A stretch of 64,000 nt of DNA from Oscillospiraceae bacterium (GTDB lineage: Bacteria > Bacillota > Clostridia > Saccharofermentanales > Saccharofermentanaceae). This document shows, one piece after another, positions 1-64,000 of this stretch. The notes beneath the pieces were generated by a model. That model was not told the origin of the DNA, did no database searches, and worked only from the letters and a program-made list of their open reading frames with translations. Every line of letters begins with the position of its first letter. Within the stretch, counting starts at the first letter, position 1. The stretch is taken from positions 124,001-188,000 of the forward strand of contig CACWXL010000005.1 of the NCBI GenBank assembly GCA_902764825.1, written 5' to 3'. The position numbers were made by a program, and so were the translations under genes.

Positions 1-496
1 CGCACTTCTCTTTTACATTCTTGAAGATATCTTCAGTAATGATGTCGTACTTATTAAGTCCTGTCTCAACACTGTTGCCGGGATCGATTACGATGTACTT
101 TGAATAATAAAGTACGCTCTCGAGCTGCTTAACTGTGAGGTCAAGCAGTGTGCCGATCTTTGAAGGCTGTGTCTTGAAGTACCAGATGTGAGATACAGGT
201 GTAGCAAGCTGGATGTGTCCGAGTCTCTCACGGCGAACTGTGTTCTTTGTGACTTCGACTCCGCACTTGTCGCAGATCATGCCCTTGAATCTGATCTTCT
301 TGTACTTACCGCAGCGGCATTCCCAAGACTTTGTAGGTCCGAAGATCTTTTCGCAGAAAAGACCATCGACCTCAGGTCTCTGAGTACGATAGTTGATGGT
401 CTCAGGCTTCTTTACTTCGCCGTGTGACCAGCTCTTGATAACCTCAGGAGATGCAAGCTGAATACTTATTTTTGTAAGATGATTCTGATCATTCAT
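1..496 (-). CDS. rpoC: RNA polymerase beta' subunit, N-terminal part (runs off window)
   Basis: This is the first 165 codons of the largest catalytic subunit of RNA polymerase; the rest lies beyond the window edge. Reading the minus strand from the ATG at 496, the protein begins [20 protein letters not shown] and continues with [10 protein letters not shown]. The four zinc-ligand cysteines of the beta' zipper/zinc domain are at residues 60, 62, 75 and 78 (CRCGK and CDKCGVEV), followed by RRERLGHI. The start is supported by an AAAGGAG Shine-Dalgarno a few bases upstream, lying in the 18-base gap after the rpoB stop. Order rpoB-rpoC is the usual bacterial arrangement, so both are read from the rpoB promoter. 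Identification is secure; only the length is unknown. Confidence 0.97.
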
Positions 497-514
497 ATCT
501 ATCTTTTATCTCCT

Positions 515-3500
515 TTACATGTCTTCGTCATCGCCAGCGAAATCGTCAGCAAAGTCGCCGTCTTCTTCCTTGATGTTTCCGAGCTCATCAGCCTCTACGA
601 AGCCTTCGCTGAAGATATCGGAAGGAGACTCTGCATCTTCACCGTCGAGTGAAGCTCTTGTTGTCTCATCCATCTCGCTGTATGTGTCGAATGACTGTCT
701 GTCCTCAGCAATATATTCCTTATCGTCTGTATATGTGCGGACATCAAGTGCCAACGCCTTAAGCTCGTTAACAAGGACATTGAAGGACTCAGGGATACCC
801 GGTTCAGGAATGTTCTTGCCGCGGATGATGGCGTCATATGTCTTTGAACGGCCTTCGATATCGTCGGACTTAACAGTGAGGATCTCCTTAAGAGTATGAG
901 CAGCACCGTAAGCTTCGAGTGCCCAAACTTCCATCTCACCGAATCTCTGTCCGCCGAACTGGGCTTTACCGCCCAAAGGCTGCTGTGTAACGAGTGAGTA
1001 AGGTCCTGTGGATCTTGCGTGCATCTTGTCGTCAACAAGGTGGTGCAGCTTCATGTAATACATGATACCTACTGTTACTCTGTTCTCGAAAGGCTCACCC
1101 GTACGTCCGTCGTAAAGGACTGTCTTACCGTCCTTATCGATGCCTGCGAGCTCGAAAGCATCAGCGATGTCGTTCTCGTTTGCACCGTCGAATACAGGTG
1201 TTGCGATCTTCCAGTTGAGTGCCTTGGCAGCACGGCCGAGGTGAACCTCGAGGAGCTGACCGATGTTCATACGGGAAGGAACGCCCAACGGGTTCAAGCA
1301 GATATCGAGTGTTGTACCGTCAGGTAAGAAAGGCATATCCTCTTCAGGAAGTACTCTGGAGACAACACCCTTGTTTCCGTGACGTCCTGCCATCTTGTCG
1401 CCGATGGAGAGCTTTCTCTTCTGAGCGACATAAACGCGGACTCTCTTATCTACACCGTTCTTGAGGTTGCCGTTTGTATCCTTTGTGGAAACAACAACGT
1501 CAACGACTACGCCGGAACCGCCGTGAGGAACGCGCTTTGAAGTATCCTTAACTTCTCTTGCTCTCTCGTTGAAGATTGCCTTATAAAGTCTCTCTTCTGC
1601 TGTCTGGTCTGTCTCACCCTTAGGGGAAACCTTACCGACAAGGATGTCTCCGTCCTTAACTTCGGCACCGATCATTACGATACCGTTCTCATCAAGGTTG
1701 GAGAGAGCGTCGTCACTTACGTTCGGAACTTCTCTTGTGATCTGCTCAGCACCGAGCTTTGTCTCACGTGCTTCGCACTCATGCTCTTCGATATGGATAG
1801 ATGTATAAACATCATCTCTTACGATTCTCTCATTTACGAGAACAGCGTCCTCGTAGTTATAACCTTCCCATGTCGTGAATCCGATGAGAACGTTACGTCC
1901 GAGAGCAAGCTCACCATTGTCTGTAGCAGGACCGTCTGCGATAGTATCGCCGGCCTTTACCTTGTCGCCTATGGCAACGATAGGACGCTGGTTGATGCAT
2001 GTGCTCTGGTTGGATCTCTGATACTTAGCGAGCATGTAGGTGTCTACTGTGCCCTCAGCTGTTGTAACTTCGATCTTGTCTGATGCAACGAAGGATACGA
2101 CACCGTCGTGGGATGCAACGATGCATACGCCGGAGTCCTTAGCTGCACGGTATTCCATACCTGTTCCGATGATAGGTGCCTCAGGCTTGATGAGAGGTAC
2201 TGCCTGACGCTGCATGTTGGAGCCCATGAGGGCACGGTTAGCGTCGTCGTTACCAAGGAACGGGATAAGTGATGTGGATACGGATACGAGCTGCTTAGGA
2301 GATACGTCCATGTAGTCGACCTGTTCAGGGTCAAGCTGCAGGAACTGGTCTAAGTAACGGCATACGATCTTCTTGCCGATGAAACGGCCGTCCTCATCGA
2401 TAGGCTCGTTAGCCTGAGCGATGTTGAACTCGTCCTCTTCGTCAGCAGACATGTAAACAACTTCGTCAGTAACTCTTAAGTTCTCCTTATCGAACTTTCT
2501 GTAAGGAGTCTCGATGAAACCGTACTTGTTGATACGTGCATAGATAGCCAGGGACGTCATAAGACCGATGTTCTGACCTTCCGGTGTCTCGATCGTACAC
2601 ATACGTCCATAGTGTGTAGGGTTGATATCACGGACTTCCATTGAAGCTCTCTCACGGGAGATACCGCCGGGGCCCAAAGCTGAAAGTCTTCTCTTGTTCG
2701 TAAGCTCTGCTAACGGGTTGTTCTGGTCAGCAAAAGCTGAGAGCTGTGATGATCCGAAGAACTCTCTGAATGCAGCGCTCAAAGGTCTTGTGTTAACGAG
2801 GCTTGTAGCCGTAACAACTTCGCCTTCCTTGCTGGAGATCTGAGAGATCCTGTCTCTTGTATTCTTCTCGACTCTCTGGATACCTGTACGGAGCTGGTTC
2901 TGAAGGAGCTCGCCTACAGACTTGACTCTACGGTTGCCCAAGTGGTCGATGTTGTCGATTCTGCCGACGCCTCTGTGGAGTCCGATGTAGTAGGAAACGA
3001 ATGCATAGATATCGTCAACTGTGAGGTTTCTGGGCATAAGGTCTTCCTTACGCTCAGCCATTGCAGCCTCGAGTCTGGAAGCAATGTCTGTCTTGCTCTC
3101 AGCCTTGACCTGCTCGATGATCTCTCTCAAGATGCTTGCTCTAACCTTCTCGTTAATGCCTGTTCTTGCGAGATCGAACTTCTTGAACTCAGTCTTTGTG
3201 ATGCTGTTTGCGATGAAAGCCTCAGCGTCAACTCTGCCGTTGCCGATGACCTTGAGAGGTACATCCTCGAACTCATCCTCATCTGCTGCGCGAACGAGCT
3301 TTCTGGGGAAGATCTGAACGGCCATAACGCCGGAATCTTCGATCTTGGCTGCGATCTCTTCTGTGATAACGGTGTTCTTCTTGCAGATGAGCTCACCGTC
3401 TTCGGTAACTACGTTGTCAGCTGTCTTGCTTCCGATGATTCTTGCGGAAAGCTCGAACTTCTTGTTGACCTTGTAGATACCTACTCTCTCGAGGTCGTAT

Positions 3501-4459
3501 CTTAAAGAATCGAAATATGTCTTGTTAAGGATGTTCTTCGCATTATCAACTGTGAAGGGCTCGTTGTTACGAACCTTCTTGAAGAACTCCTGGAATGCTG
3601 CTGTCTGAGGATCAGAAGCATTTCTTGTCTCGTCCTTCTCAAGTGTCATTCTGAGGCACTCTTCATCACCGAACATGTTGATGATGTCCTCGTCAGTAAC
3701 GAGGCCTAAGCATCTCAGGAATACCGAGAGGGAGATCTTGTGGGATTTATCTACGACGATGTAGATAAGGTTGTATTCGTCAGGATCGTTGTTTGCGTCG
3801 GGAGCGCCTGCAGCCTTAAGAGCTCTCTCCTTGGCATTGAGCTTGCTCTCCTTCTCATCTTCTTCGATGAGGATCCATGAACCTCTGTAAGGGATAAGTT
3901 CTGCAGAAAGCAATCTGTTGCCCATCTTTGATCTCATCTCGGAATAGTAAGCTCCGGGAGATCTTACGATCTGATTGATTACTACACGCTCAGCGCCGTT
4001 GACAATAAATGTACCCTGATCAGTCATGATAGGGAAATTGCCGACGAAAGCTGTCTCGTCAGTAACTGTTCCGTCAATCTTGTTATGGAGTCTGAGCTGG
4101 ATGCTCAAGGGTGCTGCATAGTTACTGTCGTTCTTCTTGCAGCTGTCAATAATTGCGGACTTGGAAAGCTTAACGGGAGCCTTGGACTCCTTACTCTTCT
4201 TACCCTTGCCGTCCTTCTCCTTGCCTGTGGGATCACAGGGATTCTCAGAATCGAAAATCTTACCGACAAAATAGACTTCGTACTTGCCCTGATCATCAGT
4301 AATCGGAGATACTTCATCGAAGATCTGCTGCATACCTTCGTCGATGAACCACTGATAAGACTGCTTCTGGTTCTCGATAAGGTTAGGCACCTCAATTACT
4401 TCTTTGATCTTGGAATACGACTGTCGCTCTGTCTTGCCTTGTTTTACGGAATGGACCAT
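515..4459 (-). CDS. rpoB: RNA polymerase beta subunit
   Basis: Complete beta subunit of RNA polymerase, 1314 residues, somewhat longer than the roughly 1180-1240 usual in Firmicutes. The extra length comes partly from a Lys/Ser/Gly-rich insertion near residues 80-95 and an acidic C-terminal tail ending [10 protein letters not shown]. Conserved blocks include [37 protein letters not shown] and [20 protein letters not shown]. The rifampicin pocket departs from the common sequence: where E. coli has Gln513, Met515 and His526, this protein has Ala575, Ala577 and Asn588. The ATG at 4459 has a GAGGTG ribosome site. It is followed 18 bases later by rpoC. Unlike many Firmicutes, no rplJ/rplL precede it; it has its own promoter next to trpG. 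Function is certain; the resistance implication is inference. Confidence 0.98.
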
Positions 4460-4604
4460 TGTTAACGAATCACCTCACACAAAGCTTAAAAACACATGGT
4501 TTAAGCGGTTTCTTGGTTGAAAAGCATTTTTATTTACCATAAAAATCCTCTTCCGTCAAGAGAAATAGGCATAGTTGCCCAAACCCATTACGACGCAGTA
4601 AAGA

Positions 4605-4633
4605 ATTATATAGAAGGAAACAATTTTTGTCAA
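4605..4633 (-). promoter_or_regulatory. rpoBC promoter, perfect sigma-A consensus
   Basis: On the minus strand a TTGACA -35 box (4628-4633) and a TATAAT -10 box (4605-4610) are separated by exactly 17 bases. Transcription should start near 4598, giving rpoB a leader of about 140 bases. This is the best sigma-A promoter in the window and fits a highly expressed gene. No riboswitch or L10-binding structure was recognised in the leader. Confidence 0.88.
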
Positions 4634-4680
4634 CAACTTTTTTCGTGCAGCGTGGGGCAAATCTGTTATATATCAAATAA

Positions 4681-4721
4681 GATAACCCCTCAGGGCCAGC
4701 AAAAGGCCGGGAGGGGTCATC
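4681..4721 (-). terminator. Intrinsic terminator after trpG
   Basis: An inverted repeat (GATAACCCCTC at 4681-4691 and GAGGGGTCATC at 4711-4721, with an inner GGCC/GGCC pair) lies just beyond the trpG stop. Read on the minus strand the stem is followed by a T-rich stretch. It separates trpEG from the rpoB promoter. Confidence 0.8.
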
Positions 4722-4744
4722 TTAAGGTTATGCCGCGTAATCAA

Positions 4745-5311
4745 TCAACAATTGGAAAGGAAGTTCTCCAGCATTTTCCTGCCGTCCGGTGTCAGGATCG
4801 ACTCGGGATGGAACTGGACGCCGTAGATCGGATAGTCACGGTGCTTTACGGCCATGACCTCGCCGTCGTCGGCAACGGCTGTTATCTGCAGGCACTCCGG
4901 GATGGTATCGCGGTCTGCAGCAAGCGAGTGATAACGTGCGACTTTGGTGTGTTCGCCTATTCCCCTGAACAGGGGGCACAGAGCGTAGAGCCCGACATCG
5001 GACTGCTTGCCGTGCATCAGGCGCTCAGCATAAGTGATCGTGGCGCCATATGCCTTGCAGATCGCCTGGTGACCCAAGCAGACGCCCAGGATCGGGATGT
5101 CATGGATCGAGGCTGCAACTTCACAGATGATGCCTGCGTCCTCCGGCCTGCCGGGACCGGGCGATAAGATGATGCGGTCAGGCGCAAGAGCCCGGATCTC
5201 TTCTACCGTCATCTCGTCATTTCTTATGACCTTAATGTCGGGATCTATCTCACCTATCATCTGATAGAGGTTATATGAAAAGCTGTCATAGTTATCTATA
5301 AGAAGAATCAT
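4745..5311 (-). CDS. trpG: Anthranilate synthase glutamine amidotransferase subunit (TrpG/PabA)
   Basis: A 188-residue class I glutamine amidotransferase that releases ammonia from glutamine for the TrpE subunit. Visible motifs are the N-terminal MILLIDNYDSFSYNL, the oxyanion segment SPGPGRPEDAG, the nucleophile elbow GVCLGHQ (catalytic Cys) and the His-Glu pair in GVQFHPES near the C-terminus. The length is standard. Only two bases separate its ATG from the trpE stop, so the two are co-translated, which favours the tryptophan rather than the folate (PabA) role, although a dual-use enzyme is possible because the family does not separate cleanly on motifs. Expression follows the T-box upstream of trpE. 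Confidence 0.95.
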   Translation of the reverse strand: MILLIDNYDSFSYNLYQMIGEIDPDIKVIRNDEMTVEEIRALAPDRIILSPGPGRPEDAGIICEVAASIHDIPILGVCLGHQAICKAYGATITYAERLMHGKQSDVGLYALCPLFRGIGEHTKVARYHSLAADRDTIPECLQITAVADDGEVMAVKHRDYPIYGVQFHPESILTPDGRKMLENFLSNC

Positions 5312-5313
5312 GC

Positions 5314-6774
5314 TTATACCTCCTCTGCGAGCGACAAGGAATTGAGAACGGCTCTGGCCTTATTGAGGCACTCTTCGTATTCTTTCTCAGGTACCGAATC
5401 GGCTACTATTCCGGCGCCGCTTCTTACAAAGACCTTACCGTTCTTTTTGTAAGCGATGCGGATGGCAATGCATGTATCCATGTTGCCCGTAAAGTCGATA
5501 TAGCCTATGGCTCCGCCGTATATTCCGCGCTTGTTGTTTTCGAGCTCTCCTATGAGCTGGCATGCACGGATCTTCGGAGCGCCGGACAGGGTTCCTGCAG
5601 GAAGAACGGCCTCAACGGCATCCAGAGCGTCGTGCTTCGAATCGATCTTTCCGCGGACGGTGGAACCGATATGCATGACGTGTGAATAACGCTCGATGCT
5701 CCTGAGCTTCTCAACTTCAACAGAGCCGAATTCACTGATCTTGCCCAGGTCGTTGCGGCCTAGGTCGACTAACATGTTGTGCTCGGCAAGCTCTTTCTCA
5801 TCGGCAAGAAGCTCTTCTTCAAGCCTCCTGTCCTCTTCCTCCGTCTTGCCTCTGGGCCTTGTGCCCGCAAGAGGGAATGTGTGAAGGATCCCGTCTTCGA
5901 GCTTGACCAGGGTCTCCGGAGAAGCACCAGCCACTTCGACGTCCGTGCCGGCGAAATAGAACATATAAGGAGAAGGATTAATAGTTCTTAATAATCTGTA
6001 AGTATTAAGAAGGCTTCCTTCATAAGGCGCGGAAAGGCGGTTTGAGAGAACTATCTGGAAGATGTCGCCCTCGCGGATGTAGTTCTTGGCCTTCTCGACC
6101 ATGGCGCAGTATTCTTCGCGGGAGAACAGGGGCGTAACGTCTCCGAGGAGTCTGCCTGCCGGATCGTCTGCCTTTTCGCCGTTCTTAAGAAGGTCTATGA
6201 GGGATTCCAGTTCTTCAACAGCTTCCCTGTAGCCTGCATCCACGTCCTCTAAGGACATATTTGATATGAGGATGAGCTTCTGCCTTACGTGGTCAAATGC
6301 TATGACCTTGTCGAAAAGCATGAGGTCGACGTCCTTGAAGTTCTCTTCGTCAATAACGTCGCATTTTGCCGTGGGTTCGGCATAGGTCAGGTAGTCGTAT
6401 GAGAAATAGCCGACCAGACCGCCCGTGAAGGAAGGCAGATAATCAAGTCTGGGGCTTCTGAACTTAGACATGATCTCTCTGATGATCTTTGAAGGGTCAT
6501 CGGTCTTCTCTGTCTTGTCACCGTATGTGATCTCGCCGTTTATGCAGGTGATCTCGAGCTTCGGGTCGAAGCCTAAGAAAGTATATCTGCCCCATCGTTC
6601 GTTAGCCCATGCAGATTCAAGCAGATATGCATGTGTTGACGCATTCTTTAAGATGCGGATAGTCTCGATGGGCGTCGTGAAATCTGAGAGGATCTCGCAG
6701 CTTACGGGCACTACATCGTACTTGCCTTCAGCAGCAAAAGCTCTGACTTCTTCGATTGACGGTACTACTTTCAT
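5314..6774 (-). CDS. trpE: Anthranilate synthase component I
   Basis: A 486-residue chorismate-utilising enzyme that, with TrpG, makes anthranilate from chorismate and ammonia, the first step to tryptophan. The N-terminal domain contains AYLLESA, the LLES-type feedback tryptophan-binding motif. The C-terminal domain carries the family signatures IFQIVLSNRL, SPETLVKL, GTRPRG, DLGRNDLG and GTLSGAPKIRA. The start is placed at the ATG at 6774 because GGAGG sits eight bases upstream; a GTG nine bases earlier overlaps that ribosome site. The gene follows a T-box leader, and the other trp genes are not in the window. PabB is an alternative, but the LLES motif, the Trp-specifying leader and paired trpG favour TrpE. 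Confidence 0.95.
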   Translation of the reverse strand: MKVVPSIEEVRAFAAEGKYDVVPVSCEILSDFTTPIETIRILKNASTHAYLLESAWANERWGRYTFLGFDPKLEITCINGEITYGDKTEKTDDPSKIIREIMSKFRSPRLDYLPSFTGGLVGYFSYDYLTYAEPTAKCDVIDEENFKDVDLMLFDKVIAFDHVRQKLILISNMSLEDVDAGYREAVEELESLIDLLKNGEKADDPAGRLLGDVTPLFSREEYCAMVEKAKNYIREGDIFQIVLSNRLSAPYEGSLLNTYRLLRTINPSPYMFYFAGTDVEVAGASPETLVKLEDGILHTFPLAGTRPRGKTEEEDRRLEEELLADEKELAEHNMLVDLGRNDLGKISEFGSVEVEKLRSIERYSHVMHIGSTVRGKIDSKHDALDAVEAVLPAGTLSGAPKIRACQLIGELENNKRGIYGGAIGYIDFTGNMDTCIAIRIAYKKNGKVFVRSGAGIVADSVPEKEYEECLNKARAVLNSLSLAEEV

Positions 6775-6813
6775 AAAAGTCACCTCCGGTTCTCATCTTT
6801 TGCCGGAGGCAAT

Positions 6814-7104
6814 AAAAAACGCCCTCTGACAAAAGATCTTCTGATCTTTTAGTCAAGGACGAATACTCTTTATATCCGCGGTGCCACCTTGATTCACGAT
6901 CTGACTCGTGCGCTTAGCAAGATACAAACATATCTCCGGCCTCTTACGCGTGCCTCACGTCGCAATATACTTGGGGATCTGCCCTTTCCTCTGCGCCCTC
7001 CGGAGTCCATTCACTAAAAGGCCCTTGCTACCCGGATCTCACCATCCCGGACTCTCTTTGAACGGTTCCTTAAAGTTACTCACTCTCCGTCAACGGTTTA
7101 AACT
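6814..7104 (-). promoter_or_regulatory. T-box leader, tryptophan specifier (UGG)
   Basis: A tRNA-sensing attenuator ahead of trpEG. On the minus strand the conserved T-box AGGTGGCACCGCGGA lies at 6875-6889. It is followed by a long terminator stem whose arms centre on GACTAAAAGATC and GATCTTTTGTC (6814-6861), ending in a run of T. Stem I shows AGTA, AGAGAG and the distal-loop element GGATGGTGAGA. The specifier is read as TGG at 7007-7009, framed by the usual GAA before and A after. Uncharged tRNA-Trp should stabilise the antiterminator and switch on trpEG. The T-box itself is certain; the specifier assignment is by pattern. Confidence 0.93.
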
Positions 7105-7110
7105 GACATA

Positions 7111-7139
7111 AAAATACTATAGCATTGGTGGGTTGTCAA
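7111..7139 (-). promoter_or_regulatory. Promoter of the trpEG T-box transcript
   Basis: On the minus strand TTGACA (7134-7139) is followed after 17 bases by TATTTT (7111-7116). This places the transcript start near 7104, directly ahead of stem I of the T-box. The -35 is perfect and the -10 is four of six. Confidence 0.65.
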
Positions 7140-7259
7140 TCATAAATGGAAAAGCGGTGTTGTTAATCGGCCGCGTGGACTCCCGGTTAAAGATTTGTTG
7201 CTTCAGACCGGGGACTCGAAAACCTGACCCCGCAGCGCACTAAAACCTCACACCGCAGA
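7140..7259. other. Intergenic stretch with no recognised element
   Basis: Together with the T-box leader this makes a gene-free stretch of about 540 bases. Between the trpE promoter and the next terminator I see no open frame with a ribosome site and no clear repeat. Confidence 0.5.
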
Positions 7260-7294
7260 AAAGAAAATAAGGGCTGCCCTATTAGAGCAGCCCC
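7260..7294 (-). terminator. Intrinsic terminator after lipoprotein gene
   Basis: GGGCTGCCC and GGGCAGCCC-type arms (7271-7293) form a strong GC-rich hairpin. On the minus strand it is followed by TTATTTTCTTTT, a good termination tail for the lipoprotein gene ending at 7325. Confidence 0.85.
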
Positions 7295-7324
7295 CGTAAT
7301 GTTTAAACTCAATTGCCCGTTTTA

Positions 7325-8266
7325 TCAGGGAATGTAAGTCATGTCGATTTCTTCAAATTCGTTGTTCTTGAAGCCGAATTCGATCCTGTTGCTGTTGTAG
7401 AACTTTGTGCCCTTCTTTGTCCAACCCATCTTGTCGTAAACATTTGTGCTGGTCTCGTTGTGGTAAGGCTTTTCTGTAGGTTCACCGGAGTTAGCCTTAA
7501 GTTCTTCCATTGTGAGAGTGAAAGGGAAATCAAAAGAAACCATTGTCTGCTTTTTGCCTTCGTCACGCTGGATCTTGAAAAGGATCTGATTGACATAGCA
7601 TTCACTCATGGGCTTGCCGGAATCTGTCTCGTTAAATACTTCGATCCAGAAATAGCAGCCCTTTGCATCGAGTTTGATCTTAATGTAACCGGACTGATAG
7701 TGAGACTTAACGTTGTTGGAGAAGTTATCAGACTCTCCATCCTCGAAAGGAACGCCGTCATCTACAAGATCCTGAAGTGTTGTCTTGCCGAGCGTGTACT
7801 TCTTGCCGTTGATGTAGAAGTTCATCTCGTCGAAGTTAACATACTTAGCACCGGAGGGATTGGGAGCAGGTGTGCTGCCGTCAGTTCCGTCACCGGAAGT
7901 CTCGGTGGTTGTTGTAGGTGCCTCTGTTGTAGTTGTTGTGGGATCCTCAGTAGTTGTTGTCGTAGGATCTTCTGTAGTAGTTGTTGTAGGTGCGCTCAAT
8001 TCCTTGTCGTCGAACTCGAACTCGTCGGGAGTCTTAGCGTTCCATGTAACTGTTACCTCAAGAGTACCGTCCTTGGAGATGAGTACCCACTCTGCTTCCT
8101 TCTCATCCTTGGAGATATCCTCGGAATCAACTTTGAAGTCCAGATCGTATTCTTCAGCTGCTGCCTTCTTAACATCGCTCTTGGAAGGTACTTCGACCTT
8201 CTTTGCGCAAGAAGCGATTCCAAGGATCATAGCAACACCGAGAATAAGTGCCATTACTTTCTTCAT
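7325..8266 (-). CDS. Putative lipoprotein with Thr-rich linker, paralogue A
   Basis: A 313-residue exported lipoprotein of unknown function. The signal peptide MKKVMALILGVAMILGIASC ends in a lipobox with the lipidated Cys at residue 20. An N-terminal domain (about 21-90) contains VEVPSKSDVKKAAAEE and LEVTVTWNAK. A low-complexity linker of TTTTTEDP units (about 92-120) joins it to a C-terminal domain starting KYVNFDEMNFYINGKKYTLG. It is the sister of the next gene upstream: both are 313 residues, closely alike in both domains, but with different linkers. The ATG has AGGAGG seven to eight bases upstream. Each copy has its own terminator, so they appear to be separate units. Surface location is inferred; no enzymatic motif was seen. 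Confidence 0.85.
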   Translation of the reverse strand: MKKVMALILGVAMILGIASCAKKVEVPSKSDVKKAAAEEYDLDFKVDSEDISKDEKEAEWVLISKDGTLEVTVTWNAKTPDEFEFDDKELSAPTTTTTEDPTTTTTEDPTTTTTEAPTTTTETSGDGTDGSTPAPNPSGAKYVNFDEMNFYINGKKYTLGKTTLQDLVDDGVPFEDGESDNFSNNVKSHYQSGYIKIKLDAKGCYFWIEVFNETDSGKPMSECYVNQILFKIQRDEGKKQTMVSFDFPFTLTMEELKANSGEPTEKPYHNETSTNVYDKMGWTKKGTKFYNSNRIEFGFKNNEFEEIDMTYIP

Positions 8267-8334
8267 GAAATATTCCTCCTATTCCGAATATCAAACAATA
8301 ACATAACATATTGTAAGTAAAATTTGAATAAATA

Positions 8335-8368
8335 TATGAAAAGACCGCCTCAAGCTGAGACGGTCTTC
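8335..8368 (-). terminator. Intrinsic terminator after paralogue B
   Basis: Arms AAGACCG and CGGTCTT around 8341-8367 give a stem of about ten pairs. On the minus strand it ends in TTTTCATATATTT. It lies between the two paralogous lipoprotein genes and terminates the upstream one. Confidence 0.85.
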
Positions 8369-8390
8369 GGTAATTCAACTTAACTTCCTA

Positions 8391-9332
8391 TCAAGGAATG
8401 TATGTCATGTAGAATGTTGAGAGCTTGCTGTTGTAGAACTCGAACTTATATCTGTTTCTGTTCATGAACTTTGTGCTCTGCTTTGTGTACTCAAGGTAGT
8501 CAGCAACGAACTTAGGATCATCCTCATTGTGGTAAGGCTTCTCTGTAGGCTCGCCTGAATTTGCCTTAAGATCTTCGACTGTCAAAGTCTCGAAGGGGAA
8601 GTCGAATGTGAGAACATTCTGTGATTCCTTCGAAGAAGAGAGTGCAGAAACATAGATCTCATTTACATAGCATTCGTTCATCGGCTTGCCTGCATCTGTG
8701 TCGTTGAATACATAAACAGATACGTTCCAGCCGTCAGCGATCTTAAGCTTGATGGGAGCAGACTGATACTTTGACTTAAGGTTGTTCTTGGCATCGTCGA
8801 GCTCGCCGTCCTTGAAAGGAACGCCGTCATCGATAAGATCCTGAAGTGTTGTCTTGCCGAGTGTGTACTTCTTGCCGTTGACATAGAAGTTCATCTCGTC
8901 GAAGTTAACATACTTTGCGCCGGTGGGATTAGGTGCAGCCGTAGCGCCTGTCTCATTGCCGGAAGCTTCTGTTGTTGCTTCAGTTGTTGCCTCTGTTGTA
9001 GCCTCAGTAGTAGCATCTGTCTCTTCAGTTGTTACTGCGGGCTCTGTCTCTGTTGCTTCAGGGTGCTCTTCAGAATCGAACTCGAACTCATCAGGATTCT
9101 TAGCGTTCCATGTAACTGTAACTTCGAGGGAACCGTCCTTGGAGATCAATACCCACTCAGCTTCCTTCTCGTCATCGGATACGTCCTCGGAATCAACCTT
9201 GAACTCCATGTCGAACTCTTCTGCTGCAGCCTTCTTAACATCGCTCTTGGAAGGTACTTCAACCTTCTTTGCGCAAGCAGCAATTCCGAGCATCATTGTA
9301 AGGCCCAGAATAAGTGCTAAAACTTTTTTCAT
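8391..9332 (-). CDS. Putative lipoprotein with TEAT-repeat linker, paralogue B
   Basis: A 313-residue lipoprotein, tandem paralogue of the gene at 7325. The start is the ATG at 9332, where AGGAGG lies nine bases upstream; an ATG at 9350 overlaps the ribosome site itself. The signal peptide ends LGIAAC with the lipidated Cys at residue 20. Residues 21-90 are nearly identical in pattern to the paralogue (AKKVEVPSKSDVKKAAAEE). The linker is instead built of TEAT repeats, about residues 100-123. The C-terminal domain begins KYVNFDEMNFYVNGKKYTLG. Conserved domains around diverged linkers suggest the linker acts only as a spacer through the wall. Function is unknown. Confidence 0.85.
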   Translation of the reverse strand: MKKVLALILGLTMMLGIAACAKKVEVPSKSDVKKAAAEEFDMEFKVDSEDVSDDEKEAEWVLISKDGSLEVTVTWNAKNPDEFEFDSEEHPEATETEPAVTTEETDATTEATTEATTEATTEASGNETGATAAPNPTGAKYVNFDEMNFYVNGKKYTLGKTTLQDLIDDGVPFKDGELDDAKNNLKSKYQSAPIKLKIADGWNVSVYVFNDTDAGKPMNECYVNEIYVSALSSSKESQNVLTFDFPFETLTVEDLKANSGEPTEKPYHNEDDPKFVADYLEYTKQSTKFMNRNRYKFEFYNSKLSTFYMTYIP

Positions 9333-9411
9333 TGGAATTATCCTCCTCATCCAAATCGATTATAAAAATCTTTTTAATAATATGCCTAAAAAAACATATG
9401 AGACAGTTGTC

Positions 9412-9450
9412 AGAATAAATAAAAAGCACCACCCTGTAAGAGTGGTGCTT
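9412..9450 (-). terminator. Intrinsic terminator after SurA-like gene
   Basis: AGCACCAC and GTGGTGCT arms (9425-9449) form a perfect eight-pair stem. On the minus strand it is followed by TTTTTATTTATT. It lies just downstream of the stop at 9479. Confidence 0.9.
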
Positions 9451-9478
9451 GTTTATATTTATTACTTTAAATAAACAA

Positions 9479-10999
9479 TCAATAGACTAAGTATCTTACA
9501 AGACCTGCATTGATAACATAGCCGTAGTTGCCTGTATCAAGCTTTGAATTCCAGTCATTGAAGTTGGCAGCGATCATGTCGTTCCTGATAGCTACATCCC
9601 ATGCGGGTCTTGCAGCCTCAAAGTAGAATACATAAACTGTCTGCTTATCTTCGGAAGCAATGATGAATACGTCACCCTGCTTGCGTGCGTCATCGAAAAG
9701 CCACTTGCCTGCTTCAACTACTGAAGGATCGATCGGGTTGGACTCCGTAGATACAAAGTAATCTGCATCCTGGATATTGTAGCCGCCCTCGAGCTTGTCG
9801 TTGAGGTTTGTTGTCTTATCCTTTACGAGCTTGTAGAAAGACAGAGGATCCATTCCGCTGGGGCACATTGTCTGTGCATCAGCCATTGTCTTCTGGAGTG
9901 CTGCTGCCTTTACATCATCAGTATCCTCATTCTTAAAGTCAGCAGTGAGAGTAAGGATTCTGTATGTAACTGTCTTTCCGTCTCCATTGTCCTTATTTGC
10001 GATGTAGATAACATATGCGCCGAATTCTGTCTGGATGACCTTCTTGTCACCGGTCTTGGAATCGCTGAAGAGGTAATCCTTAACAGATGCTTCCATGTAT
10101 GTCGCAACACTGTATGTGAAATCCTTTGTGAGCGTAGGATCTGCGCCGTTATCGAAAGTCTTGACAGCTGCGTCGTCACCTGTTCCCTTAACATACTCAA
10201 GGACTGCATCTCTGAAGGAAGCGGAATCCTTTGTGGCATCAGCGATCTTGTTGGCAGCCTTAACTGCTGCATCCATGCCGATTACCTTTCCGTCCTTGTC
10301 CGTCTCTGCCTTGATGAAGTAGAGGTTGTAGTCAAGAGTGCTGTAAATGGAAGTATCTTCGTTATATTTTGCGAGGACCGCATCATCAGTAGGAACGATG
10401 GAAGGATCGAACTGCTTTAAGTAGCTGCCGTACTCATTTACGAGGACTTCACGTGCTGCAAAATCCGTGTAAAGTCTCTTGGTCATGCCTGTTCCGTAAA
10501 GAGCCTTAAGATAAGACTGTCCGGACGGATAACCGTATAACCTTGCATAGAGTTCCAGAGTCTCAAGATTCTTGGCTGAAATTTCACGTGCCTTTGAGAT
10601 CTCCATGAAGCCTGATTCCTTGGCAGCGCGCTCAACCAGAGTGAGAGTCTTCATCTGGCCTGCAGCTTCTCTAAGAAGAACATCCCTGTAAGTATCACCT
10701 GTCTCCTGGTTGCTGACATTATCCAAAGTGTCAGCGGATACCATTCCGTACTGTGAATATGAATCGTAAACTTCCTTGAAGTGGAAATTGGATTCGAGTA
10801 CAGAGTAATTCTTGATATTCTTGCTTGTTCCGTCAGGATTGTTCTCTGTGATCGTAATACCTGTCAGAGTCTGGGGAAGTATTCCGGAAATATATGTGAA
10901 GAAGCAAGCGATAATAAGAATGACAGCTACTACTACAACTATCATTCCGCCTGAAACGAGCGACTTGTTTGCCTTTCCGGACTTGGTGGTCTTTGCCAT
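9479..10999 (-). CDS. Membrane-anchored SurA/PrsA-like foldase candidate
   Basis: A 506-residue protein with a basic N-terminus, one membrane segment at about residues 17-42 (GGMIVVVVAVILIIACFF) and a large extracytoplasmic region. The mostly helical region at residues 80-220 resembles the SurA N-terminal chaperone fold. Residues 220-380 look like a weak parvulin-type region containing VIQTEFGAYVIYI, similar to the GYHII-type strand of PpiC domains. No lipobox is present, so it is anchored as a single-pass protein. An AAGGTAGG stretch precedes the ATG. It is monocistronic, with its own terminator. Peptidyl-prolyl isomerase activity is not proven by motifs; a chaperone-only role is equally possible. 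A related design recurs at 16459. Confidence 0.6.
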   Translation of the reverse strand: MAKTTKSGKANKSLVSGGMIVVVVAVILIIACFFTYISGILPQTLTGITITENNPDGTSKNIKNYSVLESNFHFKEVYDSYSQYGMVSADTLDNVSNQETGDTYRDVLLREAAGQMKTLTLVERAAKESGFMEISKAREISAKNLETLELYARLYGYPSGQSYLKALYGTGMTKRLYTDFAAREVLVNEYGSYLKQFDPSIVPTDDAVLAKYNEDTSIYSTLDYNLYFIKAETDKDGKVIGMDAAVKAANKIADATKDSASFRDAVLEYVKGTGDDAAVKTFDNGADPTLTKDFTYSVATYMEASVKDYLFSDSKTGDKKVIQTEFGAYVIYIANKDNGDGKTVTYRILTLTADFKNEDTDDVKAAALQKTMADAQTMCPSGMDPLSFYKLVKDKTTNLNDKLEGGYNIQDADYFVSTESNPIDPSVVEAGKWLFDDARKQGDVFIIASEDKQTVYVFYFEAARPAWDVAIRNDMIAANFNDWNSKLDTGNYGYVINAGLVRYLVY

Positions 11000-11023
11000 C
11001 TTGCCTACCTACCTTATTTTATA

Positions 11024-11057
11024 TTTATAAAAAGCACCAAACATTATAATTCGGTGC
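11024..11057 (-). terminator. Terminator overlapping the HAD gene stop
   Basis: GCACC (11034-11038) and GGTGC (11053-11057) pair across an AT-rich loop that includes the stop codon at 11044. The minus-strand tail is TTTTTATAAATAT. It ends the gatCAB-CNNM-HAD transcription unit. Confidence 0.7.
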
Positions 11058-11703
11058 CCTTAATAATGCAAGGAAGACGTTCGGGAACATCCACTAAATA
11101 GTCGGGTTTTTGGGAGATCAGCTCTTCCATCGGCATCTTTGTCCAGCCCACGAGCGCAAAACCGCAGCCTGCATCTCTCGCTGAAAGCAAGTCAGGAAGG
11201 GCATCTCCGACATAAAGCACCCTGCTCATGTCACTTATCCCCAGTCTTTTCGCGGCCTCAACAAGAGGATCGCCAAACGGCTTGGCTCTTTCCGTTGCTT
11301 CCCTGAATACCATGTCATCGAAATACTGTCCCAGCCCCAAAAGGTCTATGGTGATCATTGCGGAAGACTCCAATTTGGAGGTGACTATGCCCTGCTTTAC
11401 GCCCAGGGACCTGATCTTCGCGAGAAAATCATAGACACCGGGGAATATCGGAACGACATTCTGCTTCATCTTTGTGCAGTTATAGTCGAGATAAGCTTCG
11501 ATGAGCTTTGCCTTCGTCTCTTCGTCATGCATCCAGAACGTGTCCGTCAGGGGCTTTCCGATAAAGCTCATCATGTCCTCATCGGTCCTGTCGGTTCCGC
11601 CGAGAACGATATCATATGAAGCTTTCATGGATTCCATGATCAGAGGGACCGAGTCCTGCAGAGTGCCGTCAAGGTCATAAAGGACAAGGTCATACTTACT
11701 CAT
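11044..11703 (-). CDS. HAD-superfamily phosphatase, phosphoglycolate-phosphatase-like
   Basis: A 219-residue haloacid-dehalogenase-type hydrolase. Motif I is LVLYDLDGTLQDS (nucleophile and acid Asp), motif II is GIVTSK, motif III is the Lys in ERAKPFGDP, and motif IV is VLYVGDALPDLLSA. A helical cap lies between motifs I and II, as in Gph/PgmB enzymes. The start is taken as the ATG at 11703, which overlaps the end of the upstream CNNM gene by eight bases (ATGAGTAA). A longer frame exists but would run inside that gene. Translation is probably coupled. Substrate cannot be read from sequence; phosphoglycolate, pyrophosphate or a sugar phosphate are all possible. Confidence 0.85.
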   Translation of the reverse strand: MSKYDLVLYDLDGTLQDSVPLIMESMKASYDIVLGGTDRTDEDMMSFIGKPLTDTFWMHDEETKAKLIEAYLDYNCTKMKQNVVPIFPGVYDFLAKIRSLGVKQGIVTSKLESSAMITIDLLGLGQYFDDMVFREATERAKPFGDPLVEAAKRLGISDMSRVLYVGDALPDLLSARDAGCGFALVGWTKMPMEELISQKPDYLVDVPERLPCIIKGTEL

Positions 11704-13042
11704 CGGACTTGGGGTTCTCCTCTTTGCTGCCTTCTTCGGGATCCTCAACCGGATTGATGTGGATCAGGACCTTCGCAATGGCATTCTCCTCGACCTTCAG
11801 GACCTTGATCCTAAGGTTCTTGTAGTTGACGACGGGATGCTCCGTCTCTTCGGGAACGCGGTCGAGCTGTGAGATGACAAGTCCCGCAATGGTGTCATAT
11901 TCATCGTCGGTAAGTTCGATATCAAGGACGTCTTCGAGGTCCGAGAGCGTCATGTCGCCCCTTACGATATAGTCGCCGTTGGAGAGCTTTACGAACTCAT
12001 CGGCCTCATCATCGAACTCGTCCGTAATGTTTCCGACAAGCTCTTCGAGCATGTCTTCGATCGTGGCAATACCCATGGTTCCGCCGTATTCATCGACGAT
12101 CACGGCCATCTGCATTCCGCAGTTCTTCATCTCGCCGAAGAGCGAAGATATCTTACGGGTCTCATGAACGATGAGCGGCTCTCTTATGAACTTCTCGAGC
12201 TTAAAAGGCTTGTCCTCAGTGGGAGGCATGATGCCTATGAGGTCTTTTATGTGAAGGATGCCGATGATGTCATCTATCGTGTCCTTGTAGACGGGGATCC
12301 TCGTAAACTTCTCTTCCCTTGCAACGCGCATTACTTCATCGTAGTCCGCATCGATCGGGAGCGAGACGATCTTCTTTCTGTGCGTCATGATCTCGGATAC
12401 TTCCGTATCGTTGAACTCGAAAACGTTCTCGATCATCTCTTTCTCGGTATCTTCGATATTGCCGGACTCCGAGCCGACATCAACCATCATGCGGATCTCT
12501 TCTTCCGTTACAGGCTTGTCGGTCTGGTTGGGATCGATCCTGAAGAGCTTTAAGACGAGATTCGTGGACTTCGTAAGGAACCATACGAACGGCTTTAAGA
12601 CAGCGCCGAAGAACTTAACGACATTAGCAGCCGCAAAGGCCCATTTCTCGGGCTTGTTCTGTGCAATGCGCTTAGGAACGAGCTCGCCTAAAACGAGCGA
12701 GAAATAGGACAGGACGACCGTGATGACGACCGTCCACAAAGACTCCATCCAGGCATGCTTTGAGGCAGGATCCACCCAGAGAGCGAGCTTGCTCGCAAAG
12801 CTGTTGGCGGCAAAAGCGGATGACAGGAAGCCTGCCAGGGTAACGCCGACCTGGATCGTCGCCAGGAAGTTTCCGGGATTATCAAGAAATTTGATAACGC
12901 GGAGAGCTTTCCTGTCGCCCTCTTCAGCGAGTTTATGCATTTTCGCGTCGTTAAGCGAGATGACAGCCATCTCGGTGCCTGAGAAAAAGGCATTAACGAG
13001 GACGAAGAATACTACCAGTAAGATGCTTATTAAAGTGTCCAT
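11696..13042 (-). CDS. CNNM/CBS-domain membrane transporter-like protein (CorC/HlyC family)
   Basis: A 448-residue integral membrane protein. An N-terminal CNNM (DUF21) domain of about 190 residues contains FFSGTEMAVISLNDAK, TIQVGVTLAGFLSSAF and LGELVPKRIA. A Bateman pair of CBS domains (about 205-330) includes IMTHRKKIVSLP and DEYGGTMGIATIEDM. A C-terminal CorC_HlyC ion-associated domain follows (about 345-430). Relatives are linked to magnesium or other divalent cation efflux; older annotations call them hemolysins. Its ATG shares one base with the gatB stop (TAATG), and its own end overlaps the HAD gene, so it is part of the gatCAB operon. The ion transported is not determined by sequence. 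Confidence 0.9.
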   Translation of the reverse strand: MDTLISILLVVFFVLVNAFFSGTEMAVISLNDAKMHKLAEEGDRKALRVIKFLDNPGNFLATIQVGVTLAGFLSSAFAANSFASKLALWVDPASKHAWMESLWTVVITVVLSYFSLVLGELVPKRIAQNKPEKWAFAAANVVKFFGAVLKPFVWFLTKSTNLVLKLFRIDPNQTDKPVTEEEIRMMVDVGSESGNIEDTEKEMIENVFEFNDTEVSEIMTHRKKIVSLPIDADYDEVMRVAREEKFTRIPVYKDTIDDIIGILHIKDLIGIMPPTEDKPFKLEKFIREPLIVHETRKISSLFGEMKNCGMQMAVIVDEYGGTMGIATIEDMLEELVGNITDEFDDEADEFVKLSNGDYIVRGDMTLSDLEDVLDIELTDDEYDTIAGLVISQLDRVPEETEHPVVNYKNLRIKVLKVEENAIAKVLIHINPVEDPEEGSKEENPKSDE

Positions 13043-14481
13043 TATTTCATTCCGTTAAGCAGATCGATCAATGTCTGTCTTACAACCTGGTGGTCAGCCT
13101 TGCCCTTGAGCGCTCTCATGGACTGGCCGATAAGGAACGTCAGATTCTTTTCTTCGCCTGCGAGATAACCTGATACGGCCTTCTCGTTGGCAGCTAAGAT
13201 CTCCTTGATAACGGGCTCTATCGCACTTGTGTCAGATACCATGGCAAGGCCGTTGTCAGCGATATACTTCTCAGGATCGGTGCCGTTTAAGAAAGCCTCT
13301 TCGAGAGCCTTCTGGCCGGACTTCCTGTTGATCTTGTTCTCATTTACGAGATTGATGATCTTACCCATGATCTTGCCGTCAAAATCGATATCGCCTGCAA
13401 GGACCTTGGCATCCTTGGCGATCTTGAGGAGGTCTGTCATGAGCCAGTTGGAGCAATCCTTAGGGCTTGATGTCACTTCGCACGCGGCCTCGAAAACCTT
13501 TACGAGAGCGGGTGTTCCCGTAATGATCTCAGCGTCATACTCAGGGAGACCCAATTCCTTTACGTATCTCTCGCGCTTAGCGTCAGCGAACTCGGGAAGC
13601 TCAGATCTTACCTTGTCTAAGAACTCCTCTGAGATGTTGATCGGCATAAGGTCAGGATCCGGGAAATACTTGTAATCCTGGGCATTTTCCTTGGAACGCA
13701 TGGAGTATGTGTACTCCTGCTCGTCATCCCAGCGTCTTGTCTCCTGGATAACCTTGCCGCCTTCCTCGATGAGGTCGATCTGTCTGTCACGCTCATATTC
13801 GATAGCGCGCTCGATAGCCTTGAGGCTTGCGATATTCTTCATCTCCGTCCTGGTGCCGAATTCCTTCTGGCCTACAGGTCTTACGGAGAGGTTAACGTCA
13901 GCTCTCATCGAACCTTCCTGCATCTTGCAGTCGGAAATGCCAAGATACTGCATCGTGTCCCTGAGCTTCTCGAGATAAGCGATGACCTCTTCGCCGGATC
14001 TGAAATCAGGCTCTGAAACGATCTCAAGGAGCGGTACGCCGCAGCGGTTGAAGTCGACCATCGTCATGCCGGTAACGGGGTCATGAACGAGCTTTCCGGC
14101 ATCCTCCTCCATATGGATCTCGTGGATGCCGATAGACTTCATTCCCTTGGATGTCTTTATATCCACATGGCCGTTCCTGCATATCGGGAAATAAAGCTGT
14201 GATATCTGATATGCCTTCGGAAGATCGGGATAGAAATAATTCTTTCTGTCGAACTTGTTGTTTCTTGTAATCTCGCAGTTAAGCGCAAGTCCTGCCTTTA
14301 CGGCATACTCGACTACCTGCTTATTTAATGTCGGAAGTGTGCCCGGCATACCGGAGCAGACTTCGCAGACGTGTGTATTGGGCTCGCCTCCGAACTTGGC
14401 AGAGCATCCGCAGAAGATCTTGGATTCTGTGGAGAGCTCGCAGTGTACTTCGAGGCCTATTACCATCTCATAATCCTGCAT
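13042..14481 (-). CDS. gatB: Asp-tRNA(Asn)/Glu-tRNA(Gln) amidotransferase subunit B
   Basis: A 479-residue GatB, the subunit that binds mischarged tRNA, activates the side-chain carboxylate and receives ammonia from GatA. Diagnostic segments are EMVIGLEVHCEL at the N-terminus, FCGCSAKFGGEPNTHVCEVC (zinc-type cysteines), the signature KNYFYPDLPKAYQISQ, MEEDAGKL and DFNRCGVPLLEIVSEPD. The C-terminal helical GatB/YqeY tRNA-binding domain ends VRQTLIDLLNG. The length is typical. It sits five bases after the gatA stop and overlaps the next gene by one base. The organism therefore probably makes Gln-tRNA and/or Asn-tRNA by transamidation. Confidence 0.97.
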   Translation of the reverse strand: MQDYEMVIGLEVHCELSTESKIFCGCSAKFGGEPNTHVCEVCSGMPGTLPTLNKQVVEYAVKAGLALNCEITRNNKFDRKNYFYPDLPKAYQISQLYFPICRNGHVDIKTSKGMKSIGIHEIHMEEDAGKLVHDPVTGMTMVDFNRCGVPLLEIVSEPDFRSGEEVIAYLEKLRDTMQYLGISDCKMQEGSMRADVNLSVRPVGQKEFGTRTEMKNIASLKAIERAIEYERDRQIDLIEEGGKVIQETRRWDDEQEYTYSMRSKENAQDYKYFPDPDLMPINISEEFLDKVRSELPEFADAKRERYVKELGLPEYDAEIITGTPALVKVFEAACEVTSSPKDCSNWLMTDLLKIAKDAKVLAGDIDFDGKIMGKIINLVNENKINRKSGQKALEEAFLNGTDPEKYIADNGLAMVSDTSAIEPVIKEILAANEKAVSGYLAGEEKNLTFLIGQSMRALKGKADHQVVRQTLIDLLNGMK

Positions 14482-14486
14482 GATCT

Positions 14487-15983
14487 TCAGCCCTCCCCTC
14501 TCAAAGCATTTTCCGGGATCTTATTCTCAAAGCCCTGATCAGCCGTAGCATTCTGATATGCGGAAGCCACGCCGATGATGTTCTCTTCGGAGAATCTCTT
14601 TCCCATGATCTGAAGTCCTACAGGGAGGCCTTCAGTCGTAAAGCCGCAGGGAACCGACATTGCAGGGATACCTACGATATTGATGAGTACCGTGCAGATA
14701 TCACCCAGGTACATCTTCAGAGGATCTGACAGGCTCTCGCCTTTCTTCAATGCAGCTGTAGGAGCAACGGGGCCCAAGATGGCATCGTACTTTTCGAATG
14801 CCCGGTCAAAAGCCTGCTTGATGAGGTTCTTAACTCTCAAAGCCTTGTTGTAGTATGCATCGTAATAACCTGAAGAGAGTACGAAGTTGCCGAGCATGAT
14901 CCTTCTCTTTACCTCAAGACCGAAGCCTTCGCTCCTGGACTTGATGTAGAGCTGACCTAAGTCTTCAACGCCCTCAGGTCTGTAGCCGTACTTAACGCCG
15001 TCATATCTGGAGAGGTTTGAACAAGCCTCTGCCGTGCAGATGATGTAGTAAGTCGGGATAGCGTACTTGATTATGGGCATCGGGAATGTCTCAACAGCTG
15101 CGCCCTTTGACTTAAGGACTTCGACTGCATCAAGAACAGCCTTCTTTACGTCCTCGTCGATACCTTCGCCGATATATTCTTCCGGAATACCGAACTTCTT
15201 TCCTTCAAGGCTGTAATCTTCAATGGCAGAGAGGTCGAGCTTCTCTGACTCTAATGAAGACTGGTCCTTGGGATCCTTGCCGCTGATAACGTTGTATACA
15301 GCAGCGATGTCTTCTGCCTTTCTTGCAATAGGTCCGATCTGGTCTAATGAGGATGCGAAAGCAACGAGACCATATCTGGATACTGCGCCGTAAGTAGGCT
15401 TAAGGCCCGTAACGCCGCAGAAAGAAGCGGGCTGTCTAATGGATCCGCCCGTATCAGAACCCAGTGCAACAGGTGCCAGAGCAGCAGCTACGCAAGCGGC
15501 AGAACCGCCCGATGAACCGCCCGGTACTCTGTCTGTATCCCAGGGATTGGATGTGATGCCGAAATAGCTCGTCTCTGTCGTGGAACCCATGGCGAACTCA
15601 TCCATGTTGGTCTTGCCGAGTATGATCATTCCGGCGTCTTCTACTTTACGGATTACTTCTGCATCGTAAGGCGGAACGAAATTTCCGAGCATCTTGGATG
15701 CACATGTTGTCTTTATGCCCTTTGTGCAGATATTGTCCTTTATTGCGATCGGAACGCCTGCCAAAGGTCCTGTAAGCGTTCCCGCCTTGATAGCCTCGTC
15801 AGCCTTTGCAGCCTTTGCGAGAGCTTCATCTCTGATCACGGTGATGTATGACTTATACTCACCGTCTTTTGCATCGATCGCGTCAAGGAAAGCCCTGGTT
15901 GCTTCAACCGAAGTGATCTTTCCTTCTTTGATCGCAGCGCCTATCTCGAGTGCGCCAAGTTTTCTAATCTCGATATCAGTCAT
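14487..15983 (-). CDS. gatA: Glutamyl-tRNA(Gln) amidotransferase subunit A
   Basis: A 498-residue amidase-signature enzyme that hydrolyses glutamine to supply ammonia to GatB. The catalytic Ser-cisSer-Lys triad is visible: Lys in GVPIAIKDNICTKG, and serines in GGSSGGSAACVAA and GSDTGGSIRQPAS. The start is the ATG at 15983, behind AAGGGGGG. A TTG 18 bases earlier would lie inside gatC and has no ribosome site. The gene begins ten bases after the gatC stop. Length and motif order match bacterial GatA throughout. Confidence 0.97.
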   Translation of the reverse strand: MTDIEIRKLGALEIGAAIKEGKITSVEATRAFLDAIDAKDGEYKSYITVIRDEALAKAAKADEAIKAGTLTGPLAGVPIAIKDNICTKGIKTTCASKMLGNFVPPYDAEVIRKVEDAGMIILGKTNMDEFAMGSTTETSYFGITSNPWDTDRVPGGSSGGSAACVAAALAPVALGSDTGGSIRQPASFCGVTGLKPTYGAVSRYGLVAFASSLDQIGPIARKAEDIAAVYNVISGKDPKDQSSLESEKLDLSAIEDYSLEGKKFGIPEEYIGEGIDEDVKKAVLDAVEVLKSKGAAVETFPMPIIKYAIPTYYIICTAEACSNLSRYDGVKYGYRPEGVEDLGQLYIKSRSEGFGLEVKRRIMLGNFVLSSGYYDAYYNKALRVKNLIKQAFDRAFEKYDAILGPVAPTAALKKGESLSDPLKMYLGDICTVLINIVGIPAMSVPCGFTTEGLPVGLQIMGKRFSEENIIGVASAYQNATADQGFENKIPENALRGEG

Positions 15984-15993
15984 GGCGCCCCCC

Positions 15994-16281
15994 TTAATCA
16001 AAGGTCTTCGGCACGAGGATCGTACCGTCCTTTGTCTCGGGTGCGTTGCTTAAGACCGCATCCCTCATATCTTCATTTGCGATAACGTCTTCACGTGTGA
16101 CATTGGAAACGCCTGCCACATGGCTCAAGGGCTCAACGCCTTCGGTGTCGAGCTCGCTTAACTGGTCGAAATAACCTAAGATATCTCCTAAAGCCTTCTG
16201 AGTCTTCTCCTCATCTTCGGGGCTGAGCTCAAGTCGGCCGAGGCTCTCAAGGTACTGAACCAGATCTTTGGTAATCTCCAT
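15994..16281 (-). CDS. gatC: Glutamyl-tRNA(Gln) amidotransferase subunit C
   Basis: A 95-residue GatC, the small subunit that wraps GatA and links it to GatB. Typical features are GRLELSPEDEEKTQKAL, the ILGYFDQLSELDTEGVEPLS segment and REDVI. The ATG at 16281 (MEITK) is chosen because GGAG lies nine bases upstream; an ATG at 16296 has a purine stretch too close to work. It is the first gene of the gatCAB-CNNM-HAD unit. No clear promoter could be assigned in the AT-rich 60 bases upstream. Confidence 0.93.
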   Translation of the reverse strand: MEITKDLVQYLESLGRLELSPEDEEKTQKALGDILGYFDQLSELDTEGVEPLSHVAGVSNVTREDVIANEDMRDAVLSNAPETKDGTILVPKTFD

Positions 16282-16400
16282 GAAATTACACTCCATCCTT
16301 AAAAAAGTTATAAATCTACAGCCTAAAATTTTAACATGACGCCCTATATTAGTAAATAAAATTAAAGGCAGGATTGCCCTCTTTATTTAAGGATAAGTGC

Positions 16401-16434
16401 ATAAAAAAGGCTGACCCGCTATGGGACAGCCTTC
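16401..16434 (-). terminator. Intrinsic terminator after foldase-like lipoprotein gene
   Basis: AAGGCTG and CAGCCTT arms with an inner CCC/GGG pair (16407-16433) form a strong stem. The minus-strand tail is TTTTTTATGC. It ends the GH3-glf-foldase unit. Confidence 0.88.
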
Positions 16435-16458
16435 GTCATTTCGATCTTGAATCAGAGA

Positions 16459-17985
16459 TTACTCGCCGTCTTTCTCTTCATCTTCCTCATCTTCGTCATC
16501 TTCACCGTCTTCTTCCTCATCCTCTTCGGGTTCGGAAACTTTCTTGGAAGACTTGGACTTAGAGGGCTTTACTTCTTCCTCTTCCTCTTCCTCTTCATCC
16601 TCGTCATCGTCATCATATACGGGCTTTCTGACAGATTTGCCTGAACCGTTCTTGTTGTTCTTGATCGCATAGTTGATCAGGATGATGATGACTGCAAGGA
16701 TGGCAACACCTGCAAGAGTAAAGAATACAACGATCAGAACGTCTGTTGTCGTCATGTTGCCCTTGCCTGTCTCAGCTGCACCGGAAGGTACCGTTGCATC
16801 GGGATTCAGGCTCGATACGGGAGTATCGGTGATCTCGGGAGCAGCAGTTGCCGTAGGAGCTGCGGGGGCAGGTCCGAACGTGCCGTCTGCGTGGAAATCG
16901 TGCTTCTTTGCCTTGATCTCTTCTAAGAGACCGTCACTTAAAGCCTTCAATGCGATGTTGTTGAGCGCGCTTGCTTCCTGGTCCTTAAGTCCGAGATAGC
17001 CGACTACAAAGTAACCGTACTCCTGGGCATAAATGACGTCGAGCTCGCCTTCTTTTCTGTCCTTGCCGTATGCCCATTCTTCAAAGGCCTTGACCATCTG
17101 GCCCTTGGGAACGGCAATATCACCCTGGTCCATTACTTCGTTATTTGCAAGAGCAGTCTCTGAAAGACCTGTAAGATCGTCAATGGTCTTGCATGCATCC
17201 TTCATGGCATTTGCTGAAGCAAGAGCCTTATCCTTGGTTGCCTGATCTGCTGTCTGGGGTGCATAGAAAAGAGCATATCTTACGTAAGGGACTTTCTTCT
17301 CCGCATCCGTAAACTGATAGTTCTGGCAGTATTCTTTGGAATATGCATCTGCGAGGAAGTATCTTTCAACTACTGCTCTGAAGCTTGTCTCATCCATCCC
17401 GGGACCGTACCAGAGCTGCAGATATTCCTCGAAGGAAAGACCGGCCTCGGGAGCCTTTGTTGTCTTTAAGTTCTCGATCATCTCGTCGATCTGCTTCATT
17501 GTATCCGCATCAAGGGAAACTCCCTCAGCCTTTGCACGTGCGCAGAGGATGCAGGTGCTCTCGATGGAATTCTCGGCATAATAAACGTAATAATCGCCGT
17601 AAGTCTTATATTCCTCGCCATCATATTCAGCTGCCAGATCAAGGAATCCGAGAGGCGTTGCCGGGTAATAACCCATGTTCGCATAACCGCTTAAGTCAAC
17701 GAATGCGTTGATGTAGTAGAAATTGGATTCCTGCTTCAGGAGCGGCTCACCGTCGAAATAATACTGGTGATCCATGTAGTTCATGATCTGGTTGCCGTAC
17801 ATATCTTCGAAAGTCTTGGGCGTTTCAGGTGTCGTCTCGCTCGAGACTTCCGCAGATGCTGAAGTTTCAGGTGTGGTCAATCCTGTTGCTGCAGACGGGT
17901 CAGTGTCTGACAGTTTGTTTCCGCAGCCTGCGATCATGGTTGCAGCAATAGCTGCCGTGAGAATTACTGTTCCGAATCTTTTCAT
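16459..17985 (-). CDS. Lipid-anchored, membrane-spanning SurA-like protein with acidic tail
   Basis: A 508-residue protein with an unusual topology. The signal peptide ends MIAGC with a lipobox Cys at residue 21. A helical SurA-like region occupies about residues 60-380. A Pro/Ala/Thr-rich linker leads to a membrane segment at about 415-441 (LIVVFFTLAGVAILAVIII). The last 66 residues start with a basic stop-transfer stretch and are then dominated by about 35 Asp/Glu. The predicted C-terminus is cytoplasmic while the N-terminus is lipidated outside. The ATG at 17985 overlaps the glf stop as ATGA, giving coupling. The coding region resembles the foldase-like protein at 9479, without proof of isomerase activity. 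Confidence 0.65.
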   Translation of the reverse strand: MKRFGTVILTAAIAATMIAGCGNKLSDTDPSAATGLTTPETSASAEVSSETTPETPKTFEDMYGNQIMNYMDHQYYFDGEPLLKQESNFYYINAFVDLSGYANMGYYPATPLGFLDLAAEYDGEEYKTYGDYYVYYAENSIESTCILCARAKAEGVSLDADTMKQIDEMIENLKTTKAPEAGLSFEEYLQLWYGPGMDETSFRAVVERYFLADAYSKEYCQNYQFTDAEKKVPYVRYALFYAPQTADQATKDKALASANAMKDACKTIDDLTGLSETALANNEVMDQGDIAVPKGQMVKAFEEWAYGKDRKEGELDVIYAQEYGYFVVGYLGLKDQEASALNNIALKALSDGLLEEIKAKKHDFHADGTFGPAPAAPTATAAPEITDTPVSSLNPDATVPSGAAETGKGNMTTTDVLIVVFFTLAGVAILAVIIILINYAIKNNKNGSGKSVRKPVYDDDDEDEEEEEEEEVKPSKSKSSKKVSEPEEDEEEDGEDDEDEEDEEKDGE

Positions 17986-19091
17986 TTTGCACTTATCCTC
18001 TTGTAATCTTCCATGCATGCGGCGATCGTATCGTCCATGTCATAGTATTTGTACTTGCCGAGTCTTCCCCCGAATATAACGTTGCCGTCGCTTGCGGCAA
18101 GCTCTTCATACTTCTTGTAAAGCTCGTTGTTCCTGTCGTTATTGAGCGGATAGTAAGGCTCGTCACCGGGTTTCCACTCAGCCGGATACTCGTGAGTTAT
18201 TACGGTACCCTTGCCTTTGCCGAACTCGAAATGCTTATGCTCCAGGATCCTCGTGAAAGGAGTCTCGGCATCGGTGTAGTTTACTACAGCATTACCCTGG
18301 AAGTCATCAGTATCGGGAAGATATTCCGTCTCAAATCTCAGACTTCTGTACTCGAGTTTGCCCAGGGAGTAATTATAATACTCATCGATCATTCCCGTAT
18401 AGATGATTTTCGAGGCAATATTATCATAGGAATCCCTCTCCTTGAGATAATCCACGCCAAGCCTTACTTCGATACCTTCGAGCATGTTCTCGATCCACCT
18501 GGTGTATCCTCCGACCGGAATGCCCTGATAGTTATCGTTGAAATAGTTGTTGTCGTAAGTAAGTCTTACCGGAAGCCTCTTGATGATGAATGCCGGGAGC
18601 TCGGTTGCCTTTCTGCCCCACTGTTTCTCGGTATAACCCTTTACGAGCTTGTTGTAGATGTCAGGACCTATGAGGGAGATCGCCTGCTCTTCCAGATTCT
18701 TCGGCTCGTCCACCTTGCCCAGAGCGATCTGCTCGTCGAGCTTGGCTCTTGCTTCCTGAGGTGTGACAACACCCCACATCTTATTGAAGGTATACATGTT
18801 GAAAGGCATCGAATAGAGCTCGCCCTTGTAGTTTGCGACTACGCAGTTGGTATAGCGGTTGAACTCGGCGAACTTATTCGCAAAATCCCAGACTTCCTTG
18901 TCGCTCGTGTGGAAGATGTGCGCGCCGTACTTGTGAACGTTGATGCCGTTAACGTTCTCCGTGTAGACATTGCCGGCAACATTGGGTCTTCTGTCGATCA
19001 CAAGACACTTATAACCGTCATCTGCTGCAAGGCGTGCGAAGGTCGCACCGTAAAGTCCCGCACCGACGATCAGGAAATCATATTCACCCAT
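17982..19091 (-). CDS. glf: UDP-galactopyranose mutase
   Basis: A 369-residue flavoenzyme converting UDP-galactopyranose to UDP-galactofuranose, a precursor of galactofuranose-containing surface glycans. The FAD-binding GAGLYGATFARLAAD motif is at the N-terminus. It is followed by KYGAHIFHTSDKEVW, PFNMYTFNKMWG, GYTEKQWGR and RLPVRLTYDNNYFND, all characteristic of bacterial Glf, and the ending YYDMDDTIAACM. The start is the ATG at 19091 with GGAGG seven bases upstream; the frame remains open further but without a ribosome site. It lies 65 bases after a GH3 glycosidase and overlaps the next gene by four bases. This supports galactofuranose in the envelope, though no galactofuranosyltransferase is in the window. 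Confidence 0.96.
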   Translation of the reverse strand: MGEYDFLIVGAGLYGATFARLAADDGYKCLVIDRRPNVAGNVYTENVNGINVHKYGAHIFHTSDKEVWDFANKFAEFNRYTNCVVANYKGELYSMPFNMYTFNKMWGVVTPQEARAKLDEQIALGKVDEPKNLEEQAISLIGPDIYNKLVKGYTEKQWGRKATELPAFIIKRLPVRLTYDNNYFNDNYQGIPVGGYTRWIENMLEGIEVRLGVDYLKERDSYDNIASKIIYTGMIDEYYNYSLGKLEYRSLRFETEYLPDTDDFQGNAVVNYTDAETPFTRILEHKHFEFGKGKGTVITHEYPAEWKPGDEPYYPLNNDRNNELYKKYEELAASDGNVIFGGRLGKYKYYDMDDTIAACMEDYKRISAK

Positions 19092-19156
19092 ATCTGTTCC
19101 TCCAATTATCTGAAAGTCTTGATAATAATACACTATTTTCCGGTTATTACCTAAAA

Positions 19157-21451
19157 TTACTCTTCCTTGAACTCCTTACAGGCTCTAAGGAATTCCTTGT
19201 ATTTACCGGGTTCTCTGCTGACCTCTGCAAAGGTCATATGAGGAAACCATCTTGCCATTTCCGCCAGGCCCTCGAAAGGAATTCCTGCGCCGGCGCAATC
19301 CTTCTTAAGCGCATCGGTAAGTGACTTTTCCTTCATGATCTGCTCCATCTTCCATGATGGTCCGCACTTAAGTTCCGGCGAACCGTCTGCGATATAGATG
19401 CTTCCTGCCGGAATAAGATCTTCGCATCCGTTAAGTCCGAGGAACAGGTCATAGGTTCCGTCCTCTACCAGGAACCTGCCAAGCTCCTCATCGAAATAGG
19501 ACAGCTCCTTCTTATCAAAAGTGATCTTTACTTCCGATTCTTCACCTGCCCTGATCATGGGTTTGGCAAAACCGATAAGCTCTAAGGGCGCCCTTGATGT
19601 GCGCGCCTTGCGTTTGGAAGCATAAAGCTGTACGACAGTCTTGCCGTCAGTCCTGCTCTTGTTCTCAATATTAAAGCTGACGCTGAACTTGCTGCCATTC
19701 CTTGTCCCGAGAATGCTGTTTACGGCAAACTCGGAATATGAAAGTCCGTATCCGAACGGGAACAGCGGCTCTATTCCGCGCTTTATATAGCCTCTGTAAC
19801 CGACATAGATTCCCTCACCGTAATTGCAGGTAAGGTTGTCGGGGTAGCAAAGGTAAGCCGGCGTGTCTTCGTACCTTACAGGGAATGTGCATGGCAGTGC
19901 GCCTGAAGGATTTACGGCTCCCGTCATGATATCTGCCATCGCCTTCCCGCCCATCATGCCGGGATAGAAGACCGCAAAGATCGAATCCACGGACTTTTCG
20001 AGGCCATCAAGCTCAACAGGTCCCGGGACATTCAAGATCAGGCAGATCTTTCCCTTGCCTTTATTCTTAGCGAGCTTCTTTATCACGGATACCGTCTTCT
20101 TATTCATCTTAAGGTCCGGCCTGTCGGCACTCTCACCCGAAGAAACAGTCTCTATGACTACCGCTGTGGCTCCCTTTCTGAATGCTTCGATATCATCCTT
20201 AAGGACATTTTTGCTTCCTAAGAGCTTTCCTAATTCTTCAGAAAGGCAGGCCGTTCTGTCCGTCTTGACTTCAGCTGATCCCCAGCCTGAATCAAGGAAA
20301 TGGTCCGGACCGAAGAATACGGCCTTGGCATTCTTCTTCAAAGGCATGGAGCCGTTGTTCTTAAGCATTACGATGCCTTCTTTGGCAGCATTGTAGGCTG
20401 CCTTGTCGCCGGTCTTCCTATACTTGGAATTGGTAAGGCCATCAGGCTTTTTCACGCCGCTGAACTTCTCTATCAGCTCGAGCACTCTAAGCGCGGCAGT
20501 ATCAAGATCTTTCACGGGAAGCCTGCCGTCTTCGACTGCCTTTACGATGTCCGAATGATCCCAGGGACCCGGCATAAAGATGTCCTGGCCTGCTGCTTCG
20601 GCATCGCCTGTGCTCCCCTTGCAGGAATCCCAGTCGGTCATTGCGACGCCCTTATAGCCCCACTCACTTCTCAGCACAGTCTTAAGCAGCCAGAGATTCT
20701 CATGGCAGTGGACACCGTTGATCTTCGGATATGCGCTCATCAGGGTCGAAGCCACTTTGCAGCAGGCTTCAAACGCGGGGAAATAGATCTCCCTTAATGC
20801 CCTCATGCTTACAAGTTCATCTATGTTCGTACGGTTGATCTCAAGGTTATTGCAGGCAAAATGCTTGACGTTCGAGGATACGCCCATGCTCTCAACGCCT
20901 TTGCACATCTCGGGTGCAAGAGTCTTGGCAAGGAACGGATCTTCTGAATAGCCCTCGAAAAACCTTCCGTTTCTGGGCTCTCTTAAGATATTGCAGTTAG
21001 GAGTGCCGAGAAGCACACCGATCCGGTAGACTGAAGCTTCCATTCCGAGAGCCTTGCCGGTCTCATAAACGGTCTTGGGATCCCATGTCGAAGCAAGGAG
21101 TATTCCCGGAGGGTAGCACCCCGGTGCATCACTGATCCCGCCGCGGTATTCGGTGATCTTGGAGATGATATCTTCCCTGATCTCTTTTTCGCGCTTGGTG
21201 AGCTTATCAGGCTCATAGAAATTGAAGAACACATGCATGCCCTCTTGAGGGTTGATGTCCTTGGGCGGTTCTTTCATGAGGCGCTGGAAAAAGTGCTGGT
21301 GGTTAAGCCCTGTTCCACCGTCCTGCATGACGAGTTCGGGAACCGGTCCGGCAGCGGATTCGAATCCTCCGATGGAGAACGGCCCTGTTCCGCAGAGAAG
21401 TCTTGCTTTGTCTTCTATGGTCATATTCTTCAGGAATTTCTTGGTGTTCAT
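19157..21451 (-). CDS. Glycoside hydrolase family 3, beta-glucosidase-like
   Basis: A 764-residue GH3 enzyme with no signal peptide, so probably cytoplasmic. The N-terminal barrel contains VMQDGGTGL, NILREPRNGRFFEGYSEDP, KHFACNNLE and the nucleophile segment VAMTDWDS. The second alpha/beta domain spans about residues 345-560. A C-terminal fibronectin-III-like domain follows (VVQLYASKRKA, LIGFAKP). The domain order is that of the beta-glucosidase/xylosidase group. The ATG follows AAAGGAG. There is an insertion-like segment near residues 55-95 (KEPPKD to EIRED) relative to simple family members. Substrate is not determined; beta-glucoside, xyloside or N-acetylglucosaminide activities all occur in GH3. 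It precedes glf on the same strand. Confidence 0.9.
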   Translation of the reverse strand: MNTKKFLKNMTIEDKARLLCGTGPFSIGGFESAAGPVPELVMQDGGTGLNHQHFFQRLMKEPPKDINPQEGMHVFFNFYEPDKLTKREKEIREDIISKITEYRGGISDAPGCYPPGILLASTWDPKTVYETGKALGMEASVYRIGVLLGTPNCNILREPRNGRFFEGYSEDPFLAKTLAPEMCKGVESMGVSSNVKHFACNNLEINRTNIDELVSMRALREIYFPAFEACCKVASTLMSAYPKINGVHCHENLWLLKTVLRSEWGYKGVAMTDWDSCKGSTGDAEAAGQDIFMPGPWDHSDIVKAVEDGRLPVKDLDTAALRVLELIEKFSGVKKPDGLTNSKYRKTGDKAAYNAAKEGIVMLKNNGSMPLKKNAKAVFFGPDHFLDSGWGSAEVKTDRTACLSEELGKLLGSKNVLKDDIEAFRKGATAVVIETVSSGESADRPDLKMNKKTVSVIKKLAKNKGKGKICLILNVPGPVELDGLEKSVDSIFAVFYPGMMGGKAMADIMTGAVNPSGALPCTFPVRYEDTPAYLCYPDNLTCNYGEGIYVGYRGYIKRGIEPLFPFGYGLSYSEFAVNSILGTRNGSKFSVSFNIENKSRTDGKTVVQLYASKRKARTSRAPLELIGFAKPMIRAGEESEVKITFDKKELSYFDEELGRFLVEDGTYDLFLGLNGCEDLIPAGSIYIADGSPELKCGPSWKMEQIMKEKSLTDALKKDCAGAGIPFEGLAEMARWFPHMTFAEVSREPGKYKEFLRACKEFKEE

Positions 21452-21602
21452 GGCCCGGCTCCTTTAATGATATATAAATCAACTATACCATTTTTGGCAT
21501 CAGGTACAGAATGGCGGTCCGGTCATTCAAATCCCCTGCTGCAACAAAACCGGCTTCAGGTCTGTATACAGTGCAGAAAGCAAATTTGAAGGAGACAGAA
21601 AA

Positions 21603-22112
21603 ATGAAGACCGCAATGAAACTTTTAACCGTCTTAATGACCGCAGTGCTCTCACTTTCGATAGCAGGATGTACAAGCGCCAGAACCGGCAATAGCCGCAA
21701 GAGCAGCCCGGGCAACAAGATCGACATCAAAGAACTTCAGAAGAACACCGGAAACATGCTTGTGATCACCCGCAATCCACAGGAAGCTATGACGGCAGAA
21801 CAGTATGAGATGGCAAGATTCGAGATCACGGTCACTTATGAAGGCAATATCACCATTCCCGGAAATCCTGTCAATCAGACAAGCCTGAAGCTGAAGAACG
21901 AGGACTACATCAAGTTCTATAGATTCGGCATCGATAATGCTGAGAAGAGCAAGTTCGCAAATTACAGTGAAGACGTCTGCGACGGCGATACGTATACATT
22001 CACGTTTTACGACACGGACGGCAATCCGCATGTCATCTACGACGGTTACTGCTACAACAACAAGGAGCTCCAGGATATCCTCAATATTACAGGCAATTAC
22101 TATCTTGACTGA
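21603..22112 (+). CDS. Small lipoprotein of unknown function
   Basis: A 169-residue lipoprotein. The signal peptide MKTAMKLLTVLMTAVLSLSI is followed by AGC, giving a lipobox Cys at about residue 23. The mature part is a single small domain with motifs YEMARFEITVTYEG, KLKNEDYIKFYRFG and YTFTFYDTDGNPHVIYDG. The latter stretch looks like paired beta-strands, perhaps a DUF-type beta-sandwich. The ATG has GAAGGAG nine bases upstream. The gene is alone, transcribed against the GH3 unit and converging on the fab operon. No catalytic motif was found, and I do not recognise the family. Confidence 0.75.
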   Translation: MKTAMKLLTVLMTAVLSLSIAGCTSARTGNSRKSSPGNKIDIKELQKNTGNMLVITRNPQEAMTAEQYEMARFEITVTYEGNITIPGNPVNQTSLKLKNEDYIKFYRFGIDNAEKSKFANYSEDVCDGDTYTFTFYDTDGNPHVIYDGYCYNNKELQDILNITGNYYLD

Positions 22113-22148
22113 AAAGCCGTCTGCTGGTTAATTCCATAGAATTTAAAA

Positions 22149-22177
22149 CGGGGCATCTCTTTTCGAGAACTGCCCCG
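22149..22177 (-). terminator. Terminator between the small lipoprotein and the fab operon
   Basis: GGGGCA (22150-22155) pairs with TGCCCC (22171-22176) around a loop with a further short pairing. The minus-strand tail GTTTTAAATTC is the better one, so it mainly ends the fab operon; it may act in both directions. Confidence 0.75.
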
Positions 22178-22205
22178 CTTCTATTGACTGATAAATAAGG
22201 TCCGA

Positions 22206-22646
22206 TCAGGAATTTGTAAGGATAGCAAACTTGAGTGTTGCCTGAACTGCTACCTTGCCGTTAACTGTTGCGACAGCTTCGCCGAGGCCGACAGGTCCCT
22301 TTACTGCAGTGATCCTTGTCTCAAGTCTTGCTGTGTCACCGGGAACGATGGGCTGCTTGAACTTGCACTTGTCGATGCCTGCGAAAACAGCGATCTTACC
22401 CTTGAACTCCTCCTGTGAGAGGATCGCAACGGCACCTGCCTGTGCAAGAGCTTCAACTGTGAGAACACCCGGAACGATGGGCATCTCAGGGAAATGTCCT
22501 CTGAAGAAATACTCATCAAAGGTGAAGTTCTTATAAGCGATGCAGAATTTACCCGGTTCATAATCCTCTACCTTGTCGATAAGAAGGAAAGGATGTCTGT
22601 GAGGGATGATCTTCATGATCTCTGTTGTGGTAAGTGCATTTGCCAT
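22206..22646 (-). CDS. fabZ: 3-hydroxyacyl-ACP dehydratase FabZ
   Basis: A 146-residue hot-dog-fold enzyme that dehydrates 3-hydroxyacyl-ACP to trans-2-enoyl-ACP in fatty-acid elongation. Family motifs are IPHRHPFLLIDKV, the catalytic His in FFRGHFPEMPIVPGVL, and the catalytic Glu in TVEALAQAGA. The length is standard. The ATG has GGAGG nine bases upstream. It is the last gene of the fab operon, 18 bases after fabF, and is followed by a terminator. The acc genes that often accompany it in Clostridia are not here. It is the only dehydratase in the window, so it may also serve the second acyl cluster upstream. Confidence 0.97.
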   Translation of the reverse strand: MANALTTTEIMKIIPHRHPFLLIDKVEDYEPGKFCIAYKNFTFDEYFFRGHFPEMPIVPGVLTVEALAQAGAVAILSQEEFKGKIAVFAGIDKCKFKQPIVPGDTARLETRITAVKGPVGLGEAVATVNGKVAVQATLKFAILTNS

Positions 22647-22664
22647 AATGTGGATCCTCCGTAA

Positions 22665-23865
22665 TTATTCAGCAAACTTCTTGACTATCATGGAAGCGTT
22701 GTGGCCGCCGAAGCCCAGGTTGTTTGTCATAGCATAAACTATATCGCGATTCTTAGGTTCGTTAAAGGTGTAATCGAGATCCATCTCGCCTTCAGCTTCC
22801 TTGGAGCCTGCGGTAACGTGTACATAACCGTCCTGGATGGACTTAACGCAAGTGATGAGCTCGATTCCGCCTGCACCGCCCAGAGCGTGGCCGATCATGG
22901 ACTTTGTGGAGTTGATGGATACATTCTTGATGTCTTCCTTGAATGCATACTTCATTGCACGTGTCTCGAAAAGATCGTTGTGGTGCGTTGATGTGCCGTG
23001 AGCATTGATGTAGTCAACCTGGGAAGGAGCGATTCCTGCTTCCTTCATGGCGATGATCATTGCCATGCCTGCGCCTGAACCGTCTTCTGCAGGAGATGTG
23101 ATGTGGTAAGCGTCGCATGTTGCGCCGTAACCTACGATCTCAGCGAGGATGTTTGCGCCTCTTGCCTTGGCATGCTCTAAAGACTCGATAACGAGAACGC
23201 CTGAACCTTCACCGATTACGAAGCCGTCTCTGTCCTTGTCGAACGGTCTTGAAGCTGTCTCGGGATCTTCATTTGTTGAAAGAGCCGTAAGTGCTGCGAA
23301 TCCCTGGATGCCTGTCTTGCAGACTGCTGCTTCACATCCGCCTGTGATCATGACGTCTGCGTCACCGTACTTAACTGCCTTGAAAGCATCACCGATAGAA
23401 TGAAGACCTGTAGCGCATGCTGTAACGACGCATGTGTTGATGCCCTTCATTCCGTATTGGATCGCGATGTTAGCGGATGCCATGTTAGCGATCATCAAAG
23501 GAATGTACATAGGAGCGATCTTACCCGACTTCTCGAATCTGATCTGCTCTCTCTCGTGTGCCTGCATGGATCCGATACCGGAGCTTACGATGACGCCTAC
23601 TCTGTAGGGATCTTCCTTCTCCATATCGAGGCCTGCCTGCTCGATAGCTTCCTTTGCTGCTGCCAATGCATAGTGTGCGAAGGGTTCCATACGCTTCATC
23701 GTCTTGAAGTCCATATAATCTGTGGCTTCGAAACCCTTGACCTCACAAGCAAGCTTTACCTTGGCGTTGCTCGCATCGAACTTGGTAATGGGAGCTGTTG
23801 CTGCCTTACCCTTCTTGAGACCTTCCCATCGCACCCATGCCGGTTACTACGACTCTGTTTGCCAT
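22665..23865 (-). pseudogene. fabF: 3-oxoacyl-ACP synthase II, frameshifted by N-terminal deletion
   Basis: FabF elongates acyl-ACP by condensation with malonyl-ACP. From the ATG at 23865, which has a good GGAG site, translation reads MANRVVVTGMGA, then changes to MGRSQEG and stops after 19 codons. In another frame the normal sequence resumes immediately as WEGLKKGKAATAPITKFD and runs intact to 22665, including the nucleophile TACATGLHS, NAHGTSTHHND and the His of MIGHALGGAGG. The expected VTPIGN-type segment of about 11-12 residues is missing, consistent with loss of about 35 bases. The downstream frame has only a GTG at 23834 and no ribosome site. Either the gene is broken or the assembly has an error here; a truncated product lacking the first strand is unlikely to fold. 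Confidence 0.85.
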
Positions 23866-23922
23866 TTAAATGTTCTCCGTTAGTTTTTTATTTATCCAGG
23901 CGCTCCCCAAAAGCACCTTTGA

Positions 23923-24669
23923 TTACATGTGCATGCCGCCGTCAACAGACAGTACCTGGCCTGTGATATAAGAAGCATCATCAGAGCAGAGGAAGTTGAC
24001 AACGTTTGCGATATCCTCAGGCTGTCCGTATCTCTTAAGAGGGATCATTGCAAAGATCGCTTCCTTCTGCTTGTCTGTAAGAACAGCCGTCATGGGTGTT
24101 TCAACATATCCGGGAGCGATAGCATTGAATGTGATGTTCCTTGAAGCAAACTCTCTTGCGCAGGACTTTGTCACACCGATGATTCCTGCCTTGGAAGCGG
24201 AATAGTTTACCTGGCCTGCCTGGCCTTCGATACCTACGATGGAGGAGATGCTTACGACTCTTCCCTCTCTCTTCTTCATCATGAAAGGTGTTGCGTGCTT
24301 GATGAAGTTGAAAGTACCCTTGAGGTTGACTGCGATAACTGAATCGAAGTTCTCTTCTGTCATCTTAAGGAGCAGGCTGTCTCTTGTGATGCCTGCGTTG
24401 TTAACGAGGATATAGATGCCGCCGAAGTCTTCGTTGATCTGTGCTACTGTCTCGCCGACCTTTTCGAAATCAGCAACGTTGCACTGATATGCCTTGGCAT
24501 CAACGCCCAGAGCCTTGACTTCATCTTCTGCATCCTTGCTCATCTCGAGGGGGCAGGCATCAACGATTGCGATGTTGTAGCCGCTCTTGGCAAGCTTTAA
24601 TGCGATTGCCTTACCGATTCCTCTTGAAGCGCCTGTAACGATTGCTGTTTTTCTTGTATTCTCAGACAT
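23923..24669 (-). CDS. fabG: 3-oxoacyl-ACP reductase FabG
   Basis: A 248-residue short-chain dehydrogenase that reduces 3-oxoacyl-ACP with NADPH. It shows the cofactor motif TGASRGIGKAIALKL, the NNAG segment (LVNNAGITRDSLL), the catalytic Ser in VVSISSIVGI and the YSASKAG active-site Tyr and Lys. It ends with GQVLSVDGGMHM, as FabG does. The position between fabD and fabF, with about 20 bases to each fabD side and 57 to the fabF start, identifies it as the housekeeping reductase. A second, diverged copy lies at 28729 in the accessory acyl cluster. Confidence 0.96.
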   Translation of the reverse strand: MSENTRKTAIVTGASRGIGKAIALKLAKSGYNIAIVDACPLEMSKDAEDEVKALGVDAKAYQCNVADFEKVGETVAQINEDFGGIYILVNNAGITRDSLLLKMTEENFDSVIAVNLKGTFNFIKHATPFMMKKREGRVVSISSIVGIEGQAGQVNYSASKAGIIGVTKSCAREFASRNITFNAIAPGYVETPMTAVLTDKQKEAIFAMIPLKRYGQPEDIANVVNFLCSDDASYITGQVLSVDGGMHM

Positions 24670-24689
24670 TTTTCTACCTCCTTAAGGTC

Positions 24690-25607
24690 TTAGCCGAGTG
24701 TTTCCAATAACTTGTCTACGTCTTCAGGTGTTGATACACCGATTACCTTGATCGAAGGAACCGTCTTTCTGACAAATCCTGCGATCGTCTTTCCGGGGCC
24801 GACTTCGATGATAGTGTCAACGCCCATCTTTTCGAGTTCATAAAGTGTCTGCTCCCATCTGACGGGATTTGAGACCTGAGCTTCGAGAAGGCCCTTGATC
24901 TGATCCTTGTCAGTGATCTGCTGAGCATTAACATTCGCAATATAAGGGAGCTTCAGGTTGCCGAGTTCGACCTTCTCAAGTTCCTTGCCGAGCTTCTCGC
25001 CTGCACCCTTAAGGAGAGGTGAATGGAAAGGTCCGGAAACATTGAGTTCTACGACCTTCTTGGCGCCTGCCTCAGAGAGCTTGGGCATAGCTGCCTGAAC
25101 AGAAGACTTCTTACCTGTGATAACGATCTGGCCGGGGCAGTTGAAATTAGCGCACCAGCAGCCGTCGATGTCCTTTATCACGTTCTCGATAGTCTCAGCA
25201 TCAAGGCCGATTACAGCGGCCATTGAGCCTTCGCCTGCGGGAACCTCTGAAGACATGAGCTGTCCTCTGATCCTTGTAAGTCTTACTGCATCCTCAAAGC
25301 TCATTGCACCTGCAACATAGAGGCTGCAGTATTCGCCTAAAGAGAGGCCTGCCGTAACGTCGGGCTTGATGCCTGCAAGGAGCAGCGCATCCGTGATGAT
25401 GCAGCATGCCGTAACCAGTGCCGGCTGTGTAAATTCCGTGATGTTGATGTCTTCGTTGGGCTCGAAAAGGAGCTTGTTCATGTCAACTCCGGAAGCCTTT
25501 GTTGCTTCGGAGATCATATCGGCATAGTGCTCGCCTGACTTGACGAACTCCTCTGCCATTCCTACCTGCTGTACGCCCTGACCCGGATAACAAAATGCGA
25601 TCTTCAT
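24690..25607 (-). CDS. fabD: Malonyl-CoA:ACP transacylase
   Basis: A 305-residue acyltransferase that loads malonyl groups onto ACP. The nucleophile motif is GLSLGEY (Ser), preceded by FCYPGQGVQQVGMAEEF at the N-terminus. The catalytic His lies in NVSGPFHSPLL, and the QxxxxxP-type oxyanion region TQPALVTACC is present. The length is typical. Its ATG shares one base with the fabK stop (TAATG), so translation is coupled. It is the only malonyl transferase in the window and presumably supplies both the fab operon and the nearby ACP cluster. Confidence 0.96.
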   Translation of the reverse strand: MKIAFCYPGQGVQQVGMAEEFVKSGEHYADMISEATKASGVDMNKLLFEPNEDINITEFTQPALVTACCIITDALLLAGIKPDVTAGLSLGEYCSLYVAGAMSFEDAVRLTRIRGQLMSSEVPAGEGSMAAVIGLDAETIENVIKDIDGCWCANFNCPGQIVITGKKSSVQAAMPKLSEAGAKKVVELNVSGPFHSPLLKGAGEKLGKELEKVELGNLKLPYIANVNAQQITDKDQIKGLLEAQVSNPVRWEQTLYELEKMGVDTIIEVGPGKTIAGFVRKTVPSIKVIGVSTPEDVDKLLETLG

Positions 25608-26539
25608 TATGCTTCGAGTTTCCTTCCTAAAAGTTTGTCTGCCTGCTCGAACATCGATTCGATGATGACCTTAGCAGGTCTTACTTCCTTGACAAGGCCT
25701 GCGATCTGGCCTGCCATGAATGTGCCTTCCTTGATGTCACCTTCGACAACAGCCTTGCGGAGACTTCCTACCGTAAGTCCCTCGAGCTCTTCGAAGGTAA
25801 CGCCGCTCTGCTCCATCTCAAGATACTTGTTGGAAAGAGCATTTCTTATCTGTCTTACAGGGTGGCCGTAGGATCTGCCGGTAACTCTTGTGGAGTTATC
25901 CTTAGCCTTGATGACCATATCCTTGTAGTTCTGGTGAACATTGACTTCGTCACATGCGCAGAAGACTGTTCCGCACTGAACGCCCTCTGCACCGAGCATG
26001 AAAGCTGCAGCAACGCCTCTGCCGTCAGCGATACCGCCTGCAGCGATAACCGGAATGGATACTGCGTCAACGACCTGGGGAACCAGTGTCATTGTAGTAG
26101 CTTCACCGATGTGTCCGCCGGACTCAGTGCCCTCAGCGATGACTGCATCAGCACCGCACTGCTCCATTCTCTTTGCAAGAGCAACGCCTGCCGTAACAGG
26201 AACAACGATGATGCCTGCTTCCTTCCACATATCCATGTACTTTTCCGGAGAGCCGGCGCCTGTCGTAACGACCTTAACCTTCTCTTCAGCGATGACCTTG
26301 GCGATCTCAGGAGCTCTGGGGTTCATGAGCATGAGGTTTACGCCGAAAGGCTTGTCTGTTGCTTCCCTGCACTTCTTGATCTGGTCGCGGAGCCAGTTCT
26401 CATCAGCGCCGCCGACACCGATGATGCCGAGACCGCCTGCCTCAGATACTGCTGCTGCGATGTGCCAGTCAGCTACCCAGGCCATACCGCCCTGGAAGAT
26501 AGGATACTTGATACCGATCAAATCTGTGATTCTTGTCAT
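25607..26539 (-). CDS. fabK: Enoyl-ACP reductase II (FMN-dependent)
   Basis: A 310-residue flavoprotein of the nitronate-monooxygenase-like TIM-barrel family, performing the last reduction in fatty-acid elongation in place of FabI. Segments seen are YPIFQGGMAWVADWHIAAAV, GLGIIGVGGA, VIAEGTESGGHIGE, PVIAAGGIADGRGVAAA and MLGAEGVQCGTVF. The context between fabH and fabD is the classic Streptococcus/Clostridia arrangement. The ATG has AAAGGAG upstream. FabK enzymes are insensitive to triclosan, an established family property. Confidence 0.95.
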   Translation of the reverse strand: MTRITDLIGIKYPIFQGGMAWVADWHIAAAVSEAGGLGIIGVGGADENWLRDQIKKCREATDKPFGVNLMLMNPRAPEIAKVIAEEKVKVVTTGAGSPEKYMDMWKEAGIIVVPVTAGVALAKRMEQCGADAVIAEGTESGGHIGEATTMTLVPQVVDAVSIPVIAAGGIADGRGVAAAFMLGAEGVQCGTVFCACDEVNVHQNYKDMVIKAKDNSTRVTGRSYGHPVRQIRNALSNKYLEMEQSGVTFEELEGLTVGSLRKAVVEGDIKEGTFMAGQIAGLVKEVRPAKVIIESMFEQADKLLGRKLEA

Positions 26540-26576
26540 GTCCTTTTATCTCCTTTGTTTATTTCGAAAATGCTGT

Positions 26577-27557
26577 TTAGTAAACAATATAGTTAGCATC
26601 CCATGTAAGTCCTGCACCGAAGCTTGCGATAACGAGCTTCATGCCGGGCTTGAGTCTGCCGTCCTGCTTCATCTCGTTAAGAAGGATCGGGATGCTCGCA
26701 GATGAAATGTTTCCGTAGTTCATGATGTTCATGGGGAATCTGCTTCTCTCGATGCCGAGCTTCTTTGCCGTGGCTTCGATGATCCTCGCATTCGCCTGGT
26801 GAAGAATGTAGTAATCAACATCCTTATCGAGATCGAAGCTGTACTTCTCTGAAAGATCCTTGATGATCTGGGGGACCTCAGATACTGCAAACTTGAATAC
26901 TTCCCTGCCCTGCATATAGAAGGATGTGGCTGTCTTGAAGCCCTCTTCCTCCCATCTGTCAGGCTGTCTTGCAGCTTCGCAGTGGAGGCATCCGCCCCTT
27001 GCGCCTGAAGATCTCATGATGAACTCATTGCGCTTTGCGTTATCGTCAGCCTTAAGTACTGCCGCGCCTGCGCCGTCACCGAAGAGGATGCATGTTCCTC
27101 TGTCTTCATAGTTAGCGAAATTTGAATTGCACTCAGAACCGATGCAGAGTGCAACCTTGGAATTGCCTGATTCGATAAAGCTCTGGACTGTATTGAAAGC
27201 TGCAACGAATCCCGGGCATGCCGAATTTACGTCAAAGCAGCCGCAGTTCTCCGAAGCGCCAATCGCCTCATGTACCACGCATGACATCGAAGGTATAACA
27301 AGGTCGGGTGTTGTGCATGCGGTTACGATGAGGTCGATGTCCTTAGGATCGATGCCGGCATCTTCGATTGCCTTCTTCGCAGCCTCAACTGCCATTGTCG
27401 AAGGCTTCTCCGTGATATGGTCTGCAATATGTCTTTCCTTGATTCCAGTGCGCTCGGTGATCCACTCATCGCTTGTATCCAGAAATTTAGCAAAATCGTC
27501 ATTGGTGACGACCTTCTTGGGAATGTAGGAACCGAGTCCGATAATTCTGCCTGTCAT
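26577..27557 (-). CDS. fabH: 3-oxoacyl-ACP synthase III
   Basis: A 326-residue KAS III that starts fatty-acid synthesis by condensing an acyl-CoA with malonyl-ACP. Recognisable parts are GLGSYIPKKVVTND, TDEWITERTGIKERH, ACTTPDLVIPS and the active-site Cys in DVNSACPGFVAAF, where NAACAGF is more usual. The His is in YYILHQANARI and the Asn in NYGNISSASIP. Cys-His-Asn are all present. It is the first gene of the operon, with an AAGAGG ribosome site. About 60-100 bases upstream are a promoter and two FabT-like operators. No acpP follows it, unlike many clostridial fab operons. Confidence 0.95.
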   Translation of the reverse strand: MTGRIIGLGSYIPKKVVTNDDFAKFLDTSDEWITERTGIKERHIADHITEKPSTMAVEAAKKAIEDAGIDPKDIDLIVTACTTPDLVIPSMSCVVHEAIGASENCGCFDVNSACPGFVAAFNTVQSFIESGNSKVALCIGSECNSNFANYEDRGTCILFGDGAGAAVLKADDNAKRNEFIMRSSGARGGCLHCEAARQPDRWEEEGFKTATSFYMQGREVFKFAVSEVPQIIKDLSEKYSFDLDKDVDYYILHQANARIIEATAKKLGIERSRFPMNIMNYGNISSASIPILLNEMKQDGRLKPGMKLVIASFGAGLTWDANYIVY

Positions 27558-27615
27558 TAATAAAACCTCTTAAGTTCAGCCTGCCGTGCGGACATAATAA
27601 TCCCTCAGGCTAAAT

Positions 27616-27675
27616 AGTTTGATTGTCAAAGTATTCCACAGGAAGGGTGTTTTGTCAAGTGCTTTGATTGTCAAA
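27616..27675 (-). promoter_or_regulatory. fab operon promoter with two FabT-like operators
   Basis: On the minus strand TTGACA (27653-27658) and AATACT (27630-27635) are spaced by 17 bases. Two copies of the palindrome TTTGATTGTCAAA lie at 27618-27630 and 27663-27675. One overlaps the -10 region and the other sits just upstream of the -35. The sequence matches the AGTTTGA-N3-TCAAA type box bound by FabT, the MarR-family regulator of fatty-acid genes in streptococci and relatives. No fabT gene is in the window. Repression by a FabT-like protein is inferred. Confidence 0.8.
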
Positions 27676-27767
27676 GGAATGGCAAAACTGTGTGTATTCT
27701 GTCTGTTTCCGCAGTGAAAATCCAGGCAGATATCCTGCAAACGAAAACAAGCAGTCACTCGCAGCTC

Positions 27768-27881
27768 ATGGACGGAAAATGAGACGAAAAAGGCGAAAAC
27801 CGTCTCTAAAATCGTCCATGAGGCCTCCCATAGACGAAAATAGAGACGATATTTGCCAAAACCGTCTCATTTTCCGTCCAT
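27768..27881. repeat. 114-base intergenic near-perfect palindrome
   Basis: The outer arms are a perfect 19-base inverted repeat: ATGGACGGAAAATGAGACG at 27768-27786 and its complement at 27863-27881. The inner arms continue as an imperfect repeat (GGC-A-AAA-CGTCTCTA...TCGTC against its complement). Both strands would fold into one long hairpin of about 50 pairs with few mismatches. GAGACG/CGTCTC occurs four times. It lies between the fab promoter and the terminator of the next unit. It is too long and lacks a T tail for an ordinary terminator, so a mobile palindromic element or a structured RNA is likelier. Confidence 0.85.
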
Positions 27882-27948
27882 CACTTGAAGCGTAGTCTTT
27901 GAGCTGTTTCCGCTGAACAGCATTGTGGTATATAGCCCGTAAATAATA

Positions 27949-27973
27949 AAAAACTGCCTCATATGAGACAGCC
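27949..27973 (-). terminator. Intrinsic terminator of the accessory acyl cluster
   Basis: CTGTCTCAT and ATGAGGCAG pair directly (27953-27972 region). The minus-strand tail is TTTTTTATTATT. It ends the unit that runs from the asparaginase or ACP gene through the FMN reductase. Confidence 0.85.
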
Positions 27974-27994
27974 CTGAACTTTCAATAGAACCTT

Positions 27995-28729
27995 TTACTT
28001 CTCAAACCTTGAAGCAGCCCAGCCGCCCTCGTTCATATGGGAATTTGTAAGGGTCGCAAAGCCTTCCGGTGACAGGAGTGGGATCTGCAGTTTGCGGATC
28101 GTCTCCGGATCGAGCTTAAAACCATTCGCGCAGTATTCGGCTCCGGCCTTCTTCAGGTCATCCAGATAGACCCTGATCTGCCTTTTAGCCTTGCCGGTCA
28201 TGAAGACTTCGCCCATGGGGCACAATATTGCCGTGTACTTTTCCCTGCCGCCGCAGATGAGATCGTACTGGGCAAGGAGTGCCGGATAGACGGGCTCTAA
28301 TTCGACATAGCCGCAGGAACTTATAACAACGAATTTCTTATTAAATATAGAAGGATCTCTCATCTTATTGAAAGTCTGGCCGTCGTCAGACCTGGTGCCC
28401 ATGTAGGGTTCGGCAAGAGAGAGGCACCTGTCGGTCACTGCCTTAAGCTGTGAAGGCATGCCGTAGAAATACAGAGGAAAGCTCTCGATGATGACGTCAG
28501 CTTCCCTGATGGCGGCGATGATCTCTGCCATGTCATCCTTTATGGCGCATGTTCCGTCAGGAGATGCCCAGCATGCAAAGCAGCCCATGCAGGGCTTGAT
28601 GTCCTTCTCGTAGATATTTATCTTCTTAACTTCTGTGCCCTCGGGAAAACCGGATACGAAAGCATTCGTAACCTGAATGGTGTTGCTCCTGTCCTTCTTG
28701 GGACTGCCGTTAAGAACAAGGACTTTCAT
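27995..28729 (-). CDS. NADPH-dependent FMN reductase/flavodoxin-fold oxidoreductase
   Basis: A 244-residue flavodoxin-like protein. The flavin-binding start is MKVLVLNGSPKKDRSNTI. It is followed by CMGCFACW, a cysteine-rich segment typical of the iron-sulfur-flavoprotein/WrbA-like NAD(P)H reductases, and FPLYFYGMPSQLKAVTDR. The ATG at 28729 overlaps the stop of the FabG-like gene by one base (TGATG). The longer frame starting at 28810 has no ribosome site. It is the last gene of the accessory ACP cluster, so it may reduce an unsaturated or quinone-like product, or recycle flavin. That role is inference. Confidence 0.85.
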   Translation of the reverse strand: MKVLVLNGSPKKDRSNTIQVTNAFVSGFPEGTEVKKINIYEKDIKPCMGCFACWASPDGTCAIKDDMAEIIAAIREADVIIESFPLYFYGMPSQLKAVTDRCLSLAEPYMGTRSDDGQTFNKMRDPSIFNKKFVVISSCGYVELEPVYPALLAQYDLICGGREKYTAILCPMGEVFMTGKAKRQIRVYLDDLKKAGAEYCANGFKLDPETIRKLQIPLLSPEGFATLTNSHMNEGGWAASRFEK

Positions 28730-29463
28730 CAGAGACTCAAGCCTCCGTCGAGCACGATGACCTGGCCGGTCATGTAGGAGAATGCATCGGAAACGAGGCT
28801 TGCGACGCAATCTGCGACATCTTCAGCCGAACCGAAGCGCTTCATGGGAACCGCCTCCAGGTACTTCTCGGCGAGATCGCCCGGAATGGACTTGATCATG
28901 TCGGTGCCGATAAAGCCCGGAGCTACCGCATTTACCTGTATTCCGTAAGGCGCGAGCTCTTTTGCCATAGTCTGTGTCATGGAGTTGACCGCGCCCTTGG
29001 TAGCACTGTAAACAGTCTGGCCGGGAACTGCGAGGATCGAGCTTACTGAAGAAACGTTGATGATCTTGCCGCTCTTCTGTGAACACATCTTAAGGCTTGC
29101 AGCCTGCGCACAGTTGATATAACCCTGGATATTGATCGCAAGGCTCCTTTGCAGAGAATCAGGTCTTATCATGAGAAGATAAGCGTCATCTACGACACCT
29201 GCATTGTTGACCAGAACATCTATCGTCTCAAAGCTCTTCTTTATGGCCTTGAACATGTCCTTGACCTGTGCGATGTCTGATGTGTCTGCCTTATAGATCT
29301 CGCAGCGGACACCCAGTGCGGAGATCTCTTCACCGGCTGCCTTGGCAGCTTCATCGTTGGAAGCGTAGTTAAGAGCTATGTCATAGCCTTCCTTCGCAAG
29401 CTTTAATGCGATCGCTTTGCCTATTCCTCTGGATCCGCCTGTGACTACCGCCGTCCTGCTCAT
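28729..29463 (-). CDS. FabG-like ketoreductase of the accessory acyl cluster
   Basis: A 244-residue short-chain dehydrogenase. TGGSRGIGKAIALKLA binds NADP(H), LVNNAGVVDDAYLLM follows, and the catalytic Tyr-Lys occurs in YSATKGAVNS. It ends GQVIVLDGGLSL. It resembles FabG closely but is clearly distinct from the housekeeping copy at 23923. It starts 15 bases after the KS-CLF fusion and overlaps the FMN reductase, so it most likely reduces beta-keto groups on the cluster's own ACP (next to the KS gene). Other SDR substrates cannot be excluded. Confidence 0.9.
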   Translation of the reverse strand: MSRTAVVTGGSRGIGKAIALKLAKEGYDIALNYASNDEAAKAAGEEISALGVRCEIYKADTSDIAQVKDMFKAIKKSFETIDVLVNNAGVVDDAYLLMIRPDSLQRSLAINIQGYINCAQAASLKMCSQKSGKIINVSSVSSILAVPGQTVYSATKGAVNSMTQTMAKELAPYGIQVNAVAPGFIGTDMIKSIPGDLAEKYLEAVPMKRFGSAEDVADCVASLVSDAFSYMTGQVIVLDGGLSL

Positions 29464-29478
29464 AAAAAGCCCTCCGTC

Positions 29479-31743
29479 TTATGCCTTGGTCAGCAATACT
29501 GCCGAATAAAGCGAGCTTGTTCCGTATGAGACGGCAATGCCGCTCTCGAACTTTCCTTCATAGATATCCCTGGCTAGCATTGCGAACTGCATGGATGAAG
29601 ATGCGGCTCTTGCCTCGCCGAAGTTCTTCTTAATGAGTCTGACTTCGATATCGTCTCCGAAGATCTTCTTATATACTTCCATCTCGAAAGCATCGATCTC
29701 GCTGATCCCGTTGCCGAAGCCGTAGATGCACTTAACGTCTGATGCCTTCATTCCGCTCTCTTCAAGGACGTTCTCGACAGCCTTTGTAAGAGCAGTTTCC
29801 GATAATCTCATATTGTCATTTCTGTTGCCTGACGTGTCTCTGGCAGAAGAGAATCCTGCGATCTTCGCATAGCGCTTTGCACCGCGCTCCATTGCAGAGG
29901 AATCCTTCTCGATCACGCATGTTACGGAGCCTTCGCCCAGGGTCATCCTGCCTTCGGCGGCAAGACCGAGATCTGCATAGATCTCTTCGTCGATGTCGGT
30001 GCACTCGTCGGTTCCTGATGCGAGCATGATGCTCTCATAGCCGAACATGATGGCGCCGGCTGCAGCGCAGACGCTCTGGAGGCCTGACTGGAAGCCGTTT
30101 GCGATCGTTACGTTATAGCCCTTTATGCCCGTGGCGATACTGAGATAACCGCCTGCTGCGTTATAGACCGTATTCGGGAAAGCAAATGCGGATCCCTTGT
30201 CGATGCCGTCTCTGATGATCCCCTTCTGGAAGTTGGCGATCTCAGTCATCGGGCCGTCGTTTGTGCCGATGCAGATCCCGATTATGCTTTCATTCTCAGG
30301 TGTGACCGTTATGCCGGCATCTTCAAGTGCCTTAAGGCCGCTTAAGAGCTGGAGCTGTGAGAGTCTGTCGAGTTTTCTTAAGAAAGCGGACTTTACTCCG
30401 TATGACTTGAATGTATCAGTATCAAGCTTGGCGACATATGTCTTTGAGTCCTCATTGAACTCGCCGTTTACGATGCCTATGCCCGTTACATAGAGTTCCT
30501 GCTTGGGGCATGTGAGGTTCAGAAGATTAGGGTCTTTCGCGAAAACTATGCTCGCATTGTTGCCGCCGAACGCGAAAGAATTCGACATCGCGTACTTGAT
30601 GTCCTTTTCGAGCGGCTTGTTGGCAATGAAATCTATATCGCCGGACTTCTCGGAGAGGACCTTTAAGTCTTCTTCGCTGTAGCCTGTTGTCGGCGGGAGC
30701 TTGCCCTCGGTAAGAGCCTTGACCGTGAGGACTGCTTCGATAGCGCCTGCAGCACCCAGGCAGTGGCCTGTCATGGACTTGGTCGAACTTACGGAAAGGT
30801 GCTTGTTGTCTGCGAAAACAGTATTAAGTGAGAGGAATTCCGATTCGTCGTTCTTGGCCGTACCGGTACCGTGCGCATTGACATAATCGATATCGGTGAA
30901 CTTTAATCCGGAATTCTTAACGGCACGTGTAATAACGCTCATCTGGCCTTCGCCGTCGGGCCTCGGAGCGGTGATGTGATAAGCATCGGAGCTTACGCCG
31001 GAGCCGAGCACATCACAGTATATCCTGGCGCCGCGCTTAACGGCATGCTCGTAGGATTCGACAACGAGAACGCCTGCGCCTTCGCCCAATGTGATTCCGT
31101 CACTGTGGTTGAACGGGGAACAGTCGGAAGGAGCCAATGCCCTCAAGGCATGGAATCCCGCGTATGCGAGCGATGAGAAAGAATCGCATCCGCCTGCGAG
31201 GAATATATCTCCCTTGCCGCCCCTGATAAGATCTATTGCCATTGCGACACTCAAAGTGCCTGCCGCACAGGCATTTACGATATTTGCGGTAATGCCGCCC
31301 GCATTGTAATAGTCGGCAACATTTCCCGCGATGGCAGAAGCCGGCATCGCCTTAAGATCGTCGATGTCGCCCTTCTCACCTTTAACTTTTGCGTTGTAAT
31401 ACTTCTCAACACAAGCGGCGCCTGCGATACATGAACCCAGGATGACGCCTATGTCGGATGCGCCTTCGGAAGCTGCATCGATCCCTGCATCCGCAAGTGC
31501 CTCGCCTGCCGCCTTTATTCCGAGGGCAGTCGTCCTGTCGTATCTGCCGTCTGCAAGCTGAGAATTGGAGCTTGCTACTTCGGCACCCTTATGTGAATAG
31601 CAGGCTGAAGTATCAAAGCTCTTGACATCAGCTATGCCTGACCTGCCTGTAAGTGCTGATTCAAAGCACTCATCAGTATTATTACCGATTGCGCACACGA
31701 GGCCTAAGCCCGTGATAACGCAACGCTTCTCATTCATTGGCAT
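29479..31743 (-). CDS. Fused ketosynthase / chain-length-factor-like protein
   Basis: A 754-residue protein with two thiolase-fold ketosynthase domains. Domain 1 (1-410) is FabF-like and complete: nucleophile Cys159 in NACAAGT, His291 in NAHGTGT and His327 in MTGHCLGAAG. Domain 2 (about 416-754) keeps the fold but has lost all three: NGFQSGLQS has Phe551-Gln552 at the Cys position, and FGNGISEID replaces the HGTGT element. An active KS next to an inactive KS-like partner is the KSalpha/KSbeta (CLF) arrangement of type II polyketide and related acyl systems, here in one chain. It begins two bases after the ACP stop. The product is unknown; simple fatty-acid elongation is the alternative. Confidence 0.85.
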   Translation of the reverse strand: MPMNEKRCVITGLGLVCAIGNNTDECFESALTGRSGIADVKSFDTSACYSHKGAEVASSNSQLADGRYDRTTALGIKAAGEALADAGIDAASEGASDIGVILGSCIAGAACVEKYYNAKVKGEKGDIDDLKAMPASAIAGNVADYYNAGGITANIVNACAAGTLSVAMAIDLIRGGKGDIFLAGGCDSFSSLAYAGFHALRALAPSDCSPFNHSDGITLGEGAGVLVVESYEHAVKRGARIYCDVLGSGVSSDAYHITAPRPDGEGQMSVITRAVKNSGLKFTDIDYVNAHGTGTAKNDESEFLSLNTVFADNKHLSVSSTKSMTGHCLGAAGAIEAVLTVKALTEGKLPPTTGYSEEDLKVLSEKSGDIDFIANKPLEKDIKYAMSNSFAFGGNNASIVFAKDPNLLNLTCPKQELYVTGIGIVNGEFNEDSKTYVAKLDTDTFKSYGVKSAFLRKLDRLSQLQLLSGLKALEDAGITVTPENESIIGICIGTNDGPMTEIANFQKGIIRDGIDKGSAFAFPNTVYNAAGGYLSIATGIKGYNVTIANGFQSGLQSVCAAAGAIMFGYESIMLASGTDECTDIDEEIYADLGLAAEGRMTLGEGSVTCVIEKDSSAMERGAKRYAKIAGFSSARDTSGNRNDNMRLSETALTKAVENVLEESGMKASDVKCIYGFGNGISEIDAFEMEVYKKIFGDDIEVRLIKKNFGEARAASSSMQFAMLARDIYEGKFESGIAVSYGTSSLYSAVLLTKA

Positions 31744-31745
31744 TA

Positions 31746-31997
31746 TCAGTCCTCTTTGTGTGCTTCTACGAATGCCGTAAGAGTCTCAATGGAACGGAAG
31801 TCATCTCTTGTAGCACCTGCACCGGAAATGTCTACTCCGAAGAGATTCTCGATACCTACGATGATCTCGATGGAATCGATGGAATCAAGTCCTATATCCT
31901 CGCCAAAAAGCTCTGAATCGTACTCGAGCTCGTCTTCAGGGATCCTGAGTCTTTCTACCAGCATTCCCTTGATCTTCTCGGCAATCTCATTATTCAT
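31746..31997 (-). CDS. Acyl carrier protein of the accessory cluster
   Basis: An 83-residue ACP. The phosphopantetheine Ser is Ser39 in GEDIGLDSIDSIEI, where the common form is DSL. Helix II and III segments (IIVGIENLFGVDIS) follow, and the protein is acidic overall. The start has AGGAGG upstream and the stop is two bases before the KS-CLF gene. No other ACP is in the window: the adjacent fab operon lacks one. It may be specific to this cluster, while housekeeping acpP is elsewhere, or it may serve both. A D-alanyl-type carrier is a weaker alternative. Confidence 0.92.
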   Translation of the reverse strand: MNNEIAEKIKGMLVERLRIPEDELEYDSELFGEDIGLDSIDSIEIIVGIENLFGVDISGAGATRDDFRSIETLTAFVEAHKED

Positions 31998-32048
31998 TTC
32001 CCTAAGTTCCTCCTATATATTTAAAAAGTAAAACTTACGACAATAACC

Positions 32049-32681
32049 TTACACTAAGTTGTCCTGTTTTTCCAACGAAACGGAATAAAAGCGTAAAATA
32101 ACGCCAAATCTTTTAAGTTCTTGTACCGACATCTTACATTCCTCGCCCCAGGAAGAGACCCTGAGCGTATCTCCTTCCAATCCCGTGATCGTTACCCAGT
32201 GGTAATCGCACATAGTCTTAAATCCGCCGGGTTCCACGACGCAGACCTTCCTGAACGGGGACACGAAAAGCATTACCAGAGGATCCCCGCTCTTCAGGTA
32301 CTCAGGGATCTTCTCCCACCATTTGAAACGGAAAGACTTGACCTTGATCTTCACGCCTTCCTTGACGGCAAGCTTTCTGATGCCCCTTCTGAACCTTCCG
32401 GCACTTACGCCCAGGCTTCCGAAGAATTCCTTTCCGAATATCTTTCTGGCTTCCCTTTTCCTGCCTATCATGATGGGCCTTATATAATCCTTGGCGTCGA
32501 AAAACCTTTTGAAGTATTCTTCCCTGGTCATGCCCTCCTCACCCTTAAGGCGCATGATCGCATCAAGGCCGGCGATTATTCCGCAGCCGCTATTAACGAA
32601 CATCGCGTCAGGAAGCCACATCTGGCTTCCGCCGAATGACTCACGGCCGTATTGATCGACTATCTTAGGCGGCAGACTCAT
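32049..32681 (-). CDS. Papain-like (C39/BtrH-type fold) cysteine protein, function unknown
   Basis: A 210-residue soluble protein. Cys33 in NSGCGIIAGLDAIMRLKG begins a helix, as a papain-like nucleophile does. A His in CDYHWVTITGLEGDTLRVSSW sits at the start of a strand, as the catalytic His of C39 peptidases and related acyl transferases does. The central part is basic (RKREARKIFG and KIKVKSFRFKWW). No signal peptide, ABC or processing partner is present, so bacteriocin maturation is unlikely. It overlaps the asparaginase gene by four bases (ATGA) and lies 51 bases before the ACP gene. Acyl transfer from ACP, as in BtrH-like proteins, is a speculative option. Confidence 0.6.
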   Translation of the reverse strand: MSLPPKIVDQYGRESFGGSQMWLPDAMFVNSGCGIIAGLDAIMRLKGEEGMTREEYFKRFFDAKDYIRPIMIGRKREARKIFGKEFFGSLGVSAGRFRRGIRKLAVKEGVKIKVKSFRFKWWEKIPEYLKSGDPLVMLFVSPFRKVCVVEPGGFKTMCDYHWVTITGLEGDTLRVSSWGEECKMSVQELKRFGVILRFYSVSLEKQDNLV

Positions 32682-33514
32682 CTTAACAACACCTCCGACC
32701 AGGCGCCTTCAACAGGCATGCCCGTAAATTCTTCTGCTCCGGCGTCCCGGAGTATCTTCCTGCTCTCATAGACTCCGCCTCTTACGGGGACCGGAGCCAT
32801 GAAGCACCGTATTCCTTTCGAAGTCCAGCGCTCTACCATGGGTGCAAGTCCTGCAGAAGCCGTTCCCGAATGATTGCAGCAGATAAGCACTCTGTCAAAA
32901 CCGTCCTCAGGTATCACGCTTCCCGGAACGGCAGGGATCACCAGTATCTTAGGAAGCTCCTTCTTGTTAAGGAACTCCGTGTAATCTTTTATCTCAGGCA
33001 GGGTGTCCTCGCTATATTCAGAATAGATCCCGTTAATGTCAGGCGACATTATCAGGTGAGCCTTATAAAGCTGCTGATCACCTCTGCCGTTCTTAAAGAC
33101 CACGCCGCTCCGCCCTTCTTCAAGGCATCTAACGGCATATGTCAGGTTCCCCGATGCCTCATCAGGGTCTTTATCAGGCGATCTCATGGAACCGGTGATC
33201 ACAAACGGAATATCCAAAGAACCCAGTATCCTTGCAGCAAGCTGGGCGAAAAAAGCACATGTATCGGTCCCGTGGGTTATAAGGATCCCGTCAAAACCCG
33301 GAGCTTCGCTGACGATCTTTTTTAATGCGTCACGGTAGAGATAAGGTGTCGCATCCTCAGAAGAATAAGTCTTAAACTCAGGGAAGGAGAATTCGTGGGA
33401 AGGATACTTTTCGAGCAGGACGGAGCGCGCGAAAGAAGGCTCGCCGAGCTTTACCGTGCCCTTCGAATCGTAAGAGGAGATCGTTCCTCCGAGCATCGCA
33501 CCTAATATCCTCAT
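32678..33514 (-). CDS. ansA: Type I-like cytoplasmic L-asparaginase
   Basis: A 278-residue asparaginase/glutaminase-family enzyme producing aspartate and ammonia. The first threonine motif is LGGTISS and the second is ILITHGTDTCAFFAQL, with the family's TGSMRSPDKDPDEASGNL and NGRGDQQLYKAH segments. No signal peptide is present. The start is the ATG at 33514 with a GGAAAGGG site; the frame extends upstream without one. It is somewhat shorter than the roughly 330 residues of most family members, missing part of the C-terminal domain. It is coupled to the papain-like gene, so it could belong to the same unit as the acyl cluster. The substrate is assumed, not proven. Confidence 0.85.
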   Translation of the reverse strand: MRILGAMLGGTISSYDSKGTVKLGEPSFARSVLLEKYPSHEFSFPEFKTYSSEDATPYLYRDALKKIVSEAPGFDGILITHGTDTCAFFAQLAARILGSLDIPFVITGSMRSPDKDPDEASGNLTYAVRCLEEGRSGVVFKNGRGDQQLYKAHLIMSPDINGIYSEYSEDTLPEIKDYTEFLNKKELPKILVIPAVPGSVIPEDGFDRVLICCNHSGTASAGLAPMVERWTSKGIRCFMAPVPVRGGVYESRKILRDAGAEEFTGMPVEGAWSEVLLR

Positions 33515-33581
33515 TTCCCTTTCCTTCCGACACAATATTAGAGTAAAATCTATGAAGTAATTATAATTCACGAGGTTTTAT

Positions 33582-34343
33582 ATGAGAATAGCGAGCTGGA
33601 ATGTCAACGGAATAAGAGCAGTTGCAACCAAAGGGTTTGCAGAGAGCCTTGAGAAGATCGGTGCGGACGTCATAGGCATCCAGGAGATCAAGGCAATGAA
33701 AGAGCAGTTAGGCCCTGAGATCACCGACATTCCGGGCTATAAGAGCTGGTTCTATTCTGCCGAGCGCAAGGGTTATTCCGGCACGGCTCTCTATTCGAAG
33801 ATCGAGCCCAAGAGCGTCGAATTCGGCTTCGGCGTTGAGGAGTTCGACCATGAAGGCCGCGTCATCAAGGCTGATTTCGGCGATTTTGTACTCTTCAACA
33901 TCTACTTCCCGAACGGCGGCAGAGGCGATGACTTCGTTAAGTTCAAGCTCAGATTCTACGACTGCTTCTTAGATCAGGTCGATGCCCTTAAGGCACAGGG
34001 CAAAGAGGTCATCTGCTGCGGCGATGTGAATACCGCACATAAGGAGATCGACCTTTCCAACCCCAAGGCAAATTCAAAGATATCGGGCTTCCTTCCCGAA
34101 GAACGCGCATACATGGACAAGTTCATCGAAAGGGGTCTTACCGACACTTTCAGGATGCTCCATCCGGACGACAAGGAATGCTATACCTGGTGGTCCTATA
34201 AGACCGCTGCAAGAGAGCGTAATGTAGGCTGGAGAATAGACTATTTCTTCACAACGGACGGGCTCAATTCACGTGTCAAAGAGTCGAACATGATGACTGA
34301 TATCATGGGCTCCGATCATTGCCCTATCTATCTGGATATCTAA
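33582..34343 (+). CDS. xth: Exodeoxyribonuclease III / AP endonuclease
   Basis: A 253-residue member of the EEP nuclease family that incises DNA at abasic sites during base-excision repair. The motifs are clear: SWNVNGIRA, IGIQEIKA (metal-binding Glu), GYSGTALYSK, CCGDVNTAHKEIDL (Asp and Asn), TWWSYK, WRIDYFF and the terminal SDHCPIYL (catalytic Asp-His). The length and order match bacterial ExoA/Xth. The ATG has GAGG six bases upstream. Its stop codon overlaps that of the convergent EAL protein gene. Confidence 0.95.
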   Translation: MRIASWNVNGIRAVATKGFAESLEKIGADVIGIQEIKAMKEQLGPEITDIPGYKSWFYSAERKGYSGTALYSKIEPKSVEFGFGVEEFDHEGRVIKADFGDFVLFNIYFPNGGRGDDFVKFKLRFYDCFLDQVDALKAQGKEVICCGDVNTAHKEIDLSNPKANSKISGFLPEERAYMDKFIERGLTDTFRMLHPDDKECYTWWSYKTAARERNVGWRIDYFFTTDGLNSRVKESNMMTDIMGSDHCPIYLDI

Positions 34344-37300
34344 GCTTCCCCGCCTCTGGTATTGTGCTCGAAAAGACGCCCGTTGATGTCGAGCTTGGTA
34401 AGGGAACCCGTTACCTGGAAATCCATATCGTCTGAATGCTTCGGAACATCAAGGTTTGTGAAGATAACGCCCTCGACCTTGGAATTGGATACCCTGACCT
34501 TGACCTTATTATCCATTCCCCTGTAGATCCCGGCCTGTTTGCCTCCGAGATCGACTCTTAAGGTGACATAATCGATCGTGATATTTGAAGGTGCGGCCGT
34601 ACCGGATCCGATGACTGTAATGTCATGCGCCTTGGACTGCGCGATAACTGTCGCACTGTAGACACTTATCTGAAGCTTCTCGCTGTGCTTCGAACCGATC
34701 ATGACGATCTCCGCGCCTTCGAAATCCAGATTCAATGAGGAGTGCTCGATCATCATGTCGCATCTGCCCATGAAAGAACCGATTCCGACAGCCGACTGCG
34801 CAACGCTCTTGATGCCGATATAACAATTGCTGATAAGCGGTTCTATGTCTCCGAAATAAGACCCTATTCCGACAGAGTTCTGGCCCATGAGATTAAGCTT
34901 ATACATGCCTCGTCTGACCGTGATGTGTCCGCCGAGGCCGCTTCCTATCGCCACGCTCTTGTTGGCATTGACGGTTATCTCGATAAGTCCGTCCTGATCG
35001 AAAACAAGATCTCCGTGATAAGAATCCATATCGTTTCCGATACCGAATGTCTCGATCGCCGTCGAACTTATGGAAAGGTTTCCGACACCTTCGAAAGTAA
35101 GGGTAGACGATGCTGCTGCCCTGATGCCGCCGGAAAGCGAATTCTCTCCGGTAAGTGATAATACGACTTCGCAGTCTTCACCGATGTCTATCGCAGGCAT
35201 GTTATCCGCACCCGCAAATGAACAGTTCTCAAGCGCGATCTTGCCCTTGTAACCGTTCTCGATCTTTATTCCGACAGATCCTTCGTCGCCCGGAACACCG
35301 ATGATATGAAGGTCTCTGTGCGTAACTTGTCCGGCTGTAACGTGGATCGTATTGTATCCGTCCTTGATAAGGATAGGCAGCGAGATCCTTGCCTCTCTTC
35401 CGGCAACATAGTCCCTGTTGGTGTGACTGCTGCCCCTGTTGCTGCTGTATCTGATGAGCTCTTCCCTGACCGGTGCAGGGATCTCCCTGATGATGTTTGC
35501 CGAAGGACGGGCAATGTAATAACCCTGAACGAGGTCGATCCCGAGATTGATGACAGTCTCTACTTCTTCCGCGGTCTCGACGCCTTCTGCAAGCGCCAGG
35601 ATATTATTGTCGTGAGCGAACTCGATGAGATCCTTTACGAAGTGCTGCTTCTGCGGCGAATCCTGGATATTGGCAAGAAGCGCCCTGTCGATCTTGACGT
35701 AGTCAGGCATATACCGCAGGAGATTGCTTACATTGGAATAACCGGTGCCGTAGTCGTCAACGGCAGTCTCAAAGCCGGCCTTCATGTATTCCGACTTCAT
35801 GTCGGATAGTTCCTGATCGTCGATCTCCGACTGCTCGGTAAACTCAACAACCAGCCTGCCTGCAAAAGCCTTTGCCTTGTCGGCGATCTCCTTCATATCC
35901 TTATTCTTCAGGCGCTGTCCCGGGATCGAATTTATGAAGATCTTGGCGTCGCCCTTGAACGAATCCGTATTCCTGTTTATGTAATCAAGAACATTATTGA
36001 AGGTCGCATGCTCGATATCGTAGAGCCTGTTGAACAGTCCCGCATATCTGATGGCAACGAGCGGCTGGATGATCGGGTGAGTATCAACTCTCATCAGCGC
36101 TTCATAAGCATAGATCTCGCCGTTCCTGACATCGATGATCGGCTGGAAGTAATAGTTGATCTTATTCTTGTCCAGGATCTCATTTACTATCTTTGCCTCT
36201 TCGATCTGGGCATCAGTCAGTCCGTCGGCATTGAGCTTCTGGATGTTCATCTTCTGTCCGTTCTTCCTGGACAGCGCCACCGAGACAAGGGACTCATAAT
36301 CGGTCCTGGTCCTGGGCGTTCCTTCCGCGGTACCGTAGTATACTTCAAGCTTCCTTCTTCCTTCGGGAAGATCCCGGTTGAAGTCAGCTATTCTCTCATT
36401 AAGCTGCTGCTTTCTTTCTTCCATGACCTCATCGACTTCGCTGCCGCTGCTAACGACCTCGAGTGCGACCATCTCGCCGTTGCCCATGCTGTAGATCTGG
36501 CCTCTGGAGAAGACCTCGTTAAGGAAACGGCCAACACTTATGATCGTGTTGTCGCCTGCCGCTCTTCCGTTGTCATTATTGATCCTGGAAAGATTCTTGA
36601 TATCGATGGCAAGCGCTCCGATCTTCTCGTTCTCCTTCAAAGGATTGAGAGCGATTATGCCTTCCGTCTGCCTTAAGAATCCGTTGTAGTTATAGAATCC
36701 CGTGAGCGGGTCTCTTACGAGGCTTGCCTCAAGCTTCTTGTTGATGGTATTAAGTTCATCGTATCTTCTGAAATTCTCAAGACCTCTCATTATGCTGTGA
36801 AGCCAGAAACGGTAAGACTTCTTATAAGATCTGGGATCCGTATAGGACAATACCGCATAGCCGAAGATCGATTCCTCAAAATGCAGAGGCGTAAAGAAGA
36901 ACGCCTCAGGCTTTATCCTCTCCATATCGAGTCTCGGAATGAGAACATCCCTGTCAAAGTAGACATCGTCGCTCACTCTGTCGCAGTTATAACTCTCAGG
37001 CCTGCATGCTATTACATGCATCATCTTTCTCGAGAAGAACTTGTCAGTATCAGAAAGCCTCTCGGGCGAGAGCCTTGATTCATCGATGGCTCCTGACATG
37101 AGCTTTGCCTTTGTCTGCCATCTGTCATTAAGGCAGATCGAGAAGCTCTCGAAATCCCTTATCTGGAAAACATAAGAGAATGTGGTCTTCATGAAGCCGT
37201 TAAAGTCATTTTGTATGACAAGGTCCTCATCCAAATGGTTGAATGAAGAGAAAACGCTGTTGTGGGAAGTATCCGTGTCCCAGACTTTTCGAAGCCTGGT

Positions 37301-38185
37301 CTCATACCGGACCTTATCACTGCTGCACCCGCAGCTCCTTCCGCAGAAGAATTCGCCGGTATCCTTAAAAGGCTCGCTCTTCTTCCCTTCCATGGAATCG
37401 AAAAGATAACCTAAAGCATAAGAACCCATTGCCTTGGCCGGGATCTTAATGGAAGTGATCGGCTTGGGTGAATATCTGCCTTCTTCAGTCGAATCGTAGC
37501 TTGCGACAGCGATATCCTCAGGAACCCTGATGCCGCCCTCCTCGAGAGCTTTTGCAAGACCTATCGCCATGCAGTCGTTGGCGCAGGCAATGGCCTGGGG
37601 AAGCTTTCCGCCCTTCTTGATCAGACGGTCGCCCAGACTCTCTCCGCTCGTATACCAGAAGTCTCCGTAGAAAACTCTGTCCCTGCCTACTGACAGGCTG
37701 TGCTCTGACATGGCATCGATAAATGCCTGAAGTCTCTGCTTTGAATAATGGTGCCAGGCCTTACCGGTAAGATAAGCGATATCCGTATAGCCGTGTTCTT
37801 CGATCAGGTGGTTTACAAGGATCTTCACCGCCTCGTAGTGATTCGGGAATATCGACGGGAAATACTTGCTCTCCTTGTCGACAAATACGACCGGACACTT
37901 GCAGCGTTCATGGATCATCTGCTCGATACTGTCAGACAGGCCCGGCGACTGCAGGGTGTCCGCCATGACTGCAACAGCATCAAATTCCTCAAAGGGAACA
38001 AGAGAGAAGATCGACGTCTCGCCCACTTCTCTTCCGAGATTATTCTGATATTTGAGGTAGCTTCCGAAGACCAGGACATCGGCATCGTGCTTAAAGGCAT
38101 TATCGATGAAGCCCTCAATGAACTGGGACTGATAGTATTCATCAGCCTGGGCAACGAGTAAAGCTATTCTTTTACGGTCCGCCAT
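34340..38185 (-). CDS. LacI-type sensor / degenerate GGDEF / EAL / beta-helix fusion protein
   Basis: A 1281-residue soluble protein with a domain order I have not seen. Residues 1-285 are a LacI/periplasmic-binding-like domain without a DNA-binding head (VVFVDKE, DIAYLTG, CANDCMAIGLAKAL, TSIKIPAKAMG). A CGRSCGC cluster follows at about 280-290, then a region to 480 of unknown fold. A GGDEF domain (490-650) has SMGNGEMVAL in place of GGDEF and is inactive. An EAL domain (670-905) keeps EALMR, INS, EFTEQSE, VDDYGTGYSN, KIDR and AEGVET, so cyclic-di-GMP hydrolysis is plausible. Residues 930-1281 hold IGS repeats (VGIGSYFG, VGIGSFMG, VMIGSKHS, TVIGSGTA), suggesting a beta-helix. There is no signal peptide or membrane segment. 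The ATG at 38185 follows AGGCGGG. Confidence 0.85.
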   Translation of the reverse strand: MADRKRIALLVAQADEYYQSQFIEGFIDNAFKHDADVLVFGSYLKYQNNLGREVGETSIFSLVPFEEFDAVAVMADTLQSPGLSDSIEQMIHERCKCPVVFVDKESKYFPSIFPNHYEAVKILVNHLIEEHGYTDIAYLTGKAWHHYSKQRLQAFIDAMSEHSLSVGRDRVFYGDFWYTSGESLGDRLIKKGGKLPQAIACANDCMAIGLAKALEEGGIRVPEDIAVASYDSTEEGRYSPKPITSIKIPAKAMGSYALGYLFDSMEGKKSEPFKDTGEFFCGRSCGCSSDKVRYETRLRKVWDTDTSHNSVFSSFNHLDEDLVIQNDFNGFMKTTFSYVFQIRDFESFSICLNDRWQTKAKLMSGAIDESRLSPERLSDTDKFFSRKMMHVIACRPESYNCDRVSDDVYFDRDVLIPRLDMERIKPEAFFFTPLHFEESIFGYAVLSYTDPRSYKKSYRFWLHSIMRGLENFRRYDELNTINKKLEASLVRDPLTGFYNYNGFLRQTEGIIALNPLKENEKIGALAIDIKNLSRINNDNGRAAGDNTIISVGRFLNEVFSRGQIYSMGNGEMVALEVVSSGSEVDEVMEERKQQLNERIADFNRDLPEGRRKLEVYYGTAEGTPRTRTDYESLVSVALSRKNGQKMNIQKLNADGLTDAQIEEAKIVNEILDKNKINYYFQPIIDVRNGEIYAYEALMRVDTHPIIQPLVAIRYAGLFNRLYDIEHATFNNVLDYINRNTDSFKGDAKIFINSIPGQRLKNKDMKEIADKAKAFAGRLVVEFTEQSEIDDQELSDMKSEYMKAGFETAVDDYGTGYSNVSNLLRYMPDYVKIDRALLANIQDSPQKQHFVKDLIEFAHDNNILALAEGVETAEEVETVINLGIDLVQGYYIARPSANIIREIPAPVREELIRYSSNRGSSHTNRDYVAGREARISLPILIKDGYNTIHVTAGQVTHRDLHIIGVPGDEGSVGIKIENGYKGKIALENCSFAGADNMPAIDIGEDCEVVLSLTGENSLSGGIRAAASSTLTFEGVGNLSISSTAIETFGIGNDMDSYHGDLVFDQDGLIEITVNANKSVAIGSGLGGHITVRRGMYKLNLMGQNSVGIGSYFGDIEPLISNCYIGIKSVAQSAVGIGSFMGRCDMMIEHSSLNLDFEGAEIVMIGSKHSEKLQISVYSATVIAQSKAHDITVIGSGTAAPSNITIDYVTLRVDLGGKQAGIYRGMDNKVKVRVSNSKVEGVIFTNLDVPKHSDDMDFQVTGSLTKLDINGRLFEHNTRGGEA

Positions 38186-38346
38186 AGAAGAACCCGCCTG
38201 CAATCCATAATCTAAAAAGCACTTAATGATGACAGTCTAATCATCGTGACAGTGAAAAGCAATAAAATTTTACTTTTGTTTTCACGATACAGACTGAATA
38301 TTTACACTCTGTCTATAATGACTTCAGAAAACTCCGCAGATCCGGT

Positions 38347-39378
38347 TCAGGCAAGAACTCTGTCAACGGGAGCATATCCCGTTGTCTTCTTGAATCTGAT
38401 GTTGCTCTCGAAACTCTCGAGGCAGTCAGAAGGATCGATGCGTTCGAAGTTCAAAGTTGCAAGAGCATCCCTCTTGATCTTGACTGAAGCGATAGTAACT
38501 TCCTCATCGTTGCCTGTTGCAGGATTAAGGACCTTATCGACTGCATGGATAAGCACCGCCTTGACCGGCAGGAGCGCAAATGTATCTCTTGCGACTCTGA
38601 GCATCGTGCTTGAAACATAATCCTGTACGAGCTCATAGTAAGCGGACTTCGTGAAATCCTTCATTACCAGCTCACCGTTTGCCTTCATGTCAGGATACTG
38701 AGTAGGAACGATGTCACCGGACTTAACCTGGAATTCGATCTGCATGATCTGGGGATCGTCTGTTCCGACTTCAAAACCGCTGCCGTATTCAAGAAGATCA
38801 TCAAAAGGTCCGACTTCAGCGATGACATTGAAATATGCATCTATGTCGCCTGCCAGAACGCTCTGTGCGAAAGGCTGGAGTTCCTTGAGCTGACCTGATA
38901 CAGCACCGTTTGCGAGAGCTTCCCAGTCGATATAGCCGTCAGACTGCTTATGAACGGACTTAAGCGCTTCGATTCCTGCTGCAAATTCTTCGACCTTTGC
39001 CTTGGATGCTGCGATGAGTTCTTCATTAACTGCGGGCTTTGCTGCTGCCTTAGCTCCGACAGCTGCACCTGCCGCACCTGCTGCGGCTGCCTTTGTGCTC
39101 TTTGCTGCCTTGGGCTCAGCTGCGGCCTTGCCGGCAGCCTTCTTATTCTTTGCATCCTGAGCCTTGCCGGTCAGGCTGCTTACAACGTTCTTAACGTTGG
39201 TATTCTTCGTGTAATAGATTCCTGTTCCGGGAATTCCTACCGTGGTCCTTGCCTGACCCTTGAGGTTTACGGACTGTCTGAATCCGCTCTTGCCGAATGA
39301 GACACTGGGGCCTGATTTGCTCAAGTTAAGCTTTAAGCCTTTACCCAAAGAGATCGATTTGCGAAAATTAAGTCCCAT
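38347..39378 (-). CDS. DUF4236 N-terminal domain protein
   Basis: A 343-residue protein. The first 55 residues are a clear DUF4236 domain: MGLNFRKSISLGKGLKLNLS, then SFGKSGF and TTVGIPGTGIYYTKNT. An Ala/Lys-rich low-complexity stretch (about 70-115) is followed by a C-terminal domain of about 220 residues, with DYFNVIAEVGPFDDLLEYGS-like and YYELVQDYVSSTMLRVARDTF segments and probably two mixed alpha/beta halves. DUF4236 has no defined function. GGAGG precedes the ATG by eight bases. It stands alone between the EAL gene and the Fe-S genes and is probably cytoplasmic; no membrane segment is seen. Confidence 0.75.
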   Translation of the reverse strand: MGLNFRKSISLGKGLKLNLSKSGPSVSFGKSGFRQSVNLKGQARTTVGIPGTGIYYTKNTNVKNVVSSLTGKAQDAKNKKAAGKAAAEPKAAKSTKAAAAGAAGAAVGAKAAAKPAVNEELIAASKAKVEEFAAGIEALKSVHKQSDGYIDWEALANGAVSGQLKELQPFAQSVLAGDIDAYFNVIAEVGPFDDLLEYGSGFEVGTDDPQIMQIEFQVKSGDIVPTQYPDMKANGELVMKDFTKSAYYELVQDYVSSTMLRVARDTFALLPVKAVLIHAVDKVLNPATGNDEEVTIASVKIKRDALATLNFERIDPSDCLESFESNIRFKKTTGYAPVDRVLA

Positions 39379-39549
39379 ATACAGTTCCTCCGGAAAAATT
39401 TGTTAAAGTAATTTTATCACAAATCAGGCTGCAAATATGCGGAATGCTATAACTTGCGCGTATTTATTTTAAGTGGTTCCGAATGTTTGGATAACGAAAA
39501 CCGTTATCAAAATGTTGATTCCGTTTTTCCGCATGTCCGCCCTGCCAAA

Positions 39550-39581
39550 ATTAATAAGACCGCCCCTTTCGAGACGGCCTT
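39550..39581 (-). terminator. Intrinsic terminator after the SufB-like gene
   Basis: Read on the minus strand an eleven-pair stem (AAGGCCGTCTC with GGGGCGGTCTT, with G-U pairs) closes a GAAA loop, followed by ATTAATTTT. It ends the two-gene Fe-S unit. Confidence 0.82.
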
Positions 39582-39603
39582 CCGGAATAACAAAGTTAAT
39601 GAT

Positions 39604-40521
39604 TTATCTCAGGAATCCTTCGATGATCTTCTGCTCGGCTTCCTGCTCGTTAAGACCCAGGGTCATGAGCTTTGTGATCTGCTCACCTGCGATCTTGCCG
39701 ATAGCAGCTTCGTGGATGAGCGAAGCATCAACGCATGTTGCCTTGAGCTTAGGTGTTGCGACGATGACGCCCTTATCCATGATGATGGAATCGCACTCCG
39801 CATGGCCCTTGCAGACGGCATTTCCCGAGATGTCGATGATGACATCCTGCTCGGATTCACCCTTTGCGACGCCACGGCTTACGATGTCGCAGACAGAACC
39901 GTCACCGTTAAGATCGACCTTGATCTCAGCCTTCGCCGTCTGGTCGAAGTTCGTAAGGATCTTGTCGTGCATGATCAATGTGGCGTCAGGGCCGATCTCT
40001 GCCTTTGTGATCCTGTATGTATCGTTGATACCGGCGATCTGGGACGTGTCCATGTCCATTGTGGCGCCTTCTTCAAGATAAACGACCGTTGTGGGGTTCA
40101 TGAACCTCTTGCCGGTGCCTGTTCCCTCGCCGTAGTGCTTCTCGATGTACTTTACCTTCGAATTCTTTCCGATATGGAAAGTATGGATGCCGTCATGCTG
40201 GCTGTCGTGTCCGCCGCAGTTGCTGATGCCGCACCCTGCGATGATGGTTACGTCACAGTCGGAGCCTACGAAAAAGTCGTTATAAACGCACTCCTTGTGG
40301 CCGGATTTGCTGATGATTACAGGGATATGGCAGGACTCGTTCTTTGTGCCGTCCTTGAAATAGACGTTGATACCGTCACCTGATTCCCTGGATTCGATCT
40401 GGATATTTGCAGTAGAGCATCTGCCCTCGCTCTTACCATTGCTTCTGATGTTGAAAGCACCTACCGGAAGGCTGTCCAACTCTGCTACTTCTTTAAGCAT
40501 TCTCTTTTCGAGCTCATCCAT
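39604..40521 (-). CDS. SufB/SufD-like scaffold of a minimal Fe-S assembly pair
   Basis: A 305-residue SufBD-family protein, about two-thirds the length of standard SufB. It shows the beta-helix core (HTFHIGKNSKVKYIEKHYG, TMDMDTSQI) and the C-terminal CVDASLIHEAAIGKIAGEQ and LNEQEAEQKIIEGFL region, where SufB has its HxxxxG and conserved cysteine. It is paired with only one other gene, a SufC-like ATPase. Such two-gene sets in anaerobic Clostridia and archaea are described as a minimal Suf (SMS) system. The start is the ATG at 40521, behind AGAAGGTG, overlapping the SufC gene by eight bases. Confidence 0.88.
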   Translation of the reverse strand: MDELEKRMLKEVAELDSLPVGAFNIRSNGKSEGRCSTANIQIESRESGDGINVYFKDGTKNESCHIPVIISKSGHKECVYNDFFVGSDCDVTIIAGCGISNCGGHDSQHDGIHTFHIGKNSKVKYIEKHYGEGTGTGKRFMNPTTVVYLEEGATMDMDTSQIAGINDTYRITKAEIGPDATLIMHDKILTNFDQTAKAEIKVDLNGDGSVCDIVSRGVAKGESEQDVIIDISGNAVCKGHAECDSIIMDKGVIVATPKLKATCVDASLIHEAAIGKIAGEQITKLMTLGLNEQEAEQKIIEGFLR

Positions 40522-41242
40522 TGCAGACACCTTCTTCCTGTGAGTATGCGCAGCCGCAGCCGTAGCGGCCCATATTGAGATCTGTCATGACCTTCTTTGC
40601 CTCATCGTACCTGTCGACCTCGCCGTCCTTGAGATAGATGATCTTGTCGGCGATCTCCAGGATCCTTTCCTGGTGGCTGATGATCATGATATTTCCGTTT
40701 GTGACTCTTCTTAAGTTCTCGAAAACCTTGATAAGGCTCTGGAAGCTCCAGAGGTCGATTCCTGCCTCAGGCTCATCGAAAAGACTGAGCTTGCCGCCTC
40801 TTGCAGCAGCCATGGCGATCTCGATCCTCTTCATCTCGCCGCCTGATAAAGTGTCGTTGATCTCTCTATCGAGATAATCCCTGGCACAAAGGCCTACGGC
40901 AGAAAGATATTTGCAGTCCTTGGTAACGTCAACGCCTTCTCCTGCAGCGATGCTCAAGAGGTCCTTGACCTTGAGGCCCTTGAATCTTACAGGCTGCTGG
41001 AAGGCAAAGCTCATTCCGAGATTGGCCCTCTCGTATACCGGGAGATCCGTAATGTCCTGTCCGTCAAAGATGACCCTGCCTGATGTAGGTGTGATGATTC
41101 CCATGATGACCTTAAGGAGCGTTGATTTGCCGCTGCCGTTAGGGCCTGTTATTGCGACGAACTTGTCGTCGATCTTAAGGCTTATGTCCTTGAGGATGTC
41201 TTTGTCATCCGCGTGGAAACTGATATTCTGTAGTTCGAGCAT
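40514..41242 (-). CDS. sufC: SufC-like ATPase of the minimal Fe-S assembly pair
   Basis: A 242-residue ABC-type ATPase that powers assembly on the SufB-like partner. Walker A is GPNGSGKST, the Q-loop AFQQPV, the signature LSGGEMKRIEIA, Walker B LSLFDEPEAG and the switch His in IISHQER. A Cys-rich tail (GRYGCGCAYSQEEGVC) is unusual for SufC and could bind a metal or cluster. The ATG at 41242 follows AAAGGG; the upstream open frame has no ribosome site. Immediately upstream a CAATTTA/TAAATTG inverted repeat and a GAGCACTC direct repeat are seen without known function. Confidence 0.9.
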   Translation of the reverse strand: MLELQNISFHADDKDILKDISLKIDDKFVAITGPNGSGKSTLLKVIMGIITPTSGRVIFDGQDITDLPVYERANLGMSFAFQQPVRFKGLKVKDLLSIAAGEGVDVTKDCKYLSAVGLCARDYLDREINDTLSGGEMKRIEIAMAAARGGKLSLFDEPEAGIDLWSFQSLIKVFENLRRVTNGNIMIISHQERILEIADKIIYLKDGEVDRYDEAKKVMTDLNMGRYGCGCAYSQEEGVCNG

Positions 41243-41444
41243 ATACCCTTTACCCTTTCTGAACGGAGCACTCAAGGCACTATAGAGCACTCCCGCGCAT
41301 AAAAACCAATTTACTTTAAATTGTTTGGGGTCAATTATCAATAGTTATTTTCGACATATGACGAATAATATCCGATATCGTTCATTATACCTATTGTGAA
41401 TGATTACCATACCCAGAGAGTTCTTAAACCGCCCTATGATACTG

Positions 41445-41453
41445 TGATAAAAT
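41445..41453 (+). promoter_or_regulatory. Possible extended -10 promoter of glmS
   Basis: TGATAAAAT (TG-N-TAAAAT) at 41445-41453 resembles an extended -10 element with transcription starting near 41460, 25 bases before the glmS ATG. No good -35 is seen. The short leader leaves no room for a glmS ribozyme. Confidence 0.4.
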
Positions 41454-41484
41454 ACTTCAATTAAATAAAGGAGATATTCTTCAT

Positions 41485-43335
41485 ATGTGCGGAATAGTCG
41501 GATACACAGGCAAGAAAAAGGCAGCTCCTATCCTCTTGGACGGCCTTGCAAAACTTGAGTACAGAGGTTACGACTCGGCAGGTCTCGCAATAAGGGACGG
41601 CGAAGCTAATCCCGTTGTCGTAAAGGCCAAGGGCAGACTTAAGGTACTTTCCGAGAAGACCGACGGAGGCGCAGCTCTTAAGGGCACATGCGGCATCGGC
41701 CACACAAGATGGGCAACCCACGGCGAACCCACAGAGAATAACGCTCACCCCCACATCGTAGATGACTATAACGTCGTAGGCGTACATAACGGCATCATCG
41801 AGAACTATCAGGAACTTAGGGACAAGATGATCCGCAAGGGTTACAAGTTCTATTCCGAGACAGATACCGAAGTCGCCATCAAGACCATCGATTACTACTA
41901 CAAGAAATACACCCACGACCCGATCGAAGCGCTCGCAAAGACAATGGTCCGTGTAAGAGGCTCTTACGCTCTTGCGGTAATGTTCAAGGATTACCCGGGC
42001 AAGATCTTTGTTGCACGCAAGGATTCCCCGATGATCATCGGGTGCGACAAGGATGCTTCCTATCTCGCATCCGACGTTCCCGCGATCCTCAAGTACACCA
42101 GGTCGGTTTATTACATCAACGATCTCGAAATGGCATGCCTTGAGGAAGGCAATGTCACCTTCTATAACCTCGACGGCGACACTATCGAGAAGACTCCCAC
42201 GGAGATCGACTGGGATGCAGCTTCTGCAGAAAAGGGCGGCTTCGAGCACTTCATGATGAAGGAGATCCACGAGCAGCCCAAGGCTGTACAGGATACCCTG
42301 AATTCAGTCATCGTACCTGACGGCGATTCATATAAGATCGACCTCTCGGCTTCAAACCTCACGGATGAGGATCTCAAGAGCTTTGAGCAGATCTACATCG
42401 TTGCCTGCGGTTCCGCATATCATGTCGGATGCTGCACACAGTACATCGTCGAGCAGCTCGCCGGCATTCCCGTAAGATGCGAGCTCGCTTCAGAATTCAG
42501 ATACAGAACGATGCCTTTGAACAAGAATGCCCTCTGCATCGTCATCAGCCAGTCCGGCGAGACCGCCGACTCCCTGGCTGCCTTAAGAGACGCAAAGAAG
42601 AACGGCATCAAGACCCTCGCAATCGTAAACGTCGTCGGATCTACCATCGCTCGTGAAGCCGACTACGTTCTCTATACACTCGCAGGCCCCGAGATCTCCG
42701 TAGCAACGACAAAGGCTTATTCAGCACAGCTCGCAGTCTGCTATGTCCTCGCCATCAAGTTCGCGCTCGCAAAGGGCACGATCACGGAAGACCAGGCAAA
42801 AGAGCTTGCCTCCGAAGTAATGTCCATCCCTGCCAAGATCAATAAGGTCCTTGAAGATAAGGAGCGTCTCCAGTGGTTCGCTGCAAAGCTCGCCGCACAG
42901 AAGGACATCTTCTTCATCGGCCGCGGCATCGATTATGCGATCACGATGGAAGGAAGCCTCAAGATGAAGGAGATCTCCTACATCCACAGCGAAGCTTATG
43001 CTGCAGGCGAGCTCAAGCACGGCACTATAAGCCTTATCGAGGAGGGAACCTTCGTTATCGGCGTTCTCACACAGAGCGGCCTTTATGAGAAGACACTCTC
43101 CAACCTTGTCGAGACAAAGGCAAGAGGCGCTTACCTCATGGCACTCACATCCTTCGGAAATTATGCGATCGAGGATTCGGCAGACTTCGTTGTCTATGTA
43201 CCGAAGATAAATGAGCTCTTCGCAGCATCCCTTGCTGTAGTTCCGCTCCAGCTTCTGGGCTACTACGTATCCTGCGCAAGAGGTCTCGACGTCGACAAGC
43301 CGAGAAATCTCGCAAAGAGCGTTACCGTAGAGTAA
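41485..43335 (+). CDS. glmS: Glucosamine-6-phosphate synthase (glutamine-hydrolysing)
   Basis: A 616-residue enzyme making glucosamine-6-phosphate from fructose-6-phosphate and glutamine, the entry to amino-sugar and peptidoglycan synthesis. MCGIVGYTG provides the Cys nucleophile of the Ntn glutaminase. RWATHGEPTENNAHPH and HNGIIENY follow. The two SIS domains carry ACGSAYHVG, SQSGETADSLAAL, GRGIDYAI and SEAYAAGELKHG, and the C-terminus ends KSVTVE. The ATG has AAAGGAG about ten bases upstream. It is monocistronic with a terminator. In many Gram-positives glmS is controlled by a ribozyme; none is present here. Confidence 0.97.
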   Translation: MCGIVGYTGKKKAAPILLDGLAKLEYRGYDSAGLAIRDGEANPVVVKAKGRLKVLSEKTDGGAALKGTCGIGHTRWATHGEPTENNAHPHIVDDYNVVGVHNGIIENYQELRDKMIRKGYKFYSETDTEVAIKTIDYYYKKYTHDPIEALAKTMVRVRGSYALAVMFKDYPGKIFVARKDSPMIIGCDKDASYLASDVPAILKYTRSVYYINDLEMACLEEGNVTFYNLDGDTIEKTPTEIDWDAASAEKGGFEHFMMKEIHEQPKAVQDTLNSVIVPDGDSYKIDLSASNLTDEDLKSFEQIYIVACGSAYHVGCCTQYIVEQLAGIPVRCELASEFRYRTMPLNKNALCIVISQSGETADSLAALRDAKKNGIKTLAIVNVVGSTIAREADYVLYTLAGPEISVATTKAYSAQLAVCYVLAIKFALAKGTITEDQAKELASEVMSIPAKINKVLEDKERLQWFAAKLAAQKDIFFIGRGIDYAITMEGSLKMKEISYIHSEAYAAGELKHGTISLIEEGTFVIGVLTQSGLYEKTLSNLVETKARGAYLMALTSFGNYAIEDSADFVVYVPKINELFAASLAVVPLQLLGYYVSCARGLDVDKPRNLAKSVTVE

Positions 43336-43365
43336 CCGCTCTGTTAAATAAATACTGACTTTTTT

Positions 43366-43402
43366 GACCAACCCCGATACTGTCCCATTATCGGGGTTGT
43401 CA
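43366..43402 (+). terminator. Intrinsic terminator after glmS
   Basis: GACCAACCCCGATA and TATCGGGGTTGTC pair over 13 positions (43366-43402). The plus-strand tail is only moderately T-rich (AAGTCTTTAA), so efficiency may be limited. Confidence 0.7.
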
Positions 43403-43429
43403 AGTCTTTAATACGCACTCTCACGCGTT

Positions 43430-43435
43430 TATAAT
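43430..43435 (+). promoter_or_regulatory. -10 box placing transcription start at the ATG
   Basis: A perfect TATAAT lies at 43430-43435, six bases before the ATG at 43442. Transcription would begin at or next to the start codon, giving a leaderless message. There is no Shine-Dalgarno sequence in between, and the -35 region (TTTAAT) is weak. Confidence 0.6.
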
Positions 43436-43441
43436 GTACAT

Positions 43442-45094
43442 ATGAGTAAGCGTAAACCATACATCTTTATGACACAGGACAAGCTGATCGATCTCTGCAG
43501 ATATGACATCGGCTGGATCGATATCGTAGGCGGTACCGAACTCGATGCATATCCCGATACCGGCTTTGACGTCCAGTGTGAGAATGAATATCCGATGCTC
43601 TTATCGGATCTTAAGACTGCACTCTGCCATTTTGAGGATGAGAAGCTCTCATTCGATGACTTTGCTTTCGACTGGTGGTGCCCCATAACCACATATTTTT
43701 ACGGAGACCTCTGTCTGGATGAACTTCTCGGACCTGATCCGGACAGTATCTGCGATCTTCCCCTTCCGCCTCTTCCCGAGACAGATGAGGACATGATAGT
43801 AACTATCTTTATAAAGATCGCCAAGATTGCGGATACCACCGTAGGGACCGATAACTTCCCCAGAGGCACGGCATCTGAAGTATTGGGGATCGCAGGCCTC
43901 ATCAGCATGATAGAGAATTTCGAAGAGAATAAGGAACTTCCGCCCGAAGAGCGTACATATACCAAGGATCAGATGATCACATTCCTCAATCACTGGGATA
44001 ACAGCCTGCTCCTTTCTGACGCCAGGGAAGATGTCATCAACCACTTCGTTGACTTTACGAATATACTTTGCAAGCAGCATGTTTTCGAGGCCCTTAAGAT
44101 AAAGGCCTTCGCATGCAACGGCGGCAATGCTGCCTTTCCCTGCGATTACGGTGAAGCTGCAAGGCTCCTTAAGATCCTCCTTAAGGAATTCGGCTTCGGA
44201 TATGCGGCCAATGCACTGGGATTCCTTTATTACGACGGCAAGGTCAACGGCGTGCCCGACTACGATACGGCCTTCGCATACTTTGCGATAGCTTCCAATT
44301 ACGGCATACCCGAGGCCAAGCTCAAGTTTGCCGACATGCTCCTTATGGGTGACGCCGGCAATCCGGACCCTATCCTTGCCTATAACACATATCTTCAGGT
44401 ATATCACGATGCCAGGATCAGGTTTGAATCAGGCGACTTCAACAGCAATCTCCCGGAGAGCGCCATAAGGATCGCCAGGGCTTTGAAGCTCTTCCCTGAC
44501 CAGAAGGTCAGAAGACTTAAGCTCCTCCTCGAAGCGACCTATGCATCGTTTGTAAGATATCAGCATAACAAGGTCTATACGGATCTTGAATTCTCTAAGA
44601 GCATTCAGACCGAGATCGACAAGACGATCAACGAATTCACCAAGGACGATCCGGTCAAGATCAATACCGGCTGGCAGCAGTTAGGCCTTGATGACGTAAA
44701 TGATGTCTTTGACGACTTCTCCGGACCTCCCTTCCCCGCCTACTATACAGTCGGCGTAAAGAAGCTTAAGAGCAACAGATATAAGCTGACGATAAAGCGT
44801 CACTCCTTATTCCCGGATACATATCCGCCGCTGTCGTTATCCGTCCAGCCTTGGCTCCTGCGTGCAGGACTTTGCGATAACCTGACATTTACGGTGCCCG
44901 GTGAATGCGGCAATGATGCGCTGGACTATCTCGCAAACAGCGGAGAAGAAGGCACTTTCGACAAGCTCGTCGTAAGGAGCAATGAGGATAAGACCGCTTC
45001 AAGGTTCTCATTCGTAAGGAACGGGCAGGTCGTGCTGGGATTCGAAGCCGGCAGGATCTTCTTCAACAAGCCATCCGGAAAGACCATTGAGTGA
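43442..45094 (+). CDS. Sel1-repeat protein of unknown function
   Basis: A 550-residue soluble protein. Residues 1-200 are unrecognised, with MTQDKLIDLCRYDIGWIDIVG at the start. Sel1/TPR-like repeats lie at about 230-310: YGEAARLLKILLKEFG, AANALGFLYYDGKVNG and DYDTAFAYFAIASNYGIPEA. The C-terminal part (about 420-550) has a beta-rich pattern with KKLKSNRYKLTIKRHSLFPD. Sel1 repeats usually mediate protein contacts in signalling or secretion. No ribosome site precedes the ATG, while a TATAAT lies six bases upstream. It stands alone between glmS and a lipoprotein gene. Confidence 0.7.
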   Translation: MSKRKPYIFMTQDKLIDLCRYDIGWIDIVGGTELDAYPDTGFDVQCENEYPMLLSDLKTALCHFEDEKLSFDDFAFDWWCPITTYFYGDLCLDELLGPDPDSICDLPLPPLPETDEDMIVTIFIKIAKIADTTVGTDNFPRGTASEVLGIAGLISMIENFEENKELPPEERTYTKDQMITFLNHWDNSLLLSDAREDVINHFVDFTNILCKQHVFEALKIKAFACNGGNAAFPCDYGEAARLLKILLKEFGFGYAANALGFLYYDGKVNGVPDYDTAFAYFAIASNYGIPEAKLKFADMLLMGDAGNPDPILAYNTYLQVYHDARIRFESGDFNSNLPESAIRIARALKLFPDQKVRRLKLLLEATYASFVRYQHNKVYTDLEFSKSIQTEIDKTINEFTKDDPVKINTGWQQLGLDDVNDVFDDFSGPPFPAYYTVGVKKLKSNRYKLTIKRHSLFPDTYPPLSLSVQPWLLRAGLCDNLTFTVPGECGNDALDYLANSGEEGTFDKLVVRSNEDKTASRFSFVRNGQVVLGFEAGRIFFNKPSGKTIE

Positions 45095-45182
45095 TCTTTG
45101 CCTTACCGGAACGCTGGACTATCGGTAAAGATGGTTTATAATCTCACTTGTTTGGAATAATTAGGGGATAGGTGCTTTTCAT

Positions 45183-46031
45183 ATGGTCCGCAGATCAGAG
45201 AATCATCACTTTACACACGTAATCGCGCTGATGCTTACCGCAAGCGTGCTGTTTTGTGCCTGCCAGACCATTCCCACGGAAACTGTCATGACCACTGAGA
45301 CAAAGTCGACCGAGATCACTCTCTATCCCGACTCATCCTCATGGAGCTTTGAAGCCGAAGGCGCTGAGACAATGCCGGTCTCTTCCGATAAGAATGCACC
45401 TGATGACACTGACGAAGACGTCCACGATCCTTCCGGTGAGTCAGACGATACTTCAGATACGGACAGCACCACCGAATCCACTGCAGAACCGACATTTAAC
45501 ACCGGCGTTTCCTCTGTCGGTGAAGGGTCATACACATTCATGATCGGGAATACCAAATTCCATTCGAGTGCTGACATCTCCATGCTCATAAAGCCTGAGG
45601 ACGGTTCCGTCTATGATTTCGGTGCCAGGGATTGCGCCTGCACATGGATCGATACATCCTACATAAGAGACACATACAAGATGAAGACTTACGACGCTTC
45701 CTACCGTTATCTCGGTTATTACAACAACGACATGTCCGTAAGCTTCAACCCCTATAAAGAGATAGGCGAATGGAAATCCCCCAAGGGACATGATTTTACG
45801 CTTTATCTGGTCGAGATCCTGATAATCTCCCACAACCTTGAGATCAGGATCCTCCCGAAGGAAACAAACAGCTATGACATATACAACGTATCTGTCAACG
45901 GAAGAGGGTATTATGCATCCAAAGACCAGCTTCAGATGATGGATTTCGTGCTGAGCTTACTTGCCAAGACGCCTTATGTTGACCCGCTTGAAGGTCTCTA
46001 CACAGGAACGGATCACAAGTATTATTTCTGA
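45183..46031 (+). CDS. Putative lipoprotein with acidic Thr/Ser-rich linker
   Basis: A 282-residue exported protein. A signal peptide of about 26 residues ends SVLFCAC, a weak lipobox with a cysteine at about residue 27 as the likely lipidation site. A low-complexity region to about residue 100, rich in Asp, Ser and Thr, is followed by a domain of about 170 residues containing YTFMIGNTKFHSSADISMLI and LVEILIISHNLEIRIL. It does not resemble the other lipoproteins here except in layout. AGGGGATAGG lies upstream of the ATG. It ends right at the convergent phosphonopyruvate decarboxylase gene. Function is unknown. Confidence 0.7.
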   Translation: MVRRSENHHFTHVIALMLTASVLFCACQTIPTETVMTTETKSTEITLYPDSSSWSFEAEGAETMPVSSDKNAPDDTDEDVHDPSGESDDTSDTDSTTESTAEPTFNTGVSSVGEGSYTFMIGNTKFHSSADISMLIKPEDGSVYDFGARDCACTWIDTSYIRDTYKMKTYDASYRYLGYYNNDMSVSFNPYKEIGEWKSPKGHDFTLYLVEILIISHNLEIRILPKETNSYDIYNVSVNGRGYYASKDQLQMMDFVLSLLAKTPYVDPLEGLYTGTDHKYYF

Positions 46032-47147
46032 TTACCTGATGTAATCCATGAAGTTCTCTTTGTTCTCAAGCGCAGTGGTCGTGGGTCTTCCCAGATCATC
46101 TCTTGCACCGATGGAACACTTGACTTCAATGAGGGACAGCTCATTTCTTGCTTTTGCAGCTTCAAGCTCCCTGTCTAAGTCCTCGAAAGTATCGACACAT
46201 ACTGCATTCGGATAGCCGCATGCCTTGGCGATCGCAACGATATCGATAGAACCAGCAACAGTCGGCATGCCTCCGACTGTCTCGTGAGCACTGTTGTTGA
46301 TAACAACATGGATGAGATTTGAGGGCTTATTGGCACCTAAGACTGCCATTGATCCCATGTGCATGAGAACAGCGCCGTCACCGTCTACGCACCAGATGCG
46401 CATATCGGGTTTGTTGATGGCAACGCCCAGAGCGATAGATGAAGAGTGGCCCATGGATCCTACCGTGAGGAAATCGTATTTATGGGACTGTCCGTTAGCC
46501 ACACGGGTCTCGAAAAGCTCTCTTGAAGCCTTTCCTGTTGTGGATACGATCGGATCTTCACCAGATGCCTTGACTATATGCTGAATGATCTCTTCACGGA
46601 TCATCTTGTTCTCATTCTTATATTCGACCTTGCCGTCGAATGTGAGAGCGCCCTTTCTGATAACAAAAGCAACGTCCTTGCCCTTAGCGAGGATCTCCCT
46701 GAATTCAGCCATCTTGGCTTCGACTTCCTCGTCTGTCGTATCCTTGCCGATGGCAAAAGATGCGATATCCATGTCATCCAGGAGCTTTACTGTTACTTCG
46801 CCCTGGTAAATGTGCTGGGGCTCATCGTGAATGCCGGGCTCGCCTCTCCAGCCGACGATAAATACCATCGGGATCGCGTAGACCTTATCATTCAGAAGGG
46901 AAGCTACGGGGTTGATGATGTTACCCTCGCCCGAGTTCTGCATATATACGACCGGGATCTTGCCTGTAGCCAGGTGATAACCTGCCGCAAGAGCCGTGCA
47001 GTTGCCCTCGTTGGCTGCAATGATGTGATGCTTGGGATCGATCCCGTATGTGGCCATCAGATAATTGCAAAGAGCCTTGAGCTGGCTGTCCGGTACACCC
47101 GAATAAAAATCGCTGCCGATTATCTCTACAAGTTTTTCAACCTTCAT
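46032..47147 (-). CDS. aepY: Phosphonopyruvate decarboxylase
   Basis: A 371-residue thiamine-diphosphate enzyme that converts phosphonopyruvate to phosphonoacetaldehyde, the step that drives C-P bond formation in phosphonate synthesis. It has the single-chain layout of the family: GIDPKHHIIAANEGNCTALA (TPP-contacting Glu), GRPTTT, VGSMGHSSSIALGVA and the TPP motif from GDGAVLMHMGSMAVLG to INNSAHETVGGMPT. Sulfopyruvate decarboxylase is a related alternative. The ATG at 47147 is preceded by GGAGGG. No phosphoenolpyruvate mutase or aminotransferase is next to it, so the pathway partners must lie elsewhere or be absent. Confidence 0.88.
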   Translation of the reverse strand: MKVEKLVEIIGSDFYSGVPDSQLKALCNYLMATYGIDPKHHIIAANEGNCTALAAGYHLATGKIPVVYMQNSGEGNIINPVASLLNDKVYAIPMVFIVGWRGEPGIHDEPQHIYQGEVTVKLLDDMDIASFAIGKDTTDEEVEAKMAEFREILAKGKDVAFVIRKGALTFDGKVEYKNENKMIREEIIQHIVKASGEDPIVSTTGKASRELFETRVANGQSHKYDFLTVGSMGHSSSIALGVAINKPDMRIWCVDGDGAVLMHMGSMAVLGANKPSNLIHVVINNSAHETVGGMPTVAGSIDIVAIAKACGYPNAVCVDTFEDLDRELEAAKARNELSLIEVKCSIGARDDLGRPTTTALENKENFMDYIR

Positions 47148-47181
47148 ATTCCCTCCGAAGTGCAGGCGCAGTTTACAAAGC

Positions 47182-47205
47182 GTCCCGCATGTTTTCTTTC
47201 GGGAC
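47182..47205 (-). terminator. Hairpin between lipoprotein gene and aepY
   Basis: GTCCCG (47182-47187) and CGGGAC (47200-47205) form a six-pair stem. The minus-strand tail GCTTTGT is short in T, so it is a weak terminator or an attenuator before aepY. Confidence 0.45.
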
Positions 47206-47245
47206 ACATTATAACACTAATAACAGACAGGTATTACTGCTCTGA

Positions 47246-47821
47246 TTACTTACACTTGGAGATCGAAGATCCTCCGACGTAATTATCGGCAAACGCCGCT
47301 TCATCCCAAGTGGTGTAATACTCCATTATCCCAAGGTCCTTCTCGCTGGTCTTAAAGGTGTACTTGCCTGCCTTCTGGGACTCAGCCTGGATAAGAAACT
47401 TTCCCTCGATAGTCACATCGAGACGCGTGATCTTGTCAGAGCGGTCATTTACGAACTCGCCTTCAGCTGACATGTGTCCGTACTGGATCTCATTTCTCGT
47501 GAAGCGTACGTAGAACTCCGGCTCTGACTTGTTTTCTTCTTTTTCGACCATGGATGCGGACTGCCATGTTCCCTCCACGGTCACAGTAGCCGTATTAATG
47601 GTAGTCTCCGCTGTCCCTTTAGAAGATGTTTCCGCAGTCTTCACGGAAGTATTGGCCTTGCTGTCGTCCTTGGTTGTTTCTGATGATGCATCAGTCTGAC
47701 TTTCTGTCGCGATCTGAATGTCGGCAGCCTGGGTCGTTAATGTAGCCTCCTGGTTTGCCTGACATCCTGCTATTCCTAATACCAATACCGCTGACAGTGA
47801 AAGTATTAGAATCCTTTTCAT
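47246..47821 (-). CDS. Small lipoprotein of unknown function
   Basis: A 191-residue lipoprotein. The start is the ATG at 47821 with GAGGAG six bases upstream; the frame stays open for another 109 codons without a ribosome site. The signal peptide ends LGIAGC (Cys at about residue 20), followed by a Thr/Ser/Ala-rich linker to about residue 80. The C-terminal domain has TVEGTWQSASMVEKEE and KITRLDVTIEGKFLIQAE, alternating strands typical of small lipocalin-like or META-type folds. No catalytic motif was seen. It is divergent from the FMN riboswitch and ribU. Confidence 0.8.
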   Translation of the reverse strand: MKRILILSLSAVLVLGIAGCQANQEATLTTQAADIQIATESQTDASSETTKDDSKANTSVKTAETSSKGTAETTINTATVTVEGTWQSASMVEKEENKSEPEFYVRFTRNEIQYGHMSAEGEFVNDRSDKITRLDVTIEGKFLIQAESQKAGKYTFKTSEKDLGIMEYYTTWDEAAFADNYVGGSSISKCK

Positions 47822-48107
47822 CTGGTTCTCCTCATTATTCTTTATTAAAAACCTTATGCAAAGGAAAACAACGTTAAAATATCGTTTAAGTCCATCCCGG
47901 CTTAAAACGACCATTACGAAAGTATTCCTTTGTATTATCCCCGGTATCCGTGCTCTCCAGGAAAACCTTAAGAACACTTCAACTGCAATAATTTTACTAC
48001 CTTGCGCGATTTGCTTCGAGACAAAGAGGGGCAAAAATGTATGACTTGTCAAAAATAATGTATTATTTCGTTCGAAAAAAGTATCGTTCATTTCCTTTTT
48101 TGAAGCC
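47822..48107. other. Long AT-rich intergenic stretch between divergent genes
   Basis: About 300 bases without a gene before the ribU promoter. A TTGTTT...TTAATA pair spaced by 17 bases on the minus strand near 47840-47868 might start the lipoprotein message; a TTGACA at 48047-48052 has no matching -10. No repeat or RNA motif was recognised. Confidence 0.4.
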
Positions 48108-48135
48108 TTTACATTTGTTCCCCGGTGAGTATAAT
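48108..48135 (+). promoter_or_regulatory. ribU promoter
   Basis: TTTACA (48108-48113) and TATAAT (48130-48135) are separated by 16 bases. Transcription should start near 48141, at the beginning of the FMN riboswitch. Confidence 0.75.
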
Positions 48136-48139
48136 CGGA

Positions 48140-48270
48140 AGCGTCCAAGGCGGAGTGTGATTCTCCGACCGGCGGTGAACGTTAGACGCGTAAGCCCGCA
48201 AGCCTCATAAATTCTTAAGGTGAGGTTGACCCGGTGTGATTCCAGGGGCCGACGGTAAAGTCCGGAAGAA
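48140..48270 (+). ncRNA. FMN riboswitch (RFN element)
   Basis: The conserved RFN blocks occur in order: GGCGGAGTGTGATTCTCCG, ACCGGCGGTGAA, GCCCGCAAGCC, TGACCCGGTGTGATTCCAGG, GGCCGACGGTAAAGTCCGG. The ribosome site of ribU (AAAGGAAG, 48270-48277) abuts the 3' end and there is no intrinsic terminator in between. This suggests FMN blocks translation of RibU rather than transcription. The closing stem P1 looks short or poorly paired. Confidence 0.95.
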
Positions 48271-48286
48271 AGGAAGTGTATTTTCT

Positions 48287-48949
48287 ATGTCTGAAACCAA
48301 ATTGACCGTTAAGGCGGATTCTAATGCTGCACGCAAGATAATGATCCGCCGTATTGCCGCAACAGCGATCCTTACCGCTATGGCTGTTCTCCTTATGTAT
48401 CTGGAGATCCCGCTCCCGTTTATGCCGGTATTCTTAAAGTTCGACTTCGCCGAACTGCCTGCACTTATCGGAGCATTTGCGTTAGGACCTGTCTGGGCCG
48501 TTGTCATTGAGCTTCTGAAGAATCTCATACACCTCCCTGTTACACAGACAAGTGGTATCGGCGAATTGTCGAACTTCATAACAGGAGTGATCTATGTGGT
48601 AACTGCAGGACTCATTTACAGAAAGGTCAGGACCAGAAAGGGCGCTGCAATCTCACTTGTAGCTTCAACCATTGCTCTTGCAGTCATCGCGGTTCCGATC
48701 AATGCATTCATCACATTGCCTTTGTACGGCTCTGTCATGGGATTCCCTCTCGAAGCCATCATCGGAATGAGTGCAGGAGTCAACCCTCTGGTTAAAGATA
48801 AGATCTCACTTCTCTTTGCAGTATTCGTACCTTTCAATCTGTTTAAGGGAATCGTAGTAGGTCTTATCACATTCTTTGTTTACAAGCCGATATCGAAGCT
48901 CATCAACAAGACTTACGATAAGACGCACGAACAAAGCAGGAATTCATGA
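48287..48949 (+). CDS. ribU: Riboflavin ECF transporter S component RibU
   Basis: A 220-residue membrane protein, the substrate-binding S component that takes up riboflavin with the shared ECF module. It has about five to six membrane helices. RibU features include LPFMPVFLKFDFAELPALIG and AFALGPVWAVVIELLKNLIH, and the TSGIGELSNFITG loop. The ATG at 48287 is preceded by AAAGGAAG. An upstream GTG in frame lies inside the riboswitch and is unlikely. The FMN riboswitch directly upstream supports the substrate. The ECF ATPases and T protein are not in the window. Confidence 0.95.
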   Translation: MSETKLTVKADSNAARKIMIRRIAATAILTAMAVLLMYLEIPLPFMPVFLKFDFAELPALIGAFALGPVWAVVIELLKNLIHLPVTQTSGIGELSNFITGVIYVVTAGLIYRKVRTRKGAAISLVASTIALAVIAVPINAFITLPLYGSVMGFPLEAIIGMSAGVNPLVKDKISLLFAVFVPFNLFKGIVVGLITFFVYKPISKLINKTYDKTHEQSRNS

Positions 48950-48957
48950 TATAAGAG

Positions 48958-48990
48958 AGGGCTGTCTCAATGAGGCAGCCCTTGTTTTTT
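48958..48990 (+). terminator. Intrinsic terminator after ribU
   Basis: AGGGCTG and CAGCCCT close a stem with further TCTCA/TGAGG-type pairing (48958-48982), followed by TGTTTTTT. The stem resembles the terminator at 27949. Confidence 0.92.
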
Positions 48991-48996
48991 CGACGA

Positions 48997-49884
48997 TTAT
49001 CTTCTCCCCACCGCGTTCTCAGCCAGAAGCTCTATCGCTTTTACGGACTGCGGCCATTCGGGATGCGCTATCGGGTAAACGTGATGGCACTTTAATTCGC
49101 CGTCGTTCTTGCCTTCGTAGTAAACGGCATTCTCAACCAGATCTTTGAATTCGCGGTTCTGTGCAAGCAGGAAATCGTCCTCACCGGCGATCACGCATAC
49201 TCTTAATTCAGGGTCTCTTTCGGCTAACAACCTGAGATCGTAAGCATATTCGGGAAGGCGCTTTTGAATGTTCTTGTTTTCTGTCTTTTTCTCGAAATAA
49301 TAACCCGGGAACTCTTTCGTCTTATTAACTATGCCGGGGCAGATAAGACCTGCGGATTCAGCGATGGCGCGGGGCTTTTCGAAGACCCAGAGGCCGTGAC
49401 GGATATGCCTGTTCCGGGTTGCTATGGCAACAATATATGCAAGATACCCGCCTGCCGAATCCCCGACTGTGTGGATCTTCTTGAATCCGTATCTTCCGCA
49501 CACGAAGTTGATCGCCGTGAAGATCTCATTGATTATCTGCGACAGATCAGAATCGGGCATCAGCGTGTAGTCGATGTTTACTACGGGGATATTGGCCTTG
49601 ATCGCCAGATGCATGCCGAAGTTCTGATCGAGCTTTTTGAAGCCGTAAACGAATGCTCCGCCGTGGATCAGGATGAAGCATTCTTTCGCGCCGTAACAAT
49701 TGAAAGGCGTATAGATATCGAGCTTCAGGGGATGCTGTCCGTGCTTGTATTCTATGTCCGTTTCCGTCCTGCATTCAGCGGGAAAGACTTCATTCTCGAG
49801 TCTGGGCGCGTCAAACCCCTCGCAATTCCTGATGAATGTCAGTCTGTTCTTTTCTGCTTTGTAACGGACGAAAGAATCGAACAT
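48997..49884 (-). CDS. Alpha/beta hydrolase (HSL/esterase family)
   Basis: A 295-residue cytosolic hydrolase. The oxyanion motif is ILIHGGAFVYGFK. The nucleophile elbow is TVGDSAGGYLAY (Ser), a catalytic Asp candidate is in IAGEDDFLL, and the His is in HVYPIAHPEWPQS. The HGGA plus GDSAGG pair is characteristic of the hormone-sensitive-lipase-like carboxylesterases. No signal peptide is present. The ATG has GAGGAGGGGA upstream. It lies 22 bases after the end of the polymerase/ligase-like gene and could be co-transcribed. The substrate is unknown; small ester hydrolysis or deacetylation of a glycan precursor are possible. Confidence 0.88.
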   Translation of the reverse strand: MFDSFVRYKAEKNRLTFIRNCEGFDAPRLENEVFPAECRTETDIEYKHGQHPLKLDIYTPFNCYGAKECFILIHGGAFVYGFKKLDQNFGMHLAIKANIPVVNIDYTLMPDSDLSQIINEIFTAINFVCGRYGFKKIHTVGDSAGGYLAYIVAIATRNRHIRHGLWVFEKPRAIAESAGLICPGIVNKTKEFPGYYFEKKTENKNIQKRLPEYAYDLRLLAERDPELRVCVIAGEDDFLLAQNREFKDLVENAVYYEGKNDGELKCHHVYPIAHPEWPQSVKAIELLAENAVGRR

Positions 49885-49906
49885 AGAAAGTCCCCTCCTC
49901 GTTATG

Positions 49907-51325
49907 TCACCTCTTCTTGAAAGAGATCGGCTTGGTCCTCGGTGTTAAGAGACCGATGATGATCCAGAAGTAAGGAGCAACGTTCAGAACGCTGCTGTTC
50001 AATATTGCCTGACATGCATATGCAGCGAAGATAACAAGGAAGATCCAGTGAAGACATCTCTTAACGTCATCTGTCTCTTTGATGATCCTCTTAACTGCAT
50101 TTACTGCTGCGTAGATGAGTACGGCAAGGTAATTGATAAGAGCAAACACGCCCTGTGTAACAAGGGTATGGAGATATTCGTTGTGGCCCTTATCCTGGAT
50201 AAACTGACCCTTCTGCCAGTCAGGAAGTTCTCTGAAAGCCTGTGCATAGTTGTCAAGGCCGATACCTGTTACCCAGTGCTTCGGAATGCTGTTGATTCCT
50301 GCTCTCCAGATCCTTCCTCTGCCGTGACCGAAGTTGTCGTCACCTACTCTGGCAAGCGTATCGGTAGCTGTCTCCTTGACTCTGCTGGTTACGATGTTTG
50401 TAGCCAGGGTCGTGATAAGGATAACAACCAGGAAGCCGCCGCACATGATAAGGAAGTCGGTTACGATCTTCTTAAGCTTAGCCTTGTCCATCGTGCTCTT
50501 GCGCATAACGATGAAGGAAATGATGTATGTGCAGATCATGCCTGCAAAGCCGAGCCATGCAAGACGTGAGTAGCTAGCGAGCATTGTGTAGAAGAGCAAA
50601 AGGGCTGCAGCAAAGAAGACCCACTTGGTGTATTTGATGTTTTTTGATTTAAACAGAACCGAACTGAATATGAACAATCCGGAAACCGCTGCAACAAATA
50701 CAAGAGAGAGTGCTCCGTAGAAATTCGTGTTCTGAAGAAGTCCGTAAGCCGCTTTTGTGGATGCCCTGTTGTAAAGGAAGAGGCAGTAGTGGATCTCGAT
50801 CCTGAATGTCTGCAGGAATGCGACAACACCCTGGATGAGAGCTACGACGAAATAAGTGTAGAGCATCTTTTTGCGGAGTTTCGGATCTTCGATCATGGTG
50901 CCCGCATAATAGAGGCAGTAATAACAAAGGAATATCTCAGGTCTCTCGCAATAATATTTTGATCCGCCCGCGAAAACACCGGGATTAACGGAGAATGCCA
51001 TTGAGAGGAGCATGAAGATGAAGAGCGTGACGAAGAAAACGTCAGCAACGTATAACTGGAACTTTCCGTTTACTATCCTTGATACAACATTCAGAATAAC
51101 GGCAAGTGCCAGGAGCGCGCCGAATACCGCTACGACATAGGGCTGGAAATAAGACGGATAAGGCGGACGTGGTCCGATTACCTTGATCTTAAACTTGCCC
51201 AACAGCTCTGTTATGATCTCCACGATCGGCAGCGCCAGAAACAGCGCCATTGATAAATAGCAGAACACCTTGTCAGAAGACAGTCTGGCAAGGACCGGTG
51301 CTTTAAGCCTCGTTTCTTCAGTCAT
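49907..51325 (-). CDS. O-antigen ligase/Wzy-like polysaccharide membrane protein
   Basis: A 472-residue polytopic membrane protein with about ten to twelve helices. The Wzy_C/WaaL signature region is present: FGHGRGRIWRAGINSIPKHW, TGIGLDNYAQAFRELP and QDKGHNEYLHTLVTQG, with the HNEYL motif in the large outer loop. Such proteins polymerise or ligate surface glycans on lipid carriers. A soluble, non-membrane role is excluded by hydrophobicity. No other glycan-assembly genes adjoin it apart from the esterase. Its donor and acceptor cannot be read from sequence. The ATG at 51325 follows AGGGG. Confidence 0.88.
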   Translation of the reverse strand: MTEETRLKAPVLARLSSDKVFCYLSMALFLALPIVEIITELLGKFKIKVIGPRPPYPSYFQPYVVAVFGALLALAVILNVVSRIVNGKFQLYVADVFFVTLFIFMLLSMAFSVNPGVFAGGSKYYCERPEIFLCYYCLYYAGTMIEDPKLRKKMLYTYFVVALIQGVVAFLQTFRIEIHYCLFLYNRASTKAAYGLLQNTNFYGALSLVFVAAVSGLFIFSSVLFKSKNIKYTKWVFFAAALLLFYTMLASYSRLAWLGFAGMICTYIISFIVMRKSTMDKAKLKKIVTDFLIMCGGFLVVILITTLATNIVTSRVKETATDTLARVGDDNFGHGRGRIWRAGINSIPKHWVTGIGLDNYAQAFRELPDWQKGQFIQDKGHNEYLHTLVTQGVFALINYLAVLIYAAVNAVKRIIKETDDVKRCLHWIFLVIFAAYACQAILNSSVLNVAPYFWIIIGLLTPRTKPISFKKR

Positions 51326-51467
51326 TATTCATATTCCCCTTTATACAAAATTCATTTAATTATTTGGCTTATTATAAAGAACTTGGGTATTTATTGAAAG
51401 TGCAAGTCCGTTTATAATGCTTCATTGTTATATAATTGACACATCAATGATCTATGGAGGTTTTCTT

Positions 51468-52367
51468 ATGTCACAAGACATGCCCCGCGAGAAGCTGGCG
51501 TCACTTGTCGCTTCCTTTATGAGCTATTCTGCCGGACATCTTCCGGACGACGTAAAGCTTCGTCTTACGCAGATGAGCGAGGTCGAGAATGAGGGCTTCG
51601 CACCCGAGATATACAAAGTTATGAAGAAGAACATGGAGCTTGCGGATTCTTTGAAGAGACCTTCATGCCAGGATACCGGAATCCCGCAGTTTTTCGCGCG
51701 CGTCGGATCCAAATGGCCTTATATGGACATCATCGAAGATTCGCTTGTTGATGCAGTCAGGGACGCTACTGCAAAAGCTCCCTTAAGACCTAATGCCGTT
51801 GAGGTCTTCGACGAGAAGAACACCGGCAACAACATAGGAACCCACAGCCCCTGGATCGACTGGGAGATCGTAAAGGATTCCGATCAGTTGGAGCTCTATT
51901 TCTATATGGCAGGCGGCGGATGCTCGCTCCCCGGCTTCTCAAAGGTCCTCATGCCTCTTGAAGGCTACGAAGGAATTGCGAAAGCTGTTTTCGAGCAGAT
52001 GACGACATACGGCGTAAATGCCTGCCCTCCGTGCCTTGTAGGCATCGGTATCGCAGGTTCGTCCGAAGTTGCTGCCAAGCTCTCGAAAAAGGCTCTTCTC
52101 AGGCAGGTCGGTTCTCATAACCCCAATCCCAAGGCAGCCGAGATGGAAAAGCTCCTGGAAGACGGCCTTAATTCGATAGGCTTAGGCCCCGGCGGATTCG
52201 GCGGTAAGATGTCTGTCATGGGCGTCAATATCGAGCAGGCTTCAAGACACCCCGCAACACTTGCAATGGGTATGTCCACGGCATGCTGGGCACACAGAAG
52301 AGCAGGAATCAGGATCAATCCCGACTTCACCTACGACTTCTTCACACACAAGGGGGCAGTCTTATGA
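51468..52367 (+). CDS. ttdA: L(+)-tartrate dehydratase / class I fumarase alpha subunit
   Basis: A 299-residue iron-sulfur dehydratase alpha subunit. Cysteine ligand candidates for the [4Fe-4S] cluster are in RPSCQDTGIPQFF, VNACPPCLVGIGIA and STACWAHRRAG. The MAGGGCSLPGFSKVLMP and SVMGVNIEQASRHPATLAMG segments resemble E. coli TtdA more than fumarase, but fumarase remains possible because the families overlap. The ATG at 51468 has GGAGG seven bases upstream. It overlaps the beta subunit by four bases (ATGA). Either tartrate is used as a substrate, or the pair is the organism's fumarase. Confidence 0.88.
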   Translation: MSQDMPREKLASLVASFMSYSAGHLPDDVKLRLTQMSEVENEGFAPEIYKVMKKNMELADSLKRPSCQDTGIPQFFARVGSKWPYMDIIEDSLVDAVRDATAKAPLRPNAVEVFDEKNTGNNIGTHSPWIDWEIVKDSDQLELYFYMAGGGCSLPGFSKVLMPLEGYEGIAKAVFEQMTTYGVNACPPCLVGIGIAGSSEVAAKLSKKALLRQVGSHNPNPKAAEMEKLLEDGLNSIGLGPGGFGGKMSVMGVNIEQASRHPATLAMGMSTACWAHRRAGIRINPDFTYDFFTHKGAVL

Positions 52368-52987
52368 GCACATTTGAATTTAAAACACCCGTTACGGACG
52401 AAGATATCAGGAAGGTCCACATCGGCGACGTAATCTATCTTACGGGCGATATCGTTACCGGCAGAGACGATGTTCACCACAGGGTCGTTATCGGCGGCAA
52501 GGAGCCTCCGGTTGACCTCAAGGGCAAGGCGATCTTCCACGCAGGCCCCATCATGAAGAAGATCTCTTCTGACGGCGAACCTGACAAATACAAGGTAATA
52601 AGCGTCGGCCCCACCACATCAATGCGTATGGAGAAGGCTCAGGCCGAATTCCTCGAGAAGACCGGCGTTAAGATCATCATCGGCAAGGGCGGAATGGGTC
52701 CCAAGACGACAAAGGGCTGCGTTGATAACTGCGCTGTCCACACTATCTTCCCCGGCGGCTGCGCCGTTGTTGCAGCTGAGGAAGTCATCGACTGCGAAGG
52801 CGTCGAGTGGCTCGACCTGGGCATGCCGGAAGCCATGTGGAAGCTTAAGTGCGATAAGTTCGGACCTCTGATCGTTTCGATCGATTCATACGGAAACAAC
52901 CTTATCGAGAATAACAAAGTTGATTTCAACACCAAGAGAGAAAAGGCCCTGGAAGATCTCAAGGGAAAGCTCTCTTACATGGAGTAA
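52364..52987 (+). CDS. ttdB: L(+)-tartrate dehydratase / class I fumarase beta subunit
   Basis: A 207-residue beta subunit, standard length. Typical segments are IGDVIYLTGDIVTGRDDVHH, FHAGPIMKK, SVGPTTSMRMEKAQAEFLEK, GKGGMGPKTTKGC, FPGGCAVVAAEEV and LGMPEAMWKLKCDKFGPLIV. The ATG at 52364 overlaps ttdA by four bases; an earlier in-frame start inside ttdA is not needed. It shares one base with the next HAD gene. Both subunits together form the active alpha2beta2 enzyme in this family. Tartrate versus fumarate specificity is not settled. Confidence 0.9.
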   Translation: MSTFEFKTPVTDEDIRKVHIGDVIYLTGDIVTGRDDVHHRVVIGGKEPPVDLKGKAIFHAGPIMKKISSDGEPDKYKVISVGPTTSMRMEKAQAEFLEKTGVKIIIGKGGMGPKTTKGCVDNCAVHTIFPGGCAVVAAEEVIDCEGVEWLDLGMPEAMWKLKCDKFGPLIVSIDSYGNNLIENNKVDFNTKREKALEDLKGKLSYME

Positions 52988-53697
52988 TGATGGGTCCGGC
53001 AAATACCGCTAATTATCCCGATCTCAAAACGCTCTCTAAAGAGGGCGTTAAGCTTTTGATCTTCGATCTCGACGGAACGCTCCTTGATTCCATGAGCGTC
53101 TGGAATGACGTCGATATCGAGTTCCTCGGAAGATACGGGTATGAGGTTACTCCCGAATATACTGAGATGGTAAAGCGCAGCACGATGGAAAATGCCGCCA
53201 GATACACTCAGGAAAAATACCGCATTCCCCTCACATGGCAGGAGATAATCGAAGCCTGGGAATCAATGGTATATGACTTCTACAGATCTGAAGTCGCGCT
53301 TAAAGAAGGGGCTAAGGAATATCTGGACAAAGCAAGAAAGCTCGGCTTCAAATTGTCAGTTGCTACAGCCCTGTCGAAGAAAAATGCTATTGCCTCGCTT
53401 GAAGCTACAGGCATAAAGGATCTTTTCGACTGCGTGATAACGTTAGAAGACTTAGGCGGCAACATTGATAAGGGTTCACCCGATATCTTCCTCCGCGTAA
53501 CGGATTATCTGTCAGCCGGAGGAAATGTGATAACTCCGCATCAGTCGCTGGTCTTTGATGATGTCCTCCGCGCGATCGAGGGCGCAAGATCAGGCGGCTT
53601 TAAGACTTGTGCAGTATATGACAACATCGGCTGCGGAGGTCCCGGTAATTGGGAGAGCTTCGCAGCCGGATGTGATTTCTCTGTATTCAAATTCTGA
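52987..53697 (+). CDS. HAD-superfamily phosphatase, beta-phosphoglucomutase-like
   Basis: A 236-residue HAD hydrolase with a helical cap. Motif I is LLIFDLDGTLLDSMSVW, motif II VATALS, motif III the Lys in NIDKGSPDIFL and motif IV SLVFDDVLRAIEGA. The translation start is the ATG at 52987, sharing a base with the ttdB stop; an ATG three bases later is equally possible. Coupling to ttdAB suggests a shared regulation, but a metabolic link is not evident. Phosphatase against sugar phosphates or a house-cleaning role are both plausible. Confidence 0.85.
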   Translation: MMGPANTANYPDLKTLSKEGVKLLIFDLDGTLLDSMSVWNDVDIEFLGRYGYEVTPEYTEMVKRSTMENAARYTQEKYRIPLTWQEIIEAWESMVYDFYRSEVALKEGAKEYLDKARKLGFKLSVATALSKKNAIASLEATGIKDLFDCVITLEDLGGNIDKGSPDIFLRVTDYLSAGGNVITPHQSLVFDDVLRAIEGARSGGFKTCAVYDNIGCGGPGNWESFAAGCDFSVFKF

Positions 53698-53786
53698 CAG
53701 GATTCTTATACCGTAATTGTTCCTTTTTTATCCTAATATCCGCGGCCGGTTAATCAGATTCTGACTACAGATCATATATGTAAAAC

Positions 53787-54917
53787 TTATTCCTGATCTT
53801 CTTTTGCTTCGTCCTTCTTTTCGTCCTTCTTTTCGTCCTTCTTCCCGCTCAGAGATGCTCTTCTTGCTGCTTCAGCCTTTGCCTCTGCAAGTGCTTTTGC
53901 TTCTCTCTTCATTTTCTTCCTGCGTACAGAGAATACGATGACGATGACGATCACTGCAACGATTCCCATGAATACCAGGAACGGGATAGCTGCGATAAGT
54001 CCGAGCAGGAAATTCTGGAAGAATTCGACCGTGCCTTCCCACATATCCTTAAACTGTTCGCCTACTCTCTCTCCGTATGTGACAACGTGAGGTTCCTCGA
54101 TCTGTGTCTCTTCAAGGACTTCAGTGATCTGGAGATTTAATGTCGCATACTGAACCTGGTTCTCAAGCACTCTGATGCGGGATTCACAGCTCTCGATCTG
54201 ATATCTTACTTCGGTAAGTCTGTTCTGAAGGATGAGGATATTGTCGAGATCCTTTGCATCTGCAAGGAGCTTTATGAGCTGATCGTATTCGACTCTTAAA
54301 GAATCGACTCTTGCCTTTGTATCAACGTATTCAAGAGTAACATCCGATGTGTTCTCGCTTGAAGACAATACCGTGCAGCTGTTGCCTACAGTGGTGATAA
54401 GGGAATCCAGCTTATCTGCAGGTATCCTGATCGTGTAATAGATCGTTCGCAGGTCCCTGTTCTTGCCTGTGCCTGACATTGAGGAATTCTCGATATATCC
54501 GCCCAGTTCCCTGATCTGGCTCTCGACATCGGTCTTGACCTTGTCGATGGTCTTGGTCTCAGTGGACATCGATACTGTCCTTATGAGGAGCCTGCCCTTT
54601 GCGGGATCGACATTTACTTCATTAGATACGGACGGACCTGCTCCCGGATCTGCCGGTGATTCATTGGCATATTCCGCTTCGTCATATCCGTAATCGTAAT
54701 CGGCCATTGCATCTCCTGCTCCGGCCCTGTATTTTGCGCTGTTGCCGCTAAGCACTGAATTGATCGAATCGTTTACGACCTCGACTTTTGCGTTATGCTC
54801 AACAACTTGTGCGCTTGCTGCCTTCGCTTTTTTCAAATAGGCACCGAGCATGCCGAACCCCAGGAAATTAACGGCGACCACGCCTGCGATTATTCCTATG
54901 ACTGCACTTTTTTTCAT
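53787..54917 (-). CDS. DUF4349 membrane protein
   Basis: A 376-residue protein of the DUF4349 family. An N-terminal membrane segment lies at about residues 4-28 (no lipobox). The extracellular region holds the DUF4349 core: LLIRTVSMSTETKTI, YYTIRIPADKLDSLI, TLEYVDTKARVDSLRVEYD and a coiled coil with NRLTEVRYQIESCESRIR. A second membrane segment near residues 300-330 follows, with a basic cytoplasmic tail ending in KKDE repeats. The ATG at 54917 has GGAGG eight bases upstream. Family members are single-copy surface or envelope proteins with no assigned activity. It is convergent with ttdAB-HAD and divergent from the FkbM gene. Confidence 0.85.
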   Translation of the reverse strand: MKKSAVIGIIAGVVAVNFLGFGMLGAYLKKAKAASAQVVEHNAKVEVVNDSINSVLSGNSAKYRAGAGDAMADYDYGYDEAEYANESPADPGAGPSVSNEVNVDPAKGRLLIRTVSMSTETKTIDKVKTDVESQIRELGGYIENSSMSGTGKNRDLRTIYYTIRIPADKLDSLITTVGNSCTVLSSSENTSDVTLEYVDTKARVDSLRVEYDQLIKLLADAKDLDNILILQNRLTEVRYQIESCESRIRVLENQVQYATLNLQITEVLEETQIEEPHVVTYGERVGEQFKDMWEGTVEFFQNFLLGLIAAIPFLVFMGIVAVIVIVIVFSVRRKKMKREAKALAEAKAEAARRASLSGKKDEKKDEKKDEAKEDQE

Positions 54918-55023
54918 ATGTATGTCCTCCATATTGACATTTGATAGTCCTTCGTTGTTACCTTAAGAACAGATATATGGAACAAAATGTTGCAGCCTTC
55001 TCGAAAAAAATCTGCCTTCGCTT

Positions 55024-55029
55024 TATACT
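55024..55029 (+). promoter_or_regulatory. -10 box directly before the FkbM start codon
   Basis: TATACT at 55024-55029 lies seven bases before the chosen ATG at 55037, with no Shine-Dalgarno in between. As for the gene at 43442, this predicts a leaderless message. The -35 region is poor. Confidence 0.4.
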
Positions 55030-55036
55030 TATCCCT

Positions 55037-56119
55037 ATGAATGTGTCCGGAACAAAACAAGATCTATGGGAATACCTGTCAGATGTCCGCCGCCCCATTG
55101 CCCTCTACGGCACGGGAGACGGTGCTGACAAGATAATCTCCGTGCTGGAAAGATACGGTCTTAAAGACCTTATCATTGCTGTTTTTGCAAGTGACGGTTT
55201 TGTCAGGGACAGAATGTTCCACGGGTTCAAGGTCATCTCTTATTCCGAATGCTGCGAAAAGTACGGTGACAAGGACTTCATCGTCCTCGTATGCTTCGGC
55301 TCATCAAGACCTGAAGTATTAGAGCAGGTATCAAGGATAAAGTCTGAAAGAGAGCTCTATGTTCCTGACGTTCCCGTATACGGAAATGTCTTATTCACGC
55401 GTGAATTCTACGGATCTGCAAGAGATTCCATCGAAGACGTCTTTTCGCGCCTGGCAGATGAAGCTTCGCAAAGATGCTTCGAGAACTACATAAGCTATAA
55501 GCTTACGGGCGACATATCTTATCTCGCCGGAGCCGAATCAGATCCTGATGATGAACTTAAACTGTTAAAGGACATCTCTGATGGCTGTTTTGTCGATCTC
55601 GGCGCTTACTACGGCGATACTCTGATCCGTTATCTTGATAAGTTCCCGTGCCTTGATAAGGCCATTGCAGTCGAGCCTGAGCGCCATTCATTCAAGAAGC
55701 TTAAAGAATGCGCAGAAAAGCTCGGTTCTGACATAACATGCATTAATGCACTTGTCGGAAGCCATACCGGCAAAGAGAAGGTATCGGCCTCCAGAGGAAG
55801 GGGCACAAGGGCTCTTGCGGCAAGCAATGTCGAGCTTAAGAAAACGATCGATATAGACGTAGTAACCGTTGATTCCATTGCCCCTGACAATGTCAGCTTC
55901 ATCAAGTTCGATGTCGAAGGCTCTGAAGCAGATGCGGTAGAAGGCGCAAAAGAGACTGTCAGGAAATGCCGTCCCGCAATGAAGATCGCCTGCTATCACA
56001 GGAGCGAGGATGTTTTCGCGATCGTCAAAAAAGTTGCGGAGATCAGGGACGATTATAAGATCTATATGCGCCACACAAGATGCATCCCGGGCTGGGATAC
56101 TGACTTTTACTTTATCTGA
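55037..56119 (+). CDS. FkbM-family methyltransferase
   Basis: A 360-residue protein with two parts. Residues 10-140 form a Rossmann-like segment (RRPIALYGTGDGADKIISVL), often seen before FkbM domains in glycan-modifying enzymes. Residues 175-350 are the SAM-dependent FkbM domain: CFVDLGAYYGDTLIRYL, KAIAVEPERHSFKKLKECAE and VSFIKFDVEGSEADAVEGA. The start is uncertain because no ribosome site is visible for any of three in-frame ATGs (54941, 54977, 55037). The last gives the shortest protein that keeps the whole first domain. It probably O-methylates a sugar or lipid of the surface. It precedes a phosphoesterase by 12 bases. Confidence 0.8.
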   Translation: MNVSGTKQDLWEYLSDVRRPIALYGTGDGADKIISVLERYGLKDLIIAVFASDGFVRDRMFHGFKVISYSECCEKYGDKDFIVLVCFGSSRPEVLEQVSRIKSERELYVPDVPVYGNVLFTREFYGSARDSIEDVFSRLADEASQRCFENYISYKLTGDISYLAGAESDPDDELKLLKDISDGCFVDLGAYYGDTLIRYLDKFPCLDKAIAVEPERHSFKKLKECAEKLGSDITCINALVGSHTGKEKVSASRGRGTRALAASNVELKKTIDIDVVTVDSIAPDNVSFIKFDVEGSEADAVEGAKETVRKCRPAMKIACYHRSEDVFAIVKKVAEIRDDYKIYMRHTRCIPGWDTDFYFI

Positions 56120-56131
56120 CAAGGAACGCTC

Positions 56132-56680
56132 ATGAAGATACTGATCGTAAGTGACTCACACGGCAATAACGGACCTCTAAGGGCGGCGATAATGAAGGAA
56201 GCTCCTGATATGCTGATCCATCTGGGTGATGCGGAATACTCACAATCAGAGATCGCAAGATGGGCCGGAGCCCCAAAGACCCCCTGCATCTTCGTAAGGG
56301 GCAACTGCGATACTTACTGCGATCCGGATCTTGTAAGGAACAGTGCCGTCTTCACTCTCAACGGCCATAAGATATTCTGTTCCCACGGCCACCTGCAGAA
56401 AGTAAATTACGGACTTCTGACACTGTCGCTCACCGCTCAGGAGAACGGCTGTGACATCTGCATGTTCGGACACACGCATGTCCCATACGACAGCTTCGGT
56501 GATGCAGTCTCGGAATATAACGGATTCTATGAATCAGGCTTCGGATCGAGTTTCTCGGGGCCGCGCATCCTTAATCCCGGATCAGTCACACTCCCCCGCG
56601 GCGGTTCTGCGCGCAGTTACATGATAATGGATATGGAAGACGACGGCAGATATGACGTCAGGTACTACCTCTGCGATTAA
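56132..56680 (+). CDS. YfcE/MJ0936-type metallophosphoesterase
   Basis: A 182-residue calcineurin-like phosphoesterase. All metal motifs are present in order: VSDSHGN (Asp, His), HLGDAEY, RGNCDTY (Asn), FCSHGH and FGHTH. The length and motif spacing match the small YfcE/MJ0936 family, which act on phosphodiesters with manganese. The natural substrate is unknown. AAGGA lies upstream of the ATG and the gene follows the FkbM gene closely, so they probably form one unit. Its stop overlaps that of the convergent Na/phosphate symporter gene. Confidence 0.9.
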   Translation: MKILIVSDSHGNNGPLRAAIMKEAPDMLIHLGDAEYSQSEIARWAGAPKTPCIFVRGNCDTYCDPDLVRNSAVFTLNGHKIFCSHGHLQKVNYGLLTLSLTAQENGCDICMFGHTHVPYDSFGDAVSEYNGFYESGFGSSFSGPRILNPGSVTLPRGGSARSYMIMDMEDDGRYDVRYYLCD

Positions 56681-58443
56681 GCCTTGGCAGCGGGCTTCCT
56701 GAACTTCTGGACGTACTCCTCGTACTTCTTCTCGTCATTCTTCTTACGCTGCTTGAAGTCGTGCATATAAGTATCCGGCTGTGTCTTGCTGGATGACTTG
56801 TATCTGTAAGCGATGGCAGCGATGTTGAGGCTGTGCTCGGCGATCCTGACGCAGCTGTAGAGAATATCGTTAAATACGAATCCCTGCTCTGTCGTGCAGT
56901 TGCCGTTAGCAAGTCTTTCAACGTGATTTGCCTTAAACTCGTCGCACATCTCGCTGATGACGATCCTCAAGGGTCCAACATCGTCGGCGCCCTTGGCATT
57001 ATTGGAAAGATAGCAGTCCAGAGCCATCGTGTAGATCTCGCGGACGGCGGGGATCACCATGGCGAGCTCTGCCTTTGCGGCATCGGAGAATTCGAGATGC
57101 TTATTGGCGATCTCTTCTGATGAATCGGAGAGGTAGTTTGCGTGGTCGGCGATTCGCTCGACTTCACCTATGGCCTGGAGGATCCTTGATGACCTGTTCT
57201 TATCTTCAACGCTTAAGTGCTGTGTTGTCGTAAGCTTCATCAGGTAAGAGCCTAAGATATCCTCGTAGCCGTCGACCTTCTCTTCGTTCTTCTTTATGTA
57301 ATCGAAATCATTGGCGTTATAGCCGTTGATGAGCATTCCCATGGACTTATCAAGGCCGTCCTTTGCCTTGGTTACCATCTTGACCATCATGTTGCGGCAC
57401 TCACCTACAGCGATCGAAGGTGTAAGCATGAGACGCTCGTCGAGCTTGAATTCCTGCTCTTCTTCCGTCTCCTTGACGATGAGATGGGCTATCTTTACAA
57501 GGAGCTTCGAGAACGGGAAAAGCAGTACCGTATTGGCGATGTTGAATACCGAGTGGATCGCAGCAACGCCTACGATATTTACAGGACTGTTCAGGAAGTC
57601 GAAATCGAATATCGCATTTACGCTGTAGAAAACGATGAGCCAGATGACCGTGCCGATGAGCTTTATCGCGACGTGAATGACCGTAACTCTCTTGGCATCC
57701 CTGTTAACACCGATGGATGAGAGGATAGCCGTCATGCATGTGCCGATATTGGCACCCATTACGAGCGGAATGGCCATGCCGTATGTAAGCTGACCTGTCA
57801 TGGAGATCGACTGCAGGATACCGATGGCGGCAGCCGAGCTCTGGATGATGCCTGTAACGATCGCGCCGGAGAAAACGCCCAAGAGCGGATTCTTGAAGGC
57901 TGTCATTATGGATACGAAGCTGTCCATCTCTTTTAAAGGCTCCATGGATGAGGACATCATGGTCATGCCCTGCATGAGGATGGAGAAGCCCAAGAGCATC
58001 GTGCCGATATCCTTGTTCTTCTGCTTCTTGGTTGCCATGATCAGGATAATACCGATAAGGGCAAAGATAAGAGAGAAGCATGAAGGCTTCAGAAGTCTTA
58101 AGATTATGTTGTCGCCTGAATCGATTCCGGCAAGGGATAAGATCCATGCCGTAAGCGTGGTGCCGATATCAGAACCGAAGATAACGCCTACTGTCTGGGG
58201 CAGTTCCATGATGCCGGAGTTAACGAAGCCGACCAGCATTACCGTCATGGCGGATGAAGACTGTATGGCGATCGTTATGATGGCGCCTATGGTAAGACCT
58301 TTGAACTGGTTGTCAGTGGCTTTATTGAGGAGTTTCTCCAGGCGGCCGCCTGCGGTCTTCTTAAGTGAATCAGATAAGAGCTTCATTCCGTAAAGGAAGA
58401 ATGCCAAGCCTCCGAAAAGGGTTACAAACATGAATATATCCAT
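56677..58443 (-). CDS. Na/phosphate cotransporter with C-terminal PhoU-like domain
   Basis: A 588-residue NptA/PNaS-type transporter. The membrane half (1-320) contains the two family repeats with QSSSAMTVMLVGFVNSG and the GIIQSSAAAIGILQSIS segment, consistent with inverted sodium- and phosphate-binding QSSS motifs. The C-terminal half (about 350-570) is helical and PhoU-like (YLMKLTTTQHLS, ERIADHANYLSDSSEEIAN). The length and architecture fit the bacterial group in which PhoU-type tails regulate uptake. GGAG precedes the ATG, 11 bases away. It is single, not in an operon; no Pst genes are in the window. Confidence 0.93.
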   Translation of the reverse strand: MDIFMFVTLFGGLAFFLYGMKLLSDSLKKTAGGRLEKLLNKATDNQFKGLTIGAIITIAIQSSSAMTVMLVGFVNSGIMELPQTVGVIFGSDIGTTLTAWILSLAGIDSGDNIILRLLKPSCFSLIFALIGIILIMATKKQKNKDIGTMLLGFSILMQGMTMMSSSMEPLKEMDSFVSIMTAFKNPLLGVFSGAIVTGIIQSSAAAIGILQSISMTGQLTYGMAIPLVMGANIGTCMTAILSSIGVNRDAKRVTVIHVAIKLIGTVIWLIVFYSVNAIFDFDFLNSPVNIVGVAAIHSVFNIANTVLLFPFSKLLVKIAHLIVKETEEEQEFKLDERLMLTPSIAVGECRNMMVKMVTKAKDGLDKSMGMLINGYNANDFDYIKKNEEKVDGYEDILGSYLMKLTTTQHLSVEDKNRSSRILQAIGEVERIADHANYLSDSSEEIANKHLEFSDAAKAELAMVIPAVREIYTMALDCYLSNNAKGADDVGPLRIVISEMCDEFKANHVERLANGNCTTEQGFVFNDILYSCVRIAEHSLNIAAIAYRYKSSSKTQPDTYMHDFKQRKKNDEKKYEEYVQKFRKPAAKA

Positions 58444-58542
58444 AATTGTTACTGCTCCAACATCATGTAAAAAGCGAATTTAACCGGATATATTTTATCG
58501 TCAAAAAACGCTATTGTAAAACAAAAAAATGTTACAAGATTA

Positions 58543-58586
58543 AATATATAGATGCCCGTCTATGTATCAACAAAGACGGGCATCTT
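58543..58586 (-). terminator. Intrinsic terminator after the ABC exporter genes
   Basis: GATGCCCGTC (58551-58560) and GACGGGCATC (58575-58584) are a perfect ten-base inverted repeat. The minus-strand tail is TATATATTTAATC. It ends the ABC ATPase-permease unit. Confidence 0.85.
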
Positions 58587-58610
58587 AAGCCTTGATCTAC
58601 CGTTATTAAG

Positions 58611-60311
58611 TTACTTTCTTCCAAGGACCGCCGGCAGGATAAGCGATACGAGGAATGCGATAAGTGCATTGATCGCTGTTCCGATAAGGATGGCCGGGGT
58701 AAGGTGTCCTAAGAGGATTCCGGCTATAACTGCGACTGCAGAAGGCGTAAGTCCGAAATAAAGGAACATCATCTGTACGATAAGTGCTATCGTCTGCGCC
58801 TGATCCTTAGGAAGCGAGAGCGAGATGAGGGTTCCTACAACCGTAGCAAAGAAGCTGATCGACAGTATGAACAGGAACCATGCGATAACGCTTAAAGGAT
58901 CAGCCTTAAGGATAACTGCCGCAACGATTATCGGGAGCAGAAGGTCTATCGCCGTGACGGAAAGACATCCGAGCAATGAATACAGGAGCTTCTTGTGCGG
59001 CTTTTCGGGGATCAAGATGAAGAAATCCTTGGAAGTGTCTTCCCTGATCGGGTCACCCATGGTCCTGTAGAATGCCATGACTCCGAGCACTGCTGCGGGG
59101 ATGAAGAAAGCATCGCCGTAAGGATACTGTCTCGCAAGGTATGCAACTACGCCTGCGATGACCGTGTAGATGATCATCGTCGTGGAGAATACCTTGAGCT
59201 TGGCAAATCTGAATCTGTTGAAGAGAGCCTTATAAAGGAAGACGTTTGCGCCGCTTCCGTAATGGAAGCCTTCCCTGTCGACTTTGCCCTTTCTCTCCTT
59301 TTCCCTGGTCATGACACCGCCCTTTGCGGCATTTCTGGCACTCTCGAGCTGCTCTGCCTTATGTTCTGCGGCAAACATTGCATCTTCGTAGAAGTCTGCC
59401 TTGAGCTTCCAGATAACAAGAACGAGCACTGCACATGCTGCGACGAAGAGACCGAGATAGATGACCGAGGAAACGATATCACCGGTGCATGCATAATATG
59501 AGATGCCTCTGAGCCATCCCCAGAAAGGCACCCAGTGGGTATTTACGCCTGCAAAGAATGCGAAGAGGGCAGCGATCACAGGCTGCTTTGTAATAACCGT
59601 ATAAGCCAAGAAGCCAACGGCGATGGCACCGTAAACTCCGGCAAGGAAATTCTTGATGTTTCCGGTTCCGCTCTTCATTTTCGATGTGATCGTATAAAAG
59701 ACCACCTGAACCAGTGTGCTGAATACGAGTGTCAGCGAATATACGATTATAATCGATACCGCGCCCAAGAGGCTCAGGCCCGCGCCATGCGTCAGATTAG
59801 GTATCTGGAACAGCATGAACAGCGAGATCAGGAGTGATGAGCCGAGCGTGCAAAGAAGCCTGAACATGAGAACAGACTGAGGCCTCATCGGTGATGAGAA
59901 CAGCATCGGAACATCCGCCGGCAGGAAGATCTTGGAAGAATTCTGTGCGTTTAAGATATTAGTGGCAAGGATCAGAAGGAATATCGCGGAAATGGCAAGA
60001 TCAACGATCTGCTCTTTTGTTATGTCGTATTTCTCCATCATCCGGCCGATCTTGGATTTGGCAAGCTGGCCAGATACCGCGTCTTCCACGGAGATCTCTT
60101 CGCCCGGACCTTCGCCTTCATCATACTGAATGATCGAAGTCTCTGAAGGTTCCGTATTGCTCTTCTTATCATTTTTGCTGAAGATCGAGGTAACAAGGCC
60201 TACGACAAGTCCGAAGACCATCGCGATTATAATGAAAGCAACCCACGTCTTCATCAGCTTTTTAATCGTGTTAAAAAGCGAGTGGGAAACATAATAAAGG
60301 AAAAGTCTCAT
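58611..60311 (-). CDS. ABC exporter permease, unassigned substrate
   Basis: A 566-residue membrane protein with about twelve hydrophobic segments. The first lies at about 20-45 and a charged soluble stretch (KSNTEPSETSIIQYDEGEGP) follows. The remaining helices fall in two clusters (105-300 and 385-560), separated by a polar loop at 310-360 (SARNAAKGGVMTREKERKG). It has no recognised permease signature such as ABC2 LPLS. It overlaps the ATPase gene by four bases, so the two form one transporter. The layout resembles large exporter permeases of Firmicutes linked to lantibiotic or multidrug export, but the substrate is unknown. Confidence 0.82.
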   Translation of the reverse strand: MRLFLYYVSHSLFNTIKKLMKTWVAFIIIAMVFGLVVGLVTSIFSKNDKKSNTEPSETSIIQYDEGEGPGEEISVEDAVSGQLAKSKIGRMMEKYDITKEQIVDLAISAIFLLILATNILNAQNSSKIFLPADVPMLFSSPMRPQSVLMFRLLCTLGSSLLISLFMLFQIPNLTHGAGLSLLGAVSIIIVYSLTLVFSTLVQVVFYTITSKMKSGTGNIKNFLAGVYGAIAVGFLAYTVITKQPVIAALFAFFAGVNTHWVPFWGWLRGISYYACTGDIVSSVIYLGLFVAACAVLVLVIWKLKADFYEDAMFAAEHKAEQLESARNAAKGGVMTREKERKGKVDREGFHYGSGANVFLYKALFNRFRFAKLKVFSTTMIIYTVIAGVVAYLARQYPYGDAFFIPAAVLGVMAFYRTMGDPIREDTSKDFFILIPEKPHKKLLYSLLGCLSVTAIDLLLPIIVAAVILKADPLSVIAWFLFILSISFFATVVGTLISLSLPKDQAQTIALIVQMMFLYFGLTPSAVAVIAGILLGHLTPAILIGTAINALIAFLVSLILPAVLGRK

Positions 60312-61045
60312 GCTTCAGGCTCTCCTTCACTGCTTACGGTTGATTTATCAATGCCCTCGGTTACTTCGAAGAACAGGTCTTCCAATGTCTTTCCGCTTGC
60401 ATCGACCTCAGCTCTCGTAACGTTAGCCTTGATCTGGCCGTTCTGCATGATGATGGTCCTGTCCCAGAGCATGTCGACGCTGTCGATGATGTGGGTGCTG
60501 ATAAACAGTGTCTTTCCCGCTTTGCGCATCTCTTCGATGTAATTCTTCAATTCCTTGATCGCATGAGGATCAAGACCTACCAGAGGCTCATCGAGAAGGA
60601 TGATGTCAGGATCGGGAAGAAGGCCCAGGCAGAGATTCAGTTTCTGCTGCATGCCCTTTGATAATTCATCACCGAACTTCTTGCGCTTGTCATCAAGCTC
60701 GAAGCGCTCAAGGAGCATGTTGATGCGGTCCTTGTAGTCCGTAAGCTTATATGCTCTTGCAATGAATTCCATGTGCTCTATGACTGTAAGCGTCGGATAG
60801 AGCGAAGGCATCTCCGGAATATAGCCCAGGATCTTTCTTGCGCCGACGGACTTATTGACCATGCCGTTTACGGTGATGGTTCCGTCATACTTCAAAAAGC
60901 CGATGATGGACTTGATGATCGTACTCTTGCCGGCACCGTTGGGTCCCAGAAGGACTGTCAGAGAACCCGGCTCTAACGTGAACGATACATCATTGCATGC
61001 AACATTTTTACCGTAACGCTTCGTTACGTTCTTGACTTCTAACAT
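60308..61045 (-). CDS. ABC transporter ATPase
   Basis: A 245-residue ABC ATPase. Walker A is GPNGAGKST, the Q-loop YIPEMPSL, the signature LSKGMQQKL, Walker B IILLDEPLVGLD and the switch His in FISTHIID. The LSKGMQQ and EMPSLYPTL features place it with the antibiotic/sodium-type exporters. A TTG six bases upstream is possible, but the ATG at 61045 has GGGGGT eight bases before it. It overlaps the permease gene as ATGA. No regulator adjoins the pair. Confidence 0.93.
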   Translation of the reverse strand: MLEVKNVTKRYGKNVACNDVSFTLEPGSLTVLLGPNGAGKSTIIKSIIGFLKYDGTITVNGMVNKSVGARKILGYIPEMPSLYPTLTVIEHMEFIARAYKLTDYKDRINMLLERFELDDKRKKFGDELSKGMQQKLNLCLGLLPDPDIILLDEPLVGLDPHAIKELKNYIEEMRKAGKTLFISTHIIDSVDMLWDRTIIMQNGQIKANVTRAEVDASGKTLEDLFFEVTEGIDKSTVSSEGEPEA

Positions 61046-61265
61046 AATCAATTACCCCCAAATAGTAAAACACTGTGAAGATTCTGCCATTTGAAAAATC
61101 GGTTTGCAATAGATTTCCGGTGTTATTAAGGTGTAGTTAAGGATAGTTGTCAAAAAATCAATATCTTTATTTCCGAAATGCCATTTGCTAACGACTTTTG
61201 AAAACCCCCATGTTATTATTTTAAATACTAGTGCTTTTTCTAAATGTATTAGGGGTGTCTTAATT

Positions 61266-63626
61266 ATGGCTAAATGGATTATCGTCGTTGACGACGACAC
61301 TGCCAATCTCAAGATGGCAGGACACATCCTGAGCAAAAACAACATGCGTGTGACTGCCTTTAAGTCCGGCAGTTCCTTCCTGGAATATGTCAATGAGAAC
61401 GGCATGCCGGATCTGGTACTTCTCGATATCAAGATGCCGGTCATGGACGGGTTCGAGACTCTGGGAGAATTACGTAAATTCGAGCAGCAGAAGGGTCTTA
61501 TGAAGACCCCGGTTGTTTTTCTCACCGCGGATGAAGATGTTGATACTGAGACTAGAGGTTTTGAAGTGGGCGTTTCTGACTTTATCAGAAAGCCGTTCAA
61601 TCCCGATGTCCTCCTTCGAAGGATCGACAATATCATGTCGAACTCCCAGGAGATGCATGACCTCAAGAGCGAGGCCACGATCGACAAGCTTACGGGCTTT
61701 CTGAATAAGGGCGCTGCAGGCGCCGAGCTCTCGAAAATGTGTTCCGAGAAGTCCGGCTGCCTTATGATGATCGACCTTGATTCGTTTAAGCTCGTAAACG
61801 ATATTTACGGTCATGAGATGGGTGACAGAGTCCTTATCGCCTGCGCCGATGCCATCAGGAATGCAGTTCCTTCAGGCAGTAAGTGCGGACGTATCGGCGG
61901 TGACGAATTCGTCGCCTTTGCGGCAGGAGTAACCTACGAATCCGATGTCTCGGCTATCTCGAGAAAGATAAATGATGATATTACCGCAAGCGCCAAAAAT
62001 CTCATGGGCGACGATATGAGCATCCCCATCGGAGCTTCGATCGGCGGCATCTTCGTACCGAGATACGGCAACGATTACAATTCCCTCTTAAAGCTTGCGG
62101 ACAAGTCGCTCTACAATGTCAAGAAGAACGGCAAGCACGGCTACGGGCTCTACGATGACGACGCAGAAGAAGGAAATGATACTCCCGTTCACGATATCCG
62201 TGCGATCTCCGAGATATTGGGCGAGCGCTCCATCCAGGACGTTGCTCTCCAGCTCGACAAGGATTCTTTCTCGCCCGTATACCGCTATGTCATCAGATAC
62301 ATAATGCGTCACCATATAAACGCATGTAAGGTCTTATTCACATTAACTCCCGCCGACGGCATTAACGGTTCCGATTTCTATGACGGCGTCGACGAATTCG
62401 GCAACCATATCAGGAGTTCGCTCAGAAAATCCGATATCTTCATGAGATACGGCAAGAACCAGTATTTCGTGTTCTTAACTGATATCAGGGCAGATTCCAT
62501 CGACAAGGTAATCTCTCATCTCGTGGAAAACTGGGCTCTGACTAGTGCCTCAAATATCAATGTCGCCCACGAGAAGGAATTCATCGGCAGCAGACAGGAA
62601 CTCATCTCCACCAACAAGGTCAAGAAGGTCGTTGTGGTGGATGATGACGTCATCAACCTTCAGGTCGCAGGAAAGATCTTAAGTTCCGGCGGCATGCGTG
62701 TCGCTGCGCTCAAATCGGGCGAGGCTCTTTTCGATTACCTCGCGAAAGAGAACGAACTTCCGAATCTTATCCTTCTTGACGTAAAGATGCCCGGCATGAG
62801 CGGCTTCGACTGCATAAAGAAGCTGCATTCATTAGAGACCGCGGCATCCAGGATCCCCGTCATATTCCTTACGGCTGACGAGAGCGAGGGCGCAGAGCGC
62901 GAAGGCCTTGCACTCGGCGCGATGGACTTCATCAGAAAGCCCTTTGTTCCTGAAGTTCTCCTCATGAGGGTAAAGAACCTCATCGAACTCGTTACGCTGC
63001 AGAACCAGCTCTATTTCGAAGTCGAACAGAAGACAAGGGAGAACAAGGATCTGTTCATGCAGATCGTAAGCTCTCTTGCCGCGGTTATCGACACCAAGGA
63101 CGAATATACAAAGGGACACTCGTCACGCGTCGCCGAATACTCCAGGATGATCGCCAAGAGACTCGGATACTCCGATGCCAGACAGGACGAGATCTATGTG
63201 CTCGCACTCTTACACGATGTCGGCAAGATCGGCATCCCTGACGGGATCCTCAACAAGCCCGGAACACTTACGGCTGAGGAATATGAACTCATCAAGGCGC
63301 ACTCTTCGATGGGCGCTTCCATTCTCAGGAATATCGAGAACGATCCGAAGTTCGAGAGTTGTGCCATGTATCATCACGAGAGATACGACGGCACCGGTTA
63401 TCCGAAGGGCATCAAAGGCACCCAGATCCCCGAAGAGGCAAGGATAATAGCGGTCGCCGATGCTTATGACGCCATGTCCTCTGACAGGAGCTACAGGGGC
63501 CACCTGTCACAGGAGGCTGTAAAGAACGAGCTTGAACTTGGAATGGGAACACAGTTCGATCCGAAGATTGCCGAGATAATGCTCACGATAGCAGAGGAAG
63601 ATAAAGAATACAGATTAAGAGGGTGA
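61266..63626 (+). CDS. REC-GGDEF-GGDEF'-REC-HD-GYP cyclic-di-GMP protein
   Basis: A 786-residue soluble signalling protein. REC1 (1-125) has Asp54 in VLLDIKMP, Thr88 and Lys109. A GGDEF domain (140-300) has an intact RIGGDEFVAF at 210-219 but no RxxD inhibitory site. A second, degenerate GGDEF-like segment is at about 330-440 (RYGKNQYFVFL in the motif place). REC2 (452-572) has Asp505, Thr536 and Lys558. The HD-GYP domain (595-770) has HDVGKIGIPDG and DGTGYPKG. So both cyclase and phosphodiesterase motifs are present in one chain with two receivers. The ATG at 61266 has AGGGGTG upstream. A membrane protein starts five bases after the stop, possibly its sensor. Confidence 0.92.
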   Translation: MAKWIIVVDDDTANLKMAGHILSKNNMRVTAFKSGSSFLEYVNENGMPDLVLLDIKMPVMDGFETLGELRKFEQQKGLMKTPVVFLTADEDVDTETRGFEVGVSDFIRKPFNPDVLLRRIDNIMSNSQEMHDLKSEATIDKLTGFLNKGAAGAELSKMCSEKSGCLMMIDLDSFKLVNDIYGHEMGDRVLIACADAIRNAVPSGSKCGRIGGDEFVAFAAGVTYESDVSAISRKINDDITASAKNLMGDDMSIPIGASIGGIFVPRYGNDYNSLLKLADKSLYNVKKNGKHGYGLYDDDAEEGNDTPVHDIRAISEILGERSIQDVALQLDKDSFSPVYRYVIRYIMRHHINACKVLFTLTPADGINGSDFYDGVDEFGNHIRSSLRKSDIFMRYGKNQYFVFLTDIRADSIDKVISHLVENWALTSASNINVAHEKEFIGSRQELISTNKVKKVVVVDDDVINLQVAGKILSSGGMRVAALKSGEALFDYLAKENELPNLILLDVKMPGMSGFDCIKKLHSLETAASRIPVIFLTADESEGAEREGLALGAMDFIRKPFVPEVLLMRVKNLIELVTLQNQLYFEVEQKTRENKDLFMQIVSSLAAVIDTKDEYTKGHSSRVAEYSRMIAKRLGYSDARQDEIYVLALLHDVGKIGIPDGILNKPGTLTAEEYELIKAHSSMGASILRNIENDPKFESCAMYHHERYDGTGYPKGIKGTQIPEEARIIAVADAYDAMSSDRSYRGHLSQEAVKNELELGMGTQFDPKIAEIMLTIAEEDKEYRLRG

Positions 63627-63631
63627 TCACA

Positions 63632-64000
63632 ATGAGTACTAACGACAAGGATCTATTTCAGACTTCGCACCTTACAATCCTGATAAGCTACACTATCTTT
63701 GCGACAATCCTCGTCGTTGAATCCCTCCTCTTGGACTGGGAGAAATGGGCTCTCATCCTCATCATCGGAGGAATGATCGCTGCCTGGGTCCTTCACATCA
63801 GGCACACGGCTCCTTCGAATGTCCGCATCTGGCTCTATGCCGTCCTCATGATGGGATGCTATTTCTTCTACGGAATACACCAGACAAGTACTTTCGACCT
63901 TGCCCTCGTCATGGCTGCCCTCATCATGCTCCATACGATGACAGGCAAGAAGGCATTCATTACCCTCTGCCAGTTCACGTTCTATCTGACGATGACCTAC
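63632..64000 (+). CDS. Polytopic membrane protein, N-terminal part (runs off window)
   Basis: The first 123 codons of a gene that continues beyond the window. It begins MSTNDKDLFQTSHLTILISY and has at least four membrane segments (about 12-33, 38-57, 65-85 and 90-105), with a Trp/Lys-containing loop in between. It starts five bases after the stop of the dual-receiver protein and has GGGTGA upstream, so the two are very probably one operon. The layout suits a sensor histidine kinase or another cyclic-di-GMP membrane sensor, but the catalytic part is outside the window and the function is unproven. Confidence 0.75.
   Translation, partial: MSTNDKDLFQTSHLTILISYTIFATILVVESLLLDWEKWALILIIGGMIAAWVLHIRHTAPSNVRIWLYAVLMMGCYFFYGIHQTSTFDLALVMAALIMLHTMTGKKAFITLCQFTFYLTMTY

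Follow-up and report, generated by a model that had tools for sequence, protein, structure and literature searches.

A discrete four-gene acyl-carrier module built on a fused ketosynthase and chain-length-factor-like protein in Clostridia, probably a highly reducing type II synthase

On the minus strand of the window (the whole stretch of 64,000 nucleotides that was analysed) a block of four genes at 27995-31997 encodes an acyl carrier protein (ACP), a single polypeptide in which a ketosynthase (KS) is followed by a chain-length-factor-like (CLF) half, a FabG-like ketoreductase (KR) and a flavodoxin-type flavoprotein. It is probable (at roughly 0.6) that these genes specify a highly reducing type II polyketide or fatty-acyl synthase with a covalent KS-CLF, the product of which we infer to be a polyene or polyunsaturated acyl chain. 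To judge by this gene set, the rumen bacterium would have a second system for building acyl chains next to its normal fatty-acid genes, and the closest working analogy would be the highly reducing type II polyketide synthases (PKS) of the ishigamide and aryl polyene kind, with KS and CLF joined as they are in PfaC. Searches of open-licence papers turned up no account of a stand-alone fused KS-CLF, and none of a highly reducing type II synthase in bacteria of this kind from gut and rumen.

Extent of the module

In transcription order the region begins with an asparaginase-like gene (32678-33514) and a papain/C39-like gene without a Pfam match (32049-32681), and these are followed, also on the minus strand, by the gene for the 83-residue ACP (31746-31997; GLDSIDS phosphopantetheine site, Pfam PP-binding E 8.7e-10), that for the 754-residue double ketosynthase KS·CLF (29479-31743), that for the KR (28729-29463; an SDR protein with TGGSRGIG and S-YSATK motifs, assigned by Pfam and NCBIfam as an SDR 3-oxoacyl-ACP reductase) and that for the flavodoxin-fold FMN protein (27995-28729; Pfam Flavodoxin_2/FMN_red), which carries a CX2CX2CX7C motif. 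The open reading frames and the tight packing given in a preliminary description made from the DNA letters are borne out, with 2 bp between the ACP and KS·CLF genes, 15 bp between KS·CLF and KR, and one base shared between the KR stop and the flavoprotein start, the ATG at 28729. A TTG at 28810, given as the flavoprotein start in the list of open reading frames, was rejected as too far upstream. On the 3' side of the flavoprotein gene a gap of ~440 bp leads to a fab operon of the order fabH-K-D-G-F-Z. An inverted repeat downstream of the module had no second copy in any locus searched.

The same description took the cluster up to 33514 and allowed that the asparaginase and papain-like genes might belong to it, an extent that is corrected here to 27995-31997. 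One congener without the fusion (L166) retains the arrangement ExoIII - asparaginase - C39 - fabH and a second (L168) the arrangement asparaginase - C39 - fabH, and in others (L167, L169-L172) the asparaginase gene lies upstream of fabH; both genes are absent from all 47 loci compared from outside the genus. Because module-free congeners keep the asparaginase and C39 genes by fabH, the four genes downstream of them are read as a discrete module, and the two genes themselves were rejected as cluster genes and are resident neighbours of the fab operon.

The fused ketosynthase

The KS half (residues 1-409; 30517-31743, minus strand) is FabF-like, with 439 bits to NF005589, and misses the NCBIfam fabF equivalog cut-off (452 vs 493.75 bits). 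Its catalytic residues Cys159 (codon 31267-31269), His291 (30871-30873), Lys322 (30778-30780) and His327 (30763-30765), all encoded on the minus strand, are intact. The CLF-like half (residues 410-754; 29479-30516, minus strand) has weak FabF homology (E 2.5e-30), and there Gln552 (codon 30088-30090, minus strand) occupies the position of the active-site Cys in the context ANGFQSGLQS, the motif HGTGT has become YGFGN and GH has become GE, so that both catalytic His are absent. CLF/KSQ proteins are classically recognised by a Gln at the Cys position.

This arrangement, an intact KS and a partner lacking Cys, His and His in one chain, had been seen before in the window and now proves to be a property of the relatives as well, since Cys159, His291, Lys322, His327 and Gln552 are invariant in 39/39 homologues of 54-95% identity, and in a wider set the four KS residues are kept in 24/24 and Gln552 in 22/24. 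A conserved Cys in the second half, named earlier as the finding that would tell against such a partner, is absent. The Gln, YGFGN and GE substitutions are kept across 15 copies within the genus, and many further second-half residues are invariant among the 39 diverse sequences. Both halves are under purifying selection, with dN/dS (pairwise against five congeners) of 0.04-0.06 in the KS half; the values for the CLF half, 0.07-0.09, together with the invariant residues indicate that it is maintained and rule out that it is an independently decaying duplicate.

In an AlphaFold2 model of the whole fused chain, built on a 39-row alignment (pLDDT 85.6, pTM 0.91), the CLF half has a KS fold and the two halves are packed together. 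Foldseek against the PDB gave as its best whole-chain match 6riw, the PfaC KS-CLF didomain of a PUFA synthase (TMq 0.80, 18% identity), which alone among the 50 PDB matches listed covers both halves; given that one matched half by itself scores only ~0.5 TMq, the predicted placement of the halves relative to one another resembles that of a true KS-CLF pair. For the KS half alone, among matches that were aligned a second time, the highest Z (52.4) was that of the ishigamide KS 6kxd, tied with FabF structures.

Gene sets in relatives

The fusion occurs in 29/59 genomes sampled within the genus. Scanning the collection brought up 268 relatives; 80 of them were retained for comparison, 33 Saccharofermentans-type and 47 non-genus loci, and their hosts include Ruminococcus bromii YE282 along with numerous Oscillospiraceae assemblies. 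Only L040 and L103 of the 80 have the fusion split across frames, in a frameshift-like manner; the other 78 have it intact. A search for the same gene set in related genomes, suggested in the preliminary description, was successful in that ACP, KS·CLF and KR recur in nearly all 80 loci: the ACP gene lies directly upstream of KS·CLF in 32/33 genus-type and 45/47 other loci, the KR is present in 33/33 and 46/47 respectively, and the flavoprotein is kept in 33/33 and 42/47.

Beyond this shared core the two groups of loci part. A FabZ-type dehydratase (DH) is found in 0/33 genus-type modules versus 44/47 non-genus loci, and so the earlier statement that the cluster has no dehydratase holds for the lineage of the window and fails as a trait of the family. 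A PlsC-like acyltransferase (41/47) and an Sfp-type PPTase (29/47) are further members of the non-genus loci and occur in 0/33 genus-type loci, these families having been clustered on the 47 non-genus loci only and their genus-type absence being read from a four-gene block that runs directly into fabH or unrelated genes. Similarly fabH follows the module in 30/33 genus-type loci and adjoins none of the 47 others. The non-genus operons, which carry a DH and PPTase of their own, hold no dedicated enoyl reductase (ER).

In [Eubacterium] (Lachnospira) eligens ATCC 27750 the fused protein (WP_041688922.1) is encoded on a plasmid, along with an ACP, a KR, FabZ, FabD, AccD, a flavodoxin-family protein and PlsX, and no FabI/FabK-type ER is annotated within that plasmid cluster. 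Both R. bromii and the L. eligens type strain are culturable hosts, and the isolate Ruminococcaceae bacterium AB4001 (L062) has the cluster too. A distant fused type of 804-812 amino acids (L122/L123/L173 and L191) is present in other Bacillota, in clusters with FabZ, ACP, KR, FabD, a thioesterase and a GcvT-like protein; the Gln position is Val in L122 and L123, the two that were checked. Profile searches over the class and phylum returned mostly FabF, and L122/L123 and L191 were the only new distant fusions. With these distant clusters, a KS-CLF fusion with a reducing gene set recurs in the phylum.

Shared enzymes and a proposed route to the product

The genome from which the window comes (99.9% complete) has one FabA/Z-family gene (PF07977), which is the FabZ of the neighbouring operon (22206-22646, minus strand), one Acyl_transf_1 gene (PF00698), which is the FabD of that operon (24690-25607, minus strand), and one PPTase-superfamily gene. 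It has no MaoC-type gene over the cut-off, and a MaoC-type protein as the missing DH was rejected, the sole match being FabZ itself, below the cut-off. Since FabZ and FabD are each single, it is likely that both are shared with the module, as had been proposed, and if the module needs loading and dehydration then they are the sole candidates of their families. Four PP-binding places lie elsewhere in the genome, and the ACP of the module is thus not its only one, which agrees with the accessory character first given to it. The fabF of the window has a 32-bp deletion.

In the route that we propose, the shared FabD would load malonyl onto the dedicated ACP, the KS half would condense the malonyl group by means of Cys159, His291 and His327, and the elongating acyl chain would presumably lie in a tunnel to which the CLF half of the same polypeptide contributes. 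The FabG-like KR would then reduce the beta-keto group and FabZ, shared in the window and dedicated in the relatives, would dehydrate, and because there is no dedicated ER conjugated double bonds would accumulate to give a polyene or polyunsaturated acyl-ACP. In the relatives the PlsC-like acyltransferase (PlsX in L. eligens) suggests transfer to lipid. For the FMN protein, possible roles are the reduction of a C=C bond and the maintenance of the product in a reduced state. The polyene step is argued from the lack of an ER gene in the operon, and the flavoprotein might be an ene-reductase in its own right; likewise FabK of the adjacent operon could act as the enoyl reductase, which would lead to a saturated product. 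No starter-unit or export genes point to a product class.

Taken further, and quite tentatively, the loci may represent an uncharacterised family of highly reducing type II synthases with a covalent KS-CLF, widespread in rumen and gut Clostridia (Saccharofermentans, R. bromii, L. eligens), that makes polyene lipids as a Gram-positive anaerobe counterpart of the aryl polyenes, in which a flavodoxin-type ene-reductase edits the chain and one lineage has given up its own dehydratase and uses FabZ and FabD of the adjacent fab operon.

A rather unlikely alternative is that the module is a specialised branch of the fatty-acid synthase, which with the help of the adjacent FabK would supply membrane or envelope lipids with an unusual acyl chain (saturated, hydroxy or mono-unsaturated). 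Such a branch would sit naturally with the position of the module directly upstream of fabH-K-D-G-F-Z in so many genus-type loci, with the PlsC-like and PlsX genes in operons of the relatives and with the KS half being nearest to FabF-type enzymes by sequence, but it fits poorly with non-genus operons that have DH and PPTase, lack an ER and do not adjoin fabK. It is, moreover, secondary pathways and not fatty-acid synthesis that typically have a CLF-like partner and a dedicated PPTase. On the preferred reading of a highly reducing type II synthase, the Saccharofermentans version would seem to be an intermediate between primary and secondary metabolism, with elongation and ketoreduction carried out by enzymes of its own and with the fab operon apparently lending those for loading and dehydration.

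Origin of the fusion

The KS halves group together (support 100) outside the FabF clade (support 95) in trees that took in FabF proteins, Streptomyces KSalpha/CLF pairs, aryl-polyene KSs and NodE, and the CLF halves likewise form one clade (support 100), which lies beside actinobacterial CLFs at a weak support of 66 only. The preliminary description would have been overturned by both halves falling within housekeeping FabF, an outcome that was not obtained. The AU test rejects a clade uniting KS halves and Streptomyces KSalpha (p 0.013), and it does not reject KS halves with FabF (p 0.25) or KS halves with CLF halves (p 0.364). The tree neighbour of the KS halves is NodE (support 84-95), through a long-branch join of unsure placement. 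On these placements and tests, the fusion did not arise by a transfer of actinomycete type or by a recent duplication of the resident fabF, and since the AU test leaves KS halves with FabF standing a deep FabF origin of the KS half is possible.

It is improbable that the protein is a FabF duplicated and fused without any new product, its second half a relic and the whole a redundant or regulatory KAS II. That same AU result would permit it, the fusion is dispensable given that only about half of the sampled genus genomes (29 of 59) carry it, and the deletion in the window fabF could make a second KS useful; set against these are the invariant Q552 and its many invariant companions in the second half, the purifying selection on that half, the nearly constant company of an own ACP, KR and flavoprotein, and the occurrence of the fusion in distant families and on a plasmid. 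An aromatic type II polyketide synthase of the actinorhodin type is most improbable, for although KS, CLF, ACP and KR, the core of an aromatic PKS set, are all four present, no cyclase or aromatase is found among the conserved neighbours, a dehydratase is conserved in the relatives and the KS half is rejected as a sister of Streptomyces KSalpha.

Comparison with known systems

The highly reducing type II PKS of ishigamide (Iga10-13/16; 6kxd) shares with the module an ACP, a Cys-bearing KS, an inactive CLF and a dedicated KR, as well as a DH (here in the relatives only) and the lack of a dedicated ER. In contrast to that system KS and CLF are here one polypeptide, the hosts are anaerobic Clostridia, the window version is without its own DH, and a flavoprotein and (in the relatives) a PlsC-like gene are added. 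More generally, type II PKS KS-CLF pairs have in common with the fusion the KS active site and the Gln-bearing CLF, but they are separate subunits. The aryl polyene synthase of E. coli CFT073 (ApeO-ApeC, with the KR ApeQ) is alike in its KS-CLF, KR, FabA/Z-type DH, ACP and lysophospholipid-acyltransferase-like (PlsC-like) gene, whereas here there is one ACP and not two, the KS·CLF is fused and the hosts are Gram-positive. Genes for aryl starter supply and lipid export, present in the CFT073 cluster, are absent (acyl-CoA synthetase and the like for the starter, MMPL/LolA for export) from the window module and from the families conserved in the 47 relatives.

The covalent joining of KS and CLF is shared with the PfaC didomain (6riw). 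In contrast to PfaC, at 18% identity, the 754-residue protein stands alone beside a discrete ACP, KR and DH in a type II layout, and in contrast to the PUFA synthase it consists of KS domains only, with no tandem ACPs and no fused DH domains. Rhizobial NodF/NodE, which serves the polyunsaturated chains of Nod factors, is similar as a dedicated ACP and KS that use housekeeping fatty-acid synthase enzymes, but NodE is without a CLF half. Celluxanthene/flavoaffinin, the yellow affinity substance of C. thermocellum, is comparable as the product of a polyene pigment pathway in anaerobic Clostridia; its cex cluster encodes an iterative type I PKS (PMC12144888), and it was rejected as the product here, the module being of the KS·CLF type II kind.

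The CX2CX2CX7C motif of the flavoprotein we take to be like that of iron-sulfur flavoproteins. A role in C=C reduction is a lead rather than a result, the nearest solved structure, by a weak match to the N-terminal part only (E 4e-7 for the window protein, 8e-10 for that of L083), being 7d38 of FLR, a gut flavone ene-reductase (PMC7862272). A protein with the same motif is encoded in the very distant L173 cluster.

Ketosynthase clusters at other loci

The megaplasmid of Lachnospira eligens ATCC 27750 carries a dedicated cluster with the fused ketosynthase and chain-length-factor-like protein, KS.CLF (locus L151, NC_012780.1 220019-238409), a near-complete gene set that comprises a TetR regulator, a hydrolase, ACP, KS.CLF, KR, FabZ, FabD, AccD, a flavodoxin and PlsX. 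A second type of cluster is seen at two further loci (L173 4618-18040 and L191 9027-15616), and here the fused KS.CLF is accompanied by a GcvT-like protein, FabZ, ACP, KR, FabD and a thioesterase, while the flavoprotein, a gene of glycosyltransferase type and an ABC transporter are further members at L173. On a plasmid of Apilactobacillus kunkeei (L152 5992-8462), two adjacent ketosynthase genes that are not fused are accompanied by genes for a methyltransferase and a cyclase-like protein, apparently an aromatic type II PKS of a lactic acid bacterium.

Neighbourhood of the module in the window

Relative to its near relatives (loci L038, L042 and L023), the housekeeping fabF of the window (22665-23862) is missing 32 bp close to its 5' end, and through this gap the reading frame shifts shortly past the ATG; the loss is either genuine or an assembly artefact. 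An inverted repeat (27768-27881; 53 nt, 77% complementary, with an 8-nt loop) lies in the interval that separates the flavoprotein gene from fabH, and its arm sequence had no copy in the other 196 loci searched. The interval between these two genes holds big surface proteins resembling choline-binding-repeat and leucine-rich-repeat proteins in some genomes of the genus (L048 12933-14618; L057 12653-16610), and in L065, L066, L071 and L073 it contains genes for an AraC-like regulator and a lipoprotein-like protein.

Follow-up and report, generated by a model that had tools for sequence, protein, structure and literature searches.

Enzymes that hydrolyze c-di-GMP through an EAL domain are a known phosphodiesterase class. 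In CC3396, a degenerate GGDEF domain binds GTP and in this way activates its EAL domain (PMC3431978), and the activity of EAL domains depends on and is controlled by dimerization (PMC5301497). The LacI-type sensor is among the domains whose ligands are only predicted in the c-di-GMP literature (PMC8846402). Outside the cell, secreted Cthe_2159 proteins (PF14262) bind cellulose and polygalacturonic acid (PMC6712302), and the adhesins and polysaccharide enzymes discussed below carry beta-helices in extracytoplasmic locations. Here we describe a gene from an Oscillospiraceae bacterium, in a 64,000-nucleotide stretch of one contig (the window), whose product joins an EAL domain to a cytoplasmic beta-helix. 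The enzyme class is thus already known, and the cytoplasmic beta-helix on the EAL domain is what is new; we found no description of this architecture in the literature searched, and no known family that has it in Pfam or by sequence in NCBIfam and the PDB. The gene and its domains, with the C-terminal beta-helix labelled SOL, are as follows.

34340..38185, minus strand: the whole EAL/beta-helix gene, an uninterrupted open frame encoding 1281 amino acids, stop included.
37316..38173, minus strand: LacI-family periplasmic-binding-like sensor, residues 5-290, without an HTH (Pfam and PDB sequence matches).
36752..37303, minus strand: linking domain, GAF-like by eye, residues 295-478, conserved in 75 of 103 relatives and without a Pfam match.
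36242..36748, minus strand: degenerate GGDEF domain, residues 480-648, with GNGEM at 568-572 (Pfam).
35504..36181, minus strand: EAL phosphodiesterase domain, residues 669-894, with a complete catalytic set (Pfam).
34376..35410, minus strand: C-terminal parallel beta-helix (SOL), residues 926-1270 (AlphaFold2 model and VIA-align).
34535..35047, minus strand: part of the beta-helix made of six regular coils, each of 27-31 residues with an IG[S/N] motif (motif chain and glycine conservation).

The protein begins MADRKRIAL..., a start that it has in common with its homologues, and orthologues of about 1285 amino acids keep the order of LacI-like sensor, GAF-like domain, degenerate GGDEF, EAL and beta-helix unchanged. 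The sensor matches Peripla_BP_3 (E 2.6e-27, residues 125-271) and Peripla_BP_1 (E 7.9e-12) in Pfam, and PurR, LacI and CcpA are the PDB sequence matches of the N-terminus. Like these three regulators it has the Peripla_BP fold by sequence and a predicted cytoplasmic location, but unlike them it has no HTH, since Pfam gave no such match and the N-terminus is the first strand of the periplasmic-binding domain, and it is joined to a phosphodiesterase instead of a DNA-binding output. The GGDEF domain is a weak Pfam match (E 4.4e-11), and the EAL domain scores E 2.7e-51 and 174.7 bits against a cut-off of 31.3 and resembles solved phosphodiesterases in a PDB sequence comparison. Hydropathy revealed no signal peptide, transmembrane helix or surface anchor in the 1281-residue protein, which, judged from its sequence, is soluble and cytoplasmic. 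An earlier note on this DNA had already recognized a single soluble chain of 1281 residues with a LacI-type domain lacking an HTH, an inactive GGDEF domain and a complete EAL catalytic set, and all of these domains were found; the GAF-like domain at residues 295-478 it had overlooked. Its observation is confirmed and its interpretation partly supported.

The catalytic positions of the EAL domain (E, N, E, DD, K, E and Q, including the ExLxR motif) are invariant in all 103 distinct proteins that we collected, and the enzyme is most likely an active c-di-GMP phosphodiesterase. The GGDEF domain, by comparison, lacks the GG(D/E)EF signature of an active diguanylate cyclase: it reads GNGEM here and GNGE[F/M/I/L/Y] in most relatives, and 54 of 64 have lost the acid at the third position. 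Residues D528, N536 and D545, which on the basis of PleD we take to be guanine or metal contacts, are present, and the matching positions are kept in 60, 61 and 56 of the 64, respectively. A complete EAL set together with an acid-less GGDEF domain that retains presumed GTP-binding residues is also the arrangement of CC3396/PdeA-type phosphodiesterases, and by analogy with the CC3396 scheme GTP may act on the enzyme described here. It differs from that type in having a C-terminal beta-helix and a LacI-type cytosolic sensor, and in belonging to a distinct EAL clade.

The fold of SOL is called from an AlphaFold model and from VIA-align Z-scores. AlphaFold2 with 23 homologues gave a structure that is nearly all strand (mean pLDDT 90.1, pTM 0.89), and this alignment-based model was used instead of a poor single-sequence AlphaFold model of the C-terminus (pLDDT 49). 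VIA-align matched it to Vag8 (Z 24.3), PfbA (20.8), NosD (20.2), UpaB (19.9) and AlgE6 (19.8), so that among solved structures SOL comes nearest in fold to polysaccharide enzymes and adhesins that are secreted. As a group, Vag8, PfbA, NosD, UpaB and AlgE4/6 have the same fold as SOL at Z about 20-24 but are extracytoplasmic and only 6-12% identical to it in sequence. A plain Foldseek search of the PDB with the model had no hit with an E-value under 0.05, and with values this weak the fold class is well supported while no particular solved relative is singled out. The model thus provides good support for a parallel beta-helix of stacked coils of about 28 residues, with the handedness taken from the structural matches.

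Within the helix, motifs of the IG[S/N] type start near residues 1047, 1078, 1105, 1133, 1161 and 1190, followed by AGIYR at 1218, with spacings of 27-31. A chain of six motifs at 26-32 spacing occurred in 0 of 5000 shuffles, and glycines 1050, 1081, 1108, 1136, 1164 and 1193 are kept at 93-100% in 101 relatives; identity autocorrelation of the helix was not significant, so the evidence for repeats is motif-based. The repeats of the IGS type about 28 residues apart that had been noticed earlier are therefore there, but the predicted helix also covers residues ~926-1046, where no IGS motif is found. Mean identity is 39% for SOL and 60% for the EAL domain, which places the helix among the faster-evolving parts of the protein. 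Its conserved positions are mostly glycine, hydrophobic and Asn, and Asn 987 and Asn 1015, which lie 28 apart, look like an asparagine ladder. No catalytic pattern was recognized among the conserved SOL positions, and the fast divergence together with the mainly glycine, hydrophobic and Asn conservation suggests that SOL has no catalytic site.

Searches with the SOL sequence in Pfam, NCBIfam and the PDB returned empty or chance matches, and we compared profiles with hhalign, using a SOL profile of 101 sequences as the query and the reversed SOL profile and an EAL profile as controls. Against secreted IGG-repeat proteins the probability was 97.3-98.0% (reversed control 12.8%), and against Cthe_2159 proteins it was 93.4% (reversed control 5.7%); the EAL profile gave about 0. 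Although scores of this kind are inflated by repeats, the controls suggest true kinship of SOL with secreted beta-helices. Among Clostridia, the IGG-repeat proteins L111, L208 and L210 have the GIG-GG repeat style in common with SOL, but they are secreted surface proteins that carry a signal peptide and surface modules and no signalling domains, unlike SOL proteins. The similarity to Cthe_2159 is likewise one of profiles between a secreted and a cytoplasmic protein and lies below the Pfam cut-off: PF14262 had no match in 23 SOL members, and the best score, 13.5 bits in L172, falls short of the required 25.8. The beta-solenoid and its kinship to secreted beta-helices, both proposed in the earlier note, are thus borne out by the model and by these profiles.

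The pair of EAL domain and beta-helix is present in 103 distinct proteins. Of 115 genomes from the window's family, 70 have SOL. Samples from two further Clostridial families gave it in 22 of 148 and 16 of 250 genomes, and a phylum-wide sample in four of 398, one of the four being the secreted relative L111 (E 8e-4), which has no EAL. Plasmid and phage collections gave no match. The hosts are rumen MAGs labelled Saccharofermentans or Ruminococcaceae, Lachnospiraceae MAGs and Ruminococcus albus, and the pair is rarer in Lachnospiraceae and Ruminococcus than in Saccharofermentans-like rumen bacteria. In all intact SOL proteins the EAL domain precedes SOL by 14-72 residues (median 17), and SOL frames without an EAL are contig-end fragments only.

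What lies in front of the pair is variable. A LacI-GAFlike-GGDEF front end occurs in 59 SOL proteins and a LacI-GAFlike front end without GGDEF in 16, R. albus among them; others have two transmembrane helices and a GGDEF-like region (e.g., L110, L158 and L160) or a GGDEF-like front end without transmembrane helices. Seven proteins of about 700 amino acids (L145-L150, L173) have short N-termini of ~75-90 residues and keep the EAL domain and helix while the sensors are gone. By hydropathy the transmembrane helices, where present, are N-terminal to the EAL domain, which would place EAL and SOL together in the cytoplasm. A few members (L160, L165) show isolated hydropathy peaks within the EAL domain or the helix. 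In L177 (2879-5767, minus strand) a peak at residues 866-884 lies just past SOL and is possibly a third membrane segment.

In a tree of EAL domains, a branch with support 100 and length 2.09 separates all 57 SOL-bearing EALs from the 28 non-SOL EALs that the same genomes encode. Applied to six genomes, a model of the subfamily EAL scored ~52 non-SOL EALs at no more than 108.5 bits and the SOL-bearing EALs at 221 or above, and in these genomes the helix was never lost from a subfamily EAL. By tree and profile, the SOL-bearing EALs are a distinct EAL subfamily, so far undescribed. The pair appears to have arisen once, and a single fusion event with sensor swapping afterwards is the simplest reading.

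The gene neighbourhood identified no general partner, as synteny is found at the genus level only and does not recur outside the genus; a PilZ effector of c-di-GMP is absent. Directly upstream lies a gene for a DUF4236 protein (window 38350-39378, minus strand), whose place is conserved in 32 relatives of the genus. Elsewhere in the window, Rfam matches mark a T-box leader (6852-7102, minus strand) and an FMN riboswitch (48137-48281, plus strand). A sugar theme around the gene comes from two observations. In six relatives (L080, L091, L092, L093, L095 and L096) a GH2 gene is directly upstream on the same strand with a median gap of 6 bases, an operon-like arrangement of one subgroup, and the genome of the window encodes a 1041-residue protein (L005:538-3660, minus strand; G000 contig C1 near 443.3-444.97 kb) that joins a GH16-like domain, a LacI-type sensor and an intact GGDEF domain. 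This protein has no apparent signal peptide, and its GH16 signature, GQIDMVE at residue 131, has Gln in place of the nucleophile, the first Glu. A second LacI-GGDEF gene (L007) adjoins L005.

On balance, we favour the view that the protein is a cytoplasmic, ligand-steered enzyme that hydrolyzes c-di-GMP and belongs to a distinct EAL subfamily, one permanently coupled to a non-enzymatic beta-helix module. Some small ligand within the cell, probably a sugar, would bind to the LacI-type domain, and the signal would pass through the GAF-like domain to the catalytically dead GGDEF domain, which perhaps still binds GTP; the EAL dimer would then be altered and the hydrolysis of c-di-GMP to pGpG changed. 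Neither the sensing of sugars nor control by GTP can hold for all members, because the LacI and GGDEF domains have been lost in some of them. The pairing is constant while front ends change, and thus the helix is expected to work with the EAL domain, be it as input, output or scaffold; it would be a binding or assembly module that docks a partner, holds the dimer or binds a glycan. Since dimerization controls EAL activity, assembly control by the helix is plausible, and docking and glycan binding are equally so.

Two more specific roles for the helix are each possible but, in our estimate, doubtful. In the first, the helix is a cytoplasmic glycan sensor: it would bind oligosaccharides taken up by the cell, storage polysaccharide or precursors of the cell wall, and would thereby switch the EAL domain. 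This would fit the profile kinship to secreted beta-helices, the polysaccharide binding of Cthe_2159 proteins (PMC6712302), the LacI sensor, the GH2 neighbours, the GH16-like/LacI/GGDEF protein and the short members that retain just EAL and helix, but the helix diverges fast, no conserved polar cluster was recognized in it, and kinship with secreted helices speaks to ancestry, not to binding. In the second, the helix is a mere structural cap or oligomerization device that stabilizes the EAL dimer without a ligand, as the dominance of structural residues in its conservation, the dimer dependence of EAL activity (PMC5301497) and the variable length after the EAL domain (~310 to ~425 residues) might suggest; a 340-residue solenoid that every member keeps is, however, large for a simple dimerization device. 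That SOL was secreted at one time, became attached to the EAL domain by chance and is neutral today agrees with its rapid divergence but is very improbable, as the helix is kept with its fold-defining residues in 103 distinct proteins from several Clostridial families and was not lost in the six genomes examined. A sequence error joining two genes, by assembly or frameshift, which the unusual architecture had raised as a concern, is refuted by the identical EAL-helix join in dozens of independent assemblies.

A further reading we consider unlikely enough to offer it only as a conjecture: gut Clostridia may have recruited extracellular polysaccharide-binding folds into c-di-GMP enzymes of the cytoplasm, where these folds would sense glycans inside the cell. 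If so, recruitment would cover both the beta-helix on EAL and the GH16-like domain on GGDEF, and it is conceivable, with the same reserve, that these belong to a carbohydrate-sensing c-di-GMP circuit without a described counterpart. Throughout this one subfamily of phosphodiesterases, which spans several families of Clostridia, a helix with kin among adhesin-like and polysaccharide-binding domains of secreted proteins has been retained in the cytoplasm. It offers a defined system for the effect of a cytoplasmic beta-helix on an EAL enzyme, a question that the short natural members of about 700 amino acids make tractable, and for how fibre-degrading gut bacteria connect sugars to c-di-GMP.
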